Origin: Acidobacteriaceae bacterium KBS 83
GTDB taxonomy: Bacteria > Acidobacteriota > Terriglobia > Terriglobales > Acidobacteriaceae
Assembly (NCBI GenBank): GCA_000381585.1
Contig: KB906735.1
Location: 542,836 to 606,835, forward strand
DNA: 64,000 nucleotides
Reading direction: 5' to 3'
The position numbers and the translations under genes are program-made. The notes beneath the pieces were generated by a model. The model saw only the letters and a program-made list of their open reading frames with translations. It made no database searches and had not been told where the DNA came from. Shown here piece after piece: positions 1-64,000 of the stretch. How positions within the stretch are numbered: position 1 is the first letter of the stretch; each line of letters begins with the position of its first letter.

Positions 1-1
1 A

Positions 2-475
2 ATCGTTGACGCCTCAAAAGGTATTTTGGGCGTCGTCGCGGGTAAGAGCCTGGACCAGCCCGGACAGGCCGCCGTGATCGTATACACCGACCAGACTCAC
101 CCCGGCCCCATCGCGGTTCCGCAGACCATCGGCGGGCTGCCGACGCGCGTCATCACGACCACTGCAGGCGCGGTCGCTAATGGCACGGCGCCTACCAGCT
201 CGTTTGTCACGCCGGGCATTCACCTCTCTCAGGCAACGCTCGAGGCTGCGCGGCTAGTTCAGAGACAGCACGTCCGGCAGCTCATGGGCGACCCGGCATT
301 CTTTGGCGTGGGAGTTACCCAGAGCCAGGACAATCCCGCTGAGGCTGCGCTGATGGTCTTCATCGACCGCACGCGCATCCCACGCGCCCAGCCTGCGACT
401 GTTGGGGGCCTGCGCGTGCGCTATCGCACCATGAACCCAATCCGGATCAACTACAACAGGGCGGCGCGAAAGTAG
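2..475 (+). CDS. C-terminal part of a protein with repeated GVGV..DNP..A modules (5' end outside window)
   Basis: The reading frame is open from the first bases of the window and stops at 473-475, so the start lies upstream. A similar module occurs twice: a GVVAG..LDQPGQAAVIVYTD stretch near the beginning, and a later GVGVTQSQDNPAEAALMVF stretch followed by DR. Each module is followed by a TVGGLRVR-like or TIGGLPTRV-like segment. These short beta-rich repeats resemble the accessory region of trypsin-like/Nal1-type proteins, but no protease motif is present in the visible part, so I give no function. It converges on the histidine kinase, with 97 bp between the two stops and no obvious terminator hairpin. 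Confidence 0.7.
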   Translation: MVDASKGILGVVAGKSLDQPGQAAVIVYTDQTHPGPIAVPQTIGGLPTRVITTTAGAVANGTAPTSSFVTPGIHLSQATLEAARLVQRQHVRQLMGDPAFFGVGVTQSQDNPAEAALMVFIDRTRIPRAQPATVGGLRVRYRTMNPIRINYNRAARK

Positions 476-572
476 CGGTTTACGCGACCGGCAAAGATCG
501 TCGGCAGGTCGGCGGCTTGCATTGCTGACCTCGTCTTGATCGCGCTTCCTGTTCCGGCTTCTATTCAGACAG

Positions 573-2471
573 TCAGGCGAGTTGCTCAGAGGTCACGGGA
601 GCCGCGCTTTGCTCAATCGCATCGGTGGCGGGATGCCCCACACCGTAGTCCGGGAAGAATAGCATGAACACTGTTCCCGAGCCGTTCGCCTGAGGCGGCT
701 CGAAACGGCTGCGCACTGTGATAGTGCCCTGATGCTTGTCCACGATGTCGTGTGTCACCCAGAGTCCGAGGCCGGTTCCGGTGGCCAGTTTGGTGGTGAA
801 GAAAGGCTCAAAAATCCGGGCCCGCACCTCATGCGGCATGCCGGTTCCCGTATCCGCCACGACGACCCGCACTCCGGCGCGCCCGTCCGTCCAGCAGTGC
901 GAGCGTGTCGCGCGAACCATCAATCGGCCGCCGCCGTTCAGCGCGTCGAGCGCATTGGTGATGAGGTTGGCGAAGACCTGCCGCAACGCTCCGGACAGGC
1001 AATAGAGATCGACATTGTCGCCATAACGGCGCGCCACATCCACTCTGAGCGTGTGAATGCGGCCGCTGTGGAGAGTCAGGATGGAGTCGAGGATCTCTGC
1101 CACATTCGCCAAGGCTGGCGAGGTGGAGGGGCGATAGAAGCGGAGGGTCTGCTGCGTGATCTCGGAGACGCGCGACAACTCATGCTGCGCCATCTCTGCG
1201 AAGCGCATCCCATCGCCATCGAGCGGGACCTGGGTTCGCAGCAGAAACAGTAGATTGGTTACGGCCTCGAGCGGGTTGTTGATCTCGTGCGCGATCGAGG
1301 CTGCGAGCTGTCCGGCGGCGGCAAGCTTCTCGGTCCGGCGCAGCGTGTCCTCGGCGCGGCGGCGCTCCGTAGTGTCGATCATGACAGCGCCCACCCATCG
1401 GACCTCCTGTTGTCCGCTTTTTACCGGATAGAGATTCACCAGCCAGCTGCGGACATCGCCCTTGCCATCGGTAATCTGCAACTCGAGCGTGTCGACCGGC
1501 TGCGCTCCTTGAAAGATCTCCGCGAGCCGGGGCTCGAGCGTCTCGGCTTCCACCGTACCGAAGAGCTCCCTTGCGGTGTGCCCCAGGAACTGCGTCAGTT
1601 CGATTCCCATGCCGGTCGCAAGAAAATTGTTCACTCGAATGAACCGGCCCTGGCGATCGAGAAATGCAAAACCGATAGGCGCGTGCGCCAGCATGGAATC
1701 CAGCAGCGACAGTGTGTCATTCAGGCCGGAGCGCTGCTCCTCCATGGACAGCACCAGAAGATTGAAGGCCTGGGCCAGCTCTCCCGCTTCATTCGTCTCC
1801 GCTATTTCGAGCGGAAAGCCCTCCTTGGTCTCAGGATCACGAATGAGCCGCCGTGTCGCGTTCATCACAATACGCAGGGGCCGGGTAATGGAGCGGGCAA
1901 GCAGCGCAGAGGCCAGCATGCAGCCGAGTATGCCCAGAACCCCGGCGATCAACGCCACCCTCACCAGCGAGTCCACTTCTTCCTTCTCGGAAGTAGGGTT
2001 CTCCGCTACCCACGCATACCCGATCAACTGAGTGCCCTGACGAATCGCACTGACAGCCTCGCGATTCCCCTCGTCGTTCAGGAAGATGTCAGCACGCTCC
2101 AGCGCCCGGCCTGACGCGGGGAGTTGTCTGCGCTCCGCTGCGGTCAGCGGGCTGGTCTCAATGTGGCCGGTGTTCGGCAAAAGGGGCGCGCCGTGCAGAT
2201 CGGTGAGGCGGACAAAATGTACGGATGTGCTGGCTTCGAGGGCCTGCGCCATGGGCACAAGCCGATTAGCTTCGTTGTCGACGATGGCATCGGTCGCCAT
2301 GGTCGCGAGCAGATTCACCTGCTGTTCGATACGGCGTTCTGCGCGTGCATGAATTTCGCGCGTCTCCGTTCGCAGGACCAGCAGCGAGAAGCACACCGTA
2401 AACGCCAGTTCCAGGACAATGAAGCCGATCGTCAGTTGGCTGCGGATTGTGCGGTAGCGGAACCAAGCCAT
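573..2471 (-). CDS. Membrane sensor histidine kinase (HAMP-PAS-HisKA-HATPase), orphan
   Basis: A 632-residue two-component sensor kinase. The ATG at 2471 is preceded by GGAGGGAG at good spacing and gives the N-terminus MAWFRYRTIRSQ; a 13-residue upstream extension lacks such a site. Order of parts: first membrane helix (about 13-33), an extracytoplasmic sensor of roughly 150 residues, a second helix (about 180-205), HAMP, a PAS domain (about 265-375), then the phospho-acceptor H box SIAHEINNP with His395. The ATPase domain has an N box (LITNALDAL), a G1 box (VADTGTGMP) and a G2 box (GTGLGLWVTHDIV). No response regulator lies next to it, so its partner must be elsewhere. The signal sensed cannot be read from the sequence. 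Confidence 0.92.
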   Translation of the reverse strand: MAWFRYRTIRSQLTIGFIVLELAFTVCFSLLVLRTETREIHARAERRIEQQVNLLATMATDAIVDNEANRLVPMAQALEASTSVHFVRLTDLHGAPLLPNTGHIETSPLTAAERRQLPASGRALERADIFLNDEGNREAVSAIRQGTQLIGYAWVAENPTSEKEEVDSLVRVALIAGVLGILGCMLASALLARSITRPLRIVMNATRRLIRDPETKEGFPLEIAETNEAGELAQAFNLLVLSMEEQRSGLNDTLSLLDSMLAHAPIGFAFLDRQGRFIRVNNFLATGMGIELTQFLGHTARELFGTVEAETLEPRLAEIFQGAQPVDTLELQITDGKGDVRSWLVNLYPVKSGQQEVRWVGAVMIDTTERRRAEDTLRRTEKLAAAGQLAASIAHEINNPLEAVTNLLFLLRTQVPLDGDGMRFAEMAQHELSRVSEITQQTLRFYRPSTSPALANVAEILDSILTLHSGRIHTLRVDVARRYGDNVDLYCLSGALRQVFANLITNALDALNGGGRLMVRATRSHCWTDGRAGVRVVVADTGTGMPHEVRARIFEPFFTTKLATGTGLGLWVTHDIVDKHQGTITVRSRFEPPQANGSGTVFMLFFPDYGVGHPATDAIEQSAAPVTSEQLA

Positions 2472-2747
2472 CCGTATCTCTCCCTCCAAGGATGGAGTTG
2501 GGTCACACACCTGTCTCTCATAAGAGGACGAGACCTACCCAGTCATAGGACGCACGAACATCACTGCGAGGGCAAAGCAAAAAGCAAAAACCGCGCCAGG
2601 CAGCTACGACTCCAACAAAATCTACGTTGTCGTTACAGTCTACAGACATCGTACCGAGTTACTCTTGAGGGTACCGCGCCGCTCTTCCCCTTGGACGCCA
2701 CTCAAAAGCCGCGCGCCATGAACACAACGGACGGCGATCGAGTAACC

Positions 2748-3812
2748 TCATTCCTCCAGCATTGCCGGTGTCACGGCTTCATCAAGCCTGGCTGCGATAT
2801 CAGCAGCAATTTGTCGGCCATGAAAGCGGCCGTTCTCGATGAAAATCTCATTCGTCCGCGAGCCGGCGATAATGACTCCTGCCAGATAAAGTCCGGGGAC
2901 ATTGCTCTCCAGGCTCTCGGGGTCGCACTCCGGGCAGCGGTCCTTGTTGTCCATTCGCACCCCGAGCGATTCCAGGAAATCGAAATCCGGGTGGTAGCCG
3001 GTCAGCGCGAAGACGAAATCGTTGCGCACGATCTTCGGTCCATTCGGAGTTTGCAGCTCCACACTGTCTTCGCGGATCGCAGTCACGCGCGTATCGAAAT
3101 ACGCCTCCACCTCGCCCGCTTTAATGCGGTTCTCGATGTCCGGCAGGACCCAGTACTTCACATGGTGATGGATCCTGGGACCGCGATGTACCAGCGTCAC
3201 CCGCGCGCCGTGGCGCCACAGGTCAAGAGCCGCAATCGCTGCGGAGTTCTTTCCCCCAATTACCACCACGTCCATGTCGTAGTAAGGGTGCGGTGCGTCG
3301 TAGTAATGCATCACCTTCGAGAGCGCTTCGCCTGGAATCTTCAGATAATTCGGGAGGTCGTAGTAGCCGGTGGCGATGACAATCTTTCGTGTCGCATAAC
3401 TCTGCTCACGGCCGAAGCGGTCCTCCACGCGAACGCGGAACTCGCCGTCCGCGCCTTCGACGCGAAGCACCGTCTCATATTGGCGCGCGTCGAGCTGATA
3501 GTGCTCGGCTACCTTGCGGTAGTACTCCAGCGCCTCATCGCGGGTGGGCTTCTGATTGGGGCTTGGAAACGGAATGTCGCCGATCTCCAGCAGCTCCGGC
3601 GTGGTGAAGAAGGTCATGTTCGATGGATAGTGAAAGAGCGAGTTGCACAGGCAGCCCTTCTCGACCAGAACCGTCCGGAGGCCGCGCCGGCTGGTCTCAA
3701 TGGCGCACGCCAGACCAGTAGGCCCCGCCCCGATTACCAGCACATCGAAACGCACCGCGCTGTGACGCCGCGCGGCCGCCTGTTCCTCCATCTCGATCTT
3801 CTTCGCGCACAT
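2748..3812 (-). CDS. ypdA: YpdA-family FAD/NAD(P)-binding oxidoreductase, putative bacillithiol disulfide reductase
   Basis: A 354-residue flavoprotein. The N-terminal dinucleotide-binding motif is VIGAGPTGLACAIE at about residues 26-39, followed by EKGCLCNSLFHYPSNMTFF, which is typical of YpdA. A second Rossmann motif (VVIGGKNSAAIAALDLWR) lies mid-protein, and a GLYLAGVI segment near the end closes the FAD site. In Firmicutes YpdA (Bdr) reduces bacillithiol disulfide with NADPH; the same role here is inferred from family likeness. The GNAT gene starts upstream on the same strand and ends 31 bp before this start, so co-transcription is likely. Start choice between the first Met and the Met at residue 8 is uncertain. 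A YfiT-like DinB protein at 45.9 kb supports a bacillithiol context. Confidence 0.85.
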   Translation of the reverse strand: MCAKKIEMEEQAAARRHSAVRFDVLVIGAGPTGLACAIETSRRGLRTVLVEKGCLCNSLFHYPSNMTFFTTPELLEIGDIPFPSPNQKPTRDEALEYYRKVAEHYQLDARQYETVLRVEGADGEFRVRVEDRFGREQSYATRKIVIATGYYDLPNYLKIPGEALSKVMHYYDAPHPYYDMDVVVIGGKNSAAIAALDLWRHGARVTLVHRGPRIHHHVKYWVLPDIENRIKAGEVEAYFDTRVTAIREDSVELQTPNGPKIVRNDFVFALTGYHPDFDFLESLGVRMDNKDRCPECDPESLESNVPGLYLAGVIIAGSRTNEIFIENGRFHGRQIAADIAARLDEAVTPAMLEE

Positions 3813-3843
3813 ATCTCTAGCTTAAGGGATACGCGGTGCGCGG

Positions 3844-4341
3844 TCAGCGAAGCACCCGCGACATCTCGTATTCGATCAGCCTGGGATCGTTCGGATAGGG
3901 CTCCGTCCGTCCGGTGCGAGCGAAACCCAGGCGCTGGTAAAACATCCTCGCAGCATCGTTGCTCGACGTCACCATCAACTGCAGGAGATCGGCGCCTCGT
4001 AGACGGGCCCAGCCGGCAATCTCGTTGACCAGCAATCGGCCGATGCCCTGTTGCCGATGCGTCGGGGCTGTCCACATCGAGATCAATTGTGCTCGAGTTC
4101 GATCGTCTTCATCGAGAAGCGAGCCGGCGATGCCGCAGCCAACGCTCCCATCCATCGCGAGGAAGCCGATACCTCTTTCACCATTCCAACTCAGCGCCCG
4201 CTCTAACCAATCTGCGTCCGTGAGTTGCAACTCTCTCTCGTACGTTGAACCAAATGCACTCGGTGTATCTTGCAGCGCGCGAAGACGCACCTCTCGAAAG
4301 AGCGGCACATTTTGTACAGTGATTGGGTCGAGCATGATCAT
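3844..4341 (-). CDS. GNAT family N-acetyltransferase
   Basis: A 165-residue acetyl-CoA-dependent N-acyltransferase. The acetyl-CoA loop is seen as MWTAPTHRQQGIGRLLVNEI, the R/Q-x-x-G-x-G/A signature of motif A. It is followed by LRGADLLQLMVTSSNDAARMFYQRLGFARTG in two typical pieces: a beta-strand plus the N..A..FY..LGF motif B. The N-terminus (LFREVRLRALQDTPSAFGSTY) resembles small-molecule acetyltransferases. The substrate is not predictable. It lies upstream of ypdA on the same strand with a 31-bp gap and is divergent from the FAD monooxygenase. The Met at residue 3 is an alternative start. Confidence 0.88.
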   Translation of the reverse strand: MIMLDPITVQNVPLFREVRLRALQDTPSAFGSTYERELQLTDADWLERALSWNGERGIGFLAMDGSVGCGIAGSLLDEDDRTRAQLISMWTAPTHRQQGIGRLLVNEIAGWARLRGADLLQLMVTSSNDAARMFYQRLGFARTGRTEPYPNDPRLIEYEMSRVLR

Positions 4342-4392
4342 CAGGTCGTCGGAACTACAAAAGTGTTTGCTTATCGCGACGGGAGCGCCGCA

Positions 4393-6030
4393 ATGACTGG
4401 CCTCATTGCTCCATCTTCCATCTGTCTATGTATTCTGACATTCACATCACGCGTGCGACCTAATTTGGCTTACGAGGTCGTGATTGCGGGTGCTGGGCCC
4501 GTGGGGCTGTTTCTCGCCTGCGAACTGCGGTTGGCCGGCGTTTCGGTGCTTGTGCTCGAACGGATGGAGGACACTCGAACTCCGCTCAAAGCAAACTTCA
4601 TGGGCATGCGGGGGCTGAATCTGCCGTCCGTGGAAGCCTTTTATCGCCGTGGGCTCTTGAATGCCGTGCGCGAGTCGGCCCTGGGATGGATGGACGAAGG
4701 AGCAAACAAAGGTATCGAACTACGGGATACTCGCCAGACCGGCGAGCCGCCTGCCCCTCGATTCGCCGGCCACTTCGCTGGAATCATGCTCGACGGCAAC
4801 AAAATAGATTTCTCCGACCAGCGATTCATGTTGCCCGGACCGTCGGCTTCGGGCGGCATTGTGAGCATGCAAGGTATGGAGACCCTGCTCGCGGATCACG
4901 CAAAGGAATTAGGTGTGGAGGTAAGGCTGGGAGCAGCGGTTACGGATATCACCCAAAGCGATCGTGGCGTTGCCGTACATGTTGGCGATGAGACCATCCA
5001 GGCCGATTGGCTAGTCGGGTGCGATGGAGGACGCAGTACCGTGCGAAAGTGCACTGGGTTCGAGTTTCCCGGCACGGATCCGCAACTGACCGGGACCATT
5101 GCTATGGCGGACTTTGCCGATCCGGAGAGGCTGCGTCCTGGATGGAACATCACACCGAATGGCATGTACGTGAACGGGCCATTGCCGGGCCGCATCAGCG
5201 TTGTCGAATTCGATGGCGGCGCGGCCGCGCGACAGAACACCCTGACACTGGAAGCGCTCCAAACGACTTTGCGTCATGTTTCCGGCACCGATGTGACGCT
5301 TACGGCATTGCACCTTGGCACGCGCTACACCGACGTTGCGCGCCAGGCCACGACATACCGCAAGGGCCGCATGCTGCTGGCTGGCGATGCCGCGCACGTC
5401 CATTCACCGTTCGGCGGGCAGGGACTCAATCTCGGCATCGGCGACGCGATGAATCTCGGCTGGAAGCTTGCCTCAGTGATCAAGGGCTGGACCCCTGAGA
5501 GCCTGCTCGACACTTACACGGACGAGCGGCATCCAATCGCCGCATGGGCGCTGGAATGGACCCGTGCTCAAGTCGCAATCCTTCGTCCCGAGCCCCACGC
5601 GCGCGCTATGGCGGCAATCGTTCGCGACCTCATCCAGACCCCCTCAGGCGCAACCTATTTCGCTCAGAAGATTGCCGGTGTTTGGCTGCGATACAACCTG
5701 CCTGGCGACCACCCGCTCATTGGCTGCAGCGCGCCCGATCTCGAATTCGAGGATGGAACGCGGCTGGGCGCGCTGCTGCATGATGGGACGGCCTTGCTGC
5801 TGAACTTGAACGGCGGCGAAAAGCTTGGCGCCCTGGGCGAGCGCTGGGCTGGACGGGTCAAGTATGTCTCCACGAAAGCAAAGGGCAGTTTGGGCTTAAC
5901 CGCGCTTTTTGTGCGTCCGGATGGCTTCGTTGCATGGGCGCAGGAAGGCGAGGAGAATGTGTCGGATGCTCGCGTAGCACTCATCCGCTGGATCGGAATG
6001 CCGTCTGGTCACTCTGTCCCCGGCGCTTAA
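4393..6030 (+). CDS. FAD-dependent aromatic-ring monooxygenase (PheA/TfdB-like) with C-terminal thioredoxin-like domain
   Basis: Group A flavoprotein hydroxylase. Visible motifs: the FAD GxGxxG site VIAGAGPVGLFLACEL; the DG motif LVGCDGGRSTVRK, which contacts FAD and NAD(P)H; and the GD motif MLLAGDAAHVHSPFGGQG, followed by LNLGIGDAMNLGWKLA. About the last 80 residues (DGTALLLNL to the end) match the thioredoxin-like tail of phenol-hydroxylase-type enzymes. I chose ATG 4393 because GGGAG lies 7 bases upstream, giving 545 residues. The family usually begins about five residues before the first strand, so TTG 4465 is also possible. The next upstream open frame overlaps the divergent GNAT gene and is unlikely. 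The substrate is probably a phenolic or polyketide-like aromatic compound, by family only. Confidence 0.85.
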   Translation: MTGLIAPSSICLCILTFTSRVRPNLAYEVVIAGAGPVGLFLACELRLAGVSVLVLERMEDTRTPLKANFMGMRGLNLPSVEAFYRRGLLNAVRESALGWMDEGANKGIELRDTRQTGEPPAPRFAGHFAGIMLDGNKIDFSDQRFMLPGPSASGGIVSMQGMETLLADHAKELGVEVRLGAAVTDITQSDRGVAVHVGDETIQADWLVGCDGGRSTVRKCTGFEFPGTDPQLTGTIAMADFADPERLRPGWNITPNGMYVNGPLPGRISVVEFDGGAAARQNTLTLEALQTTLRHVSGTDVTLTALHLGTRYTDVARQATTYRKGRMLLAGDAAHVHSPFGGQGLNLGIGDAMNLGWKLASVIKGWTPESLLDTYTDERHPIAAWALEWTRAQVAILRPEPHARAMAAIVRDLIQTPSGATYFAQKIAGVWLRYNLPGDHPLIGCSAPDLEFEDGTRLGALLHDGTALLLNLNGGEKLGALGERWAGRVKYVSTKAKGSLGLTALFVRPDGFVAWAQEGEENVSDARVALIRWIGMPSGHSVPGA

Positions 6031-6055
6031 CTGGCTGATGTGATTGGATCCTCAA

Positions 6056-6110
6056 TGCTTCTCGTAGACTGGATGCTCCTCGTAGACTGGATGCTCCTCG
6101 TAGAATAGGA
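6056..6110 (+). repeat. 18-bp tandem repeat just upstream of moaA
   Basis: Two full copies of an 18-base unit (TGCTTCTCGTAGACTGGA, then the same with one change) are followed by a diverged third copy that reads TGCTCCTCGTAGAATAGGA. The array fills most of the gap between the monooxygenase stop and moaA, and the third copy creates a TAGAAT hexamer 5 bases before the GTG start. It may be a slipped-strand expansion that shaped the moaA promoter; this is inference. Confidence 0.75.
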
Positions 6111-6111
6111 A

Positions 6112-7209
6112 GTGCATCGAATTCCTATGGCGTCCACCCAGGCCATCCCGACCGCTGCCGCAACCGCCCCGCTTGTCGGAGCCGGACGCTTGACCGACAG
6201 CCACGGCCGTGCCATCACTGACCTGCGCGTCTCCGTGACGGATCGCTGCAACTACCGGTGCATCTATTGCCGCACCGGCAACGACGGCGCCCAATACAGC
6301 GAACTGCCCCTGGCCGACTACCTGCGCATCATCCGCGTCTTCGTCTCCCTCGGTATAGAAAAGGTCCGTCTCACCGGCGGCGAACCGCTCCTTCGCAGGG
6401 ACCTGACCACGCTCGTTCGCGAAGTCGCCGCGCTGCGCACTAGCTACGCGTCCGACGGCACGCCGCTCGAAGAGGATCGCGGTAGACCGCTGGATCTGGC
6501 CGTTACAACGAACGGTCACCTGCTCGCCGCGCAGGCACAGGCACTGCGCGAGGCAGGCCTGAGCCGCGCTACCGTCTCCATGGATGCAGTCGACGCGGAA
6601 GTCTTTGCGCGCATCACCCGCGTGCCCGGCAGCTATGACCGGGTGCTTGCGGGCATTAGAGCTGCGCAAGCCGCCGGCCTTGGTCCGGTAAAGGTGAATT
6701 GCGTGCTGCTTCGCGGCTTCAATGATGATCAGATCGTCCCCTTCGTCGAATTCGCGCGCCGCGAAGGCGTCATCCTGCGCTTTATCGAGTTCATGCCGCT
6801 GGAGGAGGATCGCATCTGGTCCCCCGACACGGTCATCGGCTATGACGAACTAAAGGGGCGCATCAGCGCCGTGCGCCCGCTGGTACCGCTGCCGGGCAAT
6901 ACCCCGGGCGAGACGGCCCAGCGCTTCACCTTCGACGACGGCATCGGCGAGATCGGCATCATCGCACCCGTCTCCCGCGCCTTCTGCGGCGCCTGCAGCC
7001 GCCTGCGTCTCACCTCGGATGGCAAGATCCGCACCTGCCTCTTCTCGCAGATGGACCACGACCTCTACGGCCTCATGCGACGCGGCGGCTCGGATGACGA
7101 TTTGGCCGCTTATATCCGCGAAGTGATCGCGCAGAAGGAAGCCCGCCATCACATCGGCGAGCCGGGCTTCCTCAAGCCGAGCCGCAGCATGGTGCACATC
7201 GGCGGCTGA
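6112..7209 (+). CDS. moaA: GTP 3',8-cyclase (molybdenum cofactor biosynthesis protein A)
   Basis: Radical SAM enzyme of the first step of molybdopterin synthesis, converting GTP to 3',8-cyclo-GTP. The N-terminal 4Fe-4S motif CNYRCIYC (CxxxCxxC) follows VSVTDR. The SAM-binding LTGGEPLLRRDL stretch is present. The second cluster is formed by CGACSRLRLTSDGKIRTCLFS, and the protein ends in Gly-Gly (MVHIGG), the conserved MoaA tail inserted in the active site. At 365 residues it is slightly longer than usual because of an N-terminal extension and an insert near residues 110-130. GTG 6112 is used here; ATG 6127 would remove five residues. Neither has a well placed ribosome site, and a leaderless start at 6112 is possible. 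No other moa genes are nearby. Confidence 0.95.
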   Translation: MHRIPMASTQAIPTAAATAPLVGAGRLTDSHGRAITDLRVSVTDRCNYRCIYCRTGNDGAQYSELPLADYLRIIRVFVSLGIEKVRLTGGEPLLRRDLTTLVREVAALRTSYASDGTPLEEDRGRPLDLAVTTNGHLLAAQAQALREAGLSRATVSMDAVDAEVFARITRVPGSYDRVLAGIRAAQAAGLGPVKVNCVLLRGFNDDQIVPFVEFARREGVILRFIEFMPLEEDRIWSPDTVIGYDELKGRISAVRPLVPLPGNTPGETAQRFTFDDGIGEIGIIAPVSRAFCGACSRLRLTSDGKIRTCLFSQMDHDLYGLMRRGGSDDDLAAYIREVIAQKEARHHIGEPGFLKPSRSMVHIGG

Positions 7210-7317
7210 ACCGCAGCAAAATCAGCAACAGGCTCCCCCCGCGCGAGGCAAACTCCCGAAGGCCAACAACGTCTATCCTGCCGTTTAGGTTCGACTCCAT
7301 CGGGGGAAGCTCCATCC

Positions 7318-8391
7318 ATGAAAGCTCTGGTCCGATTTGTCTCTGCCTTTGCCGCCGTCTGCTTTTCCAGCGTGCTCTGCGCGCAGAGCACCCCCGGCGC
7401 ATCGCTGCTCGTCCTCTCCAAGCACGACCACACCCTCAGCATCGTCGATCCGGCTACTCTTCAGGTCGTCGCCCACATGCCGGTGGGCAACGATCCTCAT
7501 GAGGTCATAGCCTCAGCCGACGGGACAACGGCATACGTCTCGAACTACGGCGGCGGCGCCTACAACACGCTTGCCGTGCTCGACCTGGTTGGCCAGCGGG
7601 CACTCCCGTCCGTTGACCTCGGCCCACTGCGCGGCCCGCACGGCCTCGCCTTTGTTGGCGGGAAAGTCTGGTTTACGGCAGAAGCGGCCAAGGCGATCGG
7701 GCGCTACGATCCCGCTGCGCAGAAGGTTGACTGGATACTTGGCACCGGCCAGAATCGCACTCATATGATCGACGTCTCGGACGACCAGCAGAGCATCATC
7801 ACCACCAATGTCAGCTCCGGCACCGTCAGCCTGATCGAAATGGAGCCCGTCCATATGTCCGGTCCGCTGCCTGGCGCGATGCGTCCCCCAGGTGGCAATC
7901 ACGCCGGTCCCAACGGACCAGGTGGCCCGACTCCGCGCAAAGACTGGAATGAGACGGTCATTCGTGTGGGCAATGGCTCGGAAGGCTTCGATGTATCGCC
8001 CGACCAGAAGGAAATATGGATTGCAAACGCGCAGGACGGCACCATCTCCGTCATTGATATCGCGGCACAGAAGGTGGTTGCGACACTGCAGGCCAACGTG
8101 GGCGGAGCAAACCGGCTCAAATTTACGTCTGACGGCAAGCGTGTGCTGGTCTCCACACTCGGCGGGCCAGATCTCGTCGTGCTCGACGCAACCACGCGCC
8201 AGGTTGTCAAACGTCTCCCGATCGGACACGGAGCCGCCGGCATCCTGATCGAACCCGGCGGCTCTCGCGCCTTCGTCGCCTGCACACCGGACGATTACGT
8301 CGCTGTCATTGACCTCCACTCATTGGCTGTTGCCGGCCACATTCAGGCGGGCGGTGAACCGGATGGGATGGCCTGGGCGGTTCGGCGCTAA
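7318..8391 (+). CDS. Secreted YVTN/YncE-type beta-propeller protein
   Basis: A 357-residue protein with a signal peptide (MKALVRFVSAFAAVCFSSVLCAQS) and repeated blades of about 40 residues. Each blade carries a pattern like LSIVDPATLQVVAHMPVG or ISVIDIAAQKVVATLQ followed by a P/D-rich turn and a strand such as AYVSNYGG or IWIANAQDG. This is the surface-layer/YncE seven-bladed fold, often binding other proteins or small ligands. No catalytic residues of 6-phosphogluconolactonase are evident. A GGNHAGPNGPGG-type loop interrupts the middle blade (around residues 185-205). GGGGGAAG lies upstream of the ATG. It stands alone between moaA and the GGDEF gene. Confidence 0.85.
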   Translation: MKALVRFVSAFAAVCFSSVLCAQSTPGASLLVLSKHDHTLSIVDPATLQVVAHMPVGNDPHEVIASADGTTAYVSNYGGGAYNTLAVLDLVGQRALPSVDLGPLRGPHGLAFVGGKVWFTAEAAKAIGRYDPAAQKVDWILGTGQNRTHMIDVSDDQQSIITTNVSSGTVSLIEMEPVHMSGPLPGAMRPPGGNHAGPNGPGGPTPRKDWNETVIRVGNGSEGFDVSPDQKEIWIANAQDGTISVIDIAAQKVVATLQANVGGANRLKFTSDGKRVLVSTLGGPDLVVLDATTRQVVKRLPIGHGAAGILIEPGGSRAFVACTPDDYVAVIDLHSLAVAGHIQAGGEPDGMAWAVRR

Positions 8392-8465
8392 ATCGGGAAG
8401 ACAGGCCACGGTACGAACGTATCGCTGCAAACTGCAGGTCCCCGTGGCACAATCGACAGCAGCGA

Positions 8466-9482
8466 ATGGCCGACCACGCCCAGAACCCCACGACCCAGCT
8501 TGAGCATCTCCGGCTCTTCCATGACGCCGCCCGGGCCCTCACGTCATCGCTCGATTTGCCCTCCATCCTGCGCAGCATCCTCGAACAGATGGAGCGCTTC
8601 TTCCGTCCCGAAAGCTGGGTTCTGCTTATGGTCGATGAGCAGAAACGCGACCTCTACTACGCGCTCGCCCGCGGCGTCTCCGACGAGACACTCCAGAACA
8701 TCCGCATCCCTTTCGGCACGGGCATGCCCGGATGGGTCGCGCTGCATGGCGAGCCGCTCATCGCGACCAGCGACGGCGTCGCGGCCCGGCTTTCGAGCGG
8801 AGAACAGCAGCACTCCGCCATCTGCCTGCCCCTGCGCTCGCGCGAACGCACTCTCGGCGTCTTGCAGGTCACACATCCTTCGCCTCAAACGCTGACTGAC
8901 GACGCGGTCACCTTTCTCTATATTGTGTGCGACTACGCTGCGATCGCGATCGAGAATGCGCGCGCGGTCGAGCGCATCCAGGAACTCACTATCACCGATG
9001 ACTGCACGCATCTGTTCAACGCACGCCACCTTGCCGCGGTGCTGCCGACAGAAATCGAGCGCGCCCGCCGCTTCGGCCAGCCGCTCGGCCTGCTCTTTCT
9101 GGACCTGGATAACTTCAAGCAGGTGAACGATGAACATGGCCACCTGGCTGGCAGCCGGGTCCTGGCAGAGGCGGCCGAGGTGATCACCCGCACCTTGCGC
9201 AGCGTCGATCTTGCCTTCCGCTACGGCGGCGACGAGTTCGTCGCGGTGCTTCCGCAAACCTCGGGATCGTCCGCTGCCAAAGCAGCCAATCGCCTGCTCG
9301 TTGCTTTACGTGCCCGCCGCTTCCTCAGCCTTGAGAATCTCGCGCTGCGCCTCACCGCGAGTCTGGGCGTCGCCAGCTATCCTGAAGACGGAGATACCGC
9401 GGCCGCGCTGCTGGAACGCGCCGACCACCGCATGTACCAGATTAAAAACTCCACCCGCGACGGGGTCTCCACCCAGGGCTGA
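8466..9482 (+). CDS. GAF-domain diguanylate cyclase
   Basis: A 338-residue cytoplasmic protein. An N-terminal GAF domain (about 18-165, with GTGMPGWVALHGEPLIATSD) senses an unknown ligand. The C-terminal GGDEF domain (about 172-335) has the intact signature RYGGDEF and the metal-binding DLDNFKQVND motif, so it should make cyclic di-GMP from two GTP. An RSVD inhibitory site lies exactly five residues before GGDEF, predicting product feedback inhibition. No EAL domain is attached. Its stop is 8 bp from the stop of the convergent neighbour. Confidence 0.93.
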   Translation: MADHAQNPTTQLEHLRLFHDAARALTSSLDLPSILRSILEQMERFFRPESWVLLMVDEQKRDLYYALARGVSDETLQNIRIPFGTGMPGWVALHGEPLIATSDGVAARLSSGEQQHSAICLPLRSRERTLGVLQVTHPSPQTLTDDAVTFLYIVCDYAAIAIENARAVERIQELTITDDCTHLFNARHLAAVLPTEIERARRFGQPLGLLFLDLDNFKQVNDEHGHLAGSRVLAEAAEVITRTLRSVDLAFRYGGDEFVAVLPQTSGSSAAKAANRLLVALRARRFLSLENLALRLTASLGVASYPEDGDTAAALLERADHRMYQIKNSTRDGVSTQG

Positions 9483-9490
9483 ACGAAGCG

Positions 9491-10486
9491 TTAGCGCTCG
9501 GTCGGCACGATCGTGTTCAGGTTGTCTCCGGACTGGGGATCCACGGCGAAGTCCCACACCGAAGCATTGGCCTCGCGCGGTCCAAGCAACTCCATCAGCG
9601 CATACTGACCGATGGTCAGCTTCTGTTTCGGCACGACTTTCATCCAGTGGCCGCCAGGCAGCACTGTCGTCGTCGTCTCAGTTACGTTCTCGTTCTGATG
9701 TGGCACCTGGCTCAGCGTCACATTTGTGATCACGCGGTAGTTGCGCCGCGGATCCACGTTGACGATGACGTACTGGCTCTTCGGAGAGCTCACAGCCCCA
9801 CCTTTCGCATCATGGGTGACATCATTGGTGGCCACGCTCAAAGCGTCCGGGCCCGCCGTATCGTCGCCGCCGGTGAGACTCACGTAAAACTCCGGCTGGT
9901 TTTCGTGCAGGTGTACCTTCGAGCCCCCGCCGTCCAGCCGAATCTCGGCCTTGCGGTTGGGTGGCGGATTGATGGGCGCGCGCTGCACGTTGTGCCCTGT
10001 CCGCTGATTCACGTCCCCGCTGTCCTGCTCGAGAGTCACCAGCTCCGGCTGGTTGCGAAAGTAGTCCAGCACCCAGACGCCGTCGCGATTCGGGAGGTTC
10101 AAGTGCGGCACCACCGGTGGCGTGCGCGAGGTAATCTCCGCCTTCTCGGCCGCCTCTTCCGCATCGACGGCGCGCGCATCCGCCGAAGCTGCAGCCTCGT
10201 CACGTCCCGATTCCGTAAGGCCATGCGCGAACTTTTCCGTGGCCGCCCAGTCCACCATGTTGATCGGCAGCTCCTCCCACGCCCCATTGCGCTCGGCCGA
10301 GATATAGCGGACGCGGTCGCCCTTGATCTCCCAGCGGCGCACCTGCTGGTAGCTGCCGTCAGTCAGGATGAGCCGGTGGATGCTTGCGACGGTCGCCGCG
10401 TCCGTCGGCGGTTTAGTCTGCGCAAATAGAGTCGCCGTCAGGGCCAGCACCGCCACCCATCCGAATGCTTTCCTGCGTCCCATCAT
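9491..10486 (-). CDS. Secreted protein of unknown function
   Basis: About 331 residues with a signal peptide (GRRKAFGWVAVLALTATLFAQ). The mature part starts with a strand-rich segment, IHRLILTDGSYQQVRRWEIKGDRVRYISAER, shown here as two adjoining pieces: IHRLILTDGSYQQVRRW and EIKGDRVRYISAER. It continues into a region with ELPINMVDWAATEKF, then a coiled-coil-like Ala/Glu-rich piece (ASADARAVDAEEAAEKAE). The C-terminal half is beta-rich. The opening resembles SHOCT-less, LPS-independent proteins described only as hypothetical in acidobacteria; I do not recognise a catalytic motif. Two adjacent ATGs (10486 and 10483) follow a GGGA box. It is divergent from pyrG with about 136 bp between starts. 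Confidence 0.75.
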   Translation of the reverse strand: MMGRRKAFGWVAVLALTATLFAQTKPPTDAATVASIHRLILTDGSYQQVRRWEIKGDRVRYISAERNGAWEELPINMVDWAATEKFAHGLTESGRDEAAASADARAVDAEEAAEKAEITSRTPPVVPHLNLPNRDGVWVLDYFRNQPELVTLEQDSGDVNQRTGHNVQRAPINPPPNRKAEIRLDGGGSKVHLHENQPEFYVSLTGGDDTAGPDALSVATNDVTHDAKGGAVSSPKSQYVIVNVDPRRNYRVITNVTLSQVPHQNENVTETTTTVLPGGHWMKVVPKQKLTIGQYALMELLGPREANASVWDFAVDPQSGDNLNTIVPTER

Positions 10487-10535
10487 CGTTCCCAAAGTCT
10501 AGACGTTCCACAGGCTGGAAAGTCTGCCTCTGTAA

Positions 10536-12271
<1,736 letters not shown>

Positions 12272-12272
<1 letters not shown>

Positions 12273-13636
12273 TGCACTCTGCTGCGTCCGAATCAACAGC
12301 CGGGGCAGCCGAAGAGTCCCACGCGTCGGCCTGGCGGGCTCCAACAGGCCGCGAGATCGGAACGTTGCTCACCATAGCGCTGCTTGTGCTCTTCTGCCGC
12401 CTGCCGCGGCTGCTGCTGCACGGGCGCATCCTTGCGGAAGAAGGTACCACCTACCTCCGCTACGCGTGGGATGCCACGCCGTTGCGCGCCATGCTGGCGC
12501 CGCACCAGGGCTACTACTCACTTCTCGACAATCTCTGCGCGCTCATCGCCGCCCGACTGCTCCCGCTCTCCGCCGCCGCGCTCTTCTTCACCTGGAGTTC
12601 CGTGGCGGTGCAGCTCTTGCTGCTCTTTCTTGTTATCGAATGCGAAGTCTTTCCCACGCCAAGCGAGCGTTGGTGCGCGCTATTCGCCGTCCTTCTCGTA
12701 ACGCCGAATCTCGAAGTCTGGCTCAACCTGGGGAATTGCCAGTCGGTCCTTGCGGTCGCAGCGGCGGTCATCCTCATCTCTTCTACACGAAGACTCTTTG
12801 CGGTGCGCACCGGCACACTTACCTTGGCAGGGCTCACCGGCGTTACCTCGCTGCCGCTCATTCCGCTCTTCTGGCTCAGGGTCTGGCGGGAGCGCTCGCG
12901 CCGCGCACTCATCTTCGCCCTCAGCATCACGCTTCCGGCATTCCTGCAAAGCGTCGTTTTGCTGCACTCGATCCGCTCCGGCAATCGGCCGGTCACCTCG
13001 CCCTACCTCCGCTCACTCGTGGCATACATCTCGTCGCGCATCGTCGTGCTGCCTCTCACCACAGGACGCGGCGCCGAGTACTACGGCGAGTTTGTTCTCC
13101 AACATGCCGGCATCGGCTGGACGTTCGCGCTGTATCTCATGTCTTGCGCGCTGCTCGTGCTCGGCTACCTGCTCTTCCGAAGGACTTCGCGCGCCGCGCT
13201 CGTTTTGTACTTCGCCGCTCTTCTCTCCAGCTCGTTCGACTGGTACGGCTGCTTAAGCTGCACTTTCGCCCGCCTTCCGTCCAGCGGAGGTGAAGGACGG
13301 TATTTCTTCGCCGCAAATTCCATACTGTTGCTCGCACTGCTGCTGGCCGCCACGCGCGCCACTCCCCGATGGATCTCCGGCGCGGCAGCCATCTTCTTCG
13401 GTTGGATCATCTGTACTGGCATCTTCCACTACTTCCGCATGCGGCCATACCTGAACGACTATCCCGCCTGGCAACCACAGGTCCGTCGCTGGCAGCAGGA
13501 CGAGCGCCAGCCGATCCTTATCGGGCCCTCCCACTGGCGCACTAATCCGCTGTATCTCACGCACCAACATCCCAACCGCAAAGACCTGCCGGTGAACGCC
13601 TATGATTCCCTAGCTGCCCGCCCGCGCGACGACTAA
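12272..13636 (+). CDS. Polytopic membrane protein, possible GT-C-type glycosyltransferase
   Basis: A 454-residue protein with about ten hydrophobic helices (for example TLLTIALLVLFCRLPRLLL and LLVLFLVIECEVF-like segments). A conspicuous acidic motif, RILAEEGTTYLRYAWD, sits in the first loop between helices 1 and 2. That is where GT-C glycosyltransferases carry their D/E-containing catalytic motif, so a lipid-linked sugar transferase is a reasonable guess, but overall similarity was not tested. The hydrophilic tail contains PYLNDYPAWQPQVRRWQQ. The ATG overlaps the pyrG stop by one base. A link between CTP supply and CDP- or CMP-activated sugars is tempting but unproven. Confidence 0.7.
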
Positions 13637-13745
13637 AGCATCGCGAGACTCTGCTATACCCGCCGCCGCGAAAATGCATTAAAGATTCCTGCTAACTGAC
13701 CAGCCATGTCGCCCTCGCGCGCGTCACACACTGGAGAGATCACCT

Positions 13746-14396
13746 ATGCCAACCACCCTTTCTGAGAAGCGCTCCTCCGCAGTGCCGGCTCTCATTCTCG
13801 GCGTCATCGTCGGCCTGCTGGCTGCGCTTCTCGCCGTGCCCGCGGTCGTGCGCCACGTCGGCGCGTCCATGCGTAATCGCATCAGCATGGCCTTTTTGGG
13901 CCGCCACGATACGATCGACGTCTCGCAGCCCACCGTCATTGCCAGCATCCAGCGCCTGGCGCGGCTGGAGTCCGTCGTCTACACCATGGACAAGGTGGTC
14001 GAAGGCGATCGCACCAATGAGTACCTTCCCGATATCCTCACCGGCGACAAGCTGTTGCTGATCGTCCACGGCCAGGCCGTCGCCGGTGTCGACCTCAGCA
14101 AGGTCCAGGCCAGCAATGTGCAGATCGATGGCCACAGTGTCACCATCGCCATGCCCGCTGCAGAACTTCTCTCGGTGTCGCTGGATAACAGCAAGACGCG
14201 CGTCTTCTCGCGTATCACAGGCCTGCTGGTGCCCACGGATCCTAACCTCGAATCCGAGGTGCGCGAAAAAGCGGAAGGCGGCCTGCGCCAGTCCGCGCTC
14301 GACAGCGGCATTCTCACGACGGCCGAAGGCAACGCCCGCGCCACCCTCACCACCATGCTGCACTCGCTCGGCTTCCAGCAGATCACCTTCCGTTGA
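13746..14396 (+). CDS. DUF4230 domain membrane-anchored protein
   Basis: A 216-residue protein with one N-terminal membrane helix (VPALILGVIVGLLAALLAVP) and a DUF4230-type extracytoplasmic domain. Characteristic features are the VIASIQRLARLESVVYTMDK segment, a later GDKLLLIVHGQAVAGVDLSK strand pair and a C-terminal helix with LHSLGFQQITFR. DUF4230 proteins are of unknown function and occur as single-pass membrane proteins in many phyla. It has its own short leader with GGAGA upstream of the ATG, 109 bp after the GT-C-like gene, and converges on the GH39-like gene. Confidence 0.85.
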   Translation: MPTTLSEKRSSAVPALILGVIVGLLAALLAVPAVVRHVGASMRNRISMAFLGRHDTIDVSQPTVIASIQRLARLESVVYTMDKVVEGDRTNEYLPDILTGDKLLLIVHGQAVAGVDLSKVQASNVQIDGHSVTIAMPAAELLSVSLDNSKTRVFSRITGLLVPTDPNLESEVREKAEGGLRQSALDSGILTTAEGNARATLTTMLHSLGFQQITFR

Positions 14397-14442
14397 GCAA
14401 GCGCTAGTCAGCAGATCAGCAAGCCGGCGACATAATTCCGGT

Positions 14443-16131
14443 CTACTCCCAGCGCAGCCGCACCAGCGCCACGCCTTGCCGCGCCAGCAGCATCTGGAAC
14501 GTCGCCACGCCATTTTTCGTCACAATCGCATGCGGTGCCATCACTCGTTCCAGTTTTCCGGCATGCAACAGATCCTGCCGCTGCGCGGCACTCGGTTTCT
14601 CGGGACTTCCCATTCGCTGCCACATCGCATATGCATTACTGTGCGCCGCATCCATCAGGAAGATCTCTTCGGTCAAATGCGAAACGGGCAGTCCGCGCAC
14701 CTTTATCTCCAACTTTGCGGGAGCCGACGGCACGTCGGCATCGTGGTAGTTCCACAGCAGAACGTCTACTTCGGCCATTGTGCGGGTGGCCATCGCGTTT
14801 ACATCCGGCGCATATGTCACACTGTTAGTGACAATATGCTCTACCGGCAGCGCCCCGGTGCTCTCCGTTCGTACCCGGTCGCCGCCCAGCATAGCCATCA
14901 TGCGGAAGACGTTCAGCACCGCCTTGTCTACGCCGTTCGTCGCCAACTCGCGAAAGCCCGCAAAGTACGGCTGATTCTCAAATGTGAACGCCCATGTGAC
15001 CGCGCCCAGCACATGCACATCATGTTTGCGTGCCAGTTCCCAGGTGCGCGCCGTCGCCTCCGCCACGCTCACCCCGTAGAGCGAGCCATTGCGATAGCCG
15101 TTCTGCGGCCCCTGACAAGCCGCGCATCCCTCCGGATCGCTCTCGCCCAGCACTATAGGCGTGCTGTGCCACTCCGGATAACTCGCCACTACATCCATGC
15201 CGCGCTCCACCGCGGCAAGCTGATGCCCTACGTTCATCACTACATGGCCGTCCACAAACTTTGGCGAACCCTTGGGATGAAAGCTGATGAAGTCGAGCGG
15301 CGCGCCCGTCTGGCCCGTCGCCGCATTCTTTCCATGGGCGCAGTGCTCCAAAAATTGCCGCAGAAATACCTCGCTCGTGCTTGGCCCATCCTTTCCCGCA
15401 TAAACACCCGTCGAGTCCGGGCCGCCGATCTTCGCTTGCGGCAGTACCTTGCGCACCGCCGCAGCCGAGACATCGTAGAGCCGGTCGTACTCCTGCGGTG
15501 TGCCGTGCCAGTAGGCGATATCCGGCTCGTTCCATACTTCCCAAAGCCAGCCGTCCACTTGCATTCCGTAGCGATCCCTCAGGTGTGCGGCATAGGCTTC
15601 GACCAGTGAGCCCCACTTCGCGTAGTCCTTCGGCGGGTAGCTCCAGCCGGTGAAAACATCGCCGTTCGGAAAGTTGTGACGGTACGGCTCGGGATGCGTC
15701 GAGAGAGCCTCCGGCATGAACCCGAGCTCCACAATGGGACGCACGTGGGCATTGCGCATTGCGTCGAAGATACGGTCCGTGATCGTCCAGTCGTAAACCG
15801 GCGTGCCGTCCGCGCGCTCGGTGTACACATTTGTCGAGCCCCACTTCAGTGAGCCCTCGCCATCGCCACTGGTGAACAGATTATGCACGCGGAAGTAGAC
15901 CGGGGCATGCGCCGTGTCGCCCAACCCTCCCAGTTCGTCTAGTAGCTTTCGACCATGCGGACCATAGCTGTAATTCGGCTCGTCCGCTCCAAAGTAGCTC
16001 CAGATCGGGGAAAACACACCTGTCGGAGTATCAGCATGCACGGTAACGCGAACGGTGGTGCCATCCCTACCGTTCGCGGAAAGCGATGCGAGAAGCAGTA
16101 CGAGCCCGAGAGAGAAGGATTGCCAGCGCAT
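14443..16131 (-). CDS. Secreted GH39-like glycosidase (beta-xylosidase family)
   Basis: A 562-residue protein with a signal peptide (MRWQSFSLGLVLLLASLSANG) and a clan A (beta/alpha)8 barrel. The acid/base glutamate is seen in WLWEVWNEPDIAYW (Glu202). The likely nucleophile is Glu330 in PIVLGESDPEG. The opening WSYFGADEPNYSY and the ELGFMPEAL strand are typical of GH39 xylan beta-xylosidases. A beta-sandwich region of about 150 residues follows the barrel and ends with VALVRLRWE. The exact sugar specificity (xylose, iduronate or other) cannot be read. It is transcribed alone, convergent with the DUF4230 gene, with the ADOP gene ending 56 bp upstream on the same strand. Confidence 0.85.
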   Translation of the reverse strand: MRWQSFSLGLVLLLASLSANGRDGTTVRVTVHADTPTGVFSPIWSYFGADEPNYSYGPHGRKLLDELGGLGDTAHAPVYFRVHNLFTSGDGEGSLKWGSTNVYTERADGTPVYDWTITDRIFDAMRNAHVRPIVELGFMPEALSTHPEPYRHNFPNGDVFTGWSYPPKDYAKWGSLVEAYAAHLRDRYGMQVDGWLWEVWNEPDIAYWHGTPQEYDRLYDVSAAAVRKVLPQAKIGGPDSTGVYAGKDGPSTSEVFLRQFLEHCAHGKNAATGQTGAPLDFISFHPKGSPKFVDGHVVMNVGHQLAAVERGMDVVASYPEWHSTPIVLGESDPEGCAACQGPQNGYRNGSLYGVSVAEATARTWELARKHDVHVLGAVTWAFTFENQPYFAGFRELATNGVDKAVLNVFRMMAMLGGDRVRTESTGALPVEHIVTNSVTYAPDVNAMATRTMAEVDVLLWNYHDADVPSAPAKLEIKVRGLPVSHLTEEIFLMDAAHSNAYAMWQRMGSPEKPSAAQRQDLLHAGKLERVMAPHAIVTKNGVATFQMLLARQGVALVRLRWE

Positions 16132-16186
16132 GCCGCCACTCTAAACGACTGTGCGGCGATGCGCTGTTGGACGTGTGGGGAGCCTG

Positions 16187-18607
16187 CTATTCCGTACGCA
16201 GTACGCGCATCGGCTCAGTGGAAGCGGCGCGATGGGCCGGCAGGAAACAAGCCAGCAGAGCAGCAGCCAGCAGCACGCACCCCACAGCGGAAAACGCGGA
16301 CAGGTCGAGCGCACTCACACCGTAGAGCGTGCTCTGCATGGCGCGGCCAATGAAGTATGCGCCGATCAACCCAAGGACAAATCCCACCGCCGCCAGCGTC
16401 ACGCCTTCGCGCAGGACCAGCGTCACTACGCGCCCTCGAGTCGCGCCCAGCGCCATGCGCAATGCGATCTCATGCGCGCGCTGCGCCACAGAGAACGTCA
16501 TGACGCCATAGATGCCGAGCGCAGCCAGCAGCAGAGCGATCGCCGCAAAGCATGCGAACAGCACCAGCGTGAAGCGATCGTCCGAGAGCACATCGTGGCG
16601 CACCTGCTCCATGGTGCGTGGCGTCGCCAACGCAACATCCGGGTCCACCTTATGTACCGCAGCCGCAATGCTCTTCGTCATCGAAGCTGGATCTTCACTC
16701 GTGCGCACTCCGATCGAAGTCGTTGGCCACGGAATCTGCCAGAAAGGAATCAGTATCTCTGGATTGTCCTCACGCAGCCGGTCGCGCACGTTGTGGAATA
16801 TGCCCACAATCTGCCAGTCGATTGGCGGGCCAAGTTTCTGCACACCGGGAATCAGCTGCTCTACGATGACGCGCTGTTGCAGCGGGTCCTTGCCCTTGAG
16901 ATACTTTCTGACAAACTCTTCGTTCACCATGGCCACCTTCACGCTTGCCGCTGTGTCCTGGTCGGTGAAGCTCCGTCCGTTGATGCGGCGGATGCCGAAG
17001 GTCTTGAAGTAGTCCGGCGTCACCATCCCAAAGCTACAGCCAGGACGTTGCGATGGATCGGCAAACGCCGGTGTGCCCGCGATCATGAACGGCATGCCGA
17101 AACCAGAGCCCTCGAGCGGAGTTCCCGTCTGCGCCGAAACCGACATCACGCCGGGAACCGCGTTGATGCTCGCGAGCAATTGCCGGTAGTGGGCCGCGAT
17201 CAGGACTGGGTCCTTGGAGCGCGTATCGGGAATGGGCAGGTAGAACGTGAGTACATGATCTGTCCTTACTCCCAGGTCGACACGCGTCAGGTTCAGGAAG
17301 CTGTGGATCGCCAAGCCCGCGCCCGCGAGCAGCGAAAGCGCCAGTGTGAACTCGCCGATAACCAGCGCCTGCCGCAGCCGCTTCCGCCCAACGCCAGTTC
17401 CGGATCGGCCACCCTCTTTCAACGCTTCAGACGGATCCACTCTTGACGCATGCCACGCCGGCACGCAGCCGAAGAGCAATCCAGCCAGCGTCGTTGCACC
17501 CAGCGTGAACAGCAGCACGGGAAAGTTCAGGCTCAGGTCCGCTTCACTCGGCAGGGTTCCTTCGGGCATTGCGGCCATGAAAGCGTGCAGCATCGCGTAC
17601 CCGACGCCGACACCCAGCGCACCGCCGATCAGCGCCAGCAATATGCTCTCGGTCAGCAACTGCGTAAAGATCGTCCTCGGCGTGGCCCCGAGCGATGAGC
17701 GCACCGCCATCTCCTTCTGTCGAGCCATGCTGCGCGCCAGCAGCAGGTTGGCTACGTTCACACAGGCAATCAGCAGGACAAATGCCACCGCGCCCAACAG
17801 CATCCACAGCGTGCGAATGCGTTCCTTCGGGATGAAGTCGTTCTTCAACGGCTCAACATATGCACCCCAGCCCTTGTTGCTCTTCGGATACTGCTGTGCA
17901 ATGTGCGTGGTCACCGCATTCATATCGGCGCGCGCCTGCTCCATCGTCACGCCCGGCTTCAGCCGCCCAATTGCCAGCAGCCAATGAAAATCGTGATTAA
18001 GCTGCTCCGGTTTGAAGGCGAGCGGCACCACGATGTCACCCTGCCCGCGATCGTAGAGTCCAGGAGACAGCACACCCACCACGGTGTAGGGTTCCGCATT
18101 CACGCGCAGTATCTCGCCCACGATGTGCGGGTTCGATCCCAGGCGCTTCCACAATTTATGCGTCAGGATCACCTCATGATCGCGGCCCGCCTGGCCCTCT
18201 TCCGGCAGAAAATCCCGTCCCAGGAAGAATGGCGTCCCCAGCATGCGATAAAAGCCCGGCGTCGTCATGCGCCCGTCGATCTGTTCCGGCTGGTCCTTCG
18301 TGGCGAGGTTGAAGGCGCCGCCCGTCCACGCATTCAAATCTTGAAATGTCGTGTTTTCCCGCTTCCAGTCTGTGAAGTCTCCGGCCGAAATGCCGTTGTG
18401 GTAGCTCTGGATCTTCGACCACACCACCATCAACTGGTCCGGTTGCGGATAGGGCAACGGCTCGAGCAGCGTTGCATAATCGACGGTGAAAATCGCAGTA
18501 TTCGCGCCCACCCCGAGTGCCAATGTGAGCAGAATCGTCAAGGTCAGACCCGGATGCTTGAGTAGCATGCGAGTGCTGAACCGAAGGTTGCGAAGCAGAT
18601 TCTGCAT
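16187..18607 (-). CDS. ADOP-type ABC permease (MacB/FtsX fold), orphan
   Basis: An 806-residue permease with two MacB_PCD-FtsX units. Membrane helix 1 is near residues 18-40 (TLTILLTLALGVGANTAIF), followed by a large periplasmic core, three helices near 270-370, a second periplasmic core and three helices at the end. Signature pieces are ALGVGANTAIFTVDYATLLE and the late LRMALGATRGRVVTLVL. It matches the acidobacterial duplicated orphan permease family, which lacks an ATPase gene next door, as here. It lacks the cytoplasmic N-terminal prefix seen in the 19290-21995 paralogue. It is divergent from padR, so the shared 335-bp gap may hold promoters for both. Confidence 0.92.
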   Translation of the reverse strand: MQNLLRNLRFSTRMLLKHPGLTLTILLTLALGVGANTAIFTVDYATLLEPLPYPQPDQLMVVWSKIQSYHNGISAGDFTDWKRENTTFQDLNAWTGGAFNLATKDQPEQIDGRMTTPGFYRMLGTPFFLGRDFLPEEGQAGRDHEVILTHKLWKRLGSNPHIVGEILRVNAEPYTVVGVLSPGLYDRGQGDIVVPLAFKPEQLNHDFHWLLAIGRLKPGVTMEQARADMNAVTTHIAQQYPKSNKGWGAYVEPLKNDFIPKERIRTLWMLLGAVAFVLLIACVNVANLLLARSMARQKEMAVRSSLGATPRTIFTQLLTESILLALIGGALGVGVGYAMLHAFMAAMPEGTLPSEADLSLNFPVLLFTLGATTLAGLLFGCVPAWHASRVDPSEALKEGGRSGTGVGRKRLRQALVIGEFTLALSLLAGAGLAIHSFLNLTRVDLGVRTDHVLTFYLPIPDTRSKDPVLIAAHYRQLLASINAVPGVMSVSAQTGTPLEGSGFGMPFMIAGTPAFADPSQRPGCSFGMVTPDYFKTFGIRRINGRSFTDQDTAASVKVAMVNEEFVRKYLKGKDPLQQRVIVEQLIPGVQKLGPPIDWQIVGIFHNVRDRLREDNPEILIPFWQIPWPTTSIGVRTSEDPASMTKSIAAAVHKVDPDVALATPRTMEQVRHDVLSDDRFTLVLFACFAAIALLLAALGIYGVMTFSVAQRAHEIALRMALGATRGRVVTLVLREGVTLAAVGFVLGLIGAYFIGRAMQSTLYGVSALDLSAFSAVGCVLLAAALLACFLPAHRAASTEPMRVLRTE

Positions 18608-18880
18608 CCGTACACCTCACTCTCGATTTTTGAAAACGGGGGGCAGGAACAAGAGATACGCAGCAGCCGCACTTCCAGTTCTCTGAAATTGCTATTCGCA
18701 ATGCTACAGACGGTAACATTCGGGCTGCCAGACAAGCAAGCGCCGATTTCTCTTCACGCAACCCGACGGCTTGGACATTCGGCAATGCCGCGATCCAATG
18801 ACGCAGATCACCAGAAAGCTGCTCTGCATTTTTTTAAGAAAAAGGAGGAACCACGATCCGGTTGGGCCCGTAATCATCAC

Positions 18881-18897
18881 CTGTGGCATCGCCACAG
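18881..18897. promoter_or_regulatory. Candidate PadR operator 1 (CTGTGGC-ATC-GCCACAG)
   Basis: Perfect 7-bp inverted repeat with a 3-base spacer. It shares the TGTGGC/GCCACA half-sites with a second repeat 30 bp downstream (centre to centre), placing both on one face of the DNA. Assignment to PadR is inferred from position. Confidence 0.5.
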
Positions 18898-18912
18898 AAC
18901 ATGCCATACTTA

Positions 18913-18925
18913 TGTGGCCGCCACA
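18913..18925. promoter_or_regulatory. Candidate PadR operator 2 (TGTGGC-C-GCCACA)
   Basis: Perfect 6-bp inverted repeat with a 1-base spacer, ending one base before the AGGAGA ribosome site of padR. Together with operator 1 it brackets the likely -10 region around 18907-18913. A bound repressor would block transcription of padR and the overlapping permease gene. Confidence 0.5.
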
Positions 18926-18942
18926 CAGGAGACAATCACCGC

Positions 18943-19293
18943 ATGCCTGATCCCAAACTCGATCTGCTCCAGGGAACCCTCGACCTCATGGTCCTCCAGA
19001 CACTTGCCGCCATGGGCGAGTTGCACGGCTACGGCATCGCGCGGCGCATCGAGCAGATCTCGGGCGACACCATCCTGCTCAACCAGGGCACGATCTATGC
19101 TTCACTGGTCCGCCTGCAGAACCGCGGCTGGATCTCTGCCGAGTGGGGCGTCTCGGACAACAATCGCAAGGCCAAGTACTACGCCATCACGCGTAGCGGA
19201 CGGAAGCAGCTCGCACGCGATGCCGCCGACTGGCAGCGTCTTTCAGATGTGATGGGCCGCGTCTTTGCGCAGTCCCCAGAAGGTGCTGAATGA
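18943..19293 (+). CDS. PadR-family transcriptional regulator
   Basis: A 116-residue winged-helix repressor of the short PadR type. It begins MPDPKLDLLQGTLDLMVLQ and continues through HGYGIARRIEQISGD, the recognition region NQGTIYASLVRLQNRGWI and the wing KYYAITRSGRKQL. The start ATG 18943 is preceded by AGGAGA at 10-base spacing; an upstream in-frame extension has no such site. Its stop overlaps the next start (ATGA), so padR and the ADOP permease form one transcript. PadR-permease pairing is the standard arrangement for this permease family in acidobacteria. The inducer is unknown. Confidence 0.95.
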   Translation: MPDPKLDLLQGTLDLMVLQTLAAMGELHGYGIARRIEQISGDTILLNQGTIYASLVRLQNRGWISAEWGVSDNNRKAKYYAITRSGRKQLARDAADWQRLSDVMGRVFAQSPEGAE

Positions 19294-21995
19294 TCTCCTC
19301 CATCCGCGCCGCTCTCGCCCGCACGCGTGCCTTCCTCAATAAGCCAATCGGTGACGCCGACCTCGAGCAGGAGCTCTCCTCGCATCTCGACTTCGCCATT
19401 GAAGAGAACATCCAACGCGGCCTCTCGCCTGAAGAGGCGCGCCGTCACGCATTCATCCGCTTCGGCGGCGTTCAGCAATCGCGTGAGCAGCAGCGCGCCG
19501 CGCGGGGCCTCCCGGCGCTCGATATCCTGATGCAGGATCTCCGCTATACCCTCCGCACCCTGCGCCGCGATCGCGGCTTCACCTTCATCGCCATCCTCAT
19601 ACTTGCCCTCGGCATCGGAGCAAACATCGCTGTCTTCAGCGTGGTCAACACGCTCATGCTGCGCCCCCTGCCCCTCCGCGATCCTGCGCGGCTGCTCTGG
19701 ATCGGGCCTAAGGTCTTCGACGGTAATTGGTCCGCCGCCACCTACTCCATTGACGCGTGGCAGGAGCTCCGTGAACGCAACCGCTCCTATCAGGACGTGG
19801 GCGGCTACTTTGCGTTCTCATCTCCAGACAACATCAAGCTCATGGGCCATGGCGACCCGCGTCCCGCTACCGGAATCATGGTCACCGACAACTTCTTTCA
19901 GGTGCTCGGCGTCACGCCGTCGATGGGCCGCCTCTTCCGTGCGAGTGAGTCTTTGCCGGGTGCGCCGAATGTCACTGTGCTCAGCAATGCCTTCTGGCGG
20001 CGTCAGTTCCACGCCGATCCCAACATCATCGGCGCACCCATCGACATCGGCGGCGGACAGACCATGACGGTTATTGGCGTGTTGCCGCCCAGCTTTGACT
20101 TCGGCGCCGTCTTCGCGCCCGGTACGCGCGCCGATCTCTTCACTCCGATGAACTACGACCAGGTCCGCCAGTGGGGCAACACCATCACACTCATAGGCCG
20201 CCTCACGCCCAGGGCCACTCTCGGTCAGGCACGCGGTGAAGCCGCGCTGCTCTTCCCCAAGCTCGATTTCCGCAAAGACCACCCTGAGTACAAGGAGAAC
20301 TACAGCGCCTATCCCACGCCGCTCAAGGAGTACGTCAGCGGCAAGCTCCACCGCTCGCTCATCGTGCTGTGGTCGGCCGTCGGCCTCATTCTCCTTATCG
20401 TCTGCGTCAACCTGTCGAACCTGCTGCTCGCCCGTGCCGCCGCGCGGACCAAGGAGTTCGCGCTGCGCGGCGCACTTGGCGCCAGCCGCGGCCGCATCAT
20501 CCGTCAGTTGCTTACGGAGAGCCTTCTGCTCTCCGGCGTCGGCTCTCTCTTTGGCCTGGTACTGGCCTTTGCCATCACCTTCTGGCTGCGCCATCAAAGC
20601 TCGATCGCTCTACCGCTGCTCAACGATGTGCGGGTGGACGGCACCGCCCTTCTCTGGACCGTCCTCGTCGCCGTCGCCACTGCCGTGCTCTTCGGCCTCG
20701 CGCCCGGATTCCGCATGTCCAGCAACGACCTGCAGGAGTCGCTCAAGGACACCGGTGGTCACGGCGCAAGCGACGGCCGTCGCCACGAGCGTCTTCGCGC
20801 TGTGCTCGTCATCTCTGAAGTCGCACTCGCCTGCGTGCTCCTCGTGGGCGCCGGCTTGCTCCTGCGTAGCTTTCTTCGCGTGCTCAATGTAGATCTCGGC
20901 TTCCAGCCCGCCTACGCTGCGTCGATCAAAGTCGACTACAACGATGGCGGCGATATCAACAAACGCGGCGCCATCCTACAAAACATTCTGACCCGGATCA
21001 GCGCTATCCCCGGTGTCGAGCACGCCGGCACCTCGGACAACTTGCCTCTTGAGCGCAATCGTTGCTGGGGTATTCCACATTTGAAGGGCGTAGACCAGAG
21101 CCACATCCAGGGCCAGTGCGCTTTGGTTTATATCGTCACACCCGGCTACCTCCCCGCTTTGGGTGTGCCCATCACTGGCCGTGACTTCAACTGGGGAGAC
21201 GGCCCGCTCGCGCCGCAGCCCGATCCCAAGAAACCCCTCCCGCCCCCAGACGGCAAGCACTACTCAGAGCCCGTCATCATCCTGAATGAAAGCACCGCAC
21301 GCCATCTCTTCCCCAATGGGGACGCTGTTGGCCACGTGATCGAAGCCGCCAGCAGCGACATGCGCATCATCGGTACCATCCCTGATGTCCACCTCACCAG
21401 CGTGGAGGGCCCGCCGGATTCGCAGGTGTATTACCCCGCAACACAGCAAGAGCCAGAGGGTGCCGAACTCGTCATTCGCAGCAAGGTTCCGCCGGAACAG
21501 CTCGCGTCCACCGTCTTGCACACTCTGCGCGAGATCAATCCCGGGCAGGCCGCCGTACCACTTCGCCCCATCCAGTCCCTTGTCGACCACGCTGTTTCGC
21601 CTCGCCGCTTCTTCGTGCTGCTGGTCGGCACCTTCGCTGCACTCGGCCTGCTGCTCGCCGCACTCGGCATCTACGGTGTCATCTCCTACTCGGTCACGCG
21701 CCAGACGCTCGAGATCGGCATCCGCATGGCGCTTGGTGCCACCGCCGCGCGCGTGCAGTTCGGCGTCATCTTCCGTACCATGCGTCTCGCGCTCATCGGC
21801 ATCGTCGTCGGCGCAGTCATGTCGCTCATCGTCGCTTCGCTTATCTCCGCGATGCTCTTCAACACCGCGCCTACAGACCCGGCAACCTTCGCAGTCATGG
21901 TCGCTCTGCTCACCGTCGTCGCAATCCTCGCCGGTTATATTCCGGCGCGCCGCGCCTCACGCGTCAACCCGATGGTCGCCCTCCGCGGCAACTGA
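19290..21995 (+). CDS. ADOP-type ABC permease with N-terminal prefix domain, coupled to padR
   Basis: A 901-residue permease. An N-terminal cytoplasmic prefix of about 75 residues (DLEQELSSHLDFAIEENIQR, then GLSPEEARRHAFIRFGG) precedes the first helix. The two MacB-FtsX halves follow, with FTFIAILILALGIGANIAVF at the first helix and EIGIRMALGATAARVQFGVI near the end. The prefix is typical of ADOP proteins encoded next to PadR and may couple regulator or partner binding to the permease. No ATPase is encoded nearby. Translation is coupled to padR by a 4-base overlap. Substrate unknown; MacB relatives handle peptides, lipoproteins or macrolides. Confidence 0.93.
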   Translation: MISSIRAALARTRAFLNKPIGDADLEQELSSHLDFAIEENIQRGLSPEEARRHAFIRFGGVQQSREQQRAARGLPALDILMQDLRYTLRTLRRDRGFTFIAILILALGIGANIAVFSVVNTLMLRPLPLRDPARLLWIGPKVFDGNWSAATYSIDAWQELRERNRSYQDVGGYFAFSSPDNIKLMGHGDPRPATGIMVTDNFFQVLGVTPSMGRLFRASESLPGAPNVTVLSNAFWRRQFHADPNIIGAPIDIGGGQTMTVIGVLPPSFDFGAVFAPGTRADLFTPMNYDQVRQWGNTITLIGRLTPRATLGQARGEAALLFPKLDFRKDHPEYKENYSAYPTPLKEYVSGKLHRSLIVLWSAVGLILLIVCVNLSNLLLARAAARTKEFALRGALGASRGRIIRQLLTESLLLSGVGSLFGLVLAFAITFWLRHQSSIALPLLNDVRVDGTALLWTVLVAVATAVLFGLAPGFRMSSNDLQESLKDTGGHGASDGRRHERLRAVLVISEVALACVLLVGAGLLLRSFLRVLNVDLGFQPAYAASIKVDYNDGGDINKRGAILQNILTRISAIPGVEHAGTSDNLPLERNRCWGIPHLKGVDQSHIQGQCALVYIVTPGYLPALGVPITGRDFNWGDGPLAPQPDPKKPLPPPDGKHYSEPVIILNESTARHLFPNGDAVGHVIEAASSDMRIIGTIPDVHLTSVEGPPDSQVYYPATQQEPEGAELVIRSKVPPEQLASTVLHTLREINPGQAAVPLRPIQSLVDHAVSPRRFFVLLVGTFAALGLLLAALGIYGVISYSVTRQTLEIGIRMALGATAARVQFGVIFRTMRLALIGIVVGAVMSLIVASLISAMLFNTAPTDPATFAVMVALLTVVAILAGYIPARRASRVNPMVALRGN

Positions 21996-22193
21996 AGCAC
22001 AGCGTTATCACAGGCAGGCCCGGTCTTGAATGAGGCAACAACCGCAACTCGTCTAACAGGGACCGCGCCATTTTTAGGTTGCCGCTGTGAGTCGACTCTC
22101 TACTTCCGTGGGAGCCTTCACTCCGCCGCGGTGCAATTCCCTCATGCTTCATCCCGCTGCTAACCTGCATTGCAGAAAGCACTGCGACTATTT

Positions 22194-22643
22194 ATGAAGC
22201 GCTGGTCCGCTCTCATTCTCTTCTTGTTATCCGTGCCCCTTGCCCTCGCCGCTGCGGCAGATTCGCCCGCGTATCAGGACGGTATCCTCACCAAAGTCCG
22301 CACCACCGTCGTTGACAATGCATGCTCCACTTCGACACAATCCGACGCTGCTACCTACGGCAACACGGCGCGCCGGACCATCGATGCCTCCGCACGCTGC
22401 TCCGACATCCGCGGGACAATCTACACCGTCGCGGTGGCAGGCACAGAATACGAACTCACTCCCGACCACTCCCGCGTCGCAAGAGCATCCGCATACCTTC
22501 CGCTCAGCGCGACCATCCTGAAGCAAAGCAGTTTGGCGAATCACATGCCCGGCACCGCCGTGAGGCTCCGCCGCGATGATGACGGCTTTCTCGTGCTCGT
22601 AGGCAAGCGCGAGTCGCACTACCGTGTCTTCGTCGCGCACTAA
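22194..22643 (+). CDS. Small secreted protein of unknown function
   Basis: 149 residues from ATG 22194; a TTG eight codons upstream is the longest alternative. A signal peptide (MKRWSALILFLLSVPLALAAA) is followed by a beta-rich mature domain with YQDGILTKVRTTVVDNACST, then CSDIRGTIYTVAVAGTEYEL and ending in SHYRVFVAH. It contains two cysteines in the mature part. I do not recognise a named family; similar short secreted proteins are common near acidobacterial transporters. It stands between two ADOP genes and converges on the second, with 33 bp between stops. Confidence 0.65.
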   Translation: MKRWSALILFLLSVPLALAAAADSPAYQDGILTKVRTTVVDNACSTSTQSDAATYGNTARRTIDASARCSDIRGTIYTVAVAGTEYELTPDHSRVARASAYLPLSATILKQSSLANHMPGTAVRLRRDDDGFLVLVGKRESHYRVFVAH

Positions 22644-22676
22644 CGGACGACCCGCAGATCTGCTCCGCCCTCCAAA

Positions 22677-25142
22677 CTACTCTGCCCTCATAGACACAAT
22701 CGGATCCACGCGGCTCGCCCGCCATGCCGGCGCGGCGCTCGCACCCAGCGCCACCATCGCGAACACAACCGTCGCCGCGCCCATCAGCCATGGATCATTC
22801 GCGCTGGGCTCGTACAGCAACCCCGAGATGACTCTCCTTGCGGTGCACGAGCCGGCAATACCCAGCACGACTCCCGCGGCGGTCAGGTTCAGTGCCTGCC
22901 CGACAATCCGCGCTGTGATGTCCCTCCGGTTCGCACCCAATGCCATGCGAATGCCGATCTCAAGCGTTCTCCGAATGACCTGCTGTGTCAGCAGTCCATA
23001 AATCCCCAACGCGGCAACTACGAGAGCCATGCCTGCAAATCCTCCCAGCAGCACGGTTCGGAAGCGCGGCTGTGCGCGCTGCTCGTACAGGATGGTCTGC
23101 ATCGCTTTCATGTTGGAGATTAGTGCCTCTTGGTCCACACTGGTCGCCGCTTGCTGCACCTGCTCGGAGATCCCCATCGGATCGGCCGCCGTGCGCATTA
23201 CCAGCGTGGTCGCTTGCCCCGGCGCCTGCGTCACTGGCCGGTACACTGCCGGCGCCGTGATGTGGCCCATCTCACGAAACACGTTCGTGGTTTTTACGTT
23301 CCCCACCACGCCCACAACTGTCAACCACGGCGACGAATGATCTTCCGGGCTCACCAGCTTGATCTGCCGTCCCAGCGCGTCACCCGACGGGAAATACTCC
23401 TGGGCCAGCTTCGCATTGATCAGAGCGACAGCTTGTGTGTCTTTGCGATCGCTGGCCGCGAAATTCCGTCCTGCCAGCAACGGGACCTCCGCCGTGCGAA
23501 GGTACTCCGCGCTCACTACCTGACTCGCCACGTTATGCGCCGCCGAGCGTGCATCGAATGTCCTCCCCGCGACGGCCAGTACGTCGGAGCCCAGCGGCAG
23601 CACGCTTGACGCTAGGAATCCGCTCCGGACACCGGGGAGCGTCGAGAGCCGCTGCAGCATTGCCTCTGCCTTCCGCTCCTGCACATCCGCATCCGCCCCC
23701 GGCTTCGTCGGCAGATTCAACTCTGCCGTCAATAGATGGTCCGCACGATATCCCAGCGATTCGGCCGACAGCCGTGCGAGGCTCGTCCCGAGTAGCGTTG
23801 CGCCAGTCAATAGCATCAGCGACAGAGCGACCTGCAGCACCACCATCATCTTTGCTGCGCTCTGCGTTGCAACACCGCCGCCTCGCGCATCACTCTTCAG
23901 CGCATCAGTCAGGTCCATCCGCGAAGCGCGCCATGCGGGCGCCACACCACACACTAACGTGCACAGCACGCTCAACACCGCCACAAACAACAGAATCTGC
24001 CAGCGCATCTCCACTACATTTCCCGGCGGCAGCTCCACCGGATTCGTCGCGTGAAAGATGTGCAGCACTGCTTCGGCCAGCCCCACACCGCCGGCCGCTC
24101 CACACATCGAGAGCACGAGCGACTCAGTCAGCAACTGCCGCGTCATACGCGCCCGGCCGCAACCGATCGACGCGCGGATCGCCATCTCCCGCTGCCGCTC
24201 CGCCGACCGCCCCAGCAGCAGGCCCGCTACATTCACGCACACAATCAGCAGCACCAGTGCTACCGCAGCAGAGAGCATCATCAACCCCTGGCGAAGGTTG
24301 CGTCCCGCGAGCCACGTAAACTCTGCCTGCAGATTCAGCACCACCGGCACTGATGGCGGCATCACCATGTTTCGCGGACGCTCCCCTGCAATGCTCGCCT
24401 CGATCGCCGCCAACTCCTGCTCCGCTGCCGCACGCGAGACTCCCGGCCGCAGCCGTCCGAAGACCCCCGCCGGTGTTTTCCACGGCTGCCGCACAAAATC
24501 GCTGTCCGGGGTAATCACAGTCCACAAGCTCGTCTCGCGCGGATAGAACGAGAAGCACTCTGGCATGACGCCCACCACCAGGCACGCGCGCTGGTCGAGC
24601 GTCAGAGCCCGCCCCGGCGCTGTTTTGTCCGCTCCCAACTGATCGCGCCAGTAGGCATAGGACACAACGACAGCACAGCCGCCCGTAGCATCGCGCGGCT
24701 CAAACACGCGCCCATACTGCGCCTGCACCCCAAGCATGGAGAAAAAGCCGTCGCTCACCGGAATCGCCAGCACCCTCTGCCGCTTGCCGTACCACTCCGC
24801 CGTCTGGCTCCCTGTCGCCCAAGAGAGTGCGGCCAGCGATGCGAAGCTCCGGCTCCGCCGCTGCCATTCTTGAAAGTCACGATACGTGTCGAACCACTCG
24901 CCCGTTGCCCGATGCTCGGGCGAGCTCTGCCACATAATCGTCAACTGCTTCGCATCGCGATATGGAAGCGGCCGCAGAATCACCGCCTCCACGATGGAAA
25001 ACATGGCCGCGTTCAGCCCGATGCCCAATGCAAGCACCGAGATGACTACCAGCGAGAACACGGGACGACGCAATAACATCCGCACACCAAACCGCAGATC
25101 CTGCGCGACACTCTCCCACCAGTCAAAGCCCCACGTTTTCAT
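22677..25142 (-). CDS. ADOP-type ABC permease (MacB/FtsX fold), orphan
   Basis: A third duplicated orphan permease, about 821 residues from ATG 25142; a GTG four codons earlier is possible. Order: short cytoplasmic start (MKTWGFDWWESVAQDLRFGV), helix 1 (VFSLVVISVLALGIGLNAAM), periplasmic core, three helices, second core, three helices. The late FtsX signature is EIGIRMALGANRRDITARIV. The predicted N-terminus has no prefix domain, unlike the padR-linked paralogue. It runs opposite to kdsA, and the 135-bp gap must hold both promoters. ATPase partner absent. Confidence 0.92.
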   Translation of the reverse strand: MKTWGFDWWESVAQDLRFGVRMLLRRPVFSLVVISVLALGIGLNAAMFSIVEAVILRPLPYRDAKQLTIMWQSSPEHRATGEWFDTYRDFQEWQRRSRSFASLAALSWATGSQTAEWYGKRQRVLAIPVSDGFFSMLGVQAQYGRVFEPRDATGGCAVVVSYAYWRDQLGADKTAPGRALTLDQRACLVVGVMPECFSFYPRETSLWTVITPDSDFVRQPWKTPAGVFGRLRPGVSRAAAEQELAAIEASIAGERPRNMVMPPSVPVVLNLQAEFTWLAGRNLRQGLMMLSAAVALVLLIVCVNVAGLLLGRSAERQREMAIRASIGCGRARMTRQLLTESLVLSMCGAAGGVGLAEAVLHIFHATNPVELPPGNVVEMRWQILLFVAVLSVLCTLVCGVAPAWRASRMDLTDALKSDARGGGVATQSAAKMMVVLQVALSLMLLTGATLLGTSLARLSAESLGYRADHLLTAELNLPTKPGADADVQERKAEAMLQRLSTLPGVRSGFLASSVLPLGSDVLAVAGRTFDARSAAHNVASQVVSAEYLRTAEVPLLAGRNFAASDRKDTQAVALINAKLAQEYFPSGDALGRQIKLVSPEDHSSPWLTVVGVVGNVKTTNVFREMGHITAPAVYRPVTQAPGQATTLVMRTAADPMGISEQVQQAATSVDQEALISNMKAMQTILYEQRAQPRFRTVLLGGFAGMALVVAALGIYGLLTQQVIRRTLEIGIRMALGANRRDITARIVGQALNLTAAGVVLGIAGSCTARRVISGLLYEPSANDPWLMGAATVVFAMVALGASAAPAWRASRVDPIVSMRAE

Positions 25143-25240
25143 GCTTCCCCCCACTCATGGGAACATTCTTCTAAGTCGGCGCGTACCCTTACCTTCTGCT
25201 CAACAGGACAGACCTTTCCATGCCCGTTCGTCAAGTGACT

Positions 25241-25270
25241 CTGACTCGCAGGCGCGTCACCGCGTATCCT
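25241..25270 (+). promoter_or_regulatory. Possible kdsA promoter (CTGACT-N18-TATCCT)
   Basis: A -35-like CTGACT at 25241-25246 and a -10-like TATCCT at 25265-25270 with an 18-base spacer. The GTG start of kdsA lies 7 bases after the -10, so the message could begin at or next to the start codon. Confidence 0.4.
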
Positions 25271-25277
25271 TTCCTCT

Positions 25278-26093
25278 GTGAGCAAACACGACTTCGAAAT
25301 CGGCAACGTCCCTGTCGGCCGTGGCCAGCTCTTCCTCATCGCCGGTCCCTGCGTTATCGAGAGCGAACAGCACGCCCGCATGATGGCTGACTCCATCCAG
25401 CGCATCGCCAGCGATCTCGGCATCCCCTACATCTTCAAAGCCTCCTATGACAAAGCGAATCGCACCTCGGTCTCGAGCTTCCGGGGTCCCGGTCTCGTCG
25501 AGGGCACACGCATCTTGAGGCGCATCGCTGAGGAGACCCGCCTCCCCGTCCTCACCGACGTGCACGAGCCCGACCATTGCGCCACCGTGGCGGAAGCCTG
25601 CGACGTCCTCCAGATCCCCGCCTTCCTCTGTCGCCAGACCGACCTGCTCGTCGCCGCCGGCAAAACTGGCCGCGCCATCAACGTGAAGAAGGGACAGTTC
25701 GTCGCGCCCCAGGACATGAAGCACGCCGTTGAAAAGATCGCCTCCACCGGGAACACCCGCGTCTTCCTCACCGAGCGCGGCGCCAGCTTCGGCTATCACA
25801 ATCTCGTCGTAGACATGCGCTCGCTCCCGATCATGCGCACCCTCGCACCGGTCGTCTTCGACGGCACGCATTCCGTCCAGACGCCCTCCGCCGCTAATGG
25901 AGTCTCCGGCGGCCAACCCGAGTTCATCCCCGTCCTCGCACGCGCCGCCGTCGCTGCCGGCATCGATGGCATCTTCCTGGAAGTCCACAACGATCCTGCC
26001 AGCGCCAAGTCAGATGGCGCCAACGCGCTTCATCTCGACCGACTCAAACCCTTGCTTGGGCAGCTACTTGCCATCCACTCGGCAATCTCCTGA
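25278..26093 (+). CDS. kdsA: 3-deoxy-8-phosphooctulonate synthase (KDO-8-P synthase)
   Basis: A 271-residue aldolase condensing phosphoenolpyruvate with arabinose 5-phosphate, the entry to the lipopolysaccharide core sugar KDO. Family signatures: LIAGPCVIESEQHA, KASYDKANRTS, SFRGPG, and the C-terminal FLEVHNDPASAKSDGANAL. Cys25 in AGPCVIE marks the metal-dependent class; the E. coli type has Asn there. The GTG start lacks a Shine-Dalgarno site and may be leaderless. A degenerate copy of its 3' end occurs at 29404-29497. In several Proteobacteria kdsA adjoins pyrG; here 13 kb of other genes separate them. Confidence 0.97.
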   Translation: MSKHDFEIGNVPVGRGQLFLIAGPCVIESEQHARMMADSIQRIASDLGIPYIFKASYDKANRTSVSSFRGPGLVEGTRILRRIAEETRLPVLTDVHEPDHCATVAEACDVLQIPAFLCRQTDLLVAAGKTGRAINVKKGQFVAPQDMKHAVEKIASTGNTRVFLTERGASFGYHNLVVDMRSLPIMRTLAPVVFDGTHSVQTPSAANGVSGGQPEFIPVLARAAVAAGIDGIFLEVHNDPASAKSDGANALHLDRLKPLLGQLLAIHSAIS

Positions 26094-26237
26094 CAACGTG
26101 ATTGTTCCGCTCGGTGCAGGGCTGAAAGATGAAGCGTCGACGAATCTCGAACGTTTCTTGCAAGAGGAACTAATAGGACCCGGAACAGTCGGTAGGTCCA
26201 TCTGGGCCCACAAGATCATTCTTGCGCCCTGATAGTC

Positions 26238-27284
26238 TCACGCGATTGCCTCAGGAGTTTCGACGTTCTCCTGAGACGCAGCCGCCGGAAGGTTTTCCGG
26301 ACAGTAGCGAGTTGCTCGACTCATCGCCCAATTTGCGAACGCGCATATCGCCAGTGTGGCGGCAGATGAGAACAGGATCGCTCGGGTCATAGGGACGAGC
26401 AGCAACGTACTGAGGAACTCCAGTGCGATGAGGAGCAGCAGCAGAATCACGATGGCACGGCGTGGCATGTAGGAGCAGACCAGCGCACCAAGTGGCGCAC
26501 CAATCGCTACGACGGGCACTGCGGCAAGCCAGTAACTCGTCACAATTGGTCCGAAATCCCGCAGGACCGCCAGATGGAAGATAAAACCGGCAAGGGACAC
26601 CATTGCCATCAGAAGAACGGTAGTAGGGGTAGCGATCTTCTCGCTGATGCGAAACAGCAGCACCATCGCCATAAAGGCGATCGTATTTGCTCCCGAACCG
26701 ACCAATGCACTGACAGCGCCGCCGATCAAACCTACGATAATGAGGACCCACTTCTCTTGCGCCCCGAAGATTGGCAAAGCTTCGTTACGCGACTCGTGGT
26801 CGCTGCGGTTGATCAGCACGAGGGCGACTCCAAGGCTGCTCACCATAACAGTGAAAGAGGCCCGTGCCAGAGCAGGCGGGAAGACGGGAGCTATGTAATG
26901 TGCTCCAAGCGCAACGCCGGCAACACCAGGCAGTCCGGCGTAGAGGAGCGCACGCCGCTCAATCGGAATACGGAGGTAGAGGATACTCAGCGATGCTGCG
27001 CCCATTCCCACCGTCTGAATAGCCAGCGAGAAGTTCCGGGCAATTGCCGCTGGAATATGAAGCAACTTGGTGAAGACCGGAAAGGCTATAGCGCCCCCGC
27101 CCTCACTCGTACCTCCGCCCACGAGTGACCCAAAGACCATGGTCACCGCCACACGCCAATTCGCAAACAGCGCATGAAAGGCAGCGTCCCGTCCGCTCGC
27201 TGCCCATGCAATCCACACAACCAGGGCTAACCCCAGATTGAAGCGAAGCGCGCGTTTGCGGAAGCGTGCTCTTTCCGTAGCCAT
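26238..27284 (-). CDS. Sulfite exporter TauE/SafE family membrane transporter
   Basis: A 348-residue polytopic protein of the TauE/SafE (TSUP) family. The characteristic loop is SLVGGGTSEGGGAIAFPVF, followed by FSLAIQTVGMGAASLSI; a second repeat has GGAVSALVGSGANTIAFMAM. ATG 27284 is chosen because the upstream gene stops at 27289, leaving only four bases between them; longer frames would overlap that gene. Family members move sulfite, sulfoacetate or other organosulfur anions; the substrate here is not known. It is likely the second gene of a two-gene operon with the Cys-containing secreted protein. Confidence 0.85.
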   Translation of the reverse strand: MATERARFRKRALRFNLGLALVVWIAWAASGRDAAFHALFANWRVAVTMVFGSLVGGGTSEGGGAIAFPVFTKLLHIPAAIARNFSLAIQTVGMGAASLSILYLRIPIERRALLYAGLPGVAGVALGAHYIAPVFPPALARASFTVMVSSLGVALVLINRSDHESRNEALPIFGAQEKWVLIIVGLIGGAVSALVGSGANTIAFMAMVLLFRISEKIATPTTVLLMAMVSLAGFIFHLAVLRDFGPIVTSYWLAAVPVVAIGAPLGALVCSYMPRRAIVILLLLLIALEFLSTLLLVPMTRAILFSSAATLAICAFANWAMSRATRYCPENLPAAASQENVETPEAIA

Positions 27285-27288
27285 AGAA

Positions 27289-27666
27289 TTAGCGACGATC
27301 GGGCGCAATTGAGGCGACCACGATTCCGTGCGAGTCACCATGGGCGTACACTGTTCCGCTAACCTTGACGTGCTCTCCAGCAAACGGTAGAAGTTTGGCA
27401 TTCTGCGAGGATGATGGCGTCTTGCTGTCGATGGGCAGGAAGATCGCGCCGTCATCGCGCAGGATTACGAGCGGTGAACCACTCTTTGCGCAAGCTTTTG
27501 CGCATGCACTACTAATTGGCTTTTCAAGACCCTTCGTATATGCGCACGAGGAGTCGATCACCCAGCCGCTGATCGATGTACTCTTGCCGTTGTTGCCGCT
27601 TTGACTTACGCCTAGGATTGGAACGGCAGCTGCCATTACGGCCCACAACATCGCTTTTCGTTTCAT
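27289..27666 (-). CDS. Small secreted protein with C-x13-C-x3-C pattern
   Basis: 125 residues: signal peptide (MKRKAMLWAVMAAAVPILGVSQS), then a compact domain. It starts GWVIDSSCAYTKGLEKPISS and continues ACAKACAKSGSPLVILRDDG, with three cysteines, then GEHVKVSGTVYAHGDSHGI, an OB-like strand pair. Similar short acidobacterial proteins carry a DSSC..C...C pattern and are annotated only as hypothetical. The cysteines could bind a metal or form a disulfide; no CXXCH haem site exists. The ATG has GGAGAACGC in front. Four bases separate its stop from the TauE/SafE start, so it may act with that transporter. Confidence 0.75.
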   Translation of the reverse strand: MKRKAMLWAVMAAAVPILGVSQSGNNGKSTSISGWVIDSSCAYTKGLEKPISSACAKACAKSGSPLVILRDDGAIFLPIDSKTPSSSQNAKLLPFAGEHVKVSGTVYAHGDSHGIVVASIAPDRR

Positions 27667-27771
27667 GCGTTCTCCAAGGTCTTGCTCCGCAGGGATGATA
27701 CTGGGCCACTACAACACTATCTATCCATCGAAGGGTTGACTTGAGCAGGCGCGAAGAGTGTTACACAGTCT

Positions 27772-29112
27772 GTGCCGCGCTCTCTGGTCCATGGATACAA
27801 CTTGCAAGCAACGGAAGATAAAAACGGTATTGATGTGCTCGTGATTGGCGGTGGTCTTGCCGGCCTGGCGACGTCCATTCATGTAGCACGCGCGGGTTTG
27901 AGAGTGACCTGTGTCCAGAGCGACGAGCTTCGTTCGGACCTTGTCGGGGAGTCTTTGGATTGGTCAGCACCGGACCTGCTGAAAGCCATCGGGCTGCCGA
28001 CCAATATGTTAATGCAGCGTGGAATTGCGACTATCAAGCAGCATGTCACGCTCCGGCTTCTCGATGGATCGGAGCGTCACTATGTTCCCGGCACATGGTT
28101 GGCCGGATTTCCCTTCAACGTTTGTCTCGACACAATTCATGTCGATCGCGAGGCACTGGCCCAGGTCATTGGAGATTTGGCCGAACGGGAACGAGTGCAC
28201 GTGATTTCGGATCAAGTGATCCGGGTAGAAGAGAAAGCTAGACGCATCCTTTCTGTGGTGACAAAGCGAGGCCTACAGTTGCACGCCAGGTGGTTCGTAG
28301 ATGCGTCCGGCGGTACAACTCGTCTCCTCGCAAGGACTTTCTCCCTGCCCTCCCGCGAATACGGCCCAGGCAAGGTTGCAATGTGGGATTACTTTTCGGT
28401 TACAGGTCCCACCGTTGAGGGAACCACGCTCTACTGCGCTTCGTCAGCGAAGTACATGGACTGGATCTGGCAAATTCCGATTCGGCCTGGCTTGGTGAGC
28501 GTCGGTTGCGTCTCGACTGGGGAGGCGATAAAACAGCAGCGTCAGAGTGGTTTGAACGTACCGCAGATCTATGAGGCAAGGCTCAAGGAATTTCCCGCAC
28601 TTGCATCGCTGCTGACAGCAGCGGGACCGGTCGCTCCACGGGTGACTTCGTTTCGATGCCGCGTTCACAAACGGGTGAGCGGCCCGAACTGGCTGATCGT
28701 GGGAGAGGCGGCTTCCATGGTCGATCCGATGACGGCCAACGGCGTAACCGCGGCACTTCGCCATGCACAGGAGGCCGCGGCCTTACTCATACGCAACCGG
28801 AATGCCTCGCGGCTTCCCAGGCCGGCCGCAGCGGCCTATTCCAGGCGGGTCACAGACATTGCGGCGTTCTTCAATAACCTCATCGAAAAGATCGTTTATG
28901 AAAGAGACATCCGTGCCCATGTTGGGGTGCTGGTCGCTGGAGACGTCTACACCATCCCTGCGTGGCTGATGAATCTCTTCTACTCTCGGATTCGGCCGAA
29001 GGGGGTCATCGCAACTGCTTGTTTCGGCATGGTGCTGTGTTTCCTGCGCTGCGGTGCGGCCACCTTTTCACGGTTCTGCCGCGTTCGTGCCGCCGCGCCG
29101 ACGCCCGATTAA
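27772..29112 (+). CDS. Flavin-dependent halogenase-like FAD oxidoreductase
   Basis: A 446-residue FAD protein. The dinucleotide-binding motif is DVLVIGGGLAGLATSIHVAR. The LVGESLDWSAPDLLKAIGLP segment matches the GES..P..L..LG pattern of halogenase/geranylgeranyl-reductase-like flavoproteins. WIWQIP at 231-236 fits the WxWxIP motif of flavin-dependent halogenases, and Lys89 in GIATIKQHVTL is at about the position of the catalytic lysine. The late VGEAASMVDPMTANGVTAAL forms the FAD pyrophosphate site. Halogenase activity is inferred; a reductase or hydroxylase is possible. The GTG start has no clear ribosome site; TTGACT and a weak -10 lie just upstream. The flanking transporter genes do not form a biosynthetic cluster. 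Confidence 0.7.
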   Translation: MPRSLVHGYNLQATEDKNGIDVLVIGGGLAGLATSIHVARAGLRVTCVQSDELRSDLVGESLDWSAPDLLKAIGLPTNMLMQRGIATIKQHVTLRLLDGSERHYVPGTWLAGFPFNVCLDTIHVDREALAQVIGDLAERERVHVISDQVIRVEEKARRILSVVTKRGLQLHARWFVDASGGTTRLLARTFSLPSREYGPGKVAMWDYFSVTGPTVEGTTLYCASSAKYMDWIWQIPIRPGLVSVGCVSTGEAIKQQRQSGLNVPQIYEARLKEFPALASLLTAAGPVAPRVTSFRCRVHKRVSGPNWLIVGEAASMVDPMTANGVTAALRHAQEAAALLIRNRNASRLPRPAAAAYSRRVTDIAAFFNNLIEKIVYERDIRAHVGVLVAGDVYTIPAWLMNLFYSRIRPKGVIATACFGMVLCFLRCGAATFSRFCRVRAAAPTPD

Positions 29113-29961
29113 AATGGACAAGCAGTAGCGCTTCTCGAGCATTGGCAAACCAGATAGCGAACTGCTCTTGCGCACCGAACGCCATCCGCTGTGCAGGAAT
29201 TATGGTTTTTTCGTGGACCCGGCGTAGTGTCTCACGACTGGGCAGCGCGAACGCACAGCCATCAGTCTTGACCAGAGATTACCTAGCGCCGATTTCATGC
29301 GGGAAGGTATATCACTCCCGTCAGATCACTGTCCTTCATCCATTCGGTTGATTTTGCGCTCAAACTTCAACCTTATGGGACCCGATTTGGCCTGCGAAGA
29401 GCTGGCATCTTCCTCGAAGTCCGAATGACCCCGCCAACGCACTCCATCTTGACCGGCTCAAACCCTTGCTTGACCACCTACTTGCCATCCATTCGGCCGT
29501 CGGAACTCCGCAACAATGCTAGGCAGTAACTCACCGGACGCATAAGCCCTTCAGCGATTCTTCGCACGCCGCTCAGGCACCGGGTCGCGCGGTCCATTCT
29601 TCATAGCGTTCGCAACCCTGAGACGCACCCTGGATCTGGAAAAACTGTCAGTAGAAATATCCTGGTGTGTGGCGCATCATATGGGTCTCGATGGGTCGCT
29701 CGTGTTTCAACTTCAAAAGAATTCACCAGGCCGAGTCAAGGAAAACGAGGAGTCGGCAAGCGCCGCGCTCGTCTCGGCCCCTTGTCAGACCGGCCTTCTC
29801 CGACCGGACCGCGCGGTCGCACCGATAGACCGGTCGCACCGTTGATGTGAAACGGACCACCTCGTTCACCCACTATCCAATGCAAGTAATATCCACAGGC
29901 ACGAACTTGCATCTAACCCCGCGAACTCTCTACCTCGATGGAAGAGAAGGAGATTGCTGTC
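29113..29961. other. Gene-poor 849-bp stretch with a relic of kdsA and short repeats
   Basis: No intact gene is seen. It contains the degenerate kdsA 3' copy (listed separately), an 11-bp direct repeat CGGTCGCACCG near 29814-29841, and the palindrome GACCGCGCGGTC at 29807-29818. The last 20 bases carry AAGGAGA, the ribosome site of the next gene. The rest looks like decayed sequence. Confidence 0.6.
29404..29497 (+). pseudogene. Degenerate copy of the kdsA 3' end
   Basis: Two blocks match kdsA. Block 29404-29422 matches 25968-25986 with one difference. Block 29433-29497 matches 26019-26083 at 57 of 65 positions, counted by eye, including an unbroken CTCAAACCCTTGCTTG. The 32 kdsA bases between the blocks are replaced by 10. 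The remnant is out of frame and cannot code. It lies 3.4 kb downstream in the same orientation, so the TauE/SafE operon and halogenase-like gene are flanked by direct repeats. Confidence 0.85.
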
Positions 29962-31140
29962 ATGCGTACCTTTTTGTCTGCCTGCCTGATCGCTCCGCTG
30001 TTGACGCAAGTTGCAACTGCTCAGGTTACTTCCCCTGAAGCCGAGGCGGTCCAGTCCTCCACCACTAGCTCACCCGTCGCATTCATCTACGTCTCGAACA
30101 ATCCCAACAACAGCAGCACCAACGAGATCCGGGCCTTCGCTGCGGCCGCGAACGGCAAGCTCACTCCCGTGCCCGGGTCGCCCTTCCGCGATGACATCAC
30201 CAACATGGCGGTCAATGGAAAATACCTCTTCGGCTCCACGCGTAACGGCATTTACATCGCCGAGTTCTTGATCGGATCCAAAGGCGCGCTCCATTGGACG
30301 AAGTCAACCGACATCGTTCAGTTCAACCAGGGTGACTGCGGAAACTCGGGCCCGTTGTTCTTCGATCACACCGGCACAAGCCTGTATGACCTGGAGTTCT
30401 TCAGCGATTGCTCGAACAATTCCTATCATTCACTCGCCGTTAACAAATCCAACGGAAGCCTGCAGCACCTTAGCGCAACCTTCGGCGATGCGTGGCTGAA
30501 TCTTCCGGCAACCTTCATTGGCAACAACATTTATGCCTATAGCGCAGTATGCCTGGGCAATCTCTATTGGGAAATTAGCGGTTACAAGCGCAGCAGCAAT
30601 GGATTGCTGAGCCCGATCGCTATCAATGCGCCGACGCCGGCTCGCAAAGCTGGTGACTTCTGGTGTCCCTCGCAAACTGCAGCGGACCCGGCCAACCACG
30701 TAGCCATCACCATGCAGGCGGTCGATCAGAATTTCAGTCCGGATGGTCCACCGCGGCTTGCGACGTACACCGCGGACAACTCTGGAAATCTCCACACGGC
30801 GAGCACTCCCGCAAACATGCCTCAGACCGCCGTCGGCACCGTGACCGATCTCAAGATGGCGCCCTCGGGCAAGCTGCTTGCGGTTGGTGGAACGGCGGGG
30901 CTGCAGGTCTTCCACTTCAACGGCAGCAGCCCCATCACTCACGGTACCGGCCTGCTCACGAAGAGCCCAGTCAGTCAGTTCTTCTGGGACAACAGCAACC
31001 ATCTCTACGCCATCAGTCAGTCCGCCGGAAAACTCTTCGTATTCACAGTAACGCCCACCAGCGCAACTGCGGCGCCCGGCTCGCCGTACACCATCGCTCG
31101 CCCACAGAATATAGCCGTTCAGCCGGAGACGCCCAGATAA
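29962..31140 (+). CDS. Secreted beta-propeller-like protein (lactonase-fold type)
   Basis: 392 residues from ATG 29962, which follows AAGGAGA at 9-base spacing; an upstream in-frame ATG at 29938 has no such site. Signal peptide MRTFLSACLIAPLLTQVATAQ. Repeats resemble YVSNNPNNSS..I.AF....GKLTPVPGSPF, a pattern typical of 6-phosphogluconolactonase-like acidobacterial propellers, with later blades KLFVFTVTPTSATAAPGSPY and GLQVFHFNGSS. Six to seven blades fit the length. Enzymatic activity is unproven. It converges on a phosphoesterase gene with a hairpin between them. Confidence 0.8.
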   Translation: MRTFLSACLIAPLLTQVATAQVTSPEAEAVQSSTTSSPVAFIYVSNNPNNSSTNEIRAFAAAANGKLTPVPGSPFRDDITNMAVNGKYLFGSTRNGIYIAEFLIGSKGALHWTKSTDIVQFNQGDCGNSGPLFFDHTGTSLYDLEFFSDCSNNSYHSLAVNKSNGSLQHLSATFGDAWLNLPATFIGNNIYAYSAVCLGNLYWEISGYKRSSNGLLSPIAINAPTPARKAGDFWCPSQTAADPANHVAITMQAVDQNFSPDGPPRLATYTADNSGNLHTASTPANMPQTAVGTVTDLKMAPSGKLLAVGGTAGLQVFHFNGSSPITHGTGLLTKSPVSQFFWDNSNHLYAISQSAGKLFVFTVTPTSATAAPGSPYTIARPQNIAVQPETPR

Positions 31141-31164
31141 GAAGCAATCCGGATAGCAGCAATG

Positions 31165-31196
31165 CGAGAGGAGGACACATGTCCACCCTCCTCTCG
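31165..31196. terminator. Hairpin between convergent genes (possible bidirectional terminator)
   Basis: Perfect 10-bp stem CGAGAGGAGG / CCTCCTCTCG with a 12-base loop, placed between the propeller stop at 31140 and the phosphoesterase stop at 31210. There is no long T tract on either side, so it may be a Rho-assisted or weak terminator. Confidence 0.55.
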
Positions 31197-31209
31197 TCAT
31201 CTCGACTCG

Positions 31210-32166
31210 CTATGGCAGCCCGTTAAAGAGATCCCTCAAATCGTTCGCGCTCGCCGCATTCCCCAGCAGTGGACCCACGTGGAATATCTCTTCCAGCGTC
31301 CGCAGCAGAGAGCTGTGCGTGTAACGGATCTCGTTTCTATATCCCCGCTTCACACCTTGCCCCAGGGCAAGAAATGGAATCGGCCCGTCGCCATTGGCTG
31401 CTTCATCGGTGGCAAGGAACACAACCACGTGACCCTGCTTGTATTGCGCGGAGTTGAATATCCCCGGCAGAAAGCTCCGCAACCACCCATCGATATGCGC
31501 GACCTCATTGCCGCCGCAGCTGTCGTGGCCGTCGTGGCAGATATTGGGCGTGATGAAGTTGTATCTTCCGATTGCGCCTCGCTGGAGGTCGCCCTGCAGC
31601 TCACTCATCGGCCTTACATGCTGTATGCAATAGGACGAGTGAATATTTCCGCCATTCGTCACATCGCTGAAATAGACGTATGGCTCGTGCTTCGTCTGAT
31701 ACAGTCCTCCACTCTCAGTCGTCAGTGGACAGATATTCCCAGAGATAGATTCGGCGTACGCTCGCCACGGTATTCCTGCATTCTGCAGAAGGTTGCTCAG
31801 ATGATCATGCGTGCTCTGGCTATGCTGGCTCGGCGGCCCATCGTCACGGATCCCGAAGCTCTTGCCCGCTTCCATCCAGAGATAATTCGGGAGGCTGGGA
31901 TGATTCCCTGGCGGATTGAAGTAGTTGTTAGCCACCGCGGCCATCGGGAAGAGCGTGTGATTGATATAGGGCGCTTCGGGGCTTCCGTACACGCCACCCG
32001 TGCCGACCGCGTTCTTGTTCTCGATGACGATCAGAAAGACGATGGGCCTATTCGACTGGGCAGCAGCTTGAGCCTGCGCCCACGAGAGCGGGGAGAGCGG
32101 AGCCAGCGCCAGAAGGGCAGAAGAGAGAAACCTCGTCACGCTTCGCGGAGCGATGGACAGTTGCAT
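31210..32166 (-). CDS. Secreted phosphoesterase family protein (acid phosphatase/phospholipase C-like)
   Basis: 318 residues with a signal peptide ending near WAQAQAAAQS. The phosphoesterase fold (PF04185 type) is seen from FLIVIENKNAVGTGGVYGSP, the metal-ligand region with ENKN, then HPSLPNYLWMEAGKSFGI with the nucleophile region, and later VVVFLATDEAANGDGPIPFLALG and YTHSSLLRTLEEIF near the end. Such enzymes cleave phosphomonoesters or phospholipid head groups outside the cytoplasm. GGAGG lies 8 bases before the ATG. No partner gene is apparent; the cytochrome gene ends 414 bp upstream on the same strand. Confidence 0.85.
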   Translation of the reverse strand: MQLSIAPRSVTRFLSSALLALAPLSPLSWAQAQAAAQSNRPIVFLIVIENKNAVGTGGVYGSPEAPYINHTLFPMAAVANNYFNPPGNHPSLPNYLWMEAGKSFGIRDDGPPSQHSQSTHDHLSNLLQNAGIPWRAYAESISGNICPLTTESGGLYQTKHEPYVYFSDVTNGGNIHSSYCIQHVRPMSELQGDLQRGAIGRYNFITPNICHDGHDSCGGNEVAHIDGWLRSFLPGIFNSAQYKQGHVVVFLATDEAANGDGPIPFLALGQGVKRGYRNEIRYTHSSLLRTLEEIFHVGPLLGNAASANDLRDLFNGLP

Positions 32167-32580
32167 AATGAAACCTCCGTTTCATGCTGTCCTCACGATC
32201 CAACGATCAAACCTGCAGCAGCCGCGCAGTCTTCATCCCAATAACAATCCATCGTATGGGCAAACAATTAAGAACTCCTGAATGGCTGAGATAGACCTCC
32301 CTGCTGACAAAACTGGGAATGCGACCTTCGGTCCAAAAACATTCATGCGAGCGTGAACTATCTTTCAGCAGGCTCGGCAAAATTGCATAGATAGGCCGCC
32401 CAACTCGCTCCCCGGAGAGCAAAAACTGCATCCTGCACACGGCACTGCGGCATTCGCGTGGGATTCGAGTGACGCAGACTGTTACTCGAATGAGCCGAAA
32501 AAATTACAGAAACTTAATTACTTTTCCGGTTGGCTCGGCAGGACGCGTTAGCGATAACTCGTCCATTCATAGCTCTGCTT
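32167..32580. other. 414-bp intergenic region, no gene seen
   Basis: Between the phosphoesterase start and the stop of the cytochrome gene, both on the minus strand. It contains A/T-rich patches (for example around 32500-32525) and the phosphoesterase ribosome site at its edge. I find no coding frame with a plausible start, no hairpin with a T tract and no paired promoter hexamers worth naming. Confidence 0.5.
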
Positions 32581-33411
32581 TCACTTACCCGCGCTATCTC
32601 GCAGGAAGCGAATCAAATCCTGTCGCTCCTGTGGCTTTGCCACGTGAAACTCCATGTTGTTGCCGGGAACCAGTGCATCCGGATCAGCGAGCCACTGCTC
32701 CAGCGTCCTCTCGTTCCACACGATATGCGCCTTCGCAAGCGCCGGCGAATAGTCAAACCCCGCCAGTGATCCGGAAGCTCTCCCAAAGACTCCGCGCAGC
32801 CGCGGCCCTTCGCGGTTCTGCTCCATCGCGTGACATCCTGTGCATCGTCTCTCGAAAACATCCCTGCCGCGCATCCCATCGCCTTCCGTCACGATCTGCC
32901 CGGGCGAATCCGATACTCGCACTAACCTCCCGCGCGACCACTCATTCAGGGCAGCTACATCTGTATCCGTGATAGTGGCGTTACGGTGAATCACACGATA
33001 CTGCAGCGGCGGCATCGCGCGCCTCTTCACCAGGGTCGCTATCTCTGCCTTGAACACCTCCTGTTCTTCGGCGGAATACTGTTCCCAAAGGGACAGGTCC
33101 ATCGCATTTCGCGCCTCGACGATATCTCGCTCCATCAACCACGATATCGGCGCGAATCGGCCGTACAGCGGAGCCCGCGTCTGGGCCGAATGACAGTCCG
33201 CGCATTTCGTCGTCAGCATTTCGCGCACCGCTGGAGGCACGCCTGCATGTTCCATGATCACCCGCGGTTCATATCTCGGCCCCGGCCCATACAAACCTGC
33301 GTTCCCGAATGGATGAGCGCGGCCAAGCAGGAGCGACGAGAGCGCACCGACCAATGCGCCCGCGCAGATCACGATGGCGCGTCCAAGGCCGGTGATTTTA
33401 AGACCGGTCAT
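32581..33411 (-). CDS. Membrane-anchored cytochrome with haem-binding domain and class I cytochrome c fused
   Basis: 276 residues. An N-terminal membrane anchor (AIVICAGALVGALSSLLLG) is followed by a haem-binding domain with CADCH at 70-74 and the SWLMERDIVEARNAMDLSLW signature of the Haem_bd family. A second haem site, CTGCH at 190-194, lies in a mono-haem cytochrome c domain with GPRLRGVFGRASGSLAGFDY and a Met ligand likely in PGNNMEFHV. Thus two c-type haems sit on one polypeptide, probably in the periplasm. The ATG overlaps the stop of the metallophosphoesterase gene by four bases (ATGA), so the two are co-translated. Expression is probably ECF-controlled through the shared promoter. Confidence 0.88.
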   Translation of the reverse strand: MTGLKITGLGRAIVICAGALVGALSSLLLGRAHPFGNAGLYGPGPRYEPRVIMEHAGVPPAVREMLTTKCADCHSAQTRAPLYGRFAPISWLMERDIVEARNAMDLSLWEQYSAEEQEVFKAEIATLVKRRAMPPLQYRVIHRNATITDTDVAALNEWSRGRLVRVSDSPGQIVTEGDGMRGRDVFERRCTGCHAMEQNREGPRLRGVFGRASGSLAGFDYSPALAKAHIVWNERTLEQWLADPDALVPGNNMEFHVAKPQERQDLIRFLRDSAGK

Positions 33412-34439
33412 GCCTTCTCCGCCAGCGAGGAGTCCACGATCGCCAGGTGGCTCTGCCGCGCAATGTAGCGGACCTTCGTGACGCCCAGCACGCTCTCGAG
33501 CTTTCCAGCCGGAACCACCATGGGCCCCGCGTGGGACGCACTGCCCGGTGCCGGCTGGGGAAAGGCCGTCGATGTCGCTGTGTGGAAGGCAATGTTTCCT
33601 TCCACCTTTTGCACCGTCTGATGGATGTGCCCATTTAGCACAGTGACGGAACCAAAGCGCCGCAGATATGAAAGCGCCTCCGCGCCATCCTGCGTTCCCC
33701 AACCCCATTCCGGATACACCATCCACAGCGGAATGTGCGCGAAGATCACAATCGGCGTCGAAGCGGAGCGTGAGGCCAGATCACTCTTCAGCCACGCAAG
33801 TTGCGCCGGACCCAGTTTGCCCATGGCGTCGATCTGCAGCACATTGTTTAACCCAATAAAGTGCACGCCCTTGTGATCGAAGCTGTACCAGCCATTGCCG
33901 ACAGTGCCTTTGCCGAATCGCTCACGATACAGTGCGCCATCGTCGAGCGCCGTATCGTGCTCGCCCGGGACATAGAAGGTTTGGCCGGCTTTCGCATCCT
34001 TGATGATCTGCTGTGCCGTGTCGAACTCGGCTGCCTTCGACGACTGCGTGATATCGCCGGTGTGCAGCAGCAGATCCGGCTTTACCGAGAGATCGTTGAT
34101 CTTGCCGATCGCCAGCTTCAGCGTTCCCGACACATCCTGATTCGCTGCCTTGTTGAAGCCGATATGGCTGTCGCTGATCTGAACAAAGCTGAATCCGGAT
34201 CCTGCATGGGCATGCGCCGCATTTCCACCCGCGGCTCCAGCCGCCGCGGCAAACAGCTTGGACGTCGGCACACCGCCTACCATCGTCCACACTAGTCCCG
34301 TGCCGGCCCACGCCATGCAACTCAGAAAGTTCCGCCGGTCAATTCCATCACTGGCTGCGGATTCGGGTTGTTTCGCTCCCACGGGTGTAGCCTTCGGCGT
34401 CTCCTCGGGCGTACGGTTAACATCTGGCTTATCTTTCAT
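33408..34439 (-). CDS. Tat-exported calcineurin-like metallophosphoesterase
   Basis: 343 residues from ATG 34439, which has GGAGG at 8-base spacing; an ATG five codons upstream is less likely. A twin-arginine signal (DRRNFLSCMAWAGTGLVW) shows folded export. The metallophosphoesterase core has FVQISDSHIGF (DxH), LLLHTGDITQ (GDxx), YVPGEHDTA (GxHD, where most relatives have GNHD), VIFAHIPLW and VLNGHIHQ (GHxH). Two metals would be bound and a phosphoester or cyclic nucleotide cleaved; the substrate is unknown. It is the first gene of an operon with the two-haem cytochrome, reading away from an ECF sigma gene through a promoter with GGAATAA. Confidence 0.9.
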   Translation of the reverse strand: MKDKPDVNRTPEETPKATPVGAKQPESAASDGIDRRNFLSCMAWAGTGLVWTMVGGVPTSKLFAAAAGAAGGNAAHAHAGSGFSFVQISDSHIGFNKAANQDVSGTLKLAIGKINDLSVKPDLLLHTGDITQSSKAAEFDTAQQIIKDAKAGQTFYVPGEHDTALDDGALYRERFGKGTVGNGWYSFDHKGVHFIGLNNVLQIDAMGKLGPAQLAWLKSDLASRSASTPIVIFAHIPLWMVYPEWGWGTQDGAEALSYLRRFGSVTVLNGHIHQTVQKVEGNIAFHTATSTAFPQPAPGSASHAGPMVVPAGKLESVLGVTKVRYIARQSHLAIVDSSLAEKA

Positions 34440-34458
34440 GAGTAATTCCTCCACCCAT

Positions 34459-34486
34459 GCAAACTGCGGGCTGCCGGACTTATTCC
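34459..34486 (-). promoter_or_regulatory. Candidate ECF promoter for the phosphoesterase-cytochrome operon
   Basis: On the minus strand this reads GGAATAA, 13 bases, then CAGTTTGC. The arrangement equals that of the divergent promoter for the sigma gene in hexamers and spacing. GGAAT is a typical -35 of ECF sigma factors. Confidence 0.65.
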
Positions 34487-34495
34487 GTCGCCGTG

Positions 34496-34525
34496 GGAAT
34501 AAACTCGCGAAAAATCAGTTTTCGT
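34496..34525 (+). promoter_or_regulatory. Candidate autoregulated ECF promoter for the sigma gene
   Basis: GGAATAA at 34496-34502, 13 bases, then CAGTTTTCGT. The same elements at the same spacing occur on the opposite strand nearby, which is strong internal support for one sigma factor using both. Confidence 0.65.
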
Positions 34526-34547
34526 GAGTAGGAGAGCCGGGAAAGGC

Positions 34548-35168
34548 ATGATGGCGCTGCTGCCCTGGGGCGTAAGCAAAACGAAGCGCACAGTCCATGA
34601 GAGTGTCGGTGGACCCTCTACATTCGAGGATCTGGCACTCCCGTTGCTTCCTGCGCTCTATAACGTAGCCTCCTGGCTCTCGCGCAATGCAACAGACGCG
34701 GAGGATCTTGTGCAGGAGACATTTCTGAAAGCACTTCGCGGATTCGATTCCTTTGAACCGGGCTCAAACTTCAAGGCGTGGATATTCCGCATATTGAGAA
34801 ATACCTACCTCACCTCACGCACAGGCCTTCGGGCACAGCGCACGGTCTCCCTCGACGAGCAGTTGGAAGAACAACGCGACTTCGGTCCGGCGATCTACCC
34901 GGAAGCAGCCATCGATCGATCGACTCCCGAAATAAACCTCATCCTCTCCGCGGATCGCGCCGCCCTTCACGACGCGATGGAAAAGCTCCCCGCGCCGCTG
35001 CTGGAAGTCATTCTCATGTGCGATGTGGAAGAGATGAAATACAAGGAGATTGCGTCGGTTCTCGATCTCCCCATCGGAACCGTGATGTCTCGCATTGCGC
35101 GCGCCCGTGCCGCCCTGCGAAAGTCGCTCGAAGCCGTTACCGCTTTGAACAGAGAGTCCCGCGCATGA
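34548..35168 (+). CDS. ECF-type RNA polymerase sigma factor
   Basis: 206 residues from ATG 34548 with GGGAAAGG just before it; a GTG eight codons upstream would leave the candidate promoter inside the gene. Sigma region 2 shows NATDAEDLVQETFLKALRGF and FKAWIFRILRNTYL. Region 4 shows MEKLPAPLLEVILMCDVEEM and YKEIASVLDLPIGTVMSRIA. The linker between them is fairly long. Its stop overlaps the anti-sigma gene (ATGA), the usual coupling for a sigma/anti-sigma pair. It probably directs transcription of its own operon and of the divergent phosphoesterase-cytochrome operon. Confidence 0.95.
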   Translation: MMALLPWGVSKTKRTVHESVGGPSTFEDLALPLLPALYNVASWLSRNATDAEDLVQETFLKALRGFDSFEPGSNFKAWIFRILRNTYLTSRTGLRAQRTVSLDEQLEEQRDFGPAIYPEAAIDRSTPEINLILSADRAALHDAMEKLPAPLLEVILMCDVEEMKYKEIASVLDLPIGTVMSRIARARAALRKSLEAVTALNRESRA

Positions 35169-35980
35169 CCACTCATCTTTCTGCCACCGTGCTCAACGCT
35201 CTCGTCGATGGTGAGCTCCCGGTCGAACAATTCGCTGCAACAAAACAGCATCTCGACCAGTGCCCCTCGTGCACCTCGAGCGCGCTCAGTCAGGCATTGC
35301 TGAAAACTGCTACCGCAAGGGCCGGCCAGAGATATACCCTGCCGCCTCAGTTGCAGGAGCGGCTGCGGCGCATTACATCGTCGCAGGAGTTGCATACCCC
35401 GCTCGACCGGCACGACTCTTCTGCGAAGATCTGGACGATGAGACGGATCGCCTCGTTGGCCTTGCCCATTGCGGCCGTCCTGTTGTTGCTTGTGTCGAGT
35501 TCTCTCCTTATGCAGAGGTATGGGAAGAACTCAGAGCGCGCCTCCATCGAGCAAGCTGCGCTCGTCGCACAAATCTTGGATCTGCACATCGCTACGCTGG
35601 CGTCAGATCAGCCGCCCGAGGTGATCTCCTCGGACCGCCATACCGTGAAGCCCTGGTTTCAGGGAAAGCTGCCCTTCAGCTTCAATCTTCCTGAGAATCT
35701 GCCCGCCGATACACACCTGGAGGGCGCCAACCTCACCTATCTCCACAATCGTGCAGTGGCGCAGCTTCTCTACAGCATCGGCCGCCATCGCGTTTCTGTA
35801 TTCATTCAGGAGCGGTCGCAGACTTCAACGACACAAAATCCACAGCAGGCGGAGCACTCGGGCTTTCACGTAACCGGCTTCGATACCAGCGATCTTGAAG
35901 TCACCGCGATCAGCGACGTAGATCCCTCGCGCTTGGCCGGTCTCGTACGAGCGATCGAAGAGGCACAGACGAAGCATTGA
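35165..35980 (+). CDS. Membrane-bound zinc-finger anti-sigma factor
   Basis: 271 residues. The N-terminal anti-sigma domain has the zinc ligands His29, Cys33 and Cys36 in HLDQCPSC (HxxxCxxC) after LNALVDGELP. One membrane helix follows at about 95-116 (ASLALPIAAVLLLLVSSSLL). The extracytoplasmic part (about 117-271) contains ISSDRHTVKPWFQGKLPFSF and later GGRHRV-like strands, and ends with LVRAIEEAQTKH. This domain resembles the sensor part of zf-HC2 transmembrane factors. The 4-base overlap with the sigma gene fixes the start. The likely job is to hold the sigma factor until an envelope or redox signal. Confidence 0.92.
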   Translation: MTTHLSATVLNALVDGELPVEQFAATKQHLDQCPSCTSSALSQALLKTATARAGQRYTLPPQLQERLRRITSSQELHTPLDRHDSSAKIWTMRRIASLALPIAAVLLLLVSSSLLMQRYGKNSERASIEQAALVAQILDLHIATLASDQPPEVISSDRHTVKPWFQGKLPFSFNLPENLPADTHLEGANLTYLHNRAVAQLLYSIGRHRVSVFIQERSQTSTTQNPQQAEHSGFHVTGFDTSDLEVTAISDVDPSRLAGLVRAIEEAQTKH

Positions 35981-35993
35981 CGAAGGGAGTGAC

Positions 35994-37253
35994 TCAGGCC
36001 CCAGCGCGGCATTTCGCGACAATCAACGTGATGTCGTCGTGCTGCTCCTGCGGGCTGAAGCGTTGCACATCTCGAATGACAGACATGACCGTCGAGTGCG
36101 CGGTTTGCCCACGGTGGCGCTTCAACGATTCGATCAGGCGCTCTTCGCCGAACTCCTCTTCGCCATCGCCGAAGGATTCCGTTACGCCGTCGGTATAGAG
36201 CGCCAGCGTATCGCCGGGCGTAAGCTGGCACTCCACCGATGGACTCTCCCACTCCCGAAACAATCCCAGAACCGTACCGGTGGAGCGGAGCCATTCAACT
36301 GCGCCATCCTGTCGCAGCAGCAGCCCCGAAAGATGGCCGCAGTTGGTGTATCGAAGGCGCTGGGCGATGTCGTCATATTCAGCAAAGAAGACCGTGGCGT
36401 ATGCACTGTCCGCCGTGTTCTCAAAGAAGAGCCGGTTCACCGATTGCAGAAAACGCTGCGGCTGTTCGCGCGCCAGGGCAAACTGGCTGCGCAGATTCGC
36501 CTGCAGGTTGGCCATCAGCAGCGCGGCAGCGATTCCCTTGCCTGAAATATCCCCGACGAACAACCCGACCTTCTCCTCCCCGAGAGCGAAGAAATCGTAG
36601 TAGTCGCCTCCGACGTGGCGGGCCTGAATGCAGGCACCCGCATAATCGAGTGTCCTGAGCGCGGGAAAGGTCTGCGGAAACAGCCTGGCCTGTACCTGTT
36701 TTGCGATTTCCAACTCCTGGGCCAGACGCCTTTCCGATTCGAGCCGCTCAGCATTCGCCCGGCGCTGCGCCTCAATCTCCCGGCTCATCTCATCGGAGCC
36801 AAGCAGGTCGAAGGAGTTTTGATCCGCATCGCAAAACACCGCCATCGTGCCACCCCACAACTGCGGCTGCGGAGGATGAAGAAAGCGCACTCCACGGCTC
36901 AGCCAAAGATCGTAGGTCGCAAAGATGTCTTCGGCGATGAAAGCAATCTGAGTTGGCCGCCCGATGAGCTTGTATCTCTCAGAGCCGCGCTTCGGAGCCA
37001 CCACCGCGAGGATCGCGCTGCCATCGGGAGGCGCGATGGCCATCCACCGGCCGAATTCAAAACGAGACTCGGCCAGCACGCTGAAGCCAAGCTGATCGAC
37101 GTAGAACTTCAGCGCCCGGTCGTAGTCCCGAACAAAAACGTTGGACTTGAACAGCCGGAGGTAAGGACTCTGCTGCTCGGCCTGAACCGCCCTGTTTCCG
37201 GCCAGTTCTACCCGAGTGTCCTTCGTCTGCGAAATAGCACTCTCCGGGTTCAA
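35994..37253 (-). CDS. VOC (glyoxalase-like) domain fused to SpoIIE/PP2C-type serine phosphatase
   Basis: 419 residues from TTG 37253, which follows GAGGAG at 7-base spacing; a GTG 22 codons upstream lacks such a site. A VOC/glyoxalase-fold domain covers about 34-153 (KSNVFVRDYDRALKFYVDQL and MAVFCDADQNSFDLL). A coiled-coil linker (155-190) leads to a PP2C domain (about 195-417) with metal-binding GGDYYDFF and VGDISGKGIAAALL and the final DDITLIVAKC. PP2C proteins of this type dephosphorylate anti-anti-sigma factors. The VOC part would be an unusual sensor. Convergent with the anti-sigma gene; stops are 13 bp apart. Confidence 0.9.
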   Translation of the reverse strand: MNPESAISQTKDTRVELAGNRAVQAEQQSPYLRLFKSNVFVRDYDRALKFYVDQLGFSVLAESRFEFGRWMAIAPPDGSAILAVVAPKRGSERYKLIGRPTQIAFIAEDIFATYDLWLSRGVRFLHPPQPQLWGGTMAVFCDADQNSFDLLGSDEMSREIEAQRRANAERLESERRLAQELEIAKQVQARLFPQTFPALRTLDYAGACIQARHVGGDYYDFFALGEEKVGLFVGDISGKGIAAALLMANLQANLRSQFALAREQPQRFLQSVNRLFFENTADSAYATVFFAEYDDIAQRLRYTNCGHLSGLLLRQDGAVEWLRSTGTVLGLFREWESPSVECQLTPGDTLALYTDGVTESFGDGEEEFGEERLIESLKRHRGQTAHSTVMSVIRDVQRFSPQEQHDDITLIVAKCRAGA

Positions 37254-37453
37254 CCTGAAGCTCCTCGGCGAAAGATGTGCGACCCAACAAATCGGCCAGA
37301 ACCATTGTGCCAGCCGCACGCCAGATCATGATTGGGTGAACAGTCGTTCACCACATCCCGGAAATGGCCTTTTGCATTGTGATCAGTGCAGAATAGGGCC
37401 TCCGTAGCGCACCCAATCGCGCCCAAAGCACACCCAAACCGCCTTATTCGGAG

Positions 37454-37485
37454 CAAAAAAAGGGCCCCTCTTTTGGGGAGGGGCC
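37454..37485 (-). terminator. Intrinsic terminator for the OmpA-family gene
   Basis: On the minus strand: 8-bp stem GGCCCCTC / GAGGGGCC with a 7-base loop, followed by C and a run of seven T. It lies about 50 bases after the stop of the gene that ends at 37534. Confidence 0.85.
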
Positions 37486-37533
37486 AATCTGCCTTGGTTC
37501 TCTCGTTGTGTGAGAGCTTGGTTGCGGCCAGCC

Positions 37534-38493
37534 TTATTGCTGGGGCTGCGCCATTGGTTGCGACGCAGCACCCTGGGGGGAGGGCTGCGAAGGCGACTGC
37601 TGCGTCGCACCAATGGGTGAACTGCCATCCGGAGATGGCGCGCTCAAAGCCGCTAAACTGTTATGCATCAACGTCACGTGGACAAGGCTGCCACGTGCCG
37701 CCGTCCCGCTGTCCGACTCCACGGGAGCGTTGCCGAGCGCGACACGATAGATGCGGTAGACCGGGATATTGTGTTGGACGACGAGGTAGCGCACCACCGC
37801 GTCCGCCATATGCTGTGAGCTTGCGATGCCGGCCTGCCCGCCTGTCCGCGAGTAGCCCTGCACCTCGACGATGTAACCCTTCTGCCCTTGCAACTTGGTT
37901 GCGACGTCGTCCAGCGCCTCTTTGGCCTTTGCATTCAACGCTGTCTGGCCGCTGTGGAAGCGGATTTCAGTGTCCGCGATCGGCGAATATTGATCGAGAT
38001 TCGAGACCGTTGTATTCAGATTGTCTTCGCGCGAGGAAGCCTGCTGCGCCAGCTGCGAGGCCTGTCCAGCCTGCGTATTTGCGGTGGTCGCCAGCTGGTT
38101 CGCGCCATCAGCCGTGTCCTGCGCCTTCTTGATGCCAGCGGAGCTGCGCGCGTCCAAATCCTTGATATCGTTGGAGTTCTTCGCCGTGAGCTGATCGAGC
38201 TCGTTGAGCCGGTCCTTTACTGGACCCACCTGCCGATGAACCCACTTTTTGCGGGCCAAGGGATTCAGGTGACCCCAGAAACCCTCATTCGTTGTAGTAG
38301 GAAGAGGTTTGCCAGTGGCGTAAGTGCTGTTGTCCTGCGGGTTTTGCGCTGAAGGGGATGGCTGTTGCTGCGTGTCTGCCGCCTGAGAGGAAGGAGTCTG
38401 CGCGGACAGGCTCATGGTCGCCGCGAACATGAGGGCGGCCATCGTGCTGCAAGCAAATACCGTCGCGTTTTTATTAGCCATGCGCCTAAACAT
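37534..38493 (-). CDS. OmpA-family outer membrane/periplasmic protein
   Basis: 319 residues (315 if the Met at residue 5 is used). Signal peptide (TMAALMFAATMSLSAQ) followed by a Gln/Ser/Pro-rich segment, then a helical, probably coiled-coil stretch (about 90-165: KDRLNELDQLTAKNSNDIKD and repeats such as QAGQASQLAQQASSREDNL). The OmpA-like domain (about 175-280) contains IRFHSGQTALNAKAKEALDD and IVEVQGYSRTGGQ. It probably binds peptidoglycan, although the canonical NxxLSxxRA motif is altered (ASSQHMADAVVRYL). The C-terminal tail is Pro/Gln/Ser-rich. A good sigma-70-type promoter and a DnaA box lie just upstream, and an intrinsic terminator just after the stop. Confidence 0.85.
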   Translation of the reverse strand: MFRRMANKNATVFACSTMAALMFAATMSLSAQTPSSQAADTQQQPSPSAQNPQDNSTYATGKPLPTTTNEGFWGHLNPLARKKWVHRQVGPVKDRLNELDQLTAKNSNDIKDLDARSSAGIKKAQDTADGANQLATTANTQAGQASQLAQQASSREDNLNTTVSNLDQYSPIADTEIRFHSGQTALNAKAKEALDDVATKLQGQKGYIVEVQGYSRTGGQAGIASSQHMADAVVRYLVVQHNIPVYRIYRVALGNAPVESDSGTAARGSLVHVTLMHNSLAALSAPSPDGSSPIGATQQSPSQPSPQGAASQPMAQPQQ

Positions 38494-38540
38494 GTTGCAA
38501 CGGGCATGCCAAAGCTGGTTTCAGAGTGGGACATAGTCGC

Positions 38541-38569
38541 AAATTATTGAAAATAATGATATTTATCAA
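38541..38569 (-). promoter_or_regulatory. Predicted sigma-70-type promoter of the OmpA-family gene
   Basis: Minus strand TTGATA (-35), 17 bases, TAATTT (-10). The spacer and -10 region contain the inverted repeat ATTATT-GAA-AATAAT (38543-38557), a possible operator. Confidence 0.65.
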
Positions 38570-38570
38570 C

Positions 38571-38579
38571 TTATCCACA
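38571..38579. promoter_or_regulatory. Consensus DnaA box (TTATCCACA)
   Basis: A perfect match to the DnaA 9-mer, one base upstream of the -35 of the OmpA-family gene promoter. It lies in an A/T-rich 186-bp gap. A single box does not make an origin; regulation by DnaA is possible. Confidence 0.6.
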
Positions 38580-38679
38580 TCGAATTTGCGTACTAAAGTA
38601 ATCGAGCAAAGGTGCTTCGACAGCCGCGAGCCATGAGGTTATGACAAAGTGCCGCGAAAAAACTGCACCGCTTAGGTAT

Positions 38680-39222
38680 TTAGCGGGTCTGGACGCGTAT
38701 CGGTTGGATGGCCGGATATTGCTGATTCCACGTCGGCGAAACGTGATCGAAGATCAGGCGGAATTCGTGCGAATCGCCCGGCTTCAATGGCTCCGCTGAG
38801 ACCGGTTCAATGTCCACATACGGCTCTCGCGTCCGGATCAGGGTAAGCGGCATAGGCGACTGCTGCGGAGGCTCAGCAATATCGTTATTAAATGTGACCA
38901 GGACGTTGACGCCGGTCACCGTCTTGTCGCCTTTGTTCGTGATCACCCCATCCACGTAGGTGACCTTGCCTCCGGCGAAGTTGGTCGCCTCACTCATCTG
39001 TAGATTGCCTATGCTTATGTGGCTGGCGTAGGCGTCGGGCGTCTGCGAGGCCTCCTCCGCCCGCTGGGCGGCACGGTCGCGATGACTCGAAAGAAGCATG
39101 CCAGCAAGCGCCACGACTACGACCAGGCCGGCAATTACCCACGGCAGCCACGATCTGCCTTCTGGCTCGTTCTTTTTTTCAGAGAGGAAGCCCCCGGCAC
39201 CGCTGTTCCCCGCACTGGACAT
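38680..39222 (-). CDS. Single-pass membrane protein with DUF2393-like domain
   Basis: 180 residues. A short cytoplasmic start (MSSAGNSGAGGFLSEKKNEP), a membrane helix near 25-46 (WLPWVIAGLVVVVALAGMLL), then an extracytoplasmic Ig-like domain. The domain contains VDGVITNKGDKTVTGVNVLV and the late LKPGDSHEFRLIFDHVSPTW. The pattern agrees with DUF2393 proteins, which are of unknown function and widespread in acidobacteria. It runs on the minus strand as a probable monocistronic gene, divergent from the 46-residue membrane peptide gene (39377-39517). Confidence 0.8.
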   Translation of the reverse strand: MSSAGNSGAGGFLSEKKNEPEGRSWLPWVIAGLVVVVALAGMLLSSHRDRAAQRAEEASQTPDAYASHISIGNLQMSEATNFAGGKVTYVDGVITNKGDKTVTGVNVLVTFNNDIAEPPQQSPMPLTLIRTREPYVDIEPVSAEPLKPGDSHEFRLIFDHVSPTWNQQYPAIQPIRVQTR

Positions 39223-39376
39223 GGCAGAGATTTTACGCTGTCACCATTCCGAAGGAACCCCTCAGCCGATTACGCCCCGTCCACACTTCACAAATTCTTC
39301 ATTCGATTTTCGCGACTTCTTGCCACAATGAGAGTCTTATCTGGCAAGCATTTGACCTTGTCGAGGAGCCGGTCCC

Positions 39377-39517
39377 ATGCAGCAGGCGAAGCGAGATGCG
39401 ACCCGAAGCGACCAACCCTTTGCCTATCTGGATGCGAATGCAGCCATGCTACCGGAGTACGTTTACCGCGCCGCAATTCTGATGGCTGTCATTCTTTTGC
39501 TCTGGACCGCGGCCTAG
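39377..39517 (+). CDS. 46-residue predicted membrane peptide
   Basis: ATG 39377 is preceded by GAGGAG with 8-base spacing, a strong ribosome site, and the frame ends with TAG at 39515-39517. The peptide begins MQQAKRDATRSDQPFAYLDA, is hydrophilic for about 30 residues and ends in the hydrophobic segment AAILMAVILLLWTAA, consistent with one C-terminal membrane helix. It is between the DUF2393 gene (divergent) and the DnaC-like gene (convergent, stop 2 bp away). No family is recognised. The match of a strong ribosome site, fitting stop and clear hydropathy argues that it is real; expression is untested. Confidence 0.55.
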   Translation: MQQAKRDATRSDQPFAYLDANAAMLPEYVYRAAILMAVILLLWTAA

Positions 39518-39519
39518 AT

Positions 39520-40329
39520 CTATCCGCCGGGAAGAAATTCCGCCTTCGACCATTGAAAATTCGCTTCGCCGGAGCCAGCCGTCTGGCGAAAATCTGCACC
39601 GAGCACCTCAATCGAGACACACATCTCCGCCAGTCGAGATCGCATTCGTTCGCCGATACGATCGCCGAGGGTATCTTCTTTGCTCCCGCCGGCCGGTGCC
39701 CGATTCGCAAAGTTGGTCGTAATAATGGTCGTCCGTTTGTGGTTGTAACGGGCGTTCAGCACGTGTGCCACGGTGTCCCACACCCACGCTGTCGGCTTGG
39801 TCGAGCCGAGATCATCCAGCACCAGCACCTCAGCCTCGATCACAGGCCGCAGCAGTTCGAACTCCGTAGTGTCTGAGCGCGCGTTATAGGAGTTCTGAAT
39901 TTGCTTCAGTAGGTCACCGTAATCGCAGAAGAGTCCCTGACAGCCTTTCTCTTCGATAAGCGCGCGGAGCACCCCAACGGCCAGATGTGTCTTGCCGCGA
40001 CCGGCCATGCCAACGAACATCAGCCCGCGGCCATCCGTATTGTGCGGGTAATCAAGGACAAACTGATGTGCTTTGAAGTGTGCCTGCAACATGGTTTCGT
40101 GGGAGCCCGTCGTTTCGACAGACTCATAGTTCTCAAGTGTCGCGTGCTCATGACGCCGTGGGATGTTGGCACGCCCCAGCCTGCGCAGCGCCTGTCGCGC
40201 CACTCGACAACTGCAGACCGCCGCAACTCGGTCACCCTGAGCGTCCCGGGTGATCCGCATGCCCGTCCCGCCGCACAGCGAGCAGGCCGTTGGATTCGCA
40301 ATGCCGTCCTTCTCCCGGGCGCCGTCCAT
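39520..40329 (-). CDS. DnaC/IstB-like AAA+ ATPase with N-terminal zinc-binding motif
   Basis: 269 residues from ATG 40329; longer frames would run over the divergent neighbour. An N-terminal cysteine cluster (CSLCGGTGMR and CSCRVARQ) suggests a zinc ribbon, as in DnaC-like loaders. Walker A is GMAGRGKTHLAVG, Walker B is VLVLDDLGS, followed by sensor-like TTIITTNFAN and an arginine-rich box (GDRIGERMRSRL). DnaC loads the replicative helicase; IstB partners transposase IstA. No transposase or terminal repeats are nearby, so a helicase-loader-type role is favoured. It is divergent from the ABM-SnoaL gene. Confidence 0.85.
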   Translation of the reverse strand: MDGAREKDGIANPTACSLCGGTGMRITRDAQGDRVAAVCSCRVARQALRRLGRANIPRRHEHATLENYESVETTGSHETMLQAHFKAHQFVLDYPHNTDGRGLMFVGMAGRGKTHLAVGVLRALIEEKGCQGLFCDYGDLLKQIQNSYNARSDTTEFELLRPVIEAEVLVLDDLGSTKPTAWVWDTVAHVLNARYNHKRTTIITTNFANRAPAGGSKEDTLGDRIGERMRSRLAEMCVSIEVLGADFRQTAGSGEANFQWSKAEFLPGG

Positions 40330-40414
40330 GCCTGCTAGTATCGCACTCGCTTGCTGTCCCTGGTCGGGCCGGAGAGCGTGCGCATCTGTGCGGGAACCAT
40401 GCGGGAAAGTGGAA

Positions 40415-41134
40415 ATGTACGTCATCCTCTGGCAGTTCGTCGTTCGTCCCGAAAAGGTCAATGCTTTCATAGCCGCCTATGCGCCTGACGGCGCCTGGGC
40501 GCAGCTCTTCAGGCGGGCAGACGGCTTTGTGGGTACGGAGCTACTTCGCTCCACTGACGGCGAAGACGGCGCAGAGTTTTTGACCATCGACCGTTGGCAA
40601 ACGGCCAAGCACTTCACGCGGTTTCAGACGCAATTCGCCACAGAGTACAGAACGCTCGACACACAGTGCGAAGGGTTGACCTTAAAGGAGCGCAAACTGG
40701 GGGCATTCGCCGAATTGCGAGTGGCCAGTTCTTTTCGGGATGAACGCGGGCGATGGGAGATTGCCATGGAGGATGAAATCGAGCTCCTCAACTTCGTTTA
40801 CAGCCGATTCAATGCTCGTGACATGGAAGCCGTGCTTGCCGCTCTGCATGAGGACGTTGTGTGGGCGAACGGGATGGAGGGAGGTCATCTGGAAGGACGA
40901 GACGCAGTGCGTAACTACTGGACCCGCCAATGGGCTACCGTAGACCCGCATGTCGAAGCGGTCGGCTTTTCCAAGGGGAATGAGGGGGAGATCGTCGTCG
41001 AGGTTCATCAGGTTGTGCACGACACAAACGGTGCCCTTCTCCTGGACCATAAGGTGGGTCACATTTTCAAAATCGAGGATGGAGCGATCCGCCGCTTTGA
41101 TATCCGCGGTACGCCCCCTCAGCAGCCGCAGTAA
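40415..41134 (+). CDS. Fusion of an antibiotic biosynthesis monooxygenase (ABM) domain and a SnoaL-like (NTF2) domain
   Basis: 239 residues from ATG 40415, preceded by GGAAAGTGGAA. Residues 1-95 form a ferredoxin-like ABM domain (MYVILWQFVVRPEKVNAFIA and FLTIDRWQTAKHFTRF). Residues about 118-239 form a cone-like NTF2/SnoaL domain (LNFVYSRFNARDMEAVLAAL and HEDVVWANGMEGGHLEGRDA). Both halves are usually separate proteins acting on small aromatic or unknown substrates. The frame is continuous with no stop between them. Its end is antisense to an open extension of the VWFA pseudogene. Confidence 0.8.
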   Translation: MYVILWQFVVRPEKVNAFIAAYAPDGAWAQLFRRADGFVGTELLRSTDGEDGAEFLTIDRWQTAKHFTRFQTQFATEYRTLDTQCEGLTLKERKLGAFAELRVASSFRDERGRWEIAMEDEIELLNFVYSRFNARDMEAVLAALHEDVVWANGMEGGHLEGRDAVRNYWTRQWATVDPHVEAVGFSKGNEGEIVVEVHQVVHDTNGALLLDHKVGHIFKIEDGAIRRFDIRGTPPQQPQ

Positions 41135-41142
41135 AGGCGGCC

Positions 41143-42508
41143 ACGGCTGAAATGTAGGCTCGGCATAGTAGCCGGCGTCGGTGCGCGCCTTCATGCCAGG
41201 CTTATCCACCTTTACTTCGAGCTCGTGATATTCATCTGTGTGTTCCGCCTGCGACGGATCGAAGCCCAGCGCGTAGTAGGCCTTCGCCTCAGCGATGCAA
41301 CGGTTCAGCTGGACGACCAGATCATTGGACGCATTGAGCACAAGGCCCCCACTATGGATGGCCAAAACAGGCAGGGATAAATCTCCGGATTCAGCCTGTC
41401 GCGGCGATGGTACGCCCTTCAAAAAGCTCTTGTAGAACTCAGTGCGCATCGTTCCCGGCGATTGCGGATCGAGCTGATTGACGCTGTACATGGTGATGCG
41501 CGCCTCGCGCAGCGTCCGAGTCATCTCGACGATTGCGTTGAAGAGTCCGCGTTGGGTCGCACCACTTGGCTGGTACCCGGGTCCTTCCAGCATGGGCCAG
41601 CCTGGACCGATCCAGATAAGCATTTTGTGGCCTGGCTTCGGCGCTTCGACGGCGGCAATCGACCGCAAAGTCTTCAGCGACAACTCCAAGCGCTCGATGG
41701 CGTCATAGCCGCCGCTCCTCTGAACCGTGTGCATGGTCGCGCCACTCTTCTCGAGTTCCTGCGCCATTGAGTTTCCATCGAGAGAGGGCTGCGGCCCCAC
41801 TTGGACTCCACGTTCGGAAAAGATCATCAACGTCAGCGGCTGCGCCAGATGTCCGCCATTCTGACGAAAGAAACTTTTCAACCTGATCGCGCTCAAATGC
41901 GGTGATGCGTTGAAGAACGTTCAGCGACAGTGTCGTGCGATTCGGCTCAGTCTGTTCCGTGAGAAGCATCGAATGCATGGTCGACTCGGCCCTATTCAGT
42001 TCGTCAGCGAGGCGATTGCCGTCTGTGGTCGGCTGCGGCTGGCCTTTACGCCGTAGTCATCGAAGATCAGCAGCGACGTAGGTTGCGCAAGCCTTCCCAC
42101 CGTTCCGTCGCAGGAAGTTTTCGATTTGATACCGTTCATTGCCGACTACGCGCAGTGAGGTGGCGACATCGATCAGCAGAACTACCCGAACCGGCGGCTC
42201 GCCGGGCCCGCTCCCAGGACGCCATCCACCGCCCGAAAAGAAAGGATCGGCCGCGGCTTCTTGTTGTCGAGCAGCGTGAAGTCCTTCTGTTCCAAACCCG
42301 CGACCGGCCGTCCGGATATATCCGTCACCAGTACATCGAGCATGAGTTGGTTCGCCGCCAGCCCCGAACCTGGGCGGGGCGATGGGAGAGCGTAGGACGG
42401 TTTTGATCGGTGGCCTGAGGGCTCTAGGTAGAATCCGCCAGCGCGGCCACGGAACTCTGCCGCGAGATAGCGACAGAAGCAGAGCTTAGCAGCAGGAATA
42501 GAGCCCAA
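41143..42508 (-). pseudogene. Decayed VWFA-related acidobacterial domain protein with internal duplication
   Basis: Pieces in three frames on the minus strand recreate a VWFA-related protein. N-terminal piece near 42400-42182: LDVLVTDISGRPVAGLEQKD and ILSFRAVDG. Middle piece from about 42190 in another frame: GEPPVRVVLLIDVATSLRVV and NERYQIENFLRRNGGK. Third piece up to 41703: TTLSLNVLQRITAFERDQVE. Last piece from 41896: NGGHLAQPLTLMIFSERGVQ, GHKMLIWIGPGWPMLEGPGY and YHELEVKVDKPGMKARTDAG. The LAQP..L.IF...GV block occurs twice, so a segment was duplicated before decay. The last frame runs past the expected end near 41158 into the antisense of the neighbouring gene. Confidence 0.85.
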
Positions 42509-42639
42509 CGGGTCCCAGCCAATCGATCACCACCGCAACCCGCCTCAATAGGGCAGCGGGAAGAATCCTTTGTCCGGCAGCGGCATCATAGGCTTGGTGA
42601 TCGTAACCGGAATAGTGTCTACGCATACCGATGTCCGCC

Positions 42640-42668
42640 TTGCGAAAAGGCAGAAATCTGCCTAAAAT
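42640..42668 (+). promoter_or_regulatory. Predicted sigma-70-type promoter of rpmE
   Basis: TTGCGA at 42640-42645, 17 bases, TAAAAT at 42663-42668. Transcription would start near 42675, giving a leader of about 25 bases that includes AAGGGA before the ATG. Confidence 0.7.
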
Positions 42669-42700
42669 TGGAGGATTGCAGGAAAGGGATTTTGCGACAG

Positions 42701-42925
42701 ATGCCAAAGGAAAAGATTCACCCCAATTACGAGAAGATTCGCGTGCAGTGCGCCTGCGGCACGGGTTTCGAGACCCGGTCGACCCACAAGGGCGATATCC
42801 ACGTAGAAATCTGCTCCGCGTGCCACCCGTTCTTCACGGGCAAGCAGAAGCTGATCGATACCGCGGGTCGTGTGGAGCGCTTCCGCCGGAAGTACGCCAA
42901 GGCTGAGGCTCCCGCCGCGAAGTAA
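42701..42925 (+). CDS. rpmE: 50S ribosomal protein L31
   Basis: 74 residues from ATG 42701. A longer in-frame TTG start at 42668 would fall in the promoter. The N-terminus [20 protein letters not shown] is typical of L31. The four zinc-ligand cysteines are seen as CAC near residue 17-19 and CSAC near 39-42, so it is the zinc-containing (C+) form, followed by [20 protein letters not shown]. The C-terminus is short and basic, then Ala-rich. A palindromic hairpin follows the gene. Expressed from its own promoter. Confidence 0.97.
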
Positions 42926-42948
42926 CATCGGCTGGGACGGTAGACTCA

Positions 42949-42974
42949 AAGAGGCCTCCCGCGGGAGGCCTCTT
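42949..42974 (+). terminator. Palindromic hairpin after rpmE
   Basis: A perfect 26-base palindrome (stem AGAGGCCTCCC and its complement, extended by one A/T pair), 23 bases after the rpmE stop. Only a short T-poor tail follows, so termination may be partial and let RNA polymerase reach the dus gene. Confidence 0.7.
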
Positions 42975-43008
42975 CGCTTGCATAGACTATTCAGAGAGCC
43001 CGACCGCG

Positions 43009-44274
43009 ATGAAGAAGCACTGGCACGACAATCCGCGCAGCCTGCCCGAATCCGAGAATTCCGGAGCGGAGCGTTCCGGACCGGAAGACTCCGAGCAGGA
43101 ACCCGAGCAAGCGCCGGCCGTGCGTGTGCCTGCCGCCTTCGCTGTTGGTGGGGTCGAGGTGCGTCCTGCAACAGTGCTGGCCCCCATGGCCGGCGTTACC
43201 GACACGATCTTCCGCCGCTTCATCCGTAACGCCAGCCTGTTCACGCCTGCCGGCAAGGCCGACGCCACGGTTGACACCGAGATATCCAACCAGCAGTCCG
43301 GCTGCGGGCTCATCATGACGGAGTTCACCTCGGCCGATGGGCTCTCCCGCATGCGCGAAGCGAAGCGGAAGCGCTATCTCACCTACTACGACGATGAGCA
43401 TCCCATCGCCGCGCAACTCTTCGGCTCGGATCCGCGCACCCTCAGCGAAGCCGCCAAGATCGTTGAGGACGCCGGCTTCGATATGGTCGACCTGAACCTC
43501 GGCTGTCCAGCGAAGCGAGTCGTCGCATGCAATGGCGGCTCCGGCCTGCTGCGCGATCTGTCGCTGATTGCCCGTATCTTTGAGGCGGTGCGCGGCTCTG
43601 TAACGATTCCGTTCACGGTCAAATTCCGGCTGGGATGGAATGACGACAACATTGTTTGCGTCCCGCTCGCTCGTCTTGCGGAAGAGAGCGGACTGAATGC
43701 TGTCGCGCTGCACGCCCGGACGCGCGAGCAGGGCTACTCCGGAGATGCCCGCTGGGAGCACATCGCCGCCGTAAAGGACGCAGTCATGATCCCGGTCATC
43801 GGCAACGGAGACATCCGCACGCCCGAGGACGCCGTTGCAATGGTGGCGCTTACCGGCTGCGATGCTGTAATGATCGGCCGCGCTGCGCCTGCGAATCCGT
43901 GGATCTTCCGCCAGATTGCGCAGTACACCGCGACCGGCCGCTACGACCTCCCGACCGAATGGGACCGCTATCGCATGATCCGCACCTACTTCACGATGCT
44001 GCTCGAAGAAGGCCACTGGCACACAGCAGGATCAGACGAGAAGAATATGGAAGCCGCAAAAGCGTGCCGCGAAGGCGCCGGCAAGATGAAGCAGTTCGCC
44101 TCCTGGTTTACGCATGGCGTAGCGGGCGGCGGCGCATTGCGCAAGACGATCTACGAAGCACGCACCGGCCCGGCGATCCTCGATGCCGTCGAGCGTTTCT
44201 TTGCGCATCGCTTCAGTGGCGTGGATGTTGCGGCGGCTGAGACTGCCGCGGCTTTCGCCCTTCAGGAAGGCTGA
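43009..44274 (+). CDS. dus: tRNA-dihydrouridine synthase (Dus family)
   Basis: 421 residues. The flavin-binding opening is APMAGVTDTIFRRF, with the substrate/FMN signature LNLGCPAKRVVACNGGSG carrying the catalytic cysteine in GCP. Later motifs are PFTVKFRLGW, ALHARTREQGYSG and VIGNGDIRTPEDA, followed by MIGRAAPANPWIFRQ. It reduces specific uridines in tRNA D-loops using FMN and NADPH. A charged N-terminal extension of about 45 residues (Ser/Glu/Pro-rich) and inserts make it longer than bacterial DusB. The tail overlaps the convergent next gene by 13 bp. The precise subclass is not assigned. Confidence 0.93.
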   Translation: MKKHWHDNPRSLPESENSGAERSGPEDSEQEPEQAPAVRVPAAFAVGGVEVRPATVLAPMAGVTDTIFRRFIRNASLFTPAGKADATVDTEISNQQSGCGLIMTEFTSADGLSRMREAKRKRYLTYYDDEHPIAAQLFGSDPRTLSEAAKIVEDAGFDMVDLNLGCPAKRVVACNGGSGLLRDLSLIARIFEAVRGSVTIPFTVKFRLGWNDDNIVCVPLARLAEESGLNAVALHARTREQGYSGDARWEHIAAVKDAVMIPVIGNGDIRTPEDAVAMVALTGCDAVMIGRAAPANPWIFRQIAQYTATGRYDLPTEWDRYRMIRTYFTMLLEEGHWHTAGSDEKNMEAAKACREGAGKMKQFASWFTHGVAGGGALRKTIYEARTGPAILDAVERFFAHRFSGVDVAAAETAAAFALQEG

Positions 44275-45863
44275 ATTTCCCTGCCGCGCTTACGCCAGAT
44301 CACCTCAAGAGAACGCCGCCAGCCCTCACCCACCGCAATCAGGCTCCATTCGATCTCGCCGCTGAGGTAGCGCAGCACCGTCTCGGTCGCCGGATGGATG
44401 CGCAATGCAGGTGCGATAAAGTACAGCAGCGGTGGCCTATCGGACAGCGATATGCCAGGGAAATATCCGGACCGGGTGAAGTCGTTCAAACCATCCGCTC
44501 CGCGTGATTGCGCGGCACGATGTACTCGGATCCAGTAGTCCAAGCCCTGCAGCACCATGTGCAAGTCTTCATCCGCCTTCAGTTCCACCACCGCAAGCCG
44601 GCCATCGCGGTTCGCCGCAAGCAGGTCCAGCATGCCGCGATCACTCGCCGCAAAGGCGGGCACCTGCCGATACACCGGGGCTCCAAGCATGGAATGCTCG
44701 ATCTCCGGAAGTGCGCGGGATAGGCGCGACTCAAGCCAGCGCTCCGGCTGCATGCGATATAAGGGATCGCGTACGCTCCCGGCGATGTGCCGGCTCTCAA
44801 ACAGACGCGAGGTCAAAGCCCGCAGCATCGGCGCGGTATCGTCGTTCAGTTCCGTCTCACTTGGCCCGGCGCCGAAGGTGATGCGGTCCTTCCGTTGAAA
44901 CGATCCGGGCGCGAGCCCGTGCTGCACCCTCGCAAACTCCAGGCCGCAAAGCGACAGCCCTATCGTCGAAGCGCTGTGGATCCTCTGTTCGACGCGTTCA
45001 CGCGCGCCCTCCTGCACCAGTGCCAGCACTCGCGCGATGCCCGCCTGCAATCGTTCCAACGCGGCTGCGCCGTCGAAGTTCTGCACCAGCCGCATCTCGA
45101 GATTGCCGTTCCGGCCAACCTCCAGCTCCCGCAGCTCATCCGCACGAGCATCGCATTCATACAATTCCCACTTGGCCTGCGAGGCATCCAGCCACCCCAT
45201 GCGCGACTGGGTGACCGCGACATGGCCTTCCGGGACGATCACCCGCAAACCTTCCACATGTCGCCCGTGTCCACCCCTGGGATGTAGTGCCCGATCACGA
45301 CAGCGGCTCAGCCACAGCAGGCCCAGCGTCAGAATGCCGTCGATCGTTGCCTGTGACTCCTCCGCATTGACGGCAATCAGCGCCCAGGCGCCCTGACCGC
45401 GCGTCAGTAGCCCGCGTGCATATGCCGGGCCAAAGCTGTGCTCGAGATCCATGGAGCCGCTCAGCCCTTCGATCTTCCAGTCACCGAAGGCGCGCGGCAA
45501 CAGATGCTCCAACTGCTTCAGGTAGCGCGAGCGTATCGCTGCACGAGTAGACGGTGTTCGCTGATCGTGATCCGCCAGCAAGTGCAGCATCTGCGGCCGC
45601 GTCTGCCCAAACCGCCGCACCTGCAGCCGCAACGCATCCTTCCGCACATCGAGCCCAGTTACGGTGCGAACGATATTCCGTTCCTCCGACCACAACTGCA
45701 GCACGCAGCGGCCGTGATCGGCGGAAAGTGCGTAGCGGGCCTCCCGCATGTCGAAGAGAACATGCCCATCTTCCAACACTGCGGCGCCGGGATGGTCCCC
45801 AAGAAACGCCTCAAGCTCGCGCGCCAGTGTATCTGCACTCAGGTCTGTAACAATAGCCGGCAT
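44262..45863 (-). CDS. Large uncharacterised protein with a C-terminal PD-(D/E)XK nuclease-like motif
   Basis: 533 residues, no signal peptide, no membrane helix. The N-terminal two-thirds (for example LSADTLARELEAFLGDHPGA) has no motif I can name. The C-terminal part shows RGMLDLLAANRDGRLAVVEL followed by KADED, that is Asp413, then Glu427-Leu-Lys429, the D..ExK pattern of restriction-endonuclease-fold nucleases, with a hydrophobic strand on each side and a following helix (MVLQGLDYWIRVHRAA). This suggests DNA processing, but activity is untested. It is convergent with dus (13-bp overlap); its ATG is 73 bp after the stop of the DinB-like gene on the same strand. Confidence 0.75.
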   Translation of the reverse strand: MPAIVTDLSADTLARELEAFLGDHPGAAVLEDGHVLFDMREARYALSADHGRCVLQLWSEERNIVRTVTGLDVRKDALRLQVRRFGQTRPQMLHLLADHDQRTPSTRAAIRSRYLKQLEHLLPRAFGDWKIEGLSGSMDLEHSFGPAYARGLLTRGQGAWALIAVNAEESQATIDGILTLGLLWLSRCRDRALHPRGGHGRHVEGLRVIVPEGHVAVTQSRMGWLDASQAKWELYECDARADELRELEVGRNGNLEMRLVQNFDGAAALERLQAGIARVLALVQEGARERVEQRIHSASTIGLSLCGLEFARVQHGLAPGSFQRKDRITFGAGPSETELNDDTAPMLRALTSRLFESRHIAGSVRDPLYRMQPERWLESRLSRALPEIEHSMLGAPVYRQVPAFAASDRGMLDLLAANRDGRLAVVELKADEDLHMVLQGLDYWIRVHRAAQSRGADGLNDFTRSGYFPGISLSDRPPLLYFIAPALRIHPATETVLRYLSGEIEWSLIAVGEGWRRSLEVIWRKRGREIQPS

Positions 45864-45936
45864 TTATCTGCATAGCTAGTGTGCGCGCAAGTCTATGTCG
45901 GACGAAATGCCCTCTCTGGGGGATGAGTTCGCTACC

Positions 45937-46470
45937 TCAGCGCGGTACGGCTCGCGCGTGCTCCAGATGATGCCGGCTGTGCCACTCATACCGCAGCAGA
46001 ACCTGGTCCACACGCTCCGGCCCGTTCTCCGGATGGCCAAAGCCGCGCGCCCAGTCAGCATCTTTGAGCGACCGCAACAGCATCACCAAGCGCGCATGCA
46101 CGCCATCAAGAATGCCCAGCGACGAAGCCACCGAAGCGCTTGAAGCATCCGTCAATTTTGCCCAGGCTCCCTCGTCATAGGGCTTGATGACCGGCCAGTC
46201 TTCGGTGAGAGCCATGCGCAGCCTCCCGGACATCTGCGAGTGACTGTCCGCGAGGTGATGTGCGAGTTGGCGGAGCGTCCATCCACCCGGACGGTACGGC
46301 CGATCGAGGCCAGCGTCTCCGCGCATTTCCACTTCCTGCCGGAACAGCCGCGGAAATGCCTCCAGGAAGTCAATCGCCTGCTTGCGCTGATCTGCGTTGA
46401 CCTGCGGGGTTAACTTGAATCGACCGATCGGGTACTGCTGCCTCTCTATTTCGACCGTCTGTGCACTCAT
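45937..46470 (-). CDS. YfiT/BstA-like DinB-fold protein, putative bacillithiol S-transferase
   Basis: 177 residues of the DinB four-helix fold. The start region QQYPIGRFKLTPQVNADQRK matches YfiT-like proteins. The metal-binding histidines are visible as LRQLAHHLADSHSQM (first ligand) and WHSRHHLEHARAV (HxxxH pair near the end). In Firmicutes the relative BstA/YfiT transfers bacillithiol to electrophiles; in acidobacteria this is inferred. With a YpdA-like protein at 2.7-3.8 kb, it supports a bacillithiol system. The gene is on the minus strand between the PD-(D/E)XK-like gene and the divergent tldD. Confidence 0.85.
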   Translation of the reverse strand: MSAQTVEIERQQYPIGRFKLTPQVNADQRKQAIDFLEAFPRLFRQEVEMRGDAGLDRPYRPGGWTLRQLAHHLADSHSQMSGRLRMALTEDWPVIKPYDEGAWAKLTDASSASVASSLGILDGVHARLVMLLRSLKDADWARGFGHPENGPERVDQVLLRYEWHSRHHLEHARAVPR

Positions 46471-46561
46471 GCCGCCAATCTAGCACGGAGGATGCAGCTA
46501 ATCCGTGACGTTTAGAGCGCCCTGAAGCCTACAATCGTTCAAGATCATCCAACCAACAGAC

Positions 46562-48046
46562 ATGAGCGACCACCCTACAAGCATCCCGTCTGGAACACAG
46601 CACAATTCTTCGGGCCCCGAGCATCGGCGTTATTTCTTCGATACCTTCGGGATCACCGAGCGGCTGCTCGAGCGCTGCCTCGGTGAGGCGCTCTCCGCTG
46701 GCGGGGACTACGCCGATCTCTACTTCGAATCCATCGCGTCCACGTCGATTGGCCTCGACGAATCGCTGGTAAAGTCCGCCAGCCAGGGTATGAGCGCGGG
46801 CTGCGGAGTGCGCGTTGTTGCTGGTGAGCGCACCGGCTACGCCTACACCGACGACCTCTTCGCCGACCGTCTCCTCCGTGCCGCGCGCACTGCGGCACTC
46901 ATTGCCAGCGGCCCGGCAAAGGAACCGGTCACCGGATTTCGCGAGCGTGCCCAGCAGGACCTCTATCCTGTGCTTTCCCCGGAGGGCGACGCTAACATCG
47001 CAGGCAAACTTGACTTGTTGCTGCGTGCTGATCGCGCGGCGCGCGCAGCCGATCCACGCATCGTGCAGGTTCGCGCGAGCTTCTCTGACGAGGTGCGCCG
47101 CATCCTAGTCGCCGCGTCCGACGGCACTTTCGCCTCCGACACGCAGCCGCTCGCACGCTTCAACGTCTTCGTCATCGCCAAGGACGGCGCCAGCATCGCG
47201 CGCGGCAGCGCGGGAGGCGGCGGCCGCGTGGAGCTCGACTACTTTCACACCGAAAAAACTCCTGAGGGATTTGCCACCGAAGCTGTTCGTCAGGCGATCC
47301 TGCAACTTCAGGCCGTTCCGGCACCAGCCGGAGAGATGGAAGTCGTTCTCGGCCCGGGCTGGCCCGGCGTACTGCTGCACGAAGCGGTCGGTCATGGCCT
47401 CGAAGCAGACTTCAACCGAAAGGGTACCTCGGCATTCTCAGGACTCATCGGCCAGTCTGTCGCATCATCAAAGGTCACCGTGGTCGACAACGGCCGCATG
47501 CCCAACCGACGTGGTTCGCTCAATGTCGATGATGAAGGCTCGCCAACGCAGGAAACAGTCCTCATCGAGAACGGCATCCTCAAGGGCTATATGAGCGACA
47601 AGCTCTCCTCGCGCCTCATGGGCATTCCGGAGACTGGCAACTGCCGCCGCGAAAGCTATCAGGCGGTTCCCATGCCGCGCATGACCAACACTTACATGCT
47701 CGCCGGTGACGATGCGCCCGAGGACATCCTGCGCTCTGTCAAACGTGGCCTCTATGCTGTCAACTTCGGCGGAGGGCAGGTCGACATCACCAACGGCAAA
47801 TTCGTCTTCTCCGCCAGTGAAGCCTATCTGATCGAGGATGGTAAGATCACGGCGCCCGTCAAGGATGCCACGCTTATCGGCAACGGGCCCGAAGCGTTGA
47901 AGTACGTTTCGATGGTCGGTCACGATCTGCGTTTGGATGAGGGCATCGGAACCTGCGGCAAGGAAGGCCAGAGCGTGCCCGTCGGCGTCGGCATGCCCAC
48001 TATCAAACTCGACCGCATGGTGGTCGGCGGGACCAGCCGTTCATGA
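46562..48046 (+). CDS. tldD: Metalloprotease TldD
   Basis: 494 residues, the catalytic subunit of the TldD/TldE protease that trims peptide-derived products. The zinc motif HEAVGH (HExxxH) appears in LLHEAVGHGLEADFNRK at about residue 272. Family landmarks are TSIGLDESLVKSASQGMSAG, GRVELDYFHTEKTPEG and MPRMTNTYMLAGD. It begins with a short N-terminal extension of about 20 residues with many Ser/Pro (SIPSGTQHNSSGPE). Its stop overlaps tldE by four bases (ATGA), so the two subunits are translated together. Confidence 0.97.
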   Translation: MSDHPTSIPSGTQHNSSGPEHRRYFFDTFGITERLLERCLGEALSAGGDYADLYFESIASTSIGLDESLVKSASQGMSAGCGVRVVAGERTGYAYTDDLFADRLLRAARTAALIASGPAKEPVTGFRERAQQDLYPVLSPEGDANIAGKLDLLLRADRAARAADPRIVQVRASFSDEVRRILVAASDGTFASDTQPLARFNVFVIAKDGASIARGSAGGGGRVELDYFHTEKTPEGFATEAVRQAILQLQAVPAPAGEMEVVLGPGWPGVLLHEAVGHGLEADFNRKGTSAFSGLIGQSVASSKVTVVDNGRMPNRRGSLNVDDEGSPTQETVLIENGILKGYMSDKLSSRLMGIPETGNCRRESYQAVPMPRMTNTYMLAGDDAPEDILRSVKRGLYAVNFGGGQVDITNGKFVFSASEAYLIEDGKITAPVKDATLIGNGPEALKYVSMVGHDLRLDEGIGTCGKEGQSVPVGVGMPTIKLDRMVVGGTSRS

Positions 48047-49419
48047 TCGAGACGCTCAACCAACATCAGGACCTCACCGCTGCTCTCGCCACAGAACTCA
48101 TCGACCGGGCGCTCGCAGCCGGAGCTACCGATGCCGAAGTCGTCCTCTACGAAGGCGATGAGTTTGAAGCTCTCGTTCGTAAGGGCGAGGTCGAACGGTT
48201 GAAGGAATCCGGCTCGCGCGCCGCAGGATTGCGTGTCTTCCTTGGCTCGCGTTCTGCCTCTACTTCGACCAGCGACCTGACATCCGCCGGTCTGGAACGC
48301 CTTGTCCACGGCGCAATCGATCTTGCGCGCGTAACCTCGGAAGATCCGTTCTCAGGCTTGCCTGATTCCAGCAGCTTCGGCCAGCTCAGAGATGATTTGC
48401 GTCTCTGCTCCGATGATGTCGCCGGTTTGCCTGCTGCCGAGCGCATCGCACTCGCTCGCCGCGCCGACGCAGCATGCTTCGCGGCCGATCCGCGCATTAC
48501 CAATACTCGCGGCGGTTCCTTCGATTCCGGCGCAGGCCACAAGATTCTCGCCAACTCGCGGGGCTTCCTCGGCGAGTACCGCCGCTCCATCTGTTCGATT
48601 TCCGCCAGCCCAATCGCGCAGTCTGCCGATGGCCAGATGCAGCGCGACTACTGGTATTCGAGTGCGCGCTCATCCGCCGCACTCGAATCACCAGAATCGA
48701 TCGGCGCGGAGGCCGCGCGCCGCACGCTCCGGCGGCTCGGCGCTCGCTCCGTGCCCACACAGCAGGCGCCAATCGTTTTCTCGCCGGAAATCGCGCGCTC
48801 GATCGTGGGCCACATCTTCGAGGCGGCCAACGGCTCGCTCATCTATCACCAGTCGTCGTTTTTCGCCGGCAAGCTTGGCGAACGGGTCGCCAGCCCCGAG
48901 CTTACGATCATCGACGACGGCACACTCATCGGCGGCTTCGGTACCGCGCCATTCGACGGCGAAGGACTACCCACGCGCCGCACCGTCATCATTGAACGCG
49001 GCGTGTTGAAGAGCTATCTGCTCAACACCTACATGGCGCGCAAGCTCAACATGCAATCCACGGGCAACGCGTCACGCGGCATCACCGGCGCGCCCGGCAT
49101 CGGCGCAGGCAATCTCTTCCTCGAATCGTCATCGCCGCTGCCATCCGCATCCATTCTCGTTGGGGTCAAAAGCGGCTTCTACGTCACGGAGCTGATCGGC
49201 CAGGGCGTCAACATGGTCACCGGCGACTATTCGCGCGGTGCCTCCGGCCTCTGGATCGAGAACGGCGAACTCAGCTATCCGGTCGAGGGCATTACCATCG
49301 CCGGCAACCTGCGCGAGATGTTTCAGCACATCAGCGCTACCGGGGACGATATGGTCTTCCGCAGCTCGATCGCGTCGCCCACACTGCGCATTGACGGAAT
49401 GACGATAGCTGGCGCCTGA
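48043..49419 (+). CDS. tldE: TldD/PmbA-family protein (TldE, non-catalytic subunit)
   Basis: 458 residues, homologous to TldD but without the HExxxH motif. Family pieces: DAEVVLYEGDEFEALVRKGE, RLKESGSRAAGLRVFLGSRS and SSARSSAALESPESIGAEAA. Later VIIERGVLKSYLLNTYMARK and GASGLWIENGELSYPVEGIT lie near the end. In other bacteria TldE forms a heterodimer with TldD and helps peptide access to its active site. Start fixed by the ATGA overlap. A hairpin after the gene serves mainly the convergent TonB receptor gene. Confidence 0.95.
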   Translation: MIETLNQHQDLTAALATELIDRALAAGATDAEVVLYEGDEFEALVRKGEVERLKESGSRAAGLRVFLGSRSASTSTSDLTSAGLERLVHGAIDLARVTSEDPFSGLPDSSSFGQLRDDLRLCSDDVAGLPAAERIALARRADAACFAADPRITNTRGGSFDSGAGHKILANSRGFLGEYRRSICSISASPIAQSADGQMQRDYWYSSARSSAALESPESIGAEAARRTLRRLGARSVPTQQAPIVFSPEIARSIVGHIFEAANGSLIYHQSSFFAGKLGERVASPELTIIDDGTLIGGFGTAPFDGEGLPTRRTVIIERGVLKSYLLNTYMARKLNMQSTGNASRGITGAPGIGAGNLFLESSSPLPSASILVGVKSGFYVTELIGQGVNMVTGDYSRGASGLWIENGELSYPVEGITIAGNLREMFQHISATGDDMVFRSSIASPTLRIDGMTIAGA

Positions 49420-49431
49420 GCGTCCGGACAG

Positions 49432-49462
49432 AAAAAGAGGGCCGCCATGACGGCGGCCCTCT
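49432..49462 (-). terminator. Intrinsic terminator of the TonB receptor gene
   Basis: 11-bp perfect stem (AGAGGGCCGCC and its complement) with a 5-base loop; on the minus strand it is followed by TTTTT. It is close to the stops of both convergent genes, so it may also slow plus-strand transcripts. Confidence 0.85.
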
Positions 49463-49480
49463 GCTGGTTTACTGCCCAGC

Positions 49481-52400
49481 TTAGAAGCTGAAGCGCGCTC
49501 CAAACTCACCAGTGAACGACTTAGGAAGTACTGTGCTGTTCGGTGTGATGAAATCAATTGGCTTTAGGAAAGTGCTGACGCCGGGATCGGGATCAAAGTC
49601 AGACACGATATTGTCAAGGTTGCTCCCAAAGTTCGCGCGATTTGTCAGATCGAATCCCTGGAAGAATAGGTTGATGTTGTACCGGTCGCCAATCGTAATC
49701 ATCTTGCTGATGCGCGCATCAAGCTCGGCAAACGCCGGGCCACGGAAGTTCGCGTACGAGACCTCCTGGCAGGTGCCAGCCGTCAAGCAGGCCTTGTAGT
49801 CGTCTCCGCTGATGCCGGCGAACGCCACGTAGTTTGCGCGATTCGCGATTGATTGGCCGGTAGGTACGATGGCATGCGGATTGGAACGGCCGCTGCCTAC
49901 GCCCCACAGGTCACTGCTGGATTGCTGGATGTCCACCGGGCGGCCCGTTCCGATCTGGAAGATGGGCGAAACAGAGACCTTCCAGGGCAAGTTGAGCGTA
50001 GCAGACGCGGTTACGTGGTGGCGTTCGTCACTCGGCGTTGCACCATAGTCCTGCCGCCGGAGCTGACCCAGGAAAGGATTGGTCGCGGTATTGCGGAAAG
50101 AGGCGGCTCCGCCTTCAAATCCCAGCGCCTTGGCATAGGTATAGTTCACCGTTCCCGTGAAGTGCCTCCACATCTGCTGCCTGTAGCCGACGTTCAGCCC
50201 GTCGTAGTACGAGCGGCCGATCGACTGCTCATCCGCGATGCGGCCGAGCTTTGGTACGCCTGCGGCGGCGAAGGCTGCAGAGAAGGGCCGGGTGTTGTCG
50301 CTGAAATACTGGATTGGATTGATATTGACAGTCTTATTGTCATGCAAGCCGCGTGCCTGGACATAATCCACTTCGATGACGGAGAAGTTATTCGGCGCGT
50401 ACTGGAATCCAAGGTTGATCTGCTGGGTGTAGGGATTGCGATAGCTCGGGTCCATGATGCGGCCTGTGGATCCCGGAGCCAGATCATGGCCCGCCGGCGG
50501 AATCGCCGGCGCTGGATCGATGCCGTAGCGGTAATTGCTCAGCAAAATTCCGGTGCCGGGCACATCGTTATCCGATGAGCATGACGTGTCGCCCGGTCCG
50601 CTGCAAGCAATGCTGAAGGTGTTTGCAAACACCTGGTCGTTCGCCTGCTGGAGCATGAACAACGGAATATTCTCGAAGGCCTGGCCGAAGTAAAGGCCGT
50701 AGCCGCCGTGCACGAGGAAGCGGCCATTGCCCGAAAGATCGTACGTGAAGCCAATGCGGGGGCTGATGTCCAGGGGGTCATTCTTGGGTAGCCCGGTGAA
50801 GACTCCGCCAATATTCGAGAGGTCCGGCGTATAGCCGGTGACATAGGTGGTGGGATTCACAGTTGTCGGCACCGTGGGAACGCCGGTGGCTGCCGCTGCA
50901 ACCAGTTCCTGATGGGTGCGGCTGTTCTTTTGCTTGTCGACGCCATACGTGTCAATGTCGCGATCGTAGCGGATGCCAGCATTGATGAGCAGCCGTTGCG
51001 TGATGCGGAAGTCATCTTCCACATAGAACCCAATCATCTTGGGAGACAGATTGAAGCTGGGATCGCCTGCGGTTCCGGTCATGCTGATAACGGCGCCGGG
51101 CGTCGAGAATCCATTCGCATATTTCGTCGGATCCAGCAGATTTTGAGGTGAATCTACAAAATCAAACTCCGGCGTAGGGTTGTTCTCGAAATAACCGCCC
51201 ACCTGCGGTTCATAGACAAAGTCCACGCCACCACGCACCGTATGCTTTCCATGCGTATAGGAAAGGTCGTCGCGGAACTGGAACTTGTGCTGGCTGGATT
51301 TCTGCGGCACGTTCACGTTTGTTCCAAACTGGGTCGTGTCAGGAAAGGTGATGGTTGGGGCGCGCAGTGTCGAATCAATCAGGTTGTTCCAATATTGGAA
51401 GCCCGCCGTGAAGTTGTTCACCATATTCGGTGTCAGCAGCGAGCTGAGCGTGAAGTTAGTCAGGATCAGGTCGTTGATGGTGAAGTTGCCCTGCGTCAGA
51501 TCGACGCGCGCATTGGCCTGATCGTTGTTGCTCTTGTTGTCCTGCGCCAGGTAGCTGACGAATGCCCGATTCTTTTCGTTGAAGACGTGATCGATACGGC
51601 CGTTATAGCGCTTCTCATCGAACGGAGTTGGAATGGTATGCGACGGCTGCGGTGGCACTGCGAACAGATTGGGTTGCTCCTTCGCCACCTGCGCCACAAG
51701 CGCTAGTTCATTGTACGAGTCCGGGTTAACGGAGATACTGGAGCGTTCGCGCAGTCCCTCGTAGGCAAAGAAGCCGAAATCCTTGTCCCTGCGAATCGGT
51801 CCGCCAATCGAACCGCCATACTGCTGGCGGCTGTAATCCGGCTTCGGCTGGTTTCCCTGTTTTGCGAAGTAGTTATTTGTCTGGAAGGCCTGAGTGCGGA
51901 AGAACCCATACGCACTGCCGTGGAACTGGTTGGTGCCCGATTTGGTCACCACATTGAGCGCCGCCCCCTCGCTGCGACCATTTGCTGCAGAGAAGCGGTT
52001 GGGGCTGATGATGAACTCCTGCACGGCTTCGAGCGGCAACTGCATGACCGCACCGCCCACCGTGTTGTCCTTGTTGTCGATGCCATTGACGGTCGTATTC
52101 GTATTGCGCCCCGTCGAGCCATTTACCGCATAAACCGCATAGCGGTTCTTCGTCGGATCGTAGCTGTCTACCTGTTTCACGCCCGGTGCAAGGATCGCGA
52201 GGTTGGCGAAATCGCGTCCATTCAACGGCAACTCTGTGATCTGCCGCGGCGTCACCGCAGTCGAGACATCGCTCTTCTCCTGATCGATGAGCTGATTATT
52301 GGCTTGCACCTGCACCGTCTCGCCCGCGGTGCCAGGCTTCAGTGGCACACTCGCGGCAGCCGTCGTTCCCACCAGAAGATCAATATCTTTGATCTGCCCC

Positions 52401-52696
52401 GCGGCAAACCCCGGCGCATCCACGTGAATGCTGTAGTGACCAACAGGCAACAGATCGAAGCGATACTCGCCGGCCGCGCCGGTCTTCGCGACTCGCTGTG
52501 CATTGGTTTCCAGATTTGTCGCCGTCACCGTAGCACCGACGATTGCGGCACCGGAGGAATCAGTGATGGCACCTGCAATTGCGCCGCTGGCTGTTGCCTG
52601 TGCATAGAGCGCCGGTGCGAACGACGCCATCATGGGAACGCCCAGCAAGCTAATAGCCAGCCGGAATTTGATACCGGTATACCCGCGTGCAAACAT
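49481..52696 (-). CDS. Oar-like TonB-dependent receptor with carboxypeptidase-regulatory N-terminus
   Basis: 1071 residues, an outer-membrane transporter. After a signal peptide (AISLLGVPMMASFAPALYAQ) comes a CarboxypepD_reg beta-sandwich (about 35-110: GAIAGAITDSSGAAIVGATV). A plug domain follows with TPRQITELPLNGRDFANLAI and GSTGRNTNTTVNGIDNKDNT, then a long beta-barrel (SGTNQFHGSAYGFFRTQAF early) ending in aromatic FTGEFGARFSF. The plug and barrel resemble acidobacterial Oar receptors for oligosaccharides or peptides. It has its own terminator. The GH79 gene is upstream on the same strand (269 bp), so a polysaccharide link is likely but unproven. Confidence 0.93.
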   Translation of the reverse strand: MFARGYTGIKFRLAISLLGVPMMASFAPALYAQATASGAIAGAITDSSGAAIVGATVTATNLETNAQRVAKTGAAGEYRFDLLPVGHYSIHVDAPGFAAGQIKDIDLLVGTTAAASVPLKPGTAGETVQVQANNQLIDQEKSDVSTAVTPRQITELPLNGRDFANLAILAPGVKQVDSYDPTKNRYAVYAVNGSTGRNTNTTVNGIDNKDNTVGGAVMQLPLEAVQEFIISPNRFSAANGRSEGAALNVVTKSGTNQFHGSAYGFFRTQAFQTNNYFAKQGNQPKPDYSRQQYGGSIGGPIRRDKDFGFFAYEGLRERSSISVNPDSYNELALVAQVAKEQPNLFAVPPQPSHTIPTPFDEKRYNGRIDHVFNEKNRAFVSYLAQDNKSNNDQANARVDLTQGNFTINDLILTNFTLSSLLTPNMVNNFTAGFQYWNNLIDSTLRAPTITFPDTTQFGTNVNVPQKSSQHKFQFRDDLSYTHGKHTVRGGVDFVYEPQVGGYFENNPTPEFDFVDSPQNLLDPTKYANGFSTPGAVISMTGTAGDPSFNLSPKMIGFYVEDDFRITQRLLINAGIRYDRDIDTYGVDKQKNSRTHQELVAAAATGVPTVPTTVNPTTYVTGYTPDLSNIGGVFTGLPKNDPLDISPRIGFTYDLSGNGRFLVHGGYGLYFGQAFENIPLFMLQQANDQVFANTFSIACSGPGDTSCSSDNDVPGTGILLSNYRYGIDPAPAIPPAGHDLAPGSTGRIMDPSYRNPYTQQINLGFQYAPNNFSVIEVDYVQARGLHDNKTVNINPIQYFSDNTRPFSAAFAAAGVPKLGRIADEQSIGRSYYDGLNVGYRQQMWRHFTGTVNYTYAKALGFEGGAASFRNTATNPFLGQLRRQDYGATPSDERHHVTASATLNLPWKVSVSPIFQIGTGRPVDIQQSSSDLWGVGSGRSNPHAIVPTGQSIANRANYVAFAGISGDDYKACLTAGTCQEVSYANFRGPAFAELDARISKMITIGDRYNINLFFQGFDLTNRANFGSNLDNIVSDFDPDPGVSTFLKPIDFITPNSTVLPKSFTGEFGARFSF

Positions 52697-52965
52697 CTAC
52701 GATTTGGCCTCTCGGAAGGGAATAAAATTAGCGCCCGGGCTCACGTGGGTCCGGGTCATTTGGTGATTCTTCATCCACTGAGATTTCGTGGATCATATGG
52801 GAGTCATTTTGATGTGTCTACAAAAATTAACACGGAATGGACATTTTTTCGCGACGAATGCCGACCTCGGTCCACACCTCCGGGACTTCGTCACTCGATT
52901 CCATACGATACGGTCGGCAATTTTTACTTGGAATCAGGCGTATCGGATAAATAAATGCAACTCTT
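52697..52965. other. Upstream region of the TonB receptor gene, no gene seen
   Basis: 269 bp between the TonB receptor start and the GH79 stop, both on the minus strand. It holds A/T-rich parts around 52805-52860 and 52920-52980 that could contain the receptor promoter, but no paired hexamers stand out. Confidence 0.45.
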
Positions 52966-54366
52966 CTAAGTACGAATTTTCCACACCACTGCCGAGTACC
53001 CCGATATGGACCGCTCGTCCCCGTTTACGCGCGCGAATTGGACGCCGTCTTTGGCATCGAGCGACGGCCCGGTCAGCTTCCAGCACTCCATCGCTCTGGT
53101 CATGCTTCTGTGCAGCCTCATTTGCACTGGGCCGCTCGACTTGTTCACGATGGTCACCAGCAGTGCGTCTTTTATACGTGCCGCGTAGGCCGTCACATCG
53201 TCCGCATCGGCATCGAGCGAAACTCCGATGAAGGCCGCGCCTGCGAACTGCTGGGCCAGCATCATGCCGTAATACTCCGGCCGCAGCTTCGTACCATTCG
53301 CGTCACCAGTAATCGGCGCGTAGTACCCCTCACCGCCACCGTGCAGGTTCACACCCGCGTAGCCAGCCTGTGCCACACGCAGTAGATAATCCGCAGCCCA
53401 CAGTGCAGATGCGAACGCATCGCTTACCCCGGGCTGGCCACCGTGATAGCAACTATTTCCTTCTGTCATCCGATATGGGACACCCGCGGTTTTGCCGGCG
53501 GAGACCAGCACCGGCATCTCCCGCGCGAGCCGTGGATCATCGCTCAGGAGCTTCTGTGCGTCGATACCCGGAGCGCCTGCGGGACCCATCGCATAGTAGT
53601 GCGACGAGATCAAAACCGCATCGCCTTTCGCGCGGCCCGCAAACTGCGTTACCCAGTCGACCTTGGTTGCGACATCCGGACCCGCAAACGGCGCACCGGG
53701 TACGCGGGCACGCACCGCCTTCAAGAATTTCTGATACTCGTTCCAGTAGCGCTCAAAGTTCCAGGCACCTTCGCGAAAGGCCGGGCCATAGAGGTCTGCC
53801 TCATTCCCCACCTGAAATGCCAGCAGGTGATTTCCCGCATATTTCATCACCAGGGCGCCTTCTTCGGCCGCCCGCTCTGGTGTTCCGGTGCCCAGATTCA
53901 ATCCGTACAGCAGCTGCCATTCTGTTGCACGCAGGAACCCTCCGAGAGCCGCGATGCCGTCGGGACCAATCGTCGCGGGTCGCTTGCTCGAAGCTTTTGC
54001 GTCCACAAGCCGCCATTCATGAAAGCTCTGTATCTTCGCCGATTCCTCGGGTGCGATGGTGTTCGCCGCACCGCCAGCCCATCGCGTCACGTCACTCAAG
54101 TTGCCGCCCAGCCGCAGGACGCCATGCGGGCAGAGCTTGCGAAAAGCACTGACCAGCGTCGCATTGCTCGCAGAAAAGAATGCAGGATCGGCTAGTTGCG
54201 CAGACTCGTAACTCAGCCCAAGGAAATCCCGCGGCATCGTCGCCAGCTTTTTGTCTGCATCAACAGTGACATTCACCCGCGGCTGTGCAGCCCGCGCTTT
54301 CGTCATCGCGAACCGTGCCAGTGACAAGCCCGCGCCGTTTAGAAACCTCCGCCGGTTCATCTGCAT
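52966..54366 (-). CDS. Tat-exported GH79-like glycosidase (beta-glucuronidase/heparanase type)
   Basis: 466 residues from ATG 54366, where GGAG lies 6 bases upstream; neighbouring in-frame ATGs at 54372 and 54360 are less well placed. The twin-arginine signal is MNRRRFLNGAGLSLARF. The barrel has LAFQVGNEADLYGP with the acid/base Glu189 and YRMTEGNSCYHGGQPG with the nucleophile Glu302. The C-terminal beta-sandwich (about 390-466) has LLVTIVNKSSGPVQMRLHRS, typical of GH79. It may remove glucuronic acid or related sugars from plant or microbial glycans. Its stop is 269 bp before the TonB receptor start; its start is divergent from the UvrC-like gene. Confidence 0.83.
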   Translation of the reverse strand: MQMNRRRFLNGAGLSLARFAMTKARAAQPRVNVTVDADKKLATMPRDFLGLSYESAQLADPAFFSASNATLVSAFRKLCPHGVLRLGGNLSDVTRWAGGAANTIAPEESAKIQSFHEWRLVDAKASSKRPATIGPDGIAALGGFLRATEWQLLYGLNLGTGTPERAAEEGALVMKYAGNHLLAFQVGNEADLYGPAFREGAWNFERYWNEYQKFLKAVRARVPGAPFAGPDVATKVDWVTQFAGRAKGDAVLISSHYYAMGPAGAPGIDAQKLLSDDPRLAREMPVLVSAGKTAGVPYRMTEGNSCYHGGQPGVSDAFASALWAADYLLRVAQAGYAGVNLHGGGEGYYAPITGDANGTKLRPEYYGMMLAQQFAGAAFIGVSLDADADDVTAYAARIKDALLVTIVNKSSGPVQMRLHRSMTRAMECWKLTGPSLDAKDGVQFARVNGDERSISGYSAVVWKIRT

Positions 54367-54462
54367 AATCATCTCCAGTACCAAAGGCAGCCAGCATATC
54401 CCACGGGACGGCGCCTTCCGCTTCCTCTGCGCGTTCGCCCAGGGCGCCGCTAAAATTAGGGT

Positions 54463-55737
54463 GTGCTGGCGCATACTCTATCCTTCGCCCAAGCAGGCGA
54501 TTCGGCGGAGACGAATCAGCTTGCGGAACTGCCGGCAGCACCCGCTGTCTTTTCGCTCGGGTTCGGCGAACGCCGCGAACCGTACATCGCACGCACTACC
54601 AATCTGCGCCGCAGGCTGCAGCGTATGCTCGCTCCTGATGGCACCCTCTCGCGCCGGCTGCAGTTGCTCCCTTTCGTACGCGAGATCGCATGGGCGCCCT
54701 ATGGTTCGGAATTTGAAGCCTCCCTGCTTCTCTATCGCGAGATCGTTAGCGCCTTCGTGGCAAAAGATGCGACCCAGATCCGCAAGCGCCTCCGACTGCG
54801 GCCTCCCGCATACCTGCGCATGGCAATGGAGAACGACTTTCCCCGCCTCTTCGCGACCAACCGCTATGTGCGGAGCGCGGCCGATCGCAGCTTCGGCCCA
54901 TTTCCCACACGCGCCGCGGCAGAGCGCGCCTGCGATGCGGTGCTCGATCTATTCCAGTTGCGTCGTTGCGTCGAAGATCTGCACCCTTATCCGGAGCATC
55001 CCGCCTGCCCCTACTTCGAGATGAAGAAGTGCCTGGCGCCCTGCAATCAAAGCTGCACGCCGGACCGTCACCGTGGCGAGGCCAATGCTGTCTTCGAGAC
55101 GCTTCGCACGCACGGAAAGAGCCTTCTGTCATCGCTCGAGCGCGAACGCGCCGCAGCCTCCGAAGCTCTTGAGTTCGAGGCCGCTGCCGCCATTCACCAG
55201 CGCTATGAAAAAGCGGAGACGGCACTCAGTGAGCTGCCGGAGTCGGTGCGTCTACTCTCCGACCTTTCGGCCGTCATCGTCCAGCCCTCGTCCGATCCCG
55301 GCGAGGTAACCCTCTTCCTGCTCACGCGCCAAGGACTCGCCGGCCCGGTCACCTATGCGACGGTCGGTATGCGGCTGCACAACGAGCAATCCGGCTCGAC
55401 ATCGCTGTACTCGCACCCGATGGCGCTCGCCGCGGTTCCGCTCGAGCCGTCACGCAGCGCTCCCGAAGTCGACACGCTCGAGGCCCGGTTGGAGAAAGCC
55501 CTCGCGTCGCTCGAAACGATATCGCCCTCTCGGCCATCGACCTCGCAGATCGAAGACCACCTCGCACTCTTCACCCGTTGGTGTTTCCGTCCAGCAGCGA
55601 AGCGCACAGGTGAAGCGGTCTTCACGGACCCTACCGCCCTCCAGCCTGACAGAACTGTTCCGCACAAACCGCTCCTGCGCGCTATCTCCCGAGTGGCCCG
55701 CGGGGCCGTTGTCCCTGCCGCGCCCATCACCGCATGA
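54463..55737 (+). CDS. UvrC-like protein with degenerate GIY-YIG domain, lacking the C-terminal nuclease
   Basis: 424 residues. An N-terminal GIY-YIG-like domain (about 24-110) reads AVFSLGFG..EPYIARTTNLRRRL where UvrC has GVY...YVGKA; the retained parts are the R-rich helix and Glu85 in EFEASLLL, while the GIY tyrosine is Phe. A cysteine cluster (CPYFEMKKCLAPCNQSC, 182-198) equals the Fe-S region of UvrC, followed by a UVR-like helix pair (EALEFEAAAAIHQRYEKAET). The RNase H-like nuclease and HhH domains of UvrC are absent. Start GTG 54463 lies 6 bases after TAAAAT. It may help repair or serve another function. Confidence 0.8.
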   Translation: MLAHTLSFAQAGDSAETNQLAELPAAPAVFSLGFGERREPYIARTTNLRRRLQRMLAPDGTLSRRLQLLPFVREIAWAPYGSEFEASLLLYREIVSAFVAKDATQIRKRLRLRPPAYLRMAMENDFPRLFATNRYVRSAADRSFGPFPTRAAAERACDAVLDLFQLRRCVEDLHPYPEHPACPYFEMKKCLAPCNQSCTPDRHRGEANAVFETLRTHGKSLLSSLERERAAASEALEFEAAAAIHQRYEKAETALSELPESVRLLSDLSAVIVQPSSDPGEVTLFLLTRQGLAGPVTYATVGMRLHNEQSGSTSLYSHPMALAAVPLEPSRSAPEVDTLEARLEKALASLETISPSRPSTSQIEDHLALFTRWCFRPAAKRTGEAVFTDPTALQPDRTVPHKPLLRAISRVARGAVVPAAPITA

Positions 55738-55764
55738 GTCATGTCCCGCTGATACACTGACCGC

Positions 55765-56442
55765 GTGGTTGAACTGTTGCCCTCTATATTGTCGGCAGAC
55801 TTCGCGCGGCTCGCCGAAGGCGTTGCTGCAGCCGAGCGCGGTGGCGGCACTGTCATTCACGTCGATGTGATGGACGGTCACTTCGTCCCCAACATCACGC
55901 TCGGGCCGCCGGTGGTGAAGTCGCTGCGCAGGGTCACGAAATTGCCTCTCGATTGCCACCTCATGATCGAGAATGCGGATGAATTCATCCCTGCCTTTGC
56001 CGAAGCGGGAGCCAACTGGATTGGTGTGCACTACGAAGCCTGTGTCCATCTGCACCGGACCATTGAGCACATCCGCGAACACGGCATGGAACCCGGCGTG
56101 GTCCTCAACCCGGCAACCCGCGTCGATCTGCTCTACGATGTGCTTCCCATGCTCCACCACGTCCTGATCATGAGCGTGAACCCCGGCTTCGGCGGACAGA
56201 AGTTCATTCCCTTCTCGCTCGAGAAGATCCGGCGCCTTCGCGAACTGCGTGCAGAACGCAACCTTGGCTTCCGTATCGAAGTGGATGGCGGCGTGGCTCA
56301 CGACACGGTCGCCGCAGTCGTCGAAGCAGGAGCAGAGTTGCTGGTCGCCGGCAGTGCGGTATTCGATGGTGGTCAACCGGAACGCAAGGCACGGCAATTA
56401 TTGGAGGCGGCGCGCTCAGCAGAGCTTGCCGCCGCACATTGA
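55765..56442 (+). CDS. rpe: Ribulose-phosphate 3-epimerase
   Basis: 225 residues, interconverting ribulose 5-phosphate and xylulose 5-phosphate in the pentose phosphate pathway. Family signatures: LPSILSADFARLAEGVAAAE, VIHVDVMDGHFVPNITLGP (metal-site HxD), LDCHLMIENADEF and VNPGFGGQKFIPFSLEKIRR. The late EVDGGVAHDTVAAVVEAGA carries the second catalytic Asp. The GTG 55765 start follows TACACT by 6 bases with no ribosome site, suggesting a leaderless message. It follows the UvrC-like gene by 27 bases. Confidence 0.97.
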   Translation: MVELLPSILSADFARLAEGVAAAERGGGTVIHVDVMDGHFVPNITLGPPVVKSLRRVTKLPLDCHLMIENADEFIPAFAEAGANWIGVHYEACVHLHRTIEHIREHGMEPGVVLNPATRVDLLYDVLPMLHHVLIMSVNPGFGGQKFIPFSLEKIRRLRELRAERNLGFRIEVDGGVAHDTVAAVVEAGAELLVAGSAVFDGGQPERKARQLLEAARSAELAAAH

Positions 56443-56630
56443 ACGGAAATCCCGTCGGTGAAGACTTGGAAGAAGAAAACTATGCGGTTTCTGGTCGGAA
56501 AAACTGCACTTCTGTGCGCTGAACGAACACAGGAGCGGGAGGCCGCTCTAGAATGGTCGTAACGAGAAACCCACAGGCGAAATCGAGCGCACGCTGCCGG
56601 TGGTCTTTTGCCAAATCTCGAGGGATGTCG

Positions 56631-58259
56631 ATGTCAATGAACCGGAGTTTTTCCGCCCGCTTGCTTGCTCTTTCCGCCACTGCGTGCCTGGCCGCCGCAT
56701 GCACGATCGGCTCATCCGCCCAGGTTCTTCATCATTCGAATAAACCAAAAAAGGTCAGCCCCACGGACCCGCTTGCGGGCGTCACCTCCAAGCAGCCGGA
56801 TAAGGAGCTCTTCGACAAGGCGATGACCGCCTTGAAGAAGGGCAAGTACGATGTGGCCCGCCTCGATCTGCAGGCGCTCCTCACCACTTATCCCGAGTCG
56901 GAGTACCAGATGCGCGCCAAGCTCGCTGTAGGCGACAGCTGGTACAAGGAGGGCGGGGCCGCGGCCCTGCAGCAGGCCGAAGCTGAATACAAGGATTTCA
57001 TCACTTTCTTCCCCAATCAGCCTGAAGCCGCTGAAGCCCAGATGAAGGTGGGCGACATCTACTATCAGCAAATGGAAAAGCCGGACCGCGATCCTACCAA
57101 CGCGGACCGCGCTGAGCAGGAATACCGGCTGATGATCCAGCAATACCCGGATTCCACGCTTATCCCGCGCGCCAAGCAGCGGCTGCGCGAGGTGCAGGAG
57201 GTGCTGGCACAACGCCAATACACCATCGGCAGCTTCTACGCGACACACGAAAACTGGCCGGCGAGCATCGCCCGCCTGCAGACCCTCACCGATGCCTATC
57301 CGCTCTTCAGCAAGAGCGATCTTGCACTGATGCAGCTCGGCGATAACTATGCCGCGGAAGCGAATATCGCGTCCCGCATGAACATCAAACCCGTAGAACG
57401 GGAACGCTTGATCGCGGCTTACGACGATCGCGCCGCTGACTGTTATGCGAAGGTGGTCACCCGCTATCCCATGGCGCCTCACGTTGAGGACGCGAGAGAG
57501 AAACTGATCGCACTGGGCCGGCCGGTGCCGGAGCCCAATCAGACCCAGCTCGCCGAAAGCGAAGCCGAGGAGCAAAGCCGTGCCAACATTAAGCTGAAAG
57601 ACCGCGCGATACTGCTGGTGAAGCATGGGCCTTCCACGCTGCAGGCAGCCCGCGTGGGTGAGCCGCTGATGACGCCTGCAAAGACCGTCACTGCGCCTGA
57701 AGTCAGCAAGGAAAACATCGCAATCTTCAACTCCGCTATTGGCAAACCGGGAGGGGAAGCTCCCGCCGCCGCAGCTTCGGCTGGTGTTGCAAACGGTACT
57801 GCAGCTCCGCGTACCGGGGATGCCGCTGTGCCGAATCCGACAGAGGGCGCTCCAGGAGGAACCGGCGTCGGCGTTGAAATCCTGAACCCCAATGGCAATG
57901 CGGTAGACAACAGCAGCGGCAACTCCTCAACCGGTGCTGCGCCGCCTGCTGCCGCTGCGCCACCCGCCGGAGGAGGCACCGACAATGGCACGCCCGCTGC
58001 AGCCGGCGACAACTTCGGACTGAACCCAGTCGGTCCCGCCAACACTGCACCGCTGCCTCCGGTCGAGAAGCCAGCTGAAGCGCAGAACCAGGTCAACGAT
58101 GTGAAGGGCGGAGCCGCCGGTGCTGCGCAGGTGCAGACGGGCACTCCCGCACCGGGCAAGAAACCCAAGAAGAACCCCAAGGTCAAGACCGACCAGAGTT
58201 CCGAGTCCTCGAGTGCAAACAAGAAAAAGAAGGGCCTCGAGAAGCTGAACCCCTTCTAA
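56631..58259 (+). CDS. bamD: BamD/YfiO-like outer membrane assembly lipoprotein with long C-terminal extension
   Basis: 542 residues from ATG 56631 (GAGGG six bases upstream); ATGs at 56625 and 56637 are alternatives. The signal region (MNRSFSARLLALSATACLAA) ends with a cysteine at a lipoprotein-like but imperfect lipobox. The TPR domain (about 50-290) matches BamD: ELFDKAMTALKKGKYDVARL, KLAVGDSWYKEGG, EYKDFITFFPNQPEAAEAQM, TIGSFYATHENWPASIARLQ. The rest (about 290-542) is low-complexity Ala/Gly/Pro/Asn-rich, ending Lys-rich (KKPKKNPKVK). BamD normally has about 240 residues, so the tail is unusual. No other Bam gene is nearby. Confidence 0.88.
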   Translation: MSMNRSFSARLLALSATACLAAACTIGSSAQVLHHSNKPKKVSPTDPLAGVTSKQPDKELFDKAMTALKKGKYDVARLDLQALLTTYPESEYQMRAKLAVGDSWYKEGGAAALQQAEAEYKDFITFFPNQPEAAEAQMKVGDIYYQQMEKPDRDPTNADRAEQEYRLMIQQYPDSTLIPRAKQRLREVQEVLAQRQYTIGSFYATHENWPASIARLQTLTDAYPLFSKSDLALMQLGDNYAAEANIASRMNIKPVERERLIAAYDDRAADCYAKVVTRYPMAPHVEDAREKLIALGRPVPEPNQTQLAESEAEEQSRANIKLKDRAILLVKHGPSTLQAARVGEPLMTPAKTVTAPEVSKENIAIFNSAIGKPGGEAPAAAASAGVANGTAAPRTGDAAVPNPTEGAPGGTGVGVEILNPNGNAVDNSSGNSSTGAAPPAAAAPPAGGGTDNGTPAAAGDNFGLNPVGPANTAPLPPVEKPAEAQNQVNDVKGGAAGAAQVQTGTPAPGKKPKKNPKVKTDQSSESSSANKKKKGLEKLNPF

Positions 58260-58292
58260 AAACAGGACCAGAATCTTCATGCAACACCAGAC

Positions 58293-58322
58293 AACGGCAG
58301 CAGGCACTCACCTGCTGCCGTT
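58293..58322 (+). terminator. Hairpin after bamD
   Basis: 12-bp perfect stem (AACGGCAGCAGG and its complement) with a 6-base loop, 33 bases after the bamD stop. The tail has few T bases, so it is a weak or Rho-assisted terminator before valS. Confidence 0.65.
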
Positions 58323-58409
58323 GCCGCTTTCTCCCTATCTATCTGGCGGTGCCTGCAGCTGTCTGCCTTTGCCGGTAGTTCTCTCCCTCTTTGTTACCCT
58401 GAAGTTTCC

Positions 58410-61187
<2,778 letters not shown>

Positions 61188-61201
61188 AACTTACCTCCTC
61201 G

Positions 61202-62026
61202 CTAGTGGCTGAAGTTATAGGACAACTGCATGCCCCGCCCATTCGGCGTATCGACCATGGAGAAGGTAAAGCTCTTGCTCGGCTCGCCGCGCTTTCTGAC
61301 CACGTAGCCGCCGATCAGATAACCCAGCGTGCTGCCTACCACCACGTCCGAAGGAAAATGCTGCCGTGCCATCACGCGTGATGCGCTCACGGTTGTCGCC
61401 AACCCATAGGCCACCAGCCCCACGCGCCAACCCGGATAACGTGCGGCCACTACATGCGCCATGCTCCATGCTGTCAACGAATGGCCGGATGGCATCGATT
61501 GGCCATCGGGCCATGTACTGGGGCCATGCGGCCAGAAGCGCCCCGTACCGTCGCCCTGGTTGGGCGCCTGTCGATCCAGAGCATATTTCAATGGCAGGTT
61601 AATGATCTGCGCGTCAAGGATCGCCTCTGCGGAAAGCACCGCGGTCTGCTGAAGGTAATCGTCCTTCCGCCATGCGCCGGCCGCATACCCACCGACGATC
61701 GCCGCAATCGGCACATATACCGCGCCTACATTTGAGATCGTTTCGAAAGTATCCTGCTGGCTGGGGTGATAACCCAGCTCGCTCAGCGCATCCGCGTCAT
61801 AGTGGAGGGCCACGCCGGTCGCAATGCCAAAGGGCGCAATCCACAGCAGGTCCTTGGCCCTCACATGCAGCGGGCTGGTCAGGATGCCGACTTCGTCCCC
61901 GAGAACGTGCCGGGCACATACTCCGGGCTGGGTCAGCAAGCATTCGTCCTGTTTCGACTGCGTCTGTGCCTGCAATGCCAACGGCATCGCCGCGGCAAGA
62001 AATAACAAGATCCCTCGAAAAAGCAT
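61202..62026 (-). CDS. PAP2-superfamily phosphatase, exported
   Basis: 274 residues with a signal peptide (MLFRGILLFLAAAMPLALQAQ). The three PAP2 motifs are present: KYALDRQAPNQGDGTGRFWP (KxxxxxxRP-like), SMPSGHSLTAWSM (PSGH) and SRVMARQHFPSDVVVGSTLG (SRxxxxxHxxxD). Two or three membrane helices surround them. Such enzymes dephosphorylate undecaprenyl pyrophosphate, phosphatidate or other lipid phosphates. It may serve envelope lipid recycling; no neighbour fixes the substrate. Divergent from nadC with a 76-bp gap. Confidence 0.88.
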   Translation of the reverse strand: MLFRGILLFLAAAMPLALQAQTQSKQDECLLTQPGVCARHVLGDEVGILTSPLHVRAKDLLWIAPFGIATGVALHYDADALSELGYHPSQQDTFETISNVGAVYVPIAAIVGGYAAGAWRKDDYLQQTAVLSAEAILDAQIINLPLKYALDRQAPNQGDGTGRFWPHGPSTWPDGQSMPSGHSLTAWSMAHVVAARYPGWRVGLVAYGLATTVSASRVMARQHFPSDVVVGSTLGYLIGGYVVRKRGEPSKSFTFSMVDTPNGRGMQLSYNFSH

Positions 62027-62102
62027 CTTTTAATCCTAACCGTCGCTTTATCAAGTCAAGCTCAAGGTTCGACTCCGTTGCGGCGTATCATGAGAGGAGC
62101 GT

Positions 62103-62996
62103 ATGGACTGGAAGAGTAAGCGAGTTGAGGCCATCCTGGAACACGCCCTGCTGGAAGACCAGGCGCTCAAAGACATCACAACTGCCTACACTATCGATCC
62201 CAAGCTGCGCGCCACCGGCACCATCGTTGCCAAAGAAGATTGTGTCGTAGCCGGTCTTGGTTGTATTCCCCGCTTTCTGGAGATATATTCACGCCTCAGC
62301 CAGGCGTCCGGCCGGTCGAATCCGGTCCGCTACGAAGTCGTACATCATCCAGAAATTTTCGACGGTGTGCGCGTCAAGCGTGGGCAATCGATCGCGGTTG
62401 TCCGCTCCACCGCGCAAGTCCTCCTCTCCTGCGAGCGCGTCATCCTGAACCTGATGCAGCGCATGAGCGGCATCGCCACCATAACGCGCCGGTATGTCGA
62501 CCAGGTGAACGGCACGAAAGCAAAGGTCCTTGACACGCGCAAGACTGTGCCGGGCCTGCGTCTGCTGGACAAATACGCGGTCTCCTGCGGGGGCGGTGAG
62601 AACCATCGGCTCGATCTCTCCGACAGCGTTCTCATCAAAAACAACCACATCGCTCTCGGGGGCGGCATACCCAAGGTGCTTGCAGCCGCACTCGCGGCGC
62701 GCAAGCCCGGTCAGCGCGTGCAAGTAGAAGTGCGCAACCGACAGGAGCTCGAGCAGGCGCTCGAGGGCGGCGCCGAGGCAGTCCTGCTCGACAACATGAC
62801 ACCCGCTGACGTAGCCTCCTCCGTCAAGTTCATCCATGCGCGTAGCCGCAATGTGCCCATTGAAGCTTCAGGTGGCATTCAGTTGGATTCCATCCGTAAA
62901 TACGCCGAAGCTGGCGTGGACTTCATCTCCTCCGGCGCCCTGACGCACTCCGCCACCGCGATTGACCTCAGCATGCGCATCGTGGCAGAGAACTGA
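62103..62996 (+). CDS. nadC: Nicotinate-nucleotide pyrophosphorylase (carboxylating)
   Basis: 297 residues, the third step of de novo NAD synthesis: quinolinate plus PRPP to nicotinate mononucleotide. Motifs: LLEDQALKDITTAYTIDPK (D.T), LMQRMSGIATITRRYVDQVN, AKVLDTRKTVPGLRLLDKYA and GGGENHRLDLSDSVLIKNNH, then IEASGGIQLDSIRKYAEAGV. ATG 62103 has a strong AGAGGAG ribosome site. No nadA or nadB nearby. It is followed by birA with 17 bases between, so they likely share an operon. Confidence 0.97.
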   Translation: MDWKSKRVEAILEHALLEDQALKDITTAYTIDPKLRATGTIVAKEDCVVAGLGCIPRFLEIYSRLSQASGRSNPVRYEVVHHPEIFDGVRVKRGQSIAVVRSTAQVLLSCERVILNLMQRMSGIATITRRYVDQVNGTKAKVLDTRKTVPGLRLLDKYAVSCGGGENHRLDLSDSVLIKNNHIALGGGIPKVLAAALAARKPGQRVQVEVRNRQELEQALEGGAEAVLLDNMTPADVASSVKFIHARSRNVPIEASGGIQLDSIRKYAEAGVDFISSGALTHSATAIDLSMRIVAEN

Positions 62997-63013
62997 AGGC
63001 GGAGAGCAGAGCG

Positions 63014-63838
63014 ATGAACTTTATCTCCGCTCCTATCGCCGGCGCCTTCGAGCTCGAAACGCTCAATCGCGAGCTCGCTGGCACACCATTCGCCGGCAGA
63101 GTCCGTCACTTTCCCACCATAGACTCCACCAACACGCAGGCCATGCGCGAGGCCGAACAGGCGCAGGAGAGCGGCACCGTCTACCTTGCTGACGAGCAGA
63201 CCGGCGGTCGCGGGCGCAGTGCGCACGAATGGCACTCCGCCGCAGGCTCCGGCCTTTACGTCAGCATCCTGCTGCGGCCGAAGATCGCGCCGGCCGACGT
63301 TCTCTGGCTCTCGCTGGCTGCAGGGCTCGCTGTGCAGGATGCCGTCCGCGACATCACCTCGCTCGCGCCCGACATTCGGTGGCCCAACGATCTGCTGCTC
63401 TCCGGCCGCAAGATGGGCGGCATCCTCACCGAGCTCAACGCCGAGGTCACACGCGTGCGCCACGCCGTCATCGGAATAGGCCTCAACGTACATCAGCCAT
63501 CGTTCCCGCCGGAGCTGGCATCACTCGCCACCTCGCTCAAAATCGAAACCGGCCAAGACTGGTCTCGTCAGGATCTGCTGGTGGCGCTCCTGCATCACCT
63601 GAACCAGGAGGTGGAGCGGCTGACCGCAGTACATAACCTTGATGTGGCAACCGCAGATGTCCGTGACCGGTTATCCGCAGGCTCCACGTGGATTCAGGGT
63701 AAACAGGTAACTGTTACTGACACTGATACATTCTCGGGAGTCACGGACGGGCTCGACGCCCGCGGCTTTCTTCGTGTGCGCACGCCCCACGGCATCCGCG
63801 TTGTGCTTTCCGGCGGCGTGCGGGAAGGAGCGCGCTAA
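63014..63838 (+). CDS. birA: Biotin--[acetyl-CoA-carboxylase] ligase
   Basis: 274 residues. The catalytic domain begins directly near residue 30 ([20 protein letters not shown]) without the N-terminal helix-turn-helix of bifunctional BirA, so it is a ligase only. The signature [20 protein letters not shown] carries the biotin/ATP loop, and [20 protein letters not shown] the biotin-binding core. The C-terminal part is the SH3-like domain ([18 protein letters not shown]). It attaches biotin to acetyl-CoA carboxylase. Located between nadC and coaX; three cofactor genes in a row suggest one operon. Confidence 0.95.
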
Positions 63839-63840
63839 CC

Positions 63841-64000
63841 ATGTTACTGGCCATCGACATCGGCAACACCAACACAGTGCTCGGCCTCTACAACCATGAT
63901 TCCTCAGAGCTCGTGGCCGACTGGCGTATCACCACGCACAAAAACCAGACCTCCGATGAATACGGCGTGCTCTTCCTGAACCTGTTCGCAATGCGTCAGA
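63841..64000 (+). CDS. coaX: Type III pantothenate kinase, 5' part (continues beyond window)
   Basis: ATG 63841 is two bases after the birA stop. The visible 53 residues begin [20 protein letters not shown], the phosphate-binding DIGNTN motif typical of CoaX, then the [19 protein letters not shown] stretch common to the family. It phosphorylates pantothenate in CoA synthesis without feedback by CoA. Coupling to birA is likely from the spacing. The end is outside the window. Confidence 0.93.

Follow-up and report, generated by a model that had tools for sequence, protein, structure and literature searches.

Divergent ECF26-like promoter sites pair a sigma/anti-sigma operon with a metallophosphoesterase-cytochrome operon in an acidobacterium

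Introduction

The RpoE-RseA-RseB system of E. coli and the MucA-MucB system of P. aeruginosa both include a membrane anti-sigma factor. RseB and MucB are separate proteins, whereas in the locus described here the equivalent domain, a periplasmic domain with an RseB/MucB-like predicted fold, is fused within the anti-sigma factor.

In the literature searched, ECF26 sigma factors are tied largely to sulfite in Alphaproteobacteria. The sections cited here describe S. meliloti ECF26 promoters that read GGAATAA...GTC, 26 bases by our count (PMC6180224), and GGAAT/CGTC preceding genes of sulfite-oxidising enzymes (PMC6527743). From GGAAT/CGTC-type promoters, the sulfite-responsive sigmas RpoE1 and RpoE4 drive sorT and the genes for a cytochrome c and a pseudoazurin (PMC3511301, PMC6180224, PMC6527743). 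In this RpoE4/RpoE1-EcfR4/EcfR1 system, the sigma gene is followed by one for a membrane anti-sigma factor with an N-terminal domain, a TM segment, and a periplasmic domain (PMC6180224), and a GGAAT...GT promoter lies both before the sigma operon and before sorT-sorU-azu2 (PMC6180224, PMC3511301, PMC6527743). In RpoE6-EcfR6, also ECF26, the sigma gene is divergent from its target, a serine protease (S8 peptidase) gene (PMC6180224). Elsewhere, the B. subtilis stress sigma SigM controls the metallophosphoesterase-like enzyme UpsH (YpbG), with no electron carrier mentioned in the cited part of that report (PMC11898649), and a HOCl-responsive sigma, considered here but not taken up as a comparison, is described in the cited part of a Brucella report (PMC8315932). 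B. japonicum EcfF, also considered, has a promoter of a different, GTAAC type in the section cited (PMC3420878).

Here, we describe a locus in Acidobacteriaceae bacterium KBS 83, lying in a window (the whole stretch of DNA analysed) of 64 kb, in which genes for an ECF sigma factor and a membrane anti-sigma factor diverge from genes for a metallophosphoesterase-fold protein (MPE) and a cytochrome. It resembles RpoE4/RpoE1-EcfR4/EcfR1 in its gene layout and paired promoter sites, and RpoE6-EcfR6 in the divergence of sigma and target. Its target enzyme has a metallophosphoesterase fold, whereas those of S. meliloti are a sulfite oxidase (with cytochrome c and pseudoazurin) and a protease, and its promoters end in GTT at 25 bases, unlike the GTC at 26 of the RpoE4/RpoE1 system. 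The likeness to UpsH is one of description, not of sequence. In the full-text, mostly open-access literature that we searched, we found no system joining an ECF sigma, a metallophosphoesterase, a cytochrome c or cupredoxin, and an anti-sigma factor, although ECF classification tables may list the neighbourhood. The original remark, that no described system with this combination was known, therefore holds for the target module within that literature and fails for the sigma and its promoter type, which are known and ECF26-like; the part not found there is the module of an MPE with a GEHD metal motif and an electron carrier. The locus offers a promoter that is sharply defined, faces out of a single gap in both directions, and recurs across several phyla, along with a predicted regulon of small size. 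Its metallophosphoesterase family, with an altered metal motif, accompanies three unrelated kinds of electron carrier, which would be hard to explain for a plain phosphatase.

Results

Two copies of one promoter motif share a 108-bp gap

Between the ATG start codon of the MPE gene (34439) and that of the sigma gene, taken as its first in-frame ATG (34548), lie 108 bp, and the two operons and their predicted promoters are arranged as follows.

32581..33411, minus strand: fused cytochrome with Haem_bd and cytochrome c domains (PF14376, PF00034) and an N-terminal hydrophobic stretch
33408..34439, minus strand: metallophosphoesterase (PF00149) with a twin-arginine (Tat-type) start at R35 and R36, and PGEHD replacing GNHD
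34461..34486, minus strand: predicted ECF26-type promoter of the MPE-cytochrome operon, exact match to GGAATAA-N13-CAGTTT
34496..34521, plus strand: predicted ECF26-type promoter of the sigma/anti-sigma operon (autoregulation), exact match to GGAATAA-N13-CAGTTT
34548..35168, plus strand: ECF sigma factor with sigma70 regions 2 and 4 (PF04542 and PF08281, above cut-off), placed in a tree with ECF26 references
35165..35980, plus strand: predicted membrane anti-sigma factor (weak Pfam matches below cut-off, zinc motif, predicted model)

The minus-strand site reads GGAATAAGTCCGGCAGCCCGCAGTTT and the plus-strand site GGAATAAACTCGCGAAAAATCAGTTT; they have the same -35 block, -10 block, and 13-base spacing, their spacer sequences are unlike, and their -35 blocks stand back to back with 9 bases between. 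Exact searching and gene order thus bear out the initial description of one motif, equally spaced, on both strands of a single 108-bp gap, with one copy facing the ECF sigma gene and the other a metallophosphoesterase with a Tat-type start and a fused cytochrome. These are the only two matches in the 64-kb window, and 100 dinucleotide shuffles of the window gave none. The genome-wide motif search that had been proposed returned three exact copies in 6.25 Mb, the pair itself and one on another contig. The empty shuffles, the rarity in the genome, and the conservation of the sites compared with reversed sequence (see below) rule out a chance occurrence, and the promoter pair is almost certainly real.

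The site pair is conserved on both sides in relatives

Searching 150 family genomes with the sigma (E <= 1e-30), we found it in 61, the genome of the window included, and retrieved 40 family regions around it for comparison. An MPE gene lies divergent from the sigma gene within ~400 bases in 20 of the 40, with a window-type cytochrome gene next in nine of these and an MPE of a distant type (35-40% identity) in six; the remaining half or so have no divergent MPE match or another gene order. At least one GGAATA[AG]...GT[T/C] site is present near the sigma start in 33 of 41 loci (the window plus the 40 regions).

We also counted sites upstream of sigma and MPE genes separately, dropping identical upstream regions and those shorter than 120 bases for the GTT motif. 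This motif precedes 54 of 71 sigma genes (>=45% identity), with none in reversed sequence and a mean of 0.4 (maximum 2) over 20 shuffles, and 49 of 98 MPE genes (>=55% identity), again with none reversed and a shuffle mean of 0.2. For the GT[T/C] form, the figures are 73 of 112 (sigma genes) and 70 of 107 (MPE genes), and in each set there are no reversed matches and one complement-only match. Where both upstream regions are available (90 loci), 47 have both sites, 15 only the MPE-side site, 14 only the sigma-side site, and 14 neither. Many of the loci are related, so these counts are not independent events; the sites occur in Acidobacteriota, Verrucomicrobiota, Armatimonadota, and Burkholderiales.

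Site form follows the sigma lineage. In the same 90 loci, 76 of the 86 sites belonging to sigmas with at least 45% identity are 25 bases long with a GTT end, and 29 of the 39 sites of more distant sigmas are 26 bases long with a GTC end, matching the S. meliloti rpoE4 promoter in length and ends as given in Table 1 of PMC6180224. Three loci (L193, L203, and L208) have a sigma-side site that ends in GTT and an MPE-side site that ends in GTC, so a single sigma may be able to read either -10 form.

Disappearance of one of the motifs from near relatives would have counted against the pair. The five genomes whose sigmas are closest retain both, in varied form. The -35 block is GGAATAA at both sites in our own genome and in G064, and GAAATAA at both in G034. 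In G088 and G040 it is GGAATAA at one site, the sigma-side one in G088 and the MPE-side one in G040, and the opposite site has GGAATAG and CGAATAA, respectively. The two promoters in the sigma-MPE gap of G034 (L037) thus share one G-to-A change (GAAATAAA); two further sites elsewhere in that genome read GGAATAA.

The two sites point outward from a single gap, an arrangement also possible for the inverted repeat of a regulator, and might therefore be operators bound by some other transcription factor instead of sigma promoters. Each one is consistently oriented toward its gene, mostly with a length of 25 or 26 bases and a GT at the -10 end, whereas the distance between the sites differs among genomes, and lone sites stand before some di-haem oxidoreductase genes (see below). 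The same form also precedes mapped transcripts in S. meliloti, in the part of PMC6180224 cited. On the varying distance and the fixed orientation and length we set the operator reading aside as very improbable.

The sigma factor is ECF26-like

To place the sigma, we built a quick maximum-likelihood tree of 78 rows, from which one short sigma (70 aa) and a duplicate of the window sigma had been dropped. The module sigmas form one group with two RpoE6-type ECF26 references from S. meliloti pSymA and Agrobacterium pAt (SH-aLRT 84, under the 95 mark), and the references fall inside it (96*), so the sigma does fall with ECF26 members, represented here by two references of one type. We called these RpoE6-type from their divergent S8 peptidase gene, as reported for rpoE6 in the cited part of PMC6180224. 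Outside the group lie 27 other sigma-70 family proteins of our own genome and the RpoE of Klebsiella.

The promoter consensus and anti-sigma layout of ECF26, as set out in the cited sections of PMC6180224, agree with the window system. The consensus has -35 GGAATA and -10 GT, and the window has a conserved GGAATAA...CAGTTT. The downstream gene likewise appears to encode an anti-sigma factor with an N-terminal domain, one TM helix, and a periplasmic C-terminal domain; the periplasmic domain of ECF26 anti-sigmas is somewhat like RsiW; a fold search with that of the window leads to RseB and MucB. We file the sigma as ECF26-like, and its grouping together with the promoter match points to a regulator of a known kind.

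The longest sigma ORF opens at a GTG at 34524, with in-frame ATGs at 34548 and 34551. The GTG precedes the expected transcript start, 6-8 bases past the -10 block, and translation therefore more likely begins at ATG 34548 or 34551. The start of the anti-sigma gene overlaps the sigma stop codon. Its product matches zf-HC2 and MucB_RseB_C in Pfam, both weakly and below cut-off, and carries an N-terminal zinc motif, H-x3-C-x2-C, in which H29, C33, and C36 are invariant among 41 aligned sequences. There is one main hydrophobic stretch, near residues 95-116, and in a predicted model (pLDDT 88) Foldseek pairs the periplasmic domain with RseB and MucB (best E 2.8e-5); by this model the domain is like the C-terminal domain of RseB/MucB.

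With 34 sigma-70 family matches over cut-off in the genome, another sigma could read the sites, and cross-activation within ECF26 is reported for S. meliloti in the cited parts of PMC6180224 and PMC10880074. That the sites are real ECF promoters read mainly by another sigma of the genome, or by several, nevertheless seems improbable: in several phyla they adjoin this sigma, with a length and -10 end that follow its lineage (25-base GTT versus 26-base GTC), and the 27 other family members tested fall outside its group. We infer that this sigma reads the paired sites.

A di-haem oxidoreductase gene is a probable second target

A strict form of the motif, GGAATAA-N13-YRGTT, has five sites in our own genome and none in the control. 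The exact copy on another contig lies 127 bases before a gene for a 431-aa di-haem oxidoreductase (DHOR, PF06537). Another strict site, C2:713216, lies 21 bases before an acyltransferase gene, and one at C5:573560 has no clear gene downstream; we do not claim either as a regulon member, the latter lacking a clear gene and the former having been examined in our own genome. The C5:573560 site is on the 5' side of a 129-aa ORF (no Pfam match, by eye like the start of a PAP2-type gene) and faces the opposite way, where no clear gene lies. G034 has a PAP2 gene with a site, which we take to be similar to vanadium haloperoxidases. A looser search with GGAATAA-N15/16-GTT proved too noisy to serve as a regulon list, giving 16 matches versus four in the control, several of them inside long ORFs.

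Among 13 relatives the strict form has 41 sites versus eight in the control, and single sites there are accordingly not proof. In G118 such sites precede two MPE genes, a Tat-type ferritin-like gene, and two DHOR genes. An in-frame TGA splits one of the latter; what is left of the other is 135 aa long and diverges from an MPE gene, with one site on each side. G118 has two MPE modules (L260 and L261).

We then looked upstream of the DHOR genes as a set, dropping one locus without upstream sequence and one gene that had been present twice. A site precedes four of the 30 distinct genes with upstream sequence (our own, the G118 pair, and a G073 gene whose site has the form GGAATAT) and is absent before the other 26. 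With four in 30, and the two in G118 damaged, DHOR genes in general are ruled out as targets. In our own genome, the DHOR gene is probably a second, unlinked target and not a general one, and the regulon probably extends beyond a single operon, with limited support for DHOR from relatives. The proposal that the sigma controls itself and one target operon is favoured by the conserved site pair, but its 'one' is probably too narrow given the exact site before the DHOR gene. At G000:C5 (L034:7790-13585), the DHOR gene adjoins a lactonase-type beta-propeller gene.

The metallophosphoesterase has an altered metal motif and keeps company with electron carriers

Calcineurin-like metallophosphoesterases typically carry the metal motif GNH[D/E]. 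The window MPE scores 45.2 bits against PF00149 (gathering score 21.5) and keeps the remaining motifs DxH, GD, and GHxH; in place of GNH[D/E], however, it has GEHD. The nearest solved structures, both by sequence profile and by fold, are Rv0805 and GpdQ, in which the Asn of GNHD is a metal ligand; the window MPE has Glu160 at this position, and differs from both in its Tat-type start and its linkage to an electron carrier. Its AlphaFold model is weak (pLDDT 64.8) and supports the fold class only. The cytochrome gene, whose start overlaps the MPE stop codon, encodes two CXXCH motifs, at residues 70 and 190.

The MPE is patchy in the phylum, being present in 21 of 199 sampled genomes. From a scan of named genomes with an MPE alignment we took the best 80 of 552 loci, picked by MPE similarity and not by their neighbours (57 Acidobacteriota, 15 Verrucomicrobiota, three Armatimonadota, two Gemmatimonadota, two Planctomycetota, and one unassigned). 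GEHD is present in all 80 of these best homologues, where it reads PGEHD, and in nine of ten distant ones; among the other nine PF00149 loci of our own genome, eight have GNH[D/E] and one has neither form. Of the same best 80 of 552, 66 have an ECF sigma match no more than 3 kb from the MPE (in 41 it is divergent and at most 700 bases away) and 57 have an anti-sigma match; several of the contigs are short.

In 77 of these best 80 of 552 loci, an electron-carrier gene follows the MPE at a distance of no more than 1.5 kb. The carriers in the 77 are cytochrome homologues (31), cupredoxins (28), a cupredoxin plus DUF2231 (five), and homologues of a DUF2231 protein with or without cytochrome c (13). 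Carrier matches are found in none of 53 loci at 2000-3500 bases downstream, in one of 60 at 2000-3500 bases upstream, and in 16 of 71 at 50-1550 bases upstream, these last including same-strand DUF2231 genes 5' of the MPE. Within our own genome, CXXCH sites follow only the GEHD gene among ten PF00149 loci. In seven relatives, where 30 of 65 PF00149 places were examined for CXXCH and cupredoxins were not counted, a CXXCH ORF follows five of five GEHD genes, one of 22 GNH genes, and none of three others; over the eight genomes together, the figures are six of six GEHD genes and one of 34 other metallophosphoesterases. The promoter motif precedes three of the five GEHD genes and none of the 25 other metallophosphoesterases in the seven relatives.

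Several loci vary this arrangement. In Gemmatirosa (L075:4953-6263), the MPE frame continues into a C-terminal cupredoxin-like domain. Six loci (L043, L047, L052, L068, L073, and L074) have the distant MPE type (35-40% identity) next to the same sigma group, with a cupredoxin gene after it; PGEHD is present in five of these MPEs. On plasmid pBVIE03 of Burkholderia vietnamiensis G4 (L080), a GEHD-type MPE gene follows one annotated as a cytochrome c assembly protein; no sigma is annotated within 5 kb of this MPE, and chromate-resistance genes lie slightly further upstream.

The MPE had been called a phosphatase. The PF00149 fold supports this, but an identity as a phosphatase is not established, with the metal motif altered and the gene tied to electron carriers. 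It is quite possible, if below an even prospect, that the same switch serves an ordinary envelope phosphoesterase made under stress, which could for example release a lipid carrier or salvage a phosphodiester, with the cytochrome as a passenger. SigM control of UpsH, which frees undecaprenyl phosphate (PMC11898649, in the part cited), is a parallel, and the PF00149 score and the kinship with Rv0805 and GpdQ agree with it. Such an enzyme does not account well for a carrier gene of three unrelated types downstream in 77 of the best 80 of 552 loci, for its rarity behind GNH-type paralogues (one of 22 in related genomes), or for GEHD in all of those 80.

The company of carriers suggests that the exported enzyme is perhaps not a plain phosphatase, and there are hints that it does redox work instead; this is the boldest part of our reading. 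We speculate that the calcineurin-like fold of the GEHD proteins has been turned to redox work, with the Asn-to-Glu change adding one carboxylate ligand to a two-metal site and electrons exchanged with the operon's carrier (a di-haem cytochrome c, a cupredoxin, or a DUF2231-linked cytochrome c), the ECF26 sigma making both against a periplasmic oxidant or electron-accepting toxin. In this specific form the proposal is tentative, and more likely wrong than right.

The design of an exported enzyme plus a cytochrome or cupredoxin is alike in the S. meliloti sulfite response, and the locus could be an acidobacterial version of it, sensing sulfite or another sulfur oxyanion that the exported enzyme and cytochrome would process. 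No molybdenum sulfite oxidase, however, is present among the 20 neighbour and target proteins run through Pfam, and we consider this unlikely.

A model for the switch

The promoter pair, its two-sided conservation, the gene order, the protein domains, and the enzyme-carrier linkage can all be read from the sequence, and on these grounds we think it reasonably probable that the locus is an autoregulated ECF26-type sigma/anti-sigma switch with a divergent operon for a Tat-exported MPE and a cytochrome, a probable DHOR target, an envelope signal, and a redox-stress output. The sigma would recognise GGAATAAA-N12-YRGTT and read outward in both directions from the 108-bp gap. Rightward transcription would yield the sigma and its membrane anti-sigma factor, and leftward transcription the Tat-exported metallophosphoesterase-fold enzyme and a membrane-anchored di-haem cytochrome; the unlinked DHOR gene would be a probable second target. 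In unstressed cells, the anti-sigma factor, with a predicted cytoplasmic zinc-type domain, one TM helix, and an RseB/MucB-like periplasmic domain, would hold the sigma at the membrane. An envelope signal, presumably sensed by the anti-sigma through its RseB-like domain, would release the sigma, and a positive loop would increase the sigma, its anti-sigma, and expression of the target operon in concert. In the periplasm, the enzyme and electron carrier may then act jointly on oxidative or other redox-active stress, and the output, judged from the company these genes keep, would be redox protection.

Flanking genes

A second, unrelated phosphoesterase gene (PF04185; 31210-32166) lies on the same strand ~415 bases past the cytochrome gene, and has no match in the 40 family regions. 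On the other side, a gene fusing a glyoxalase-like domain to a SpoIIE-type phosphatase (35994-37253) is convergent with the anti-sigma gene, and among the 40 family regions this fusion is found at the equivalent place only in L035.
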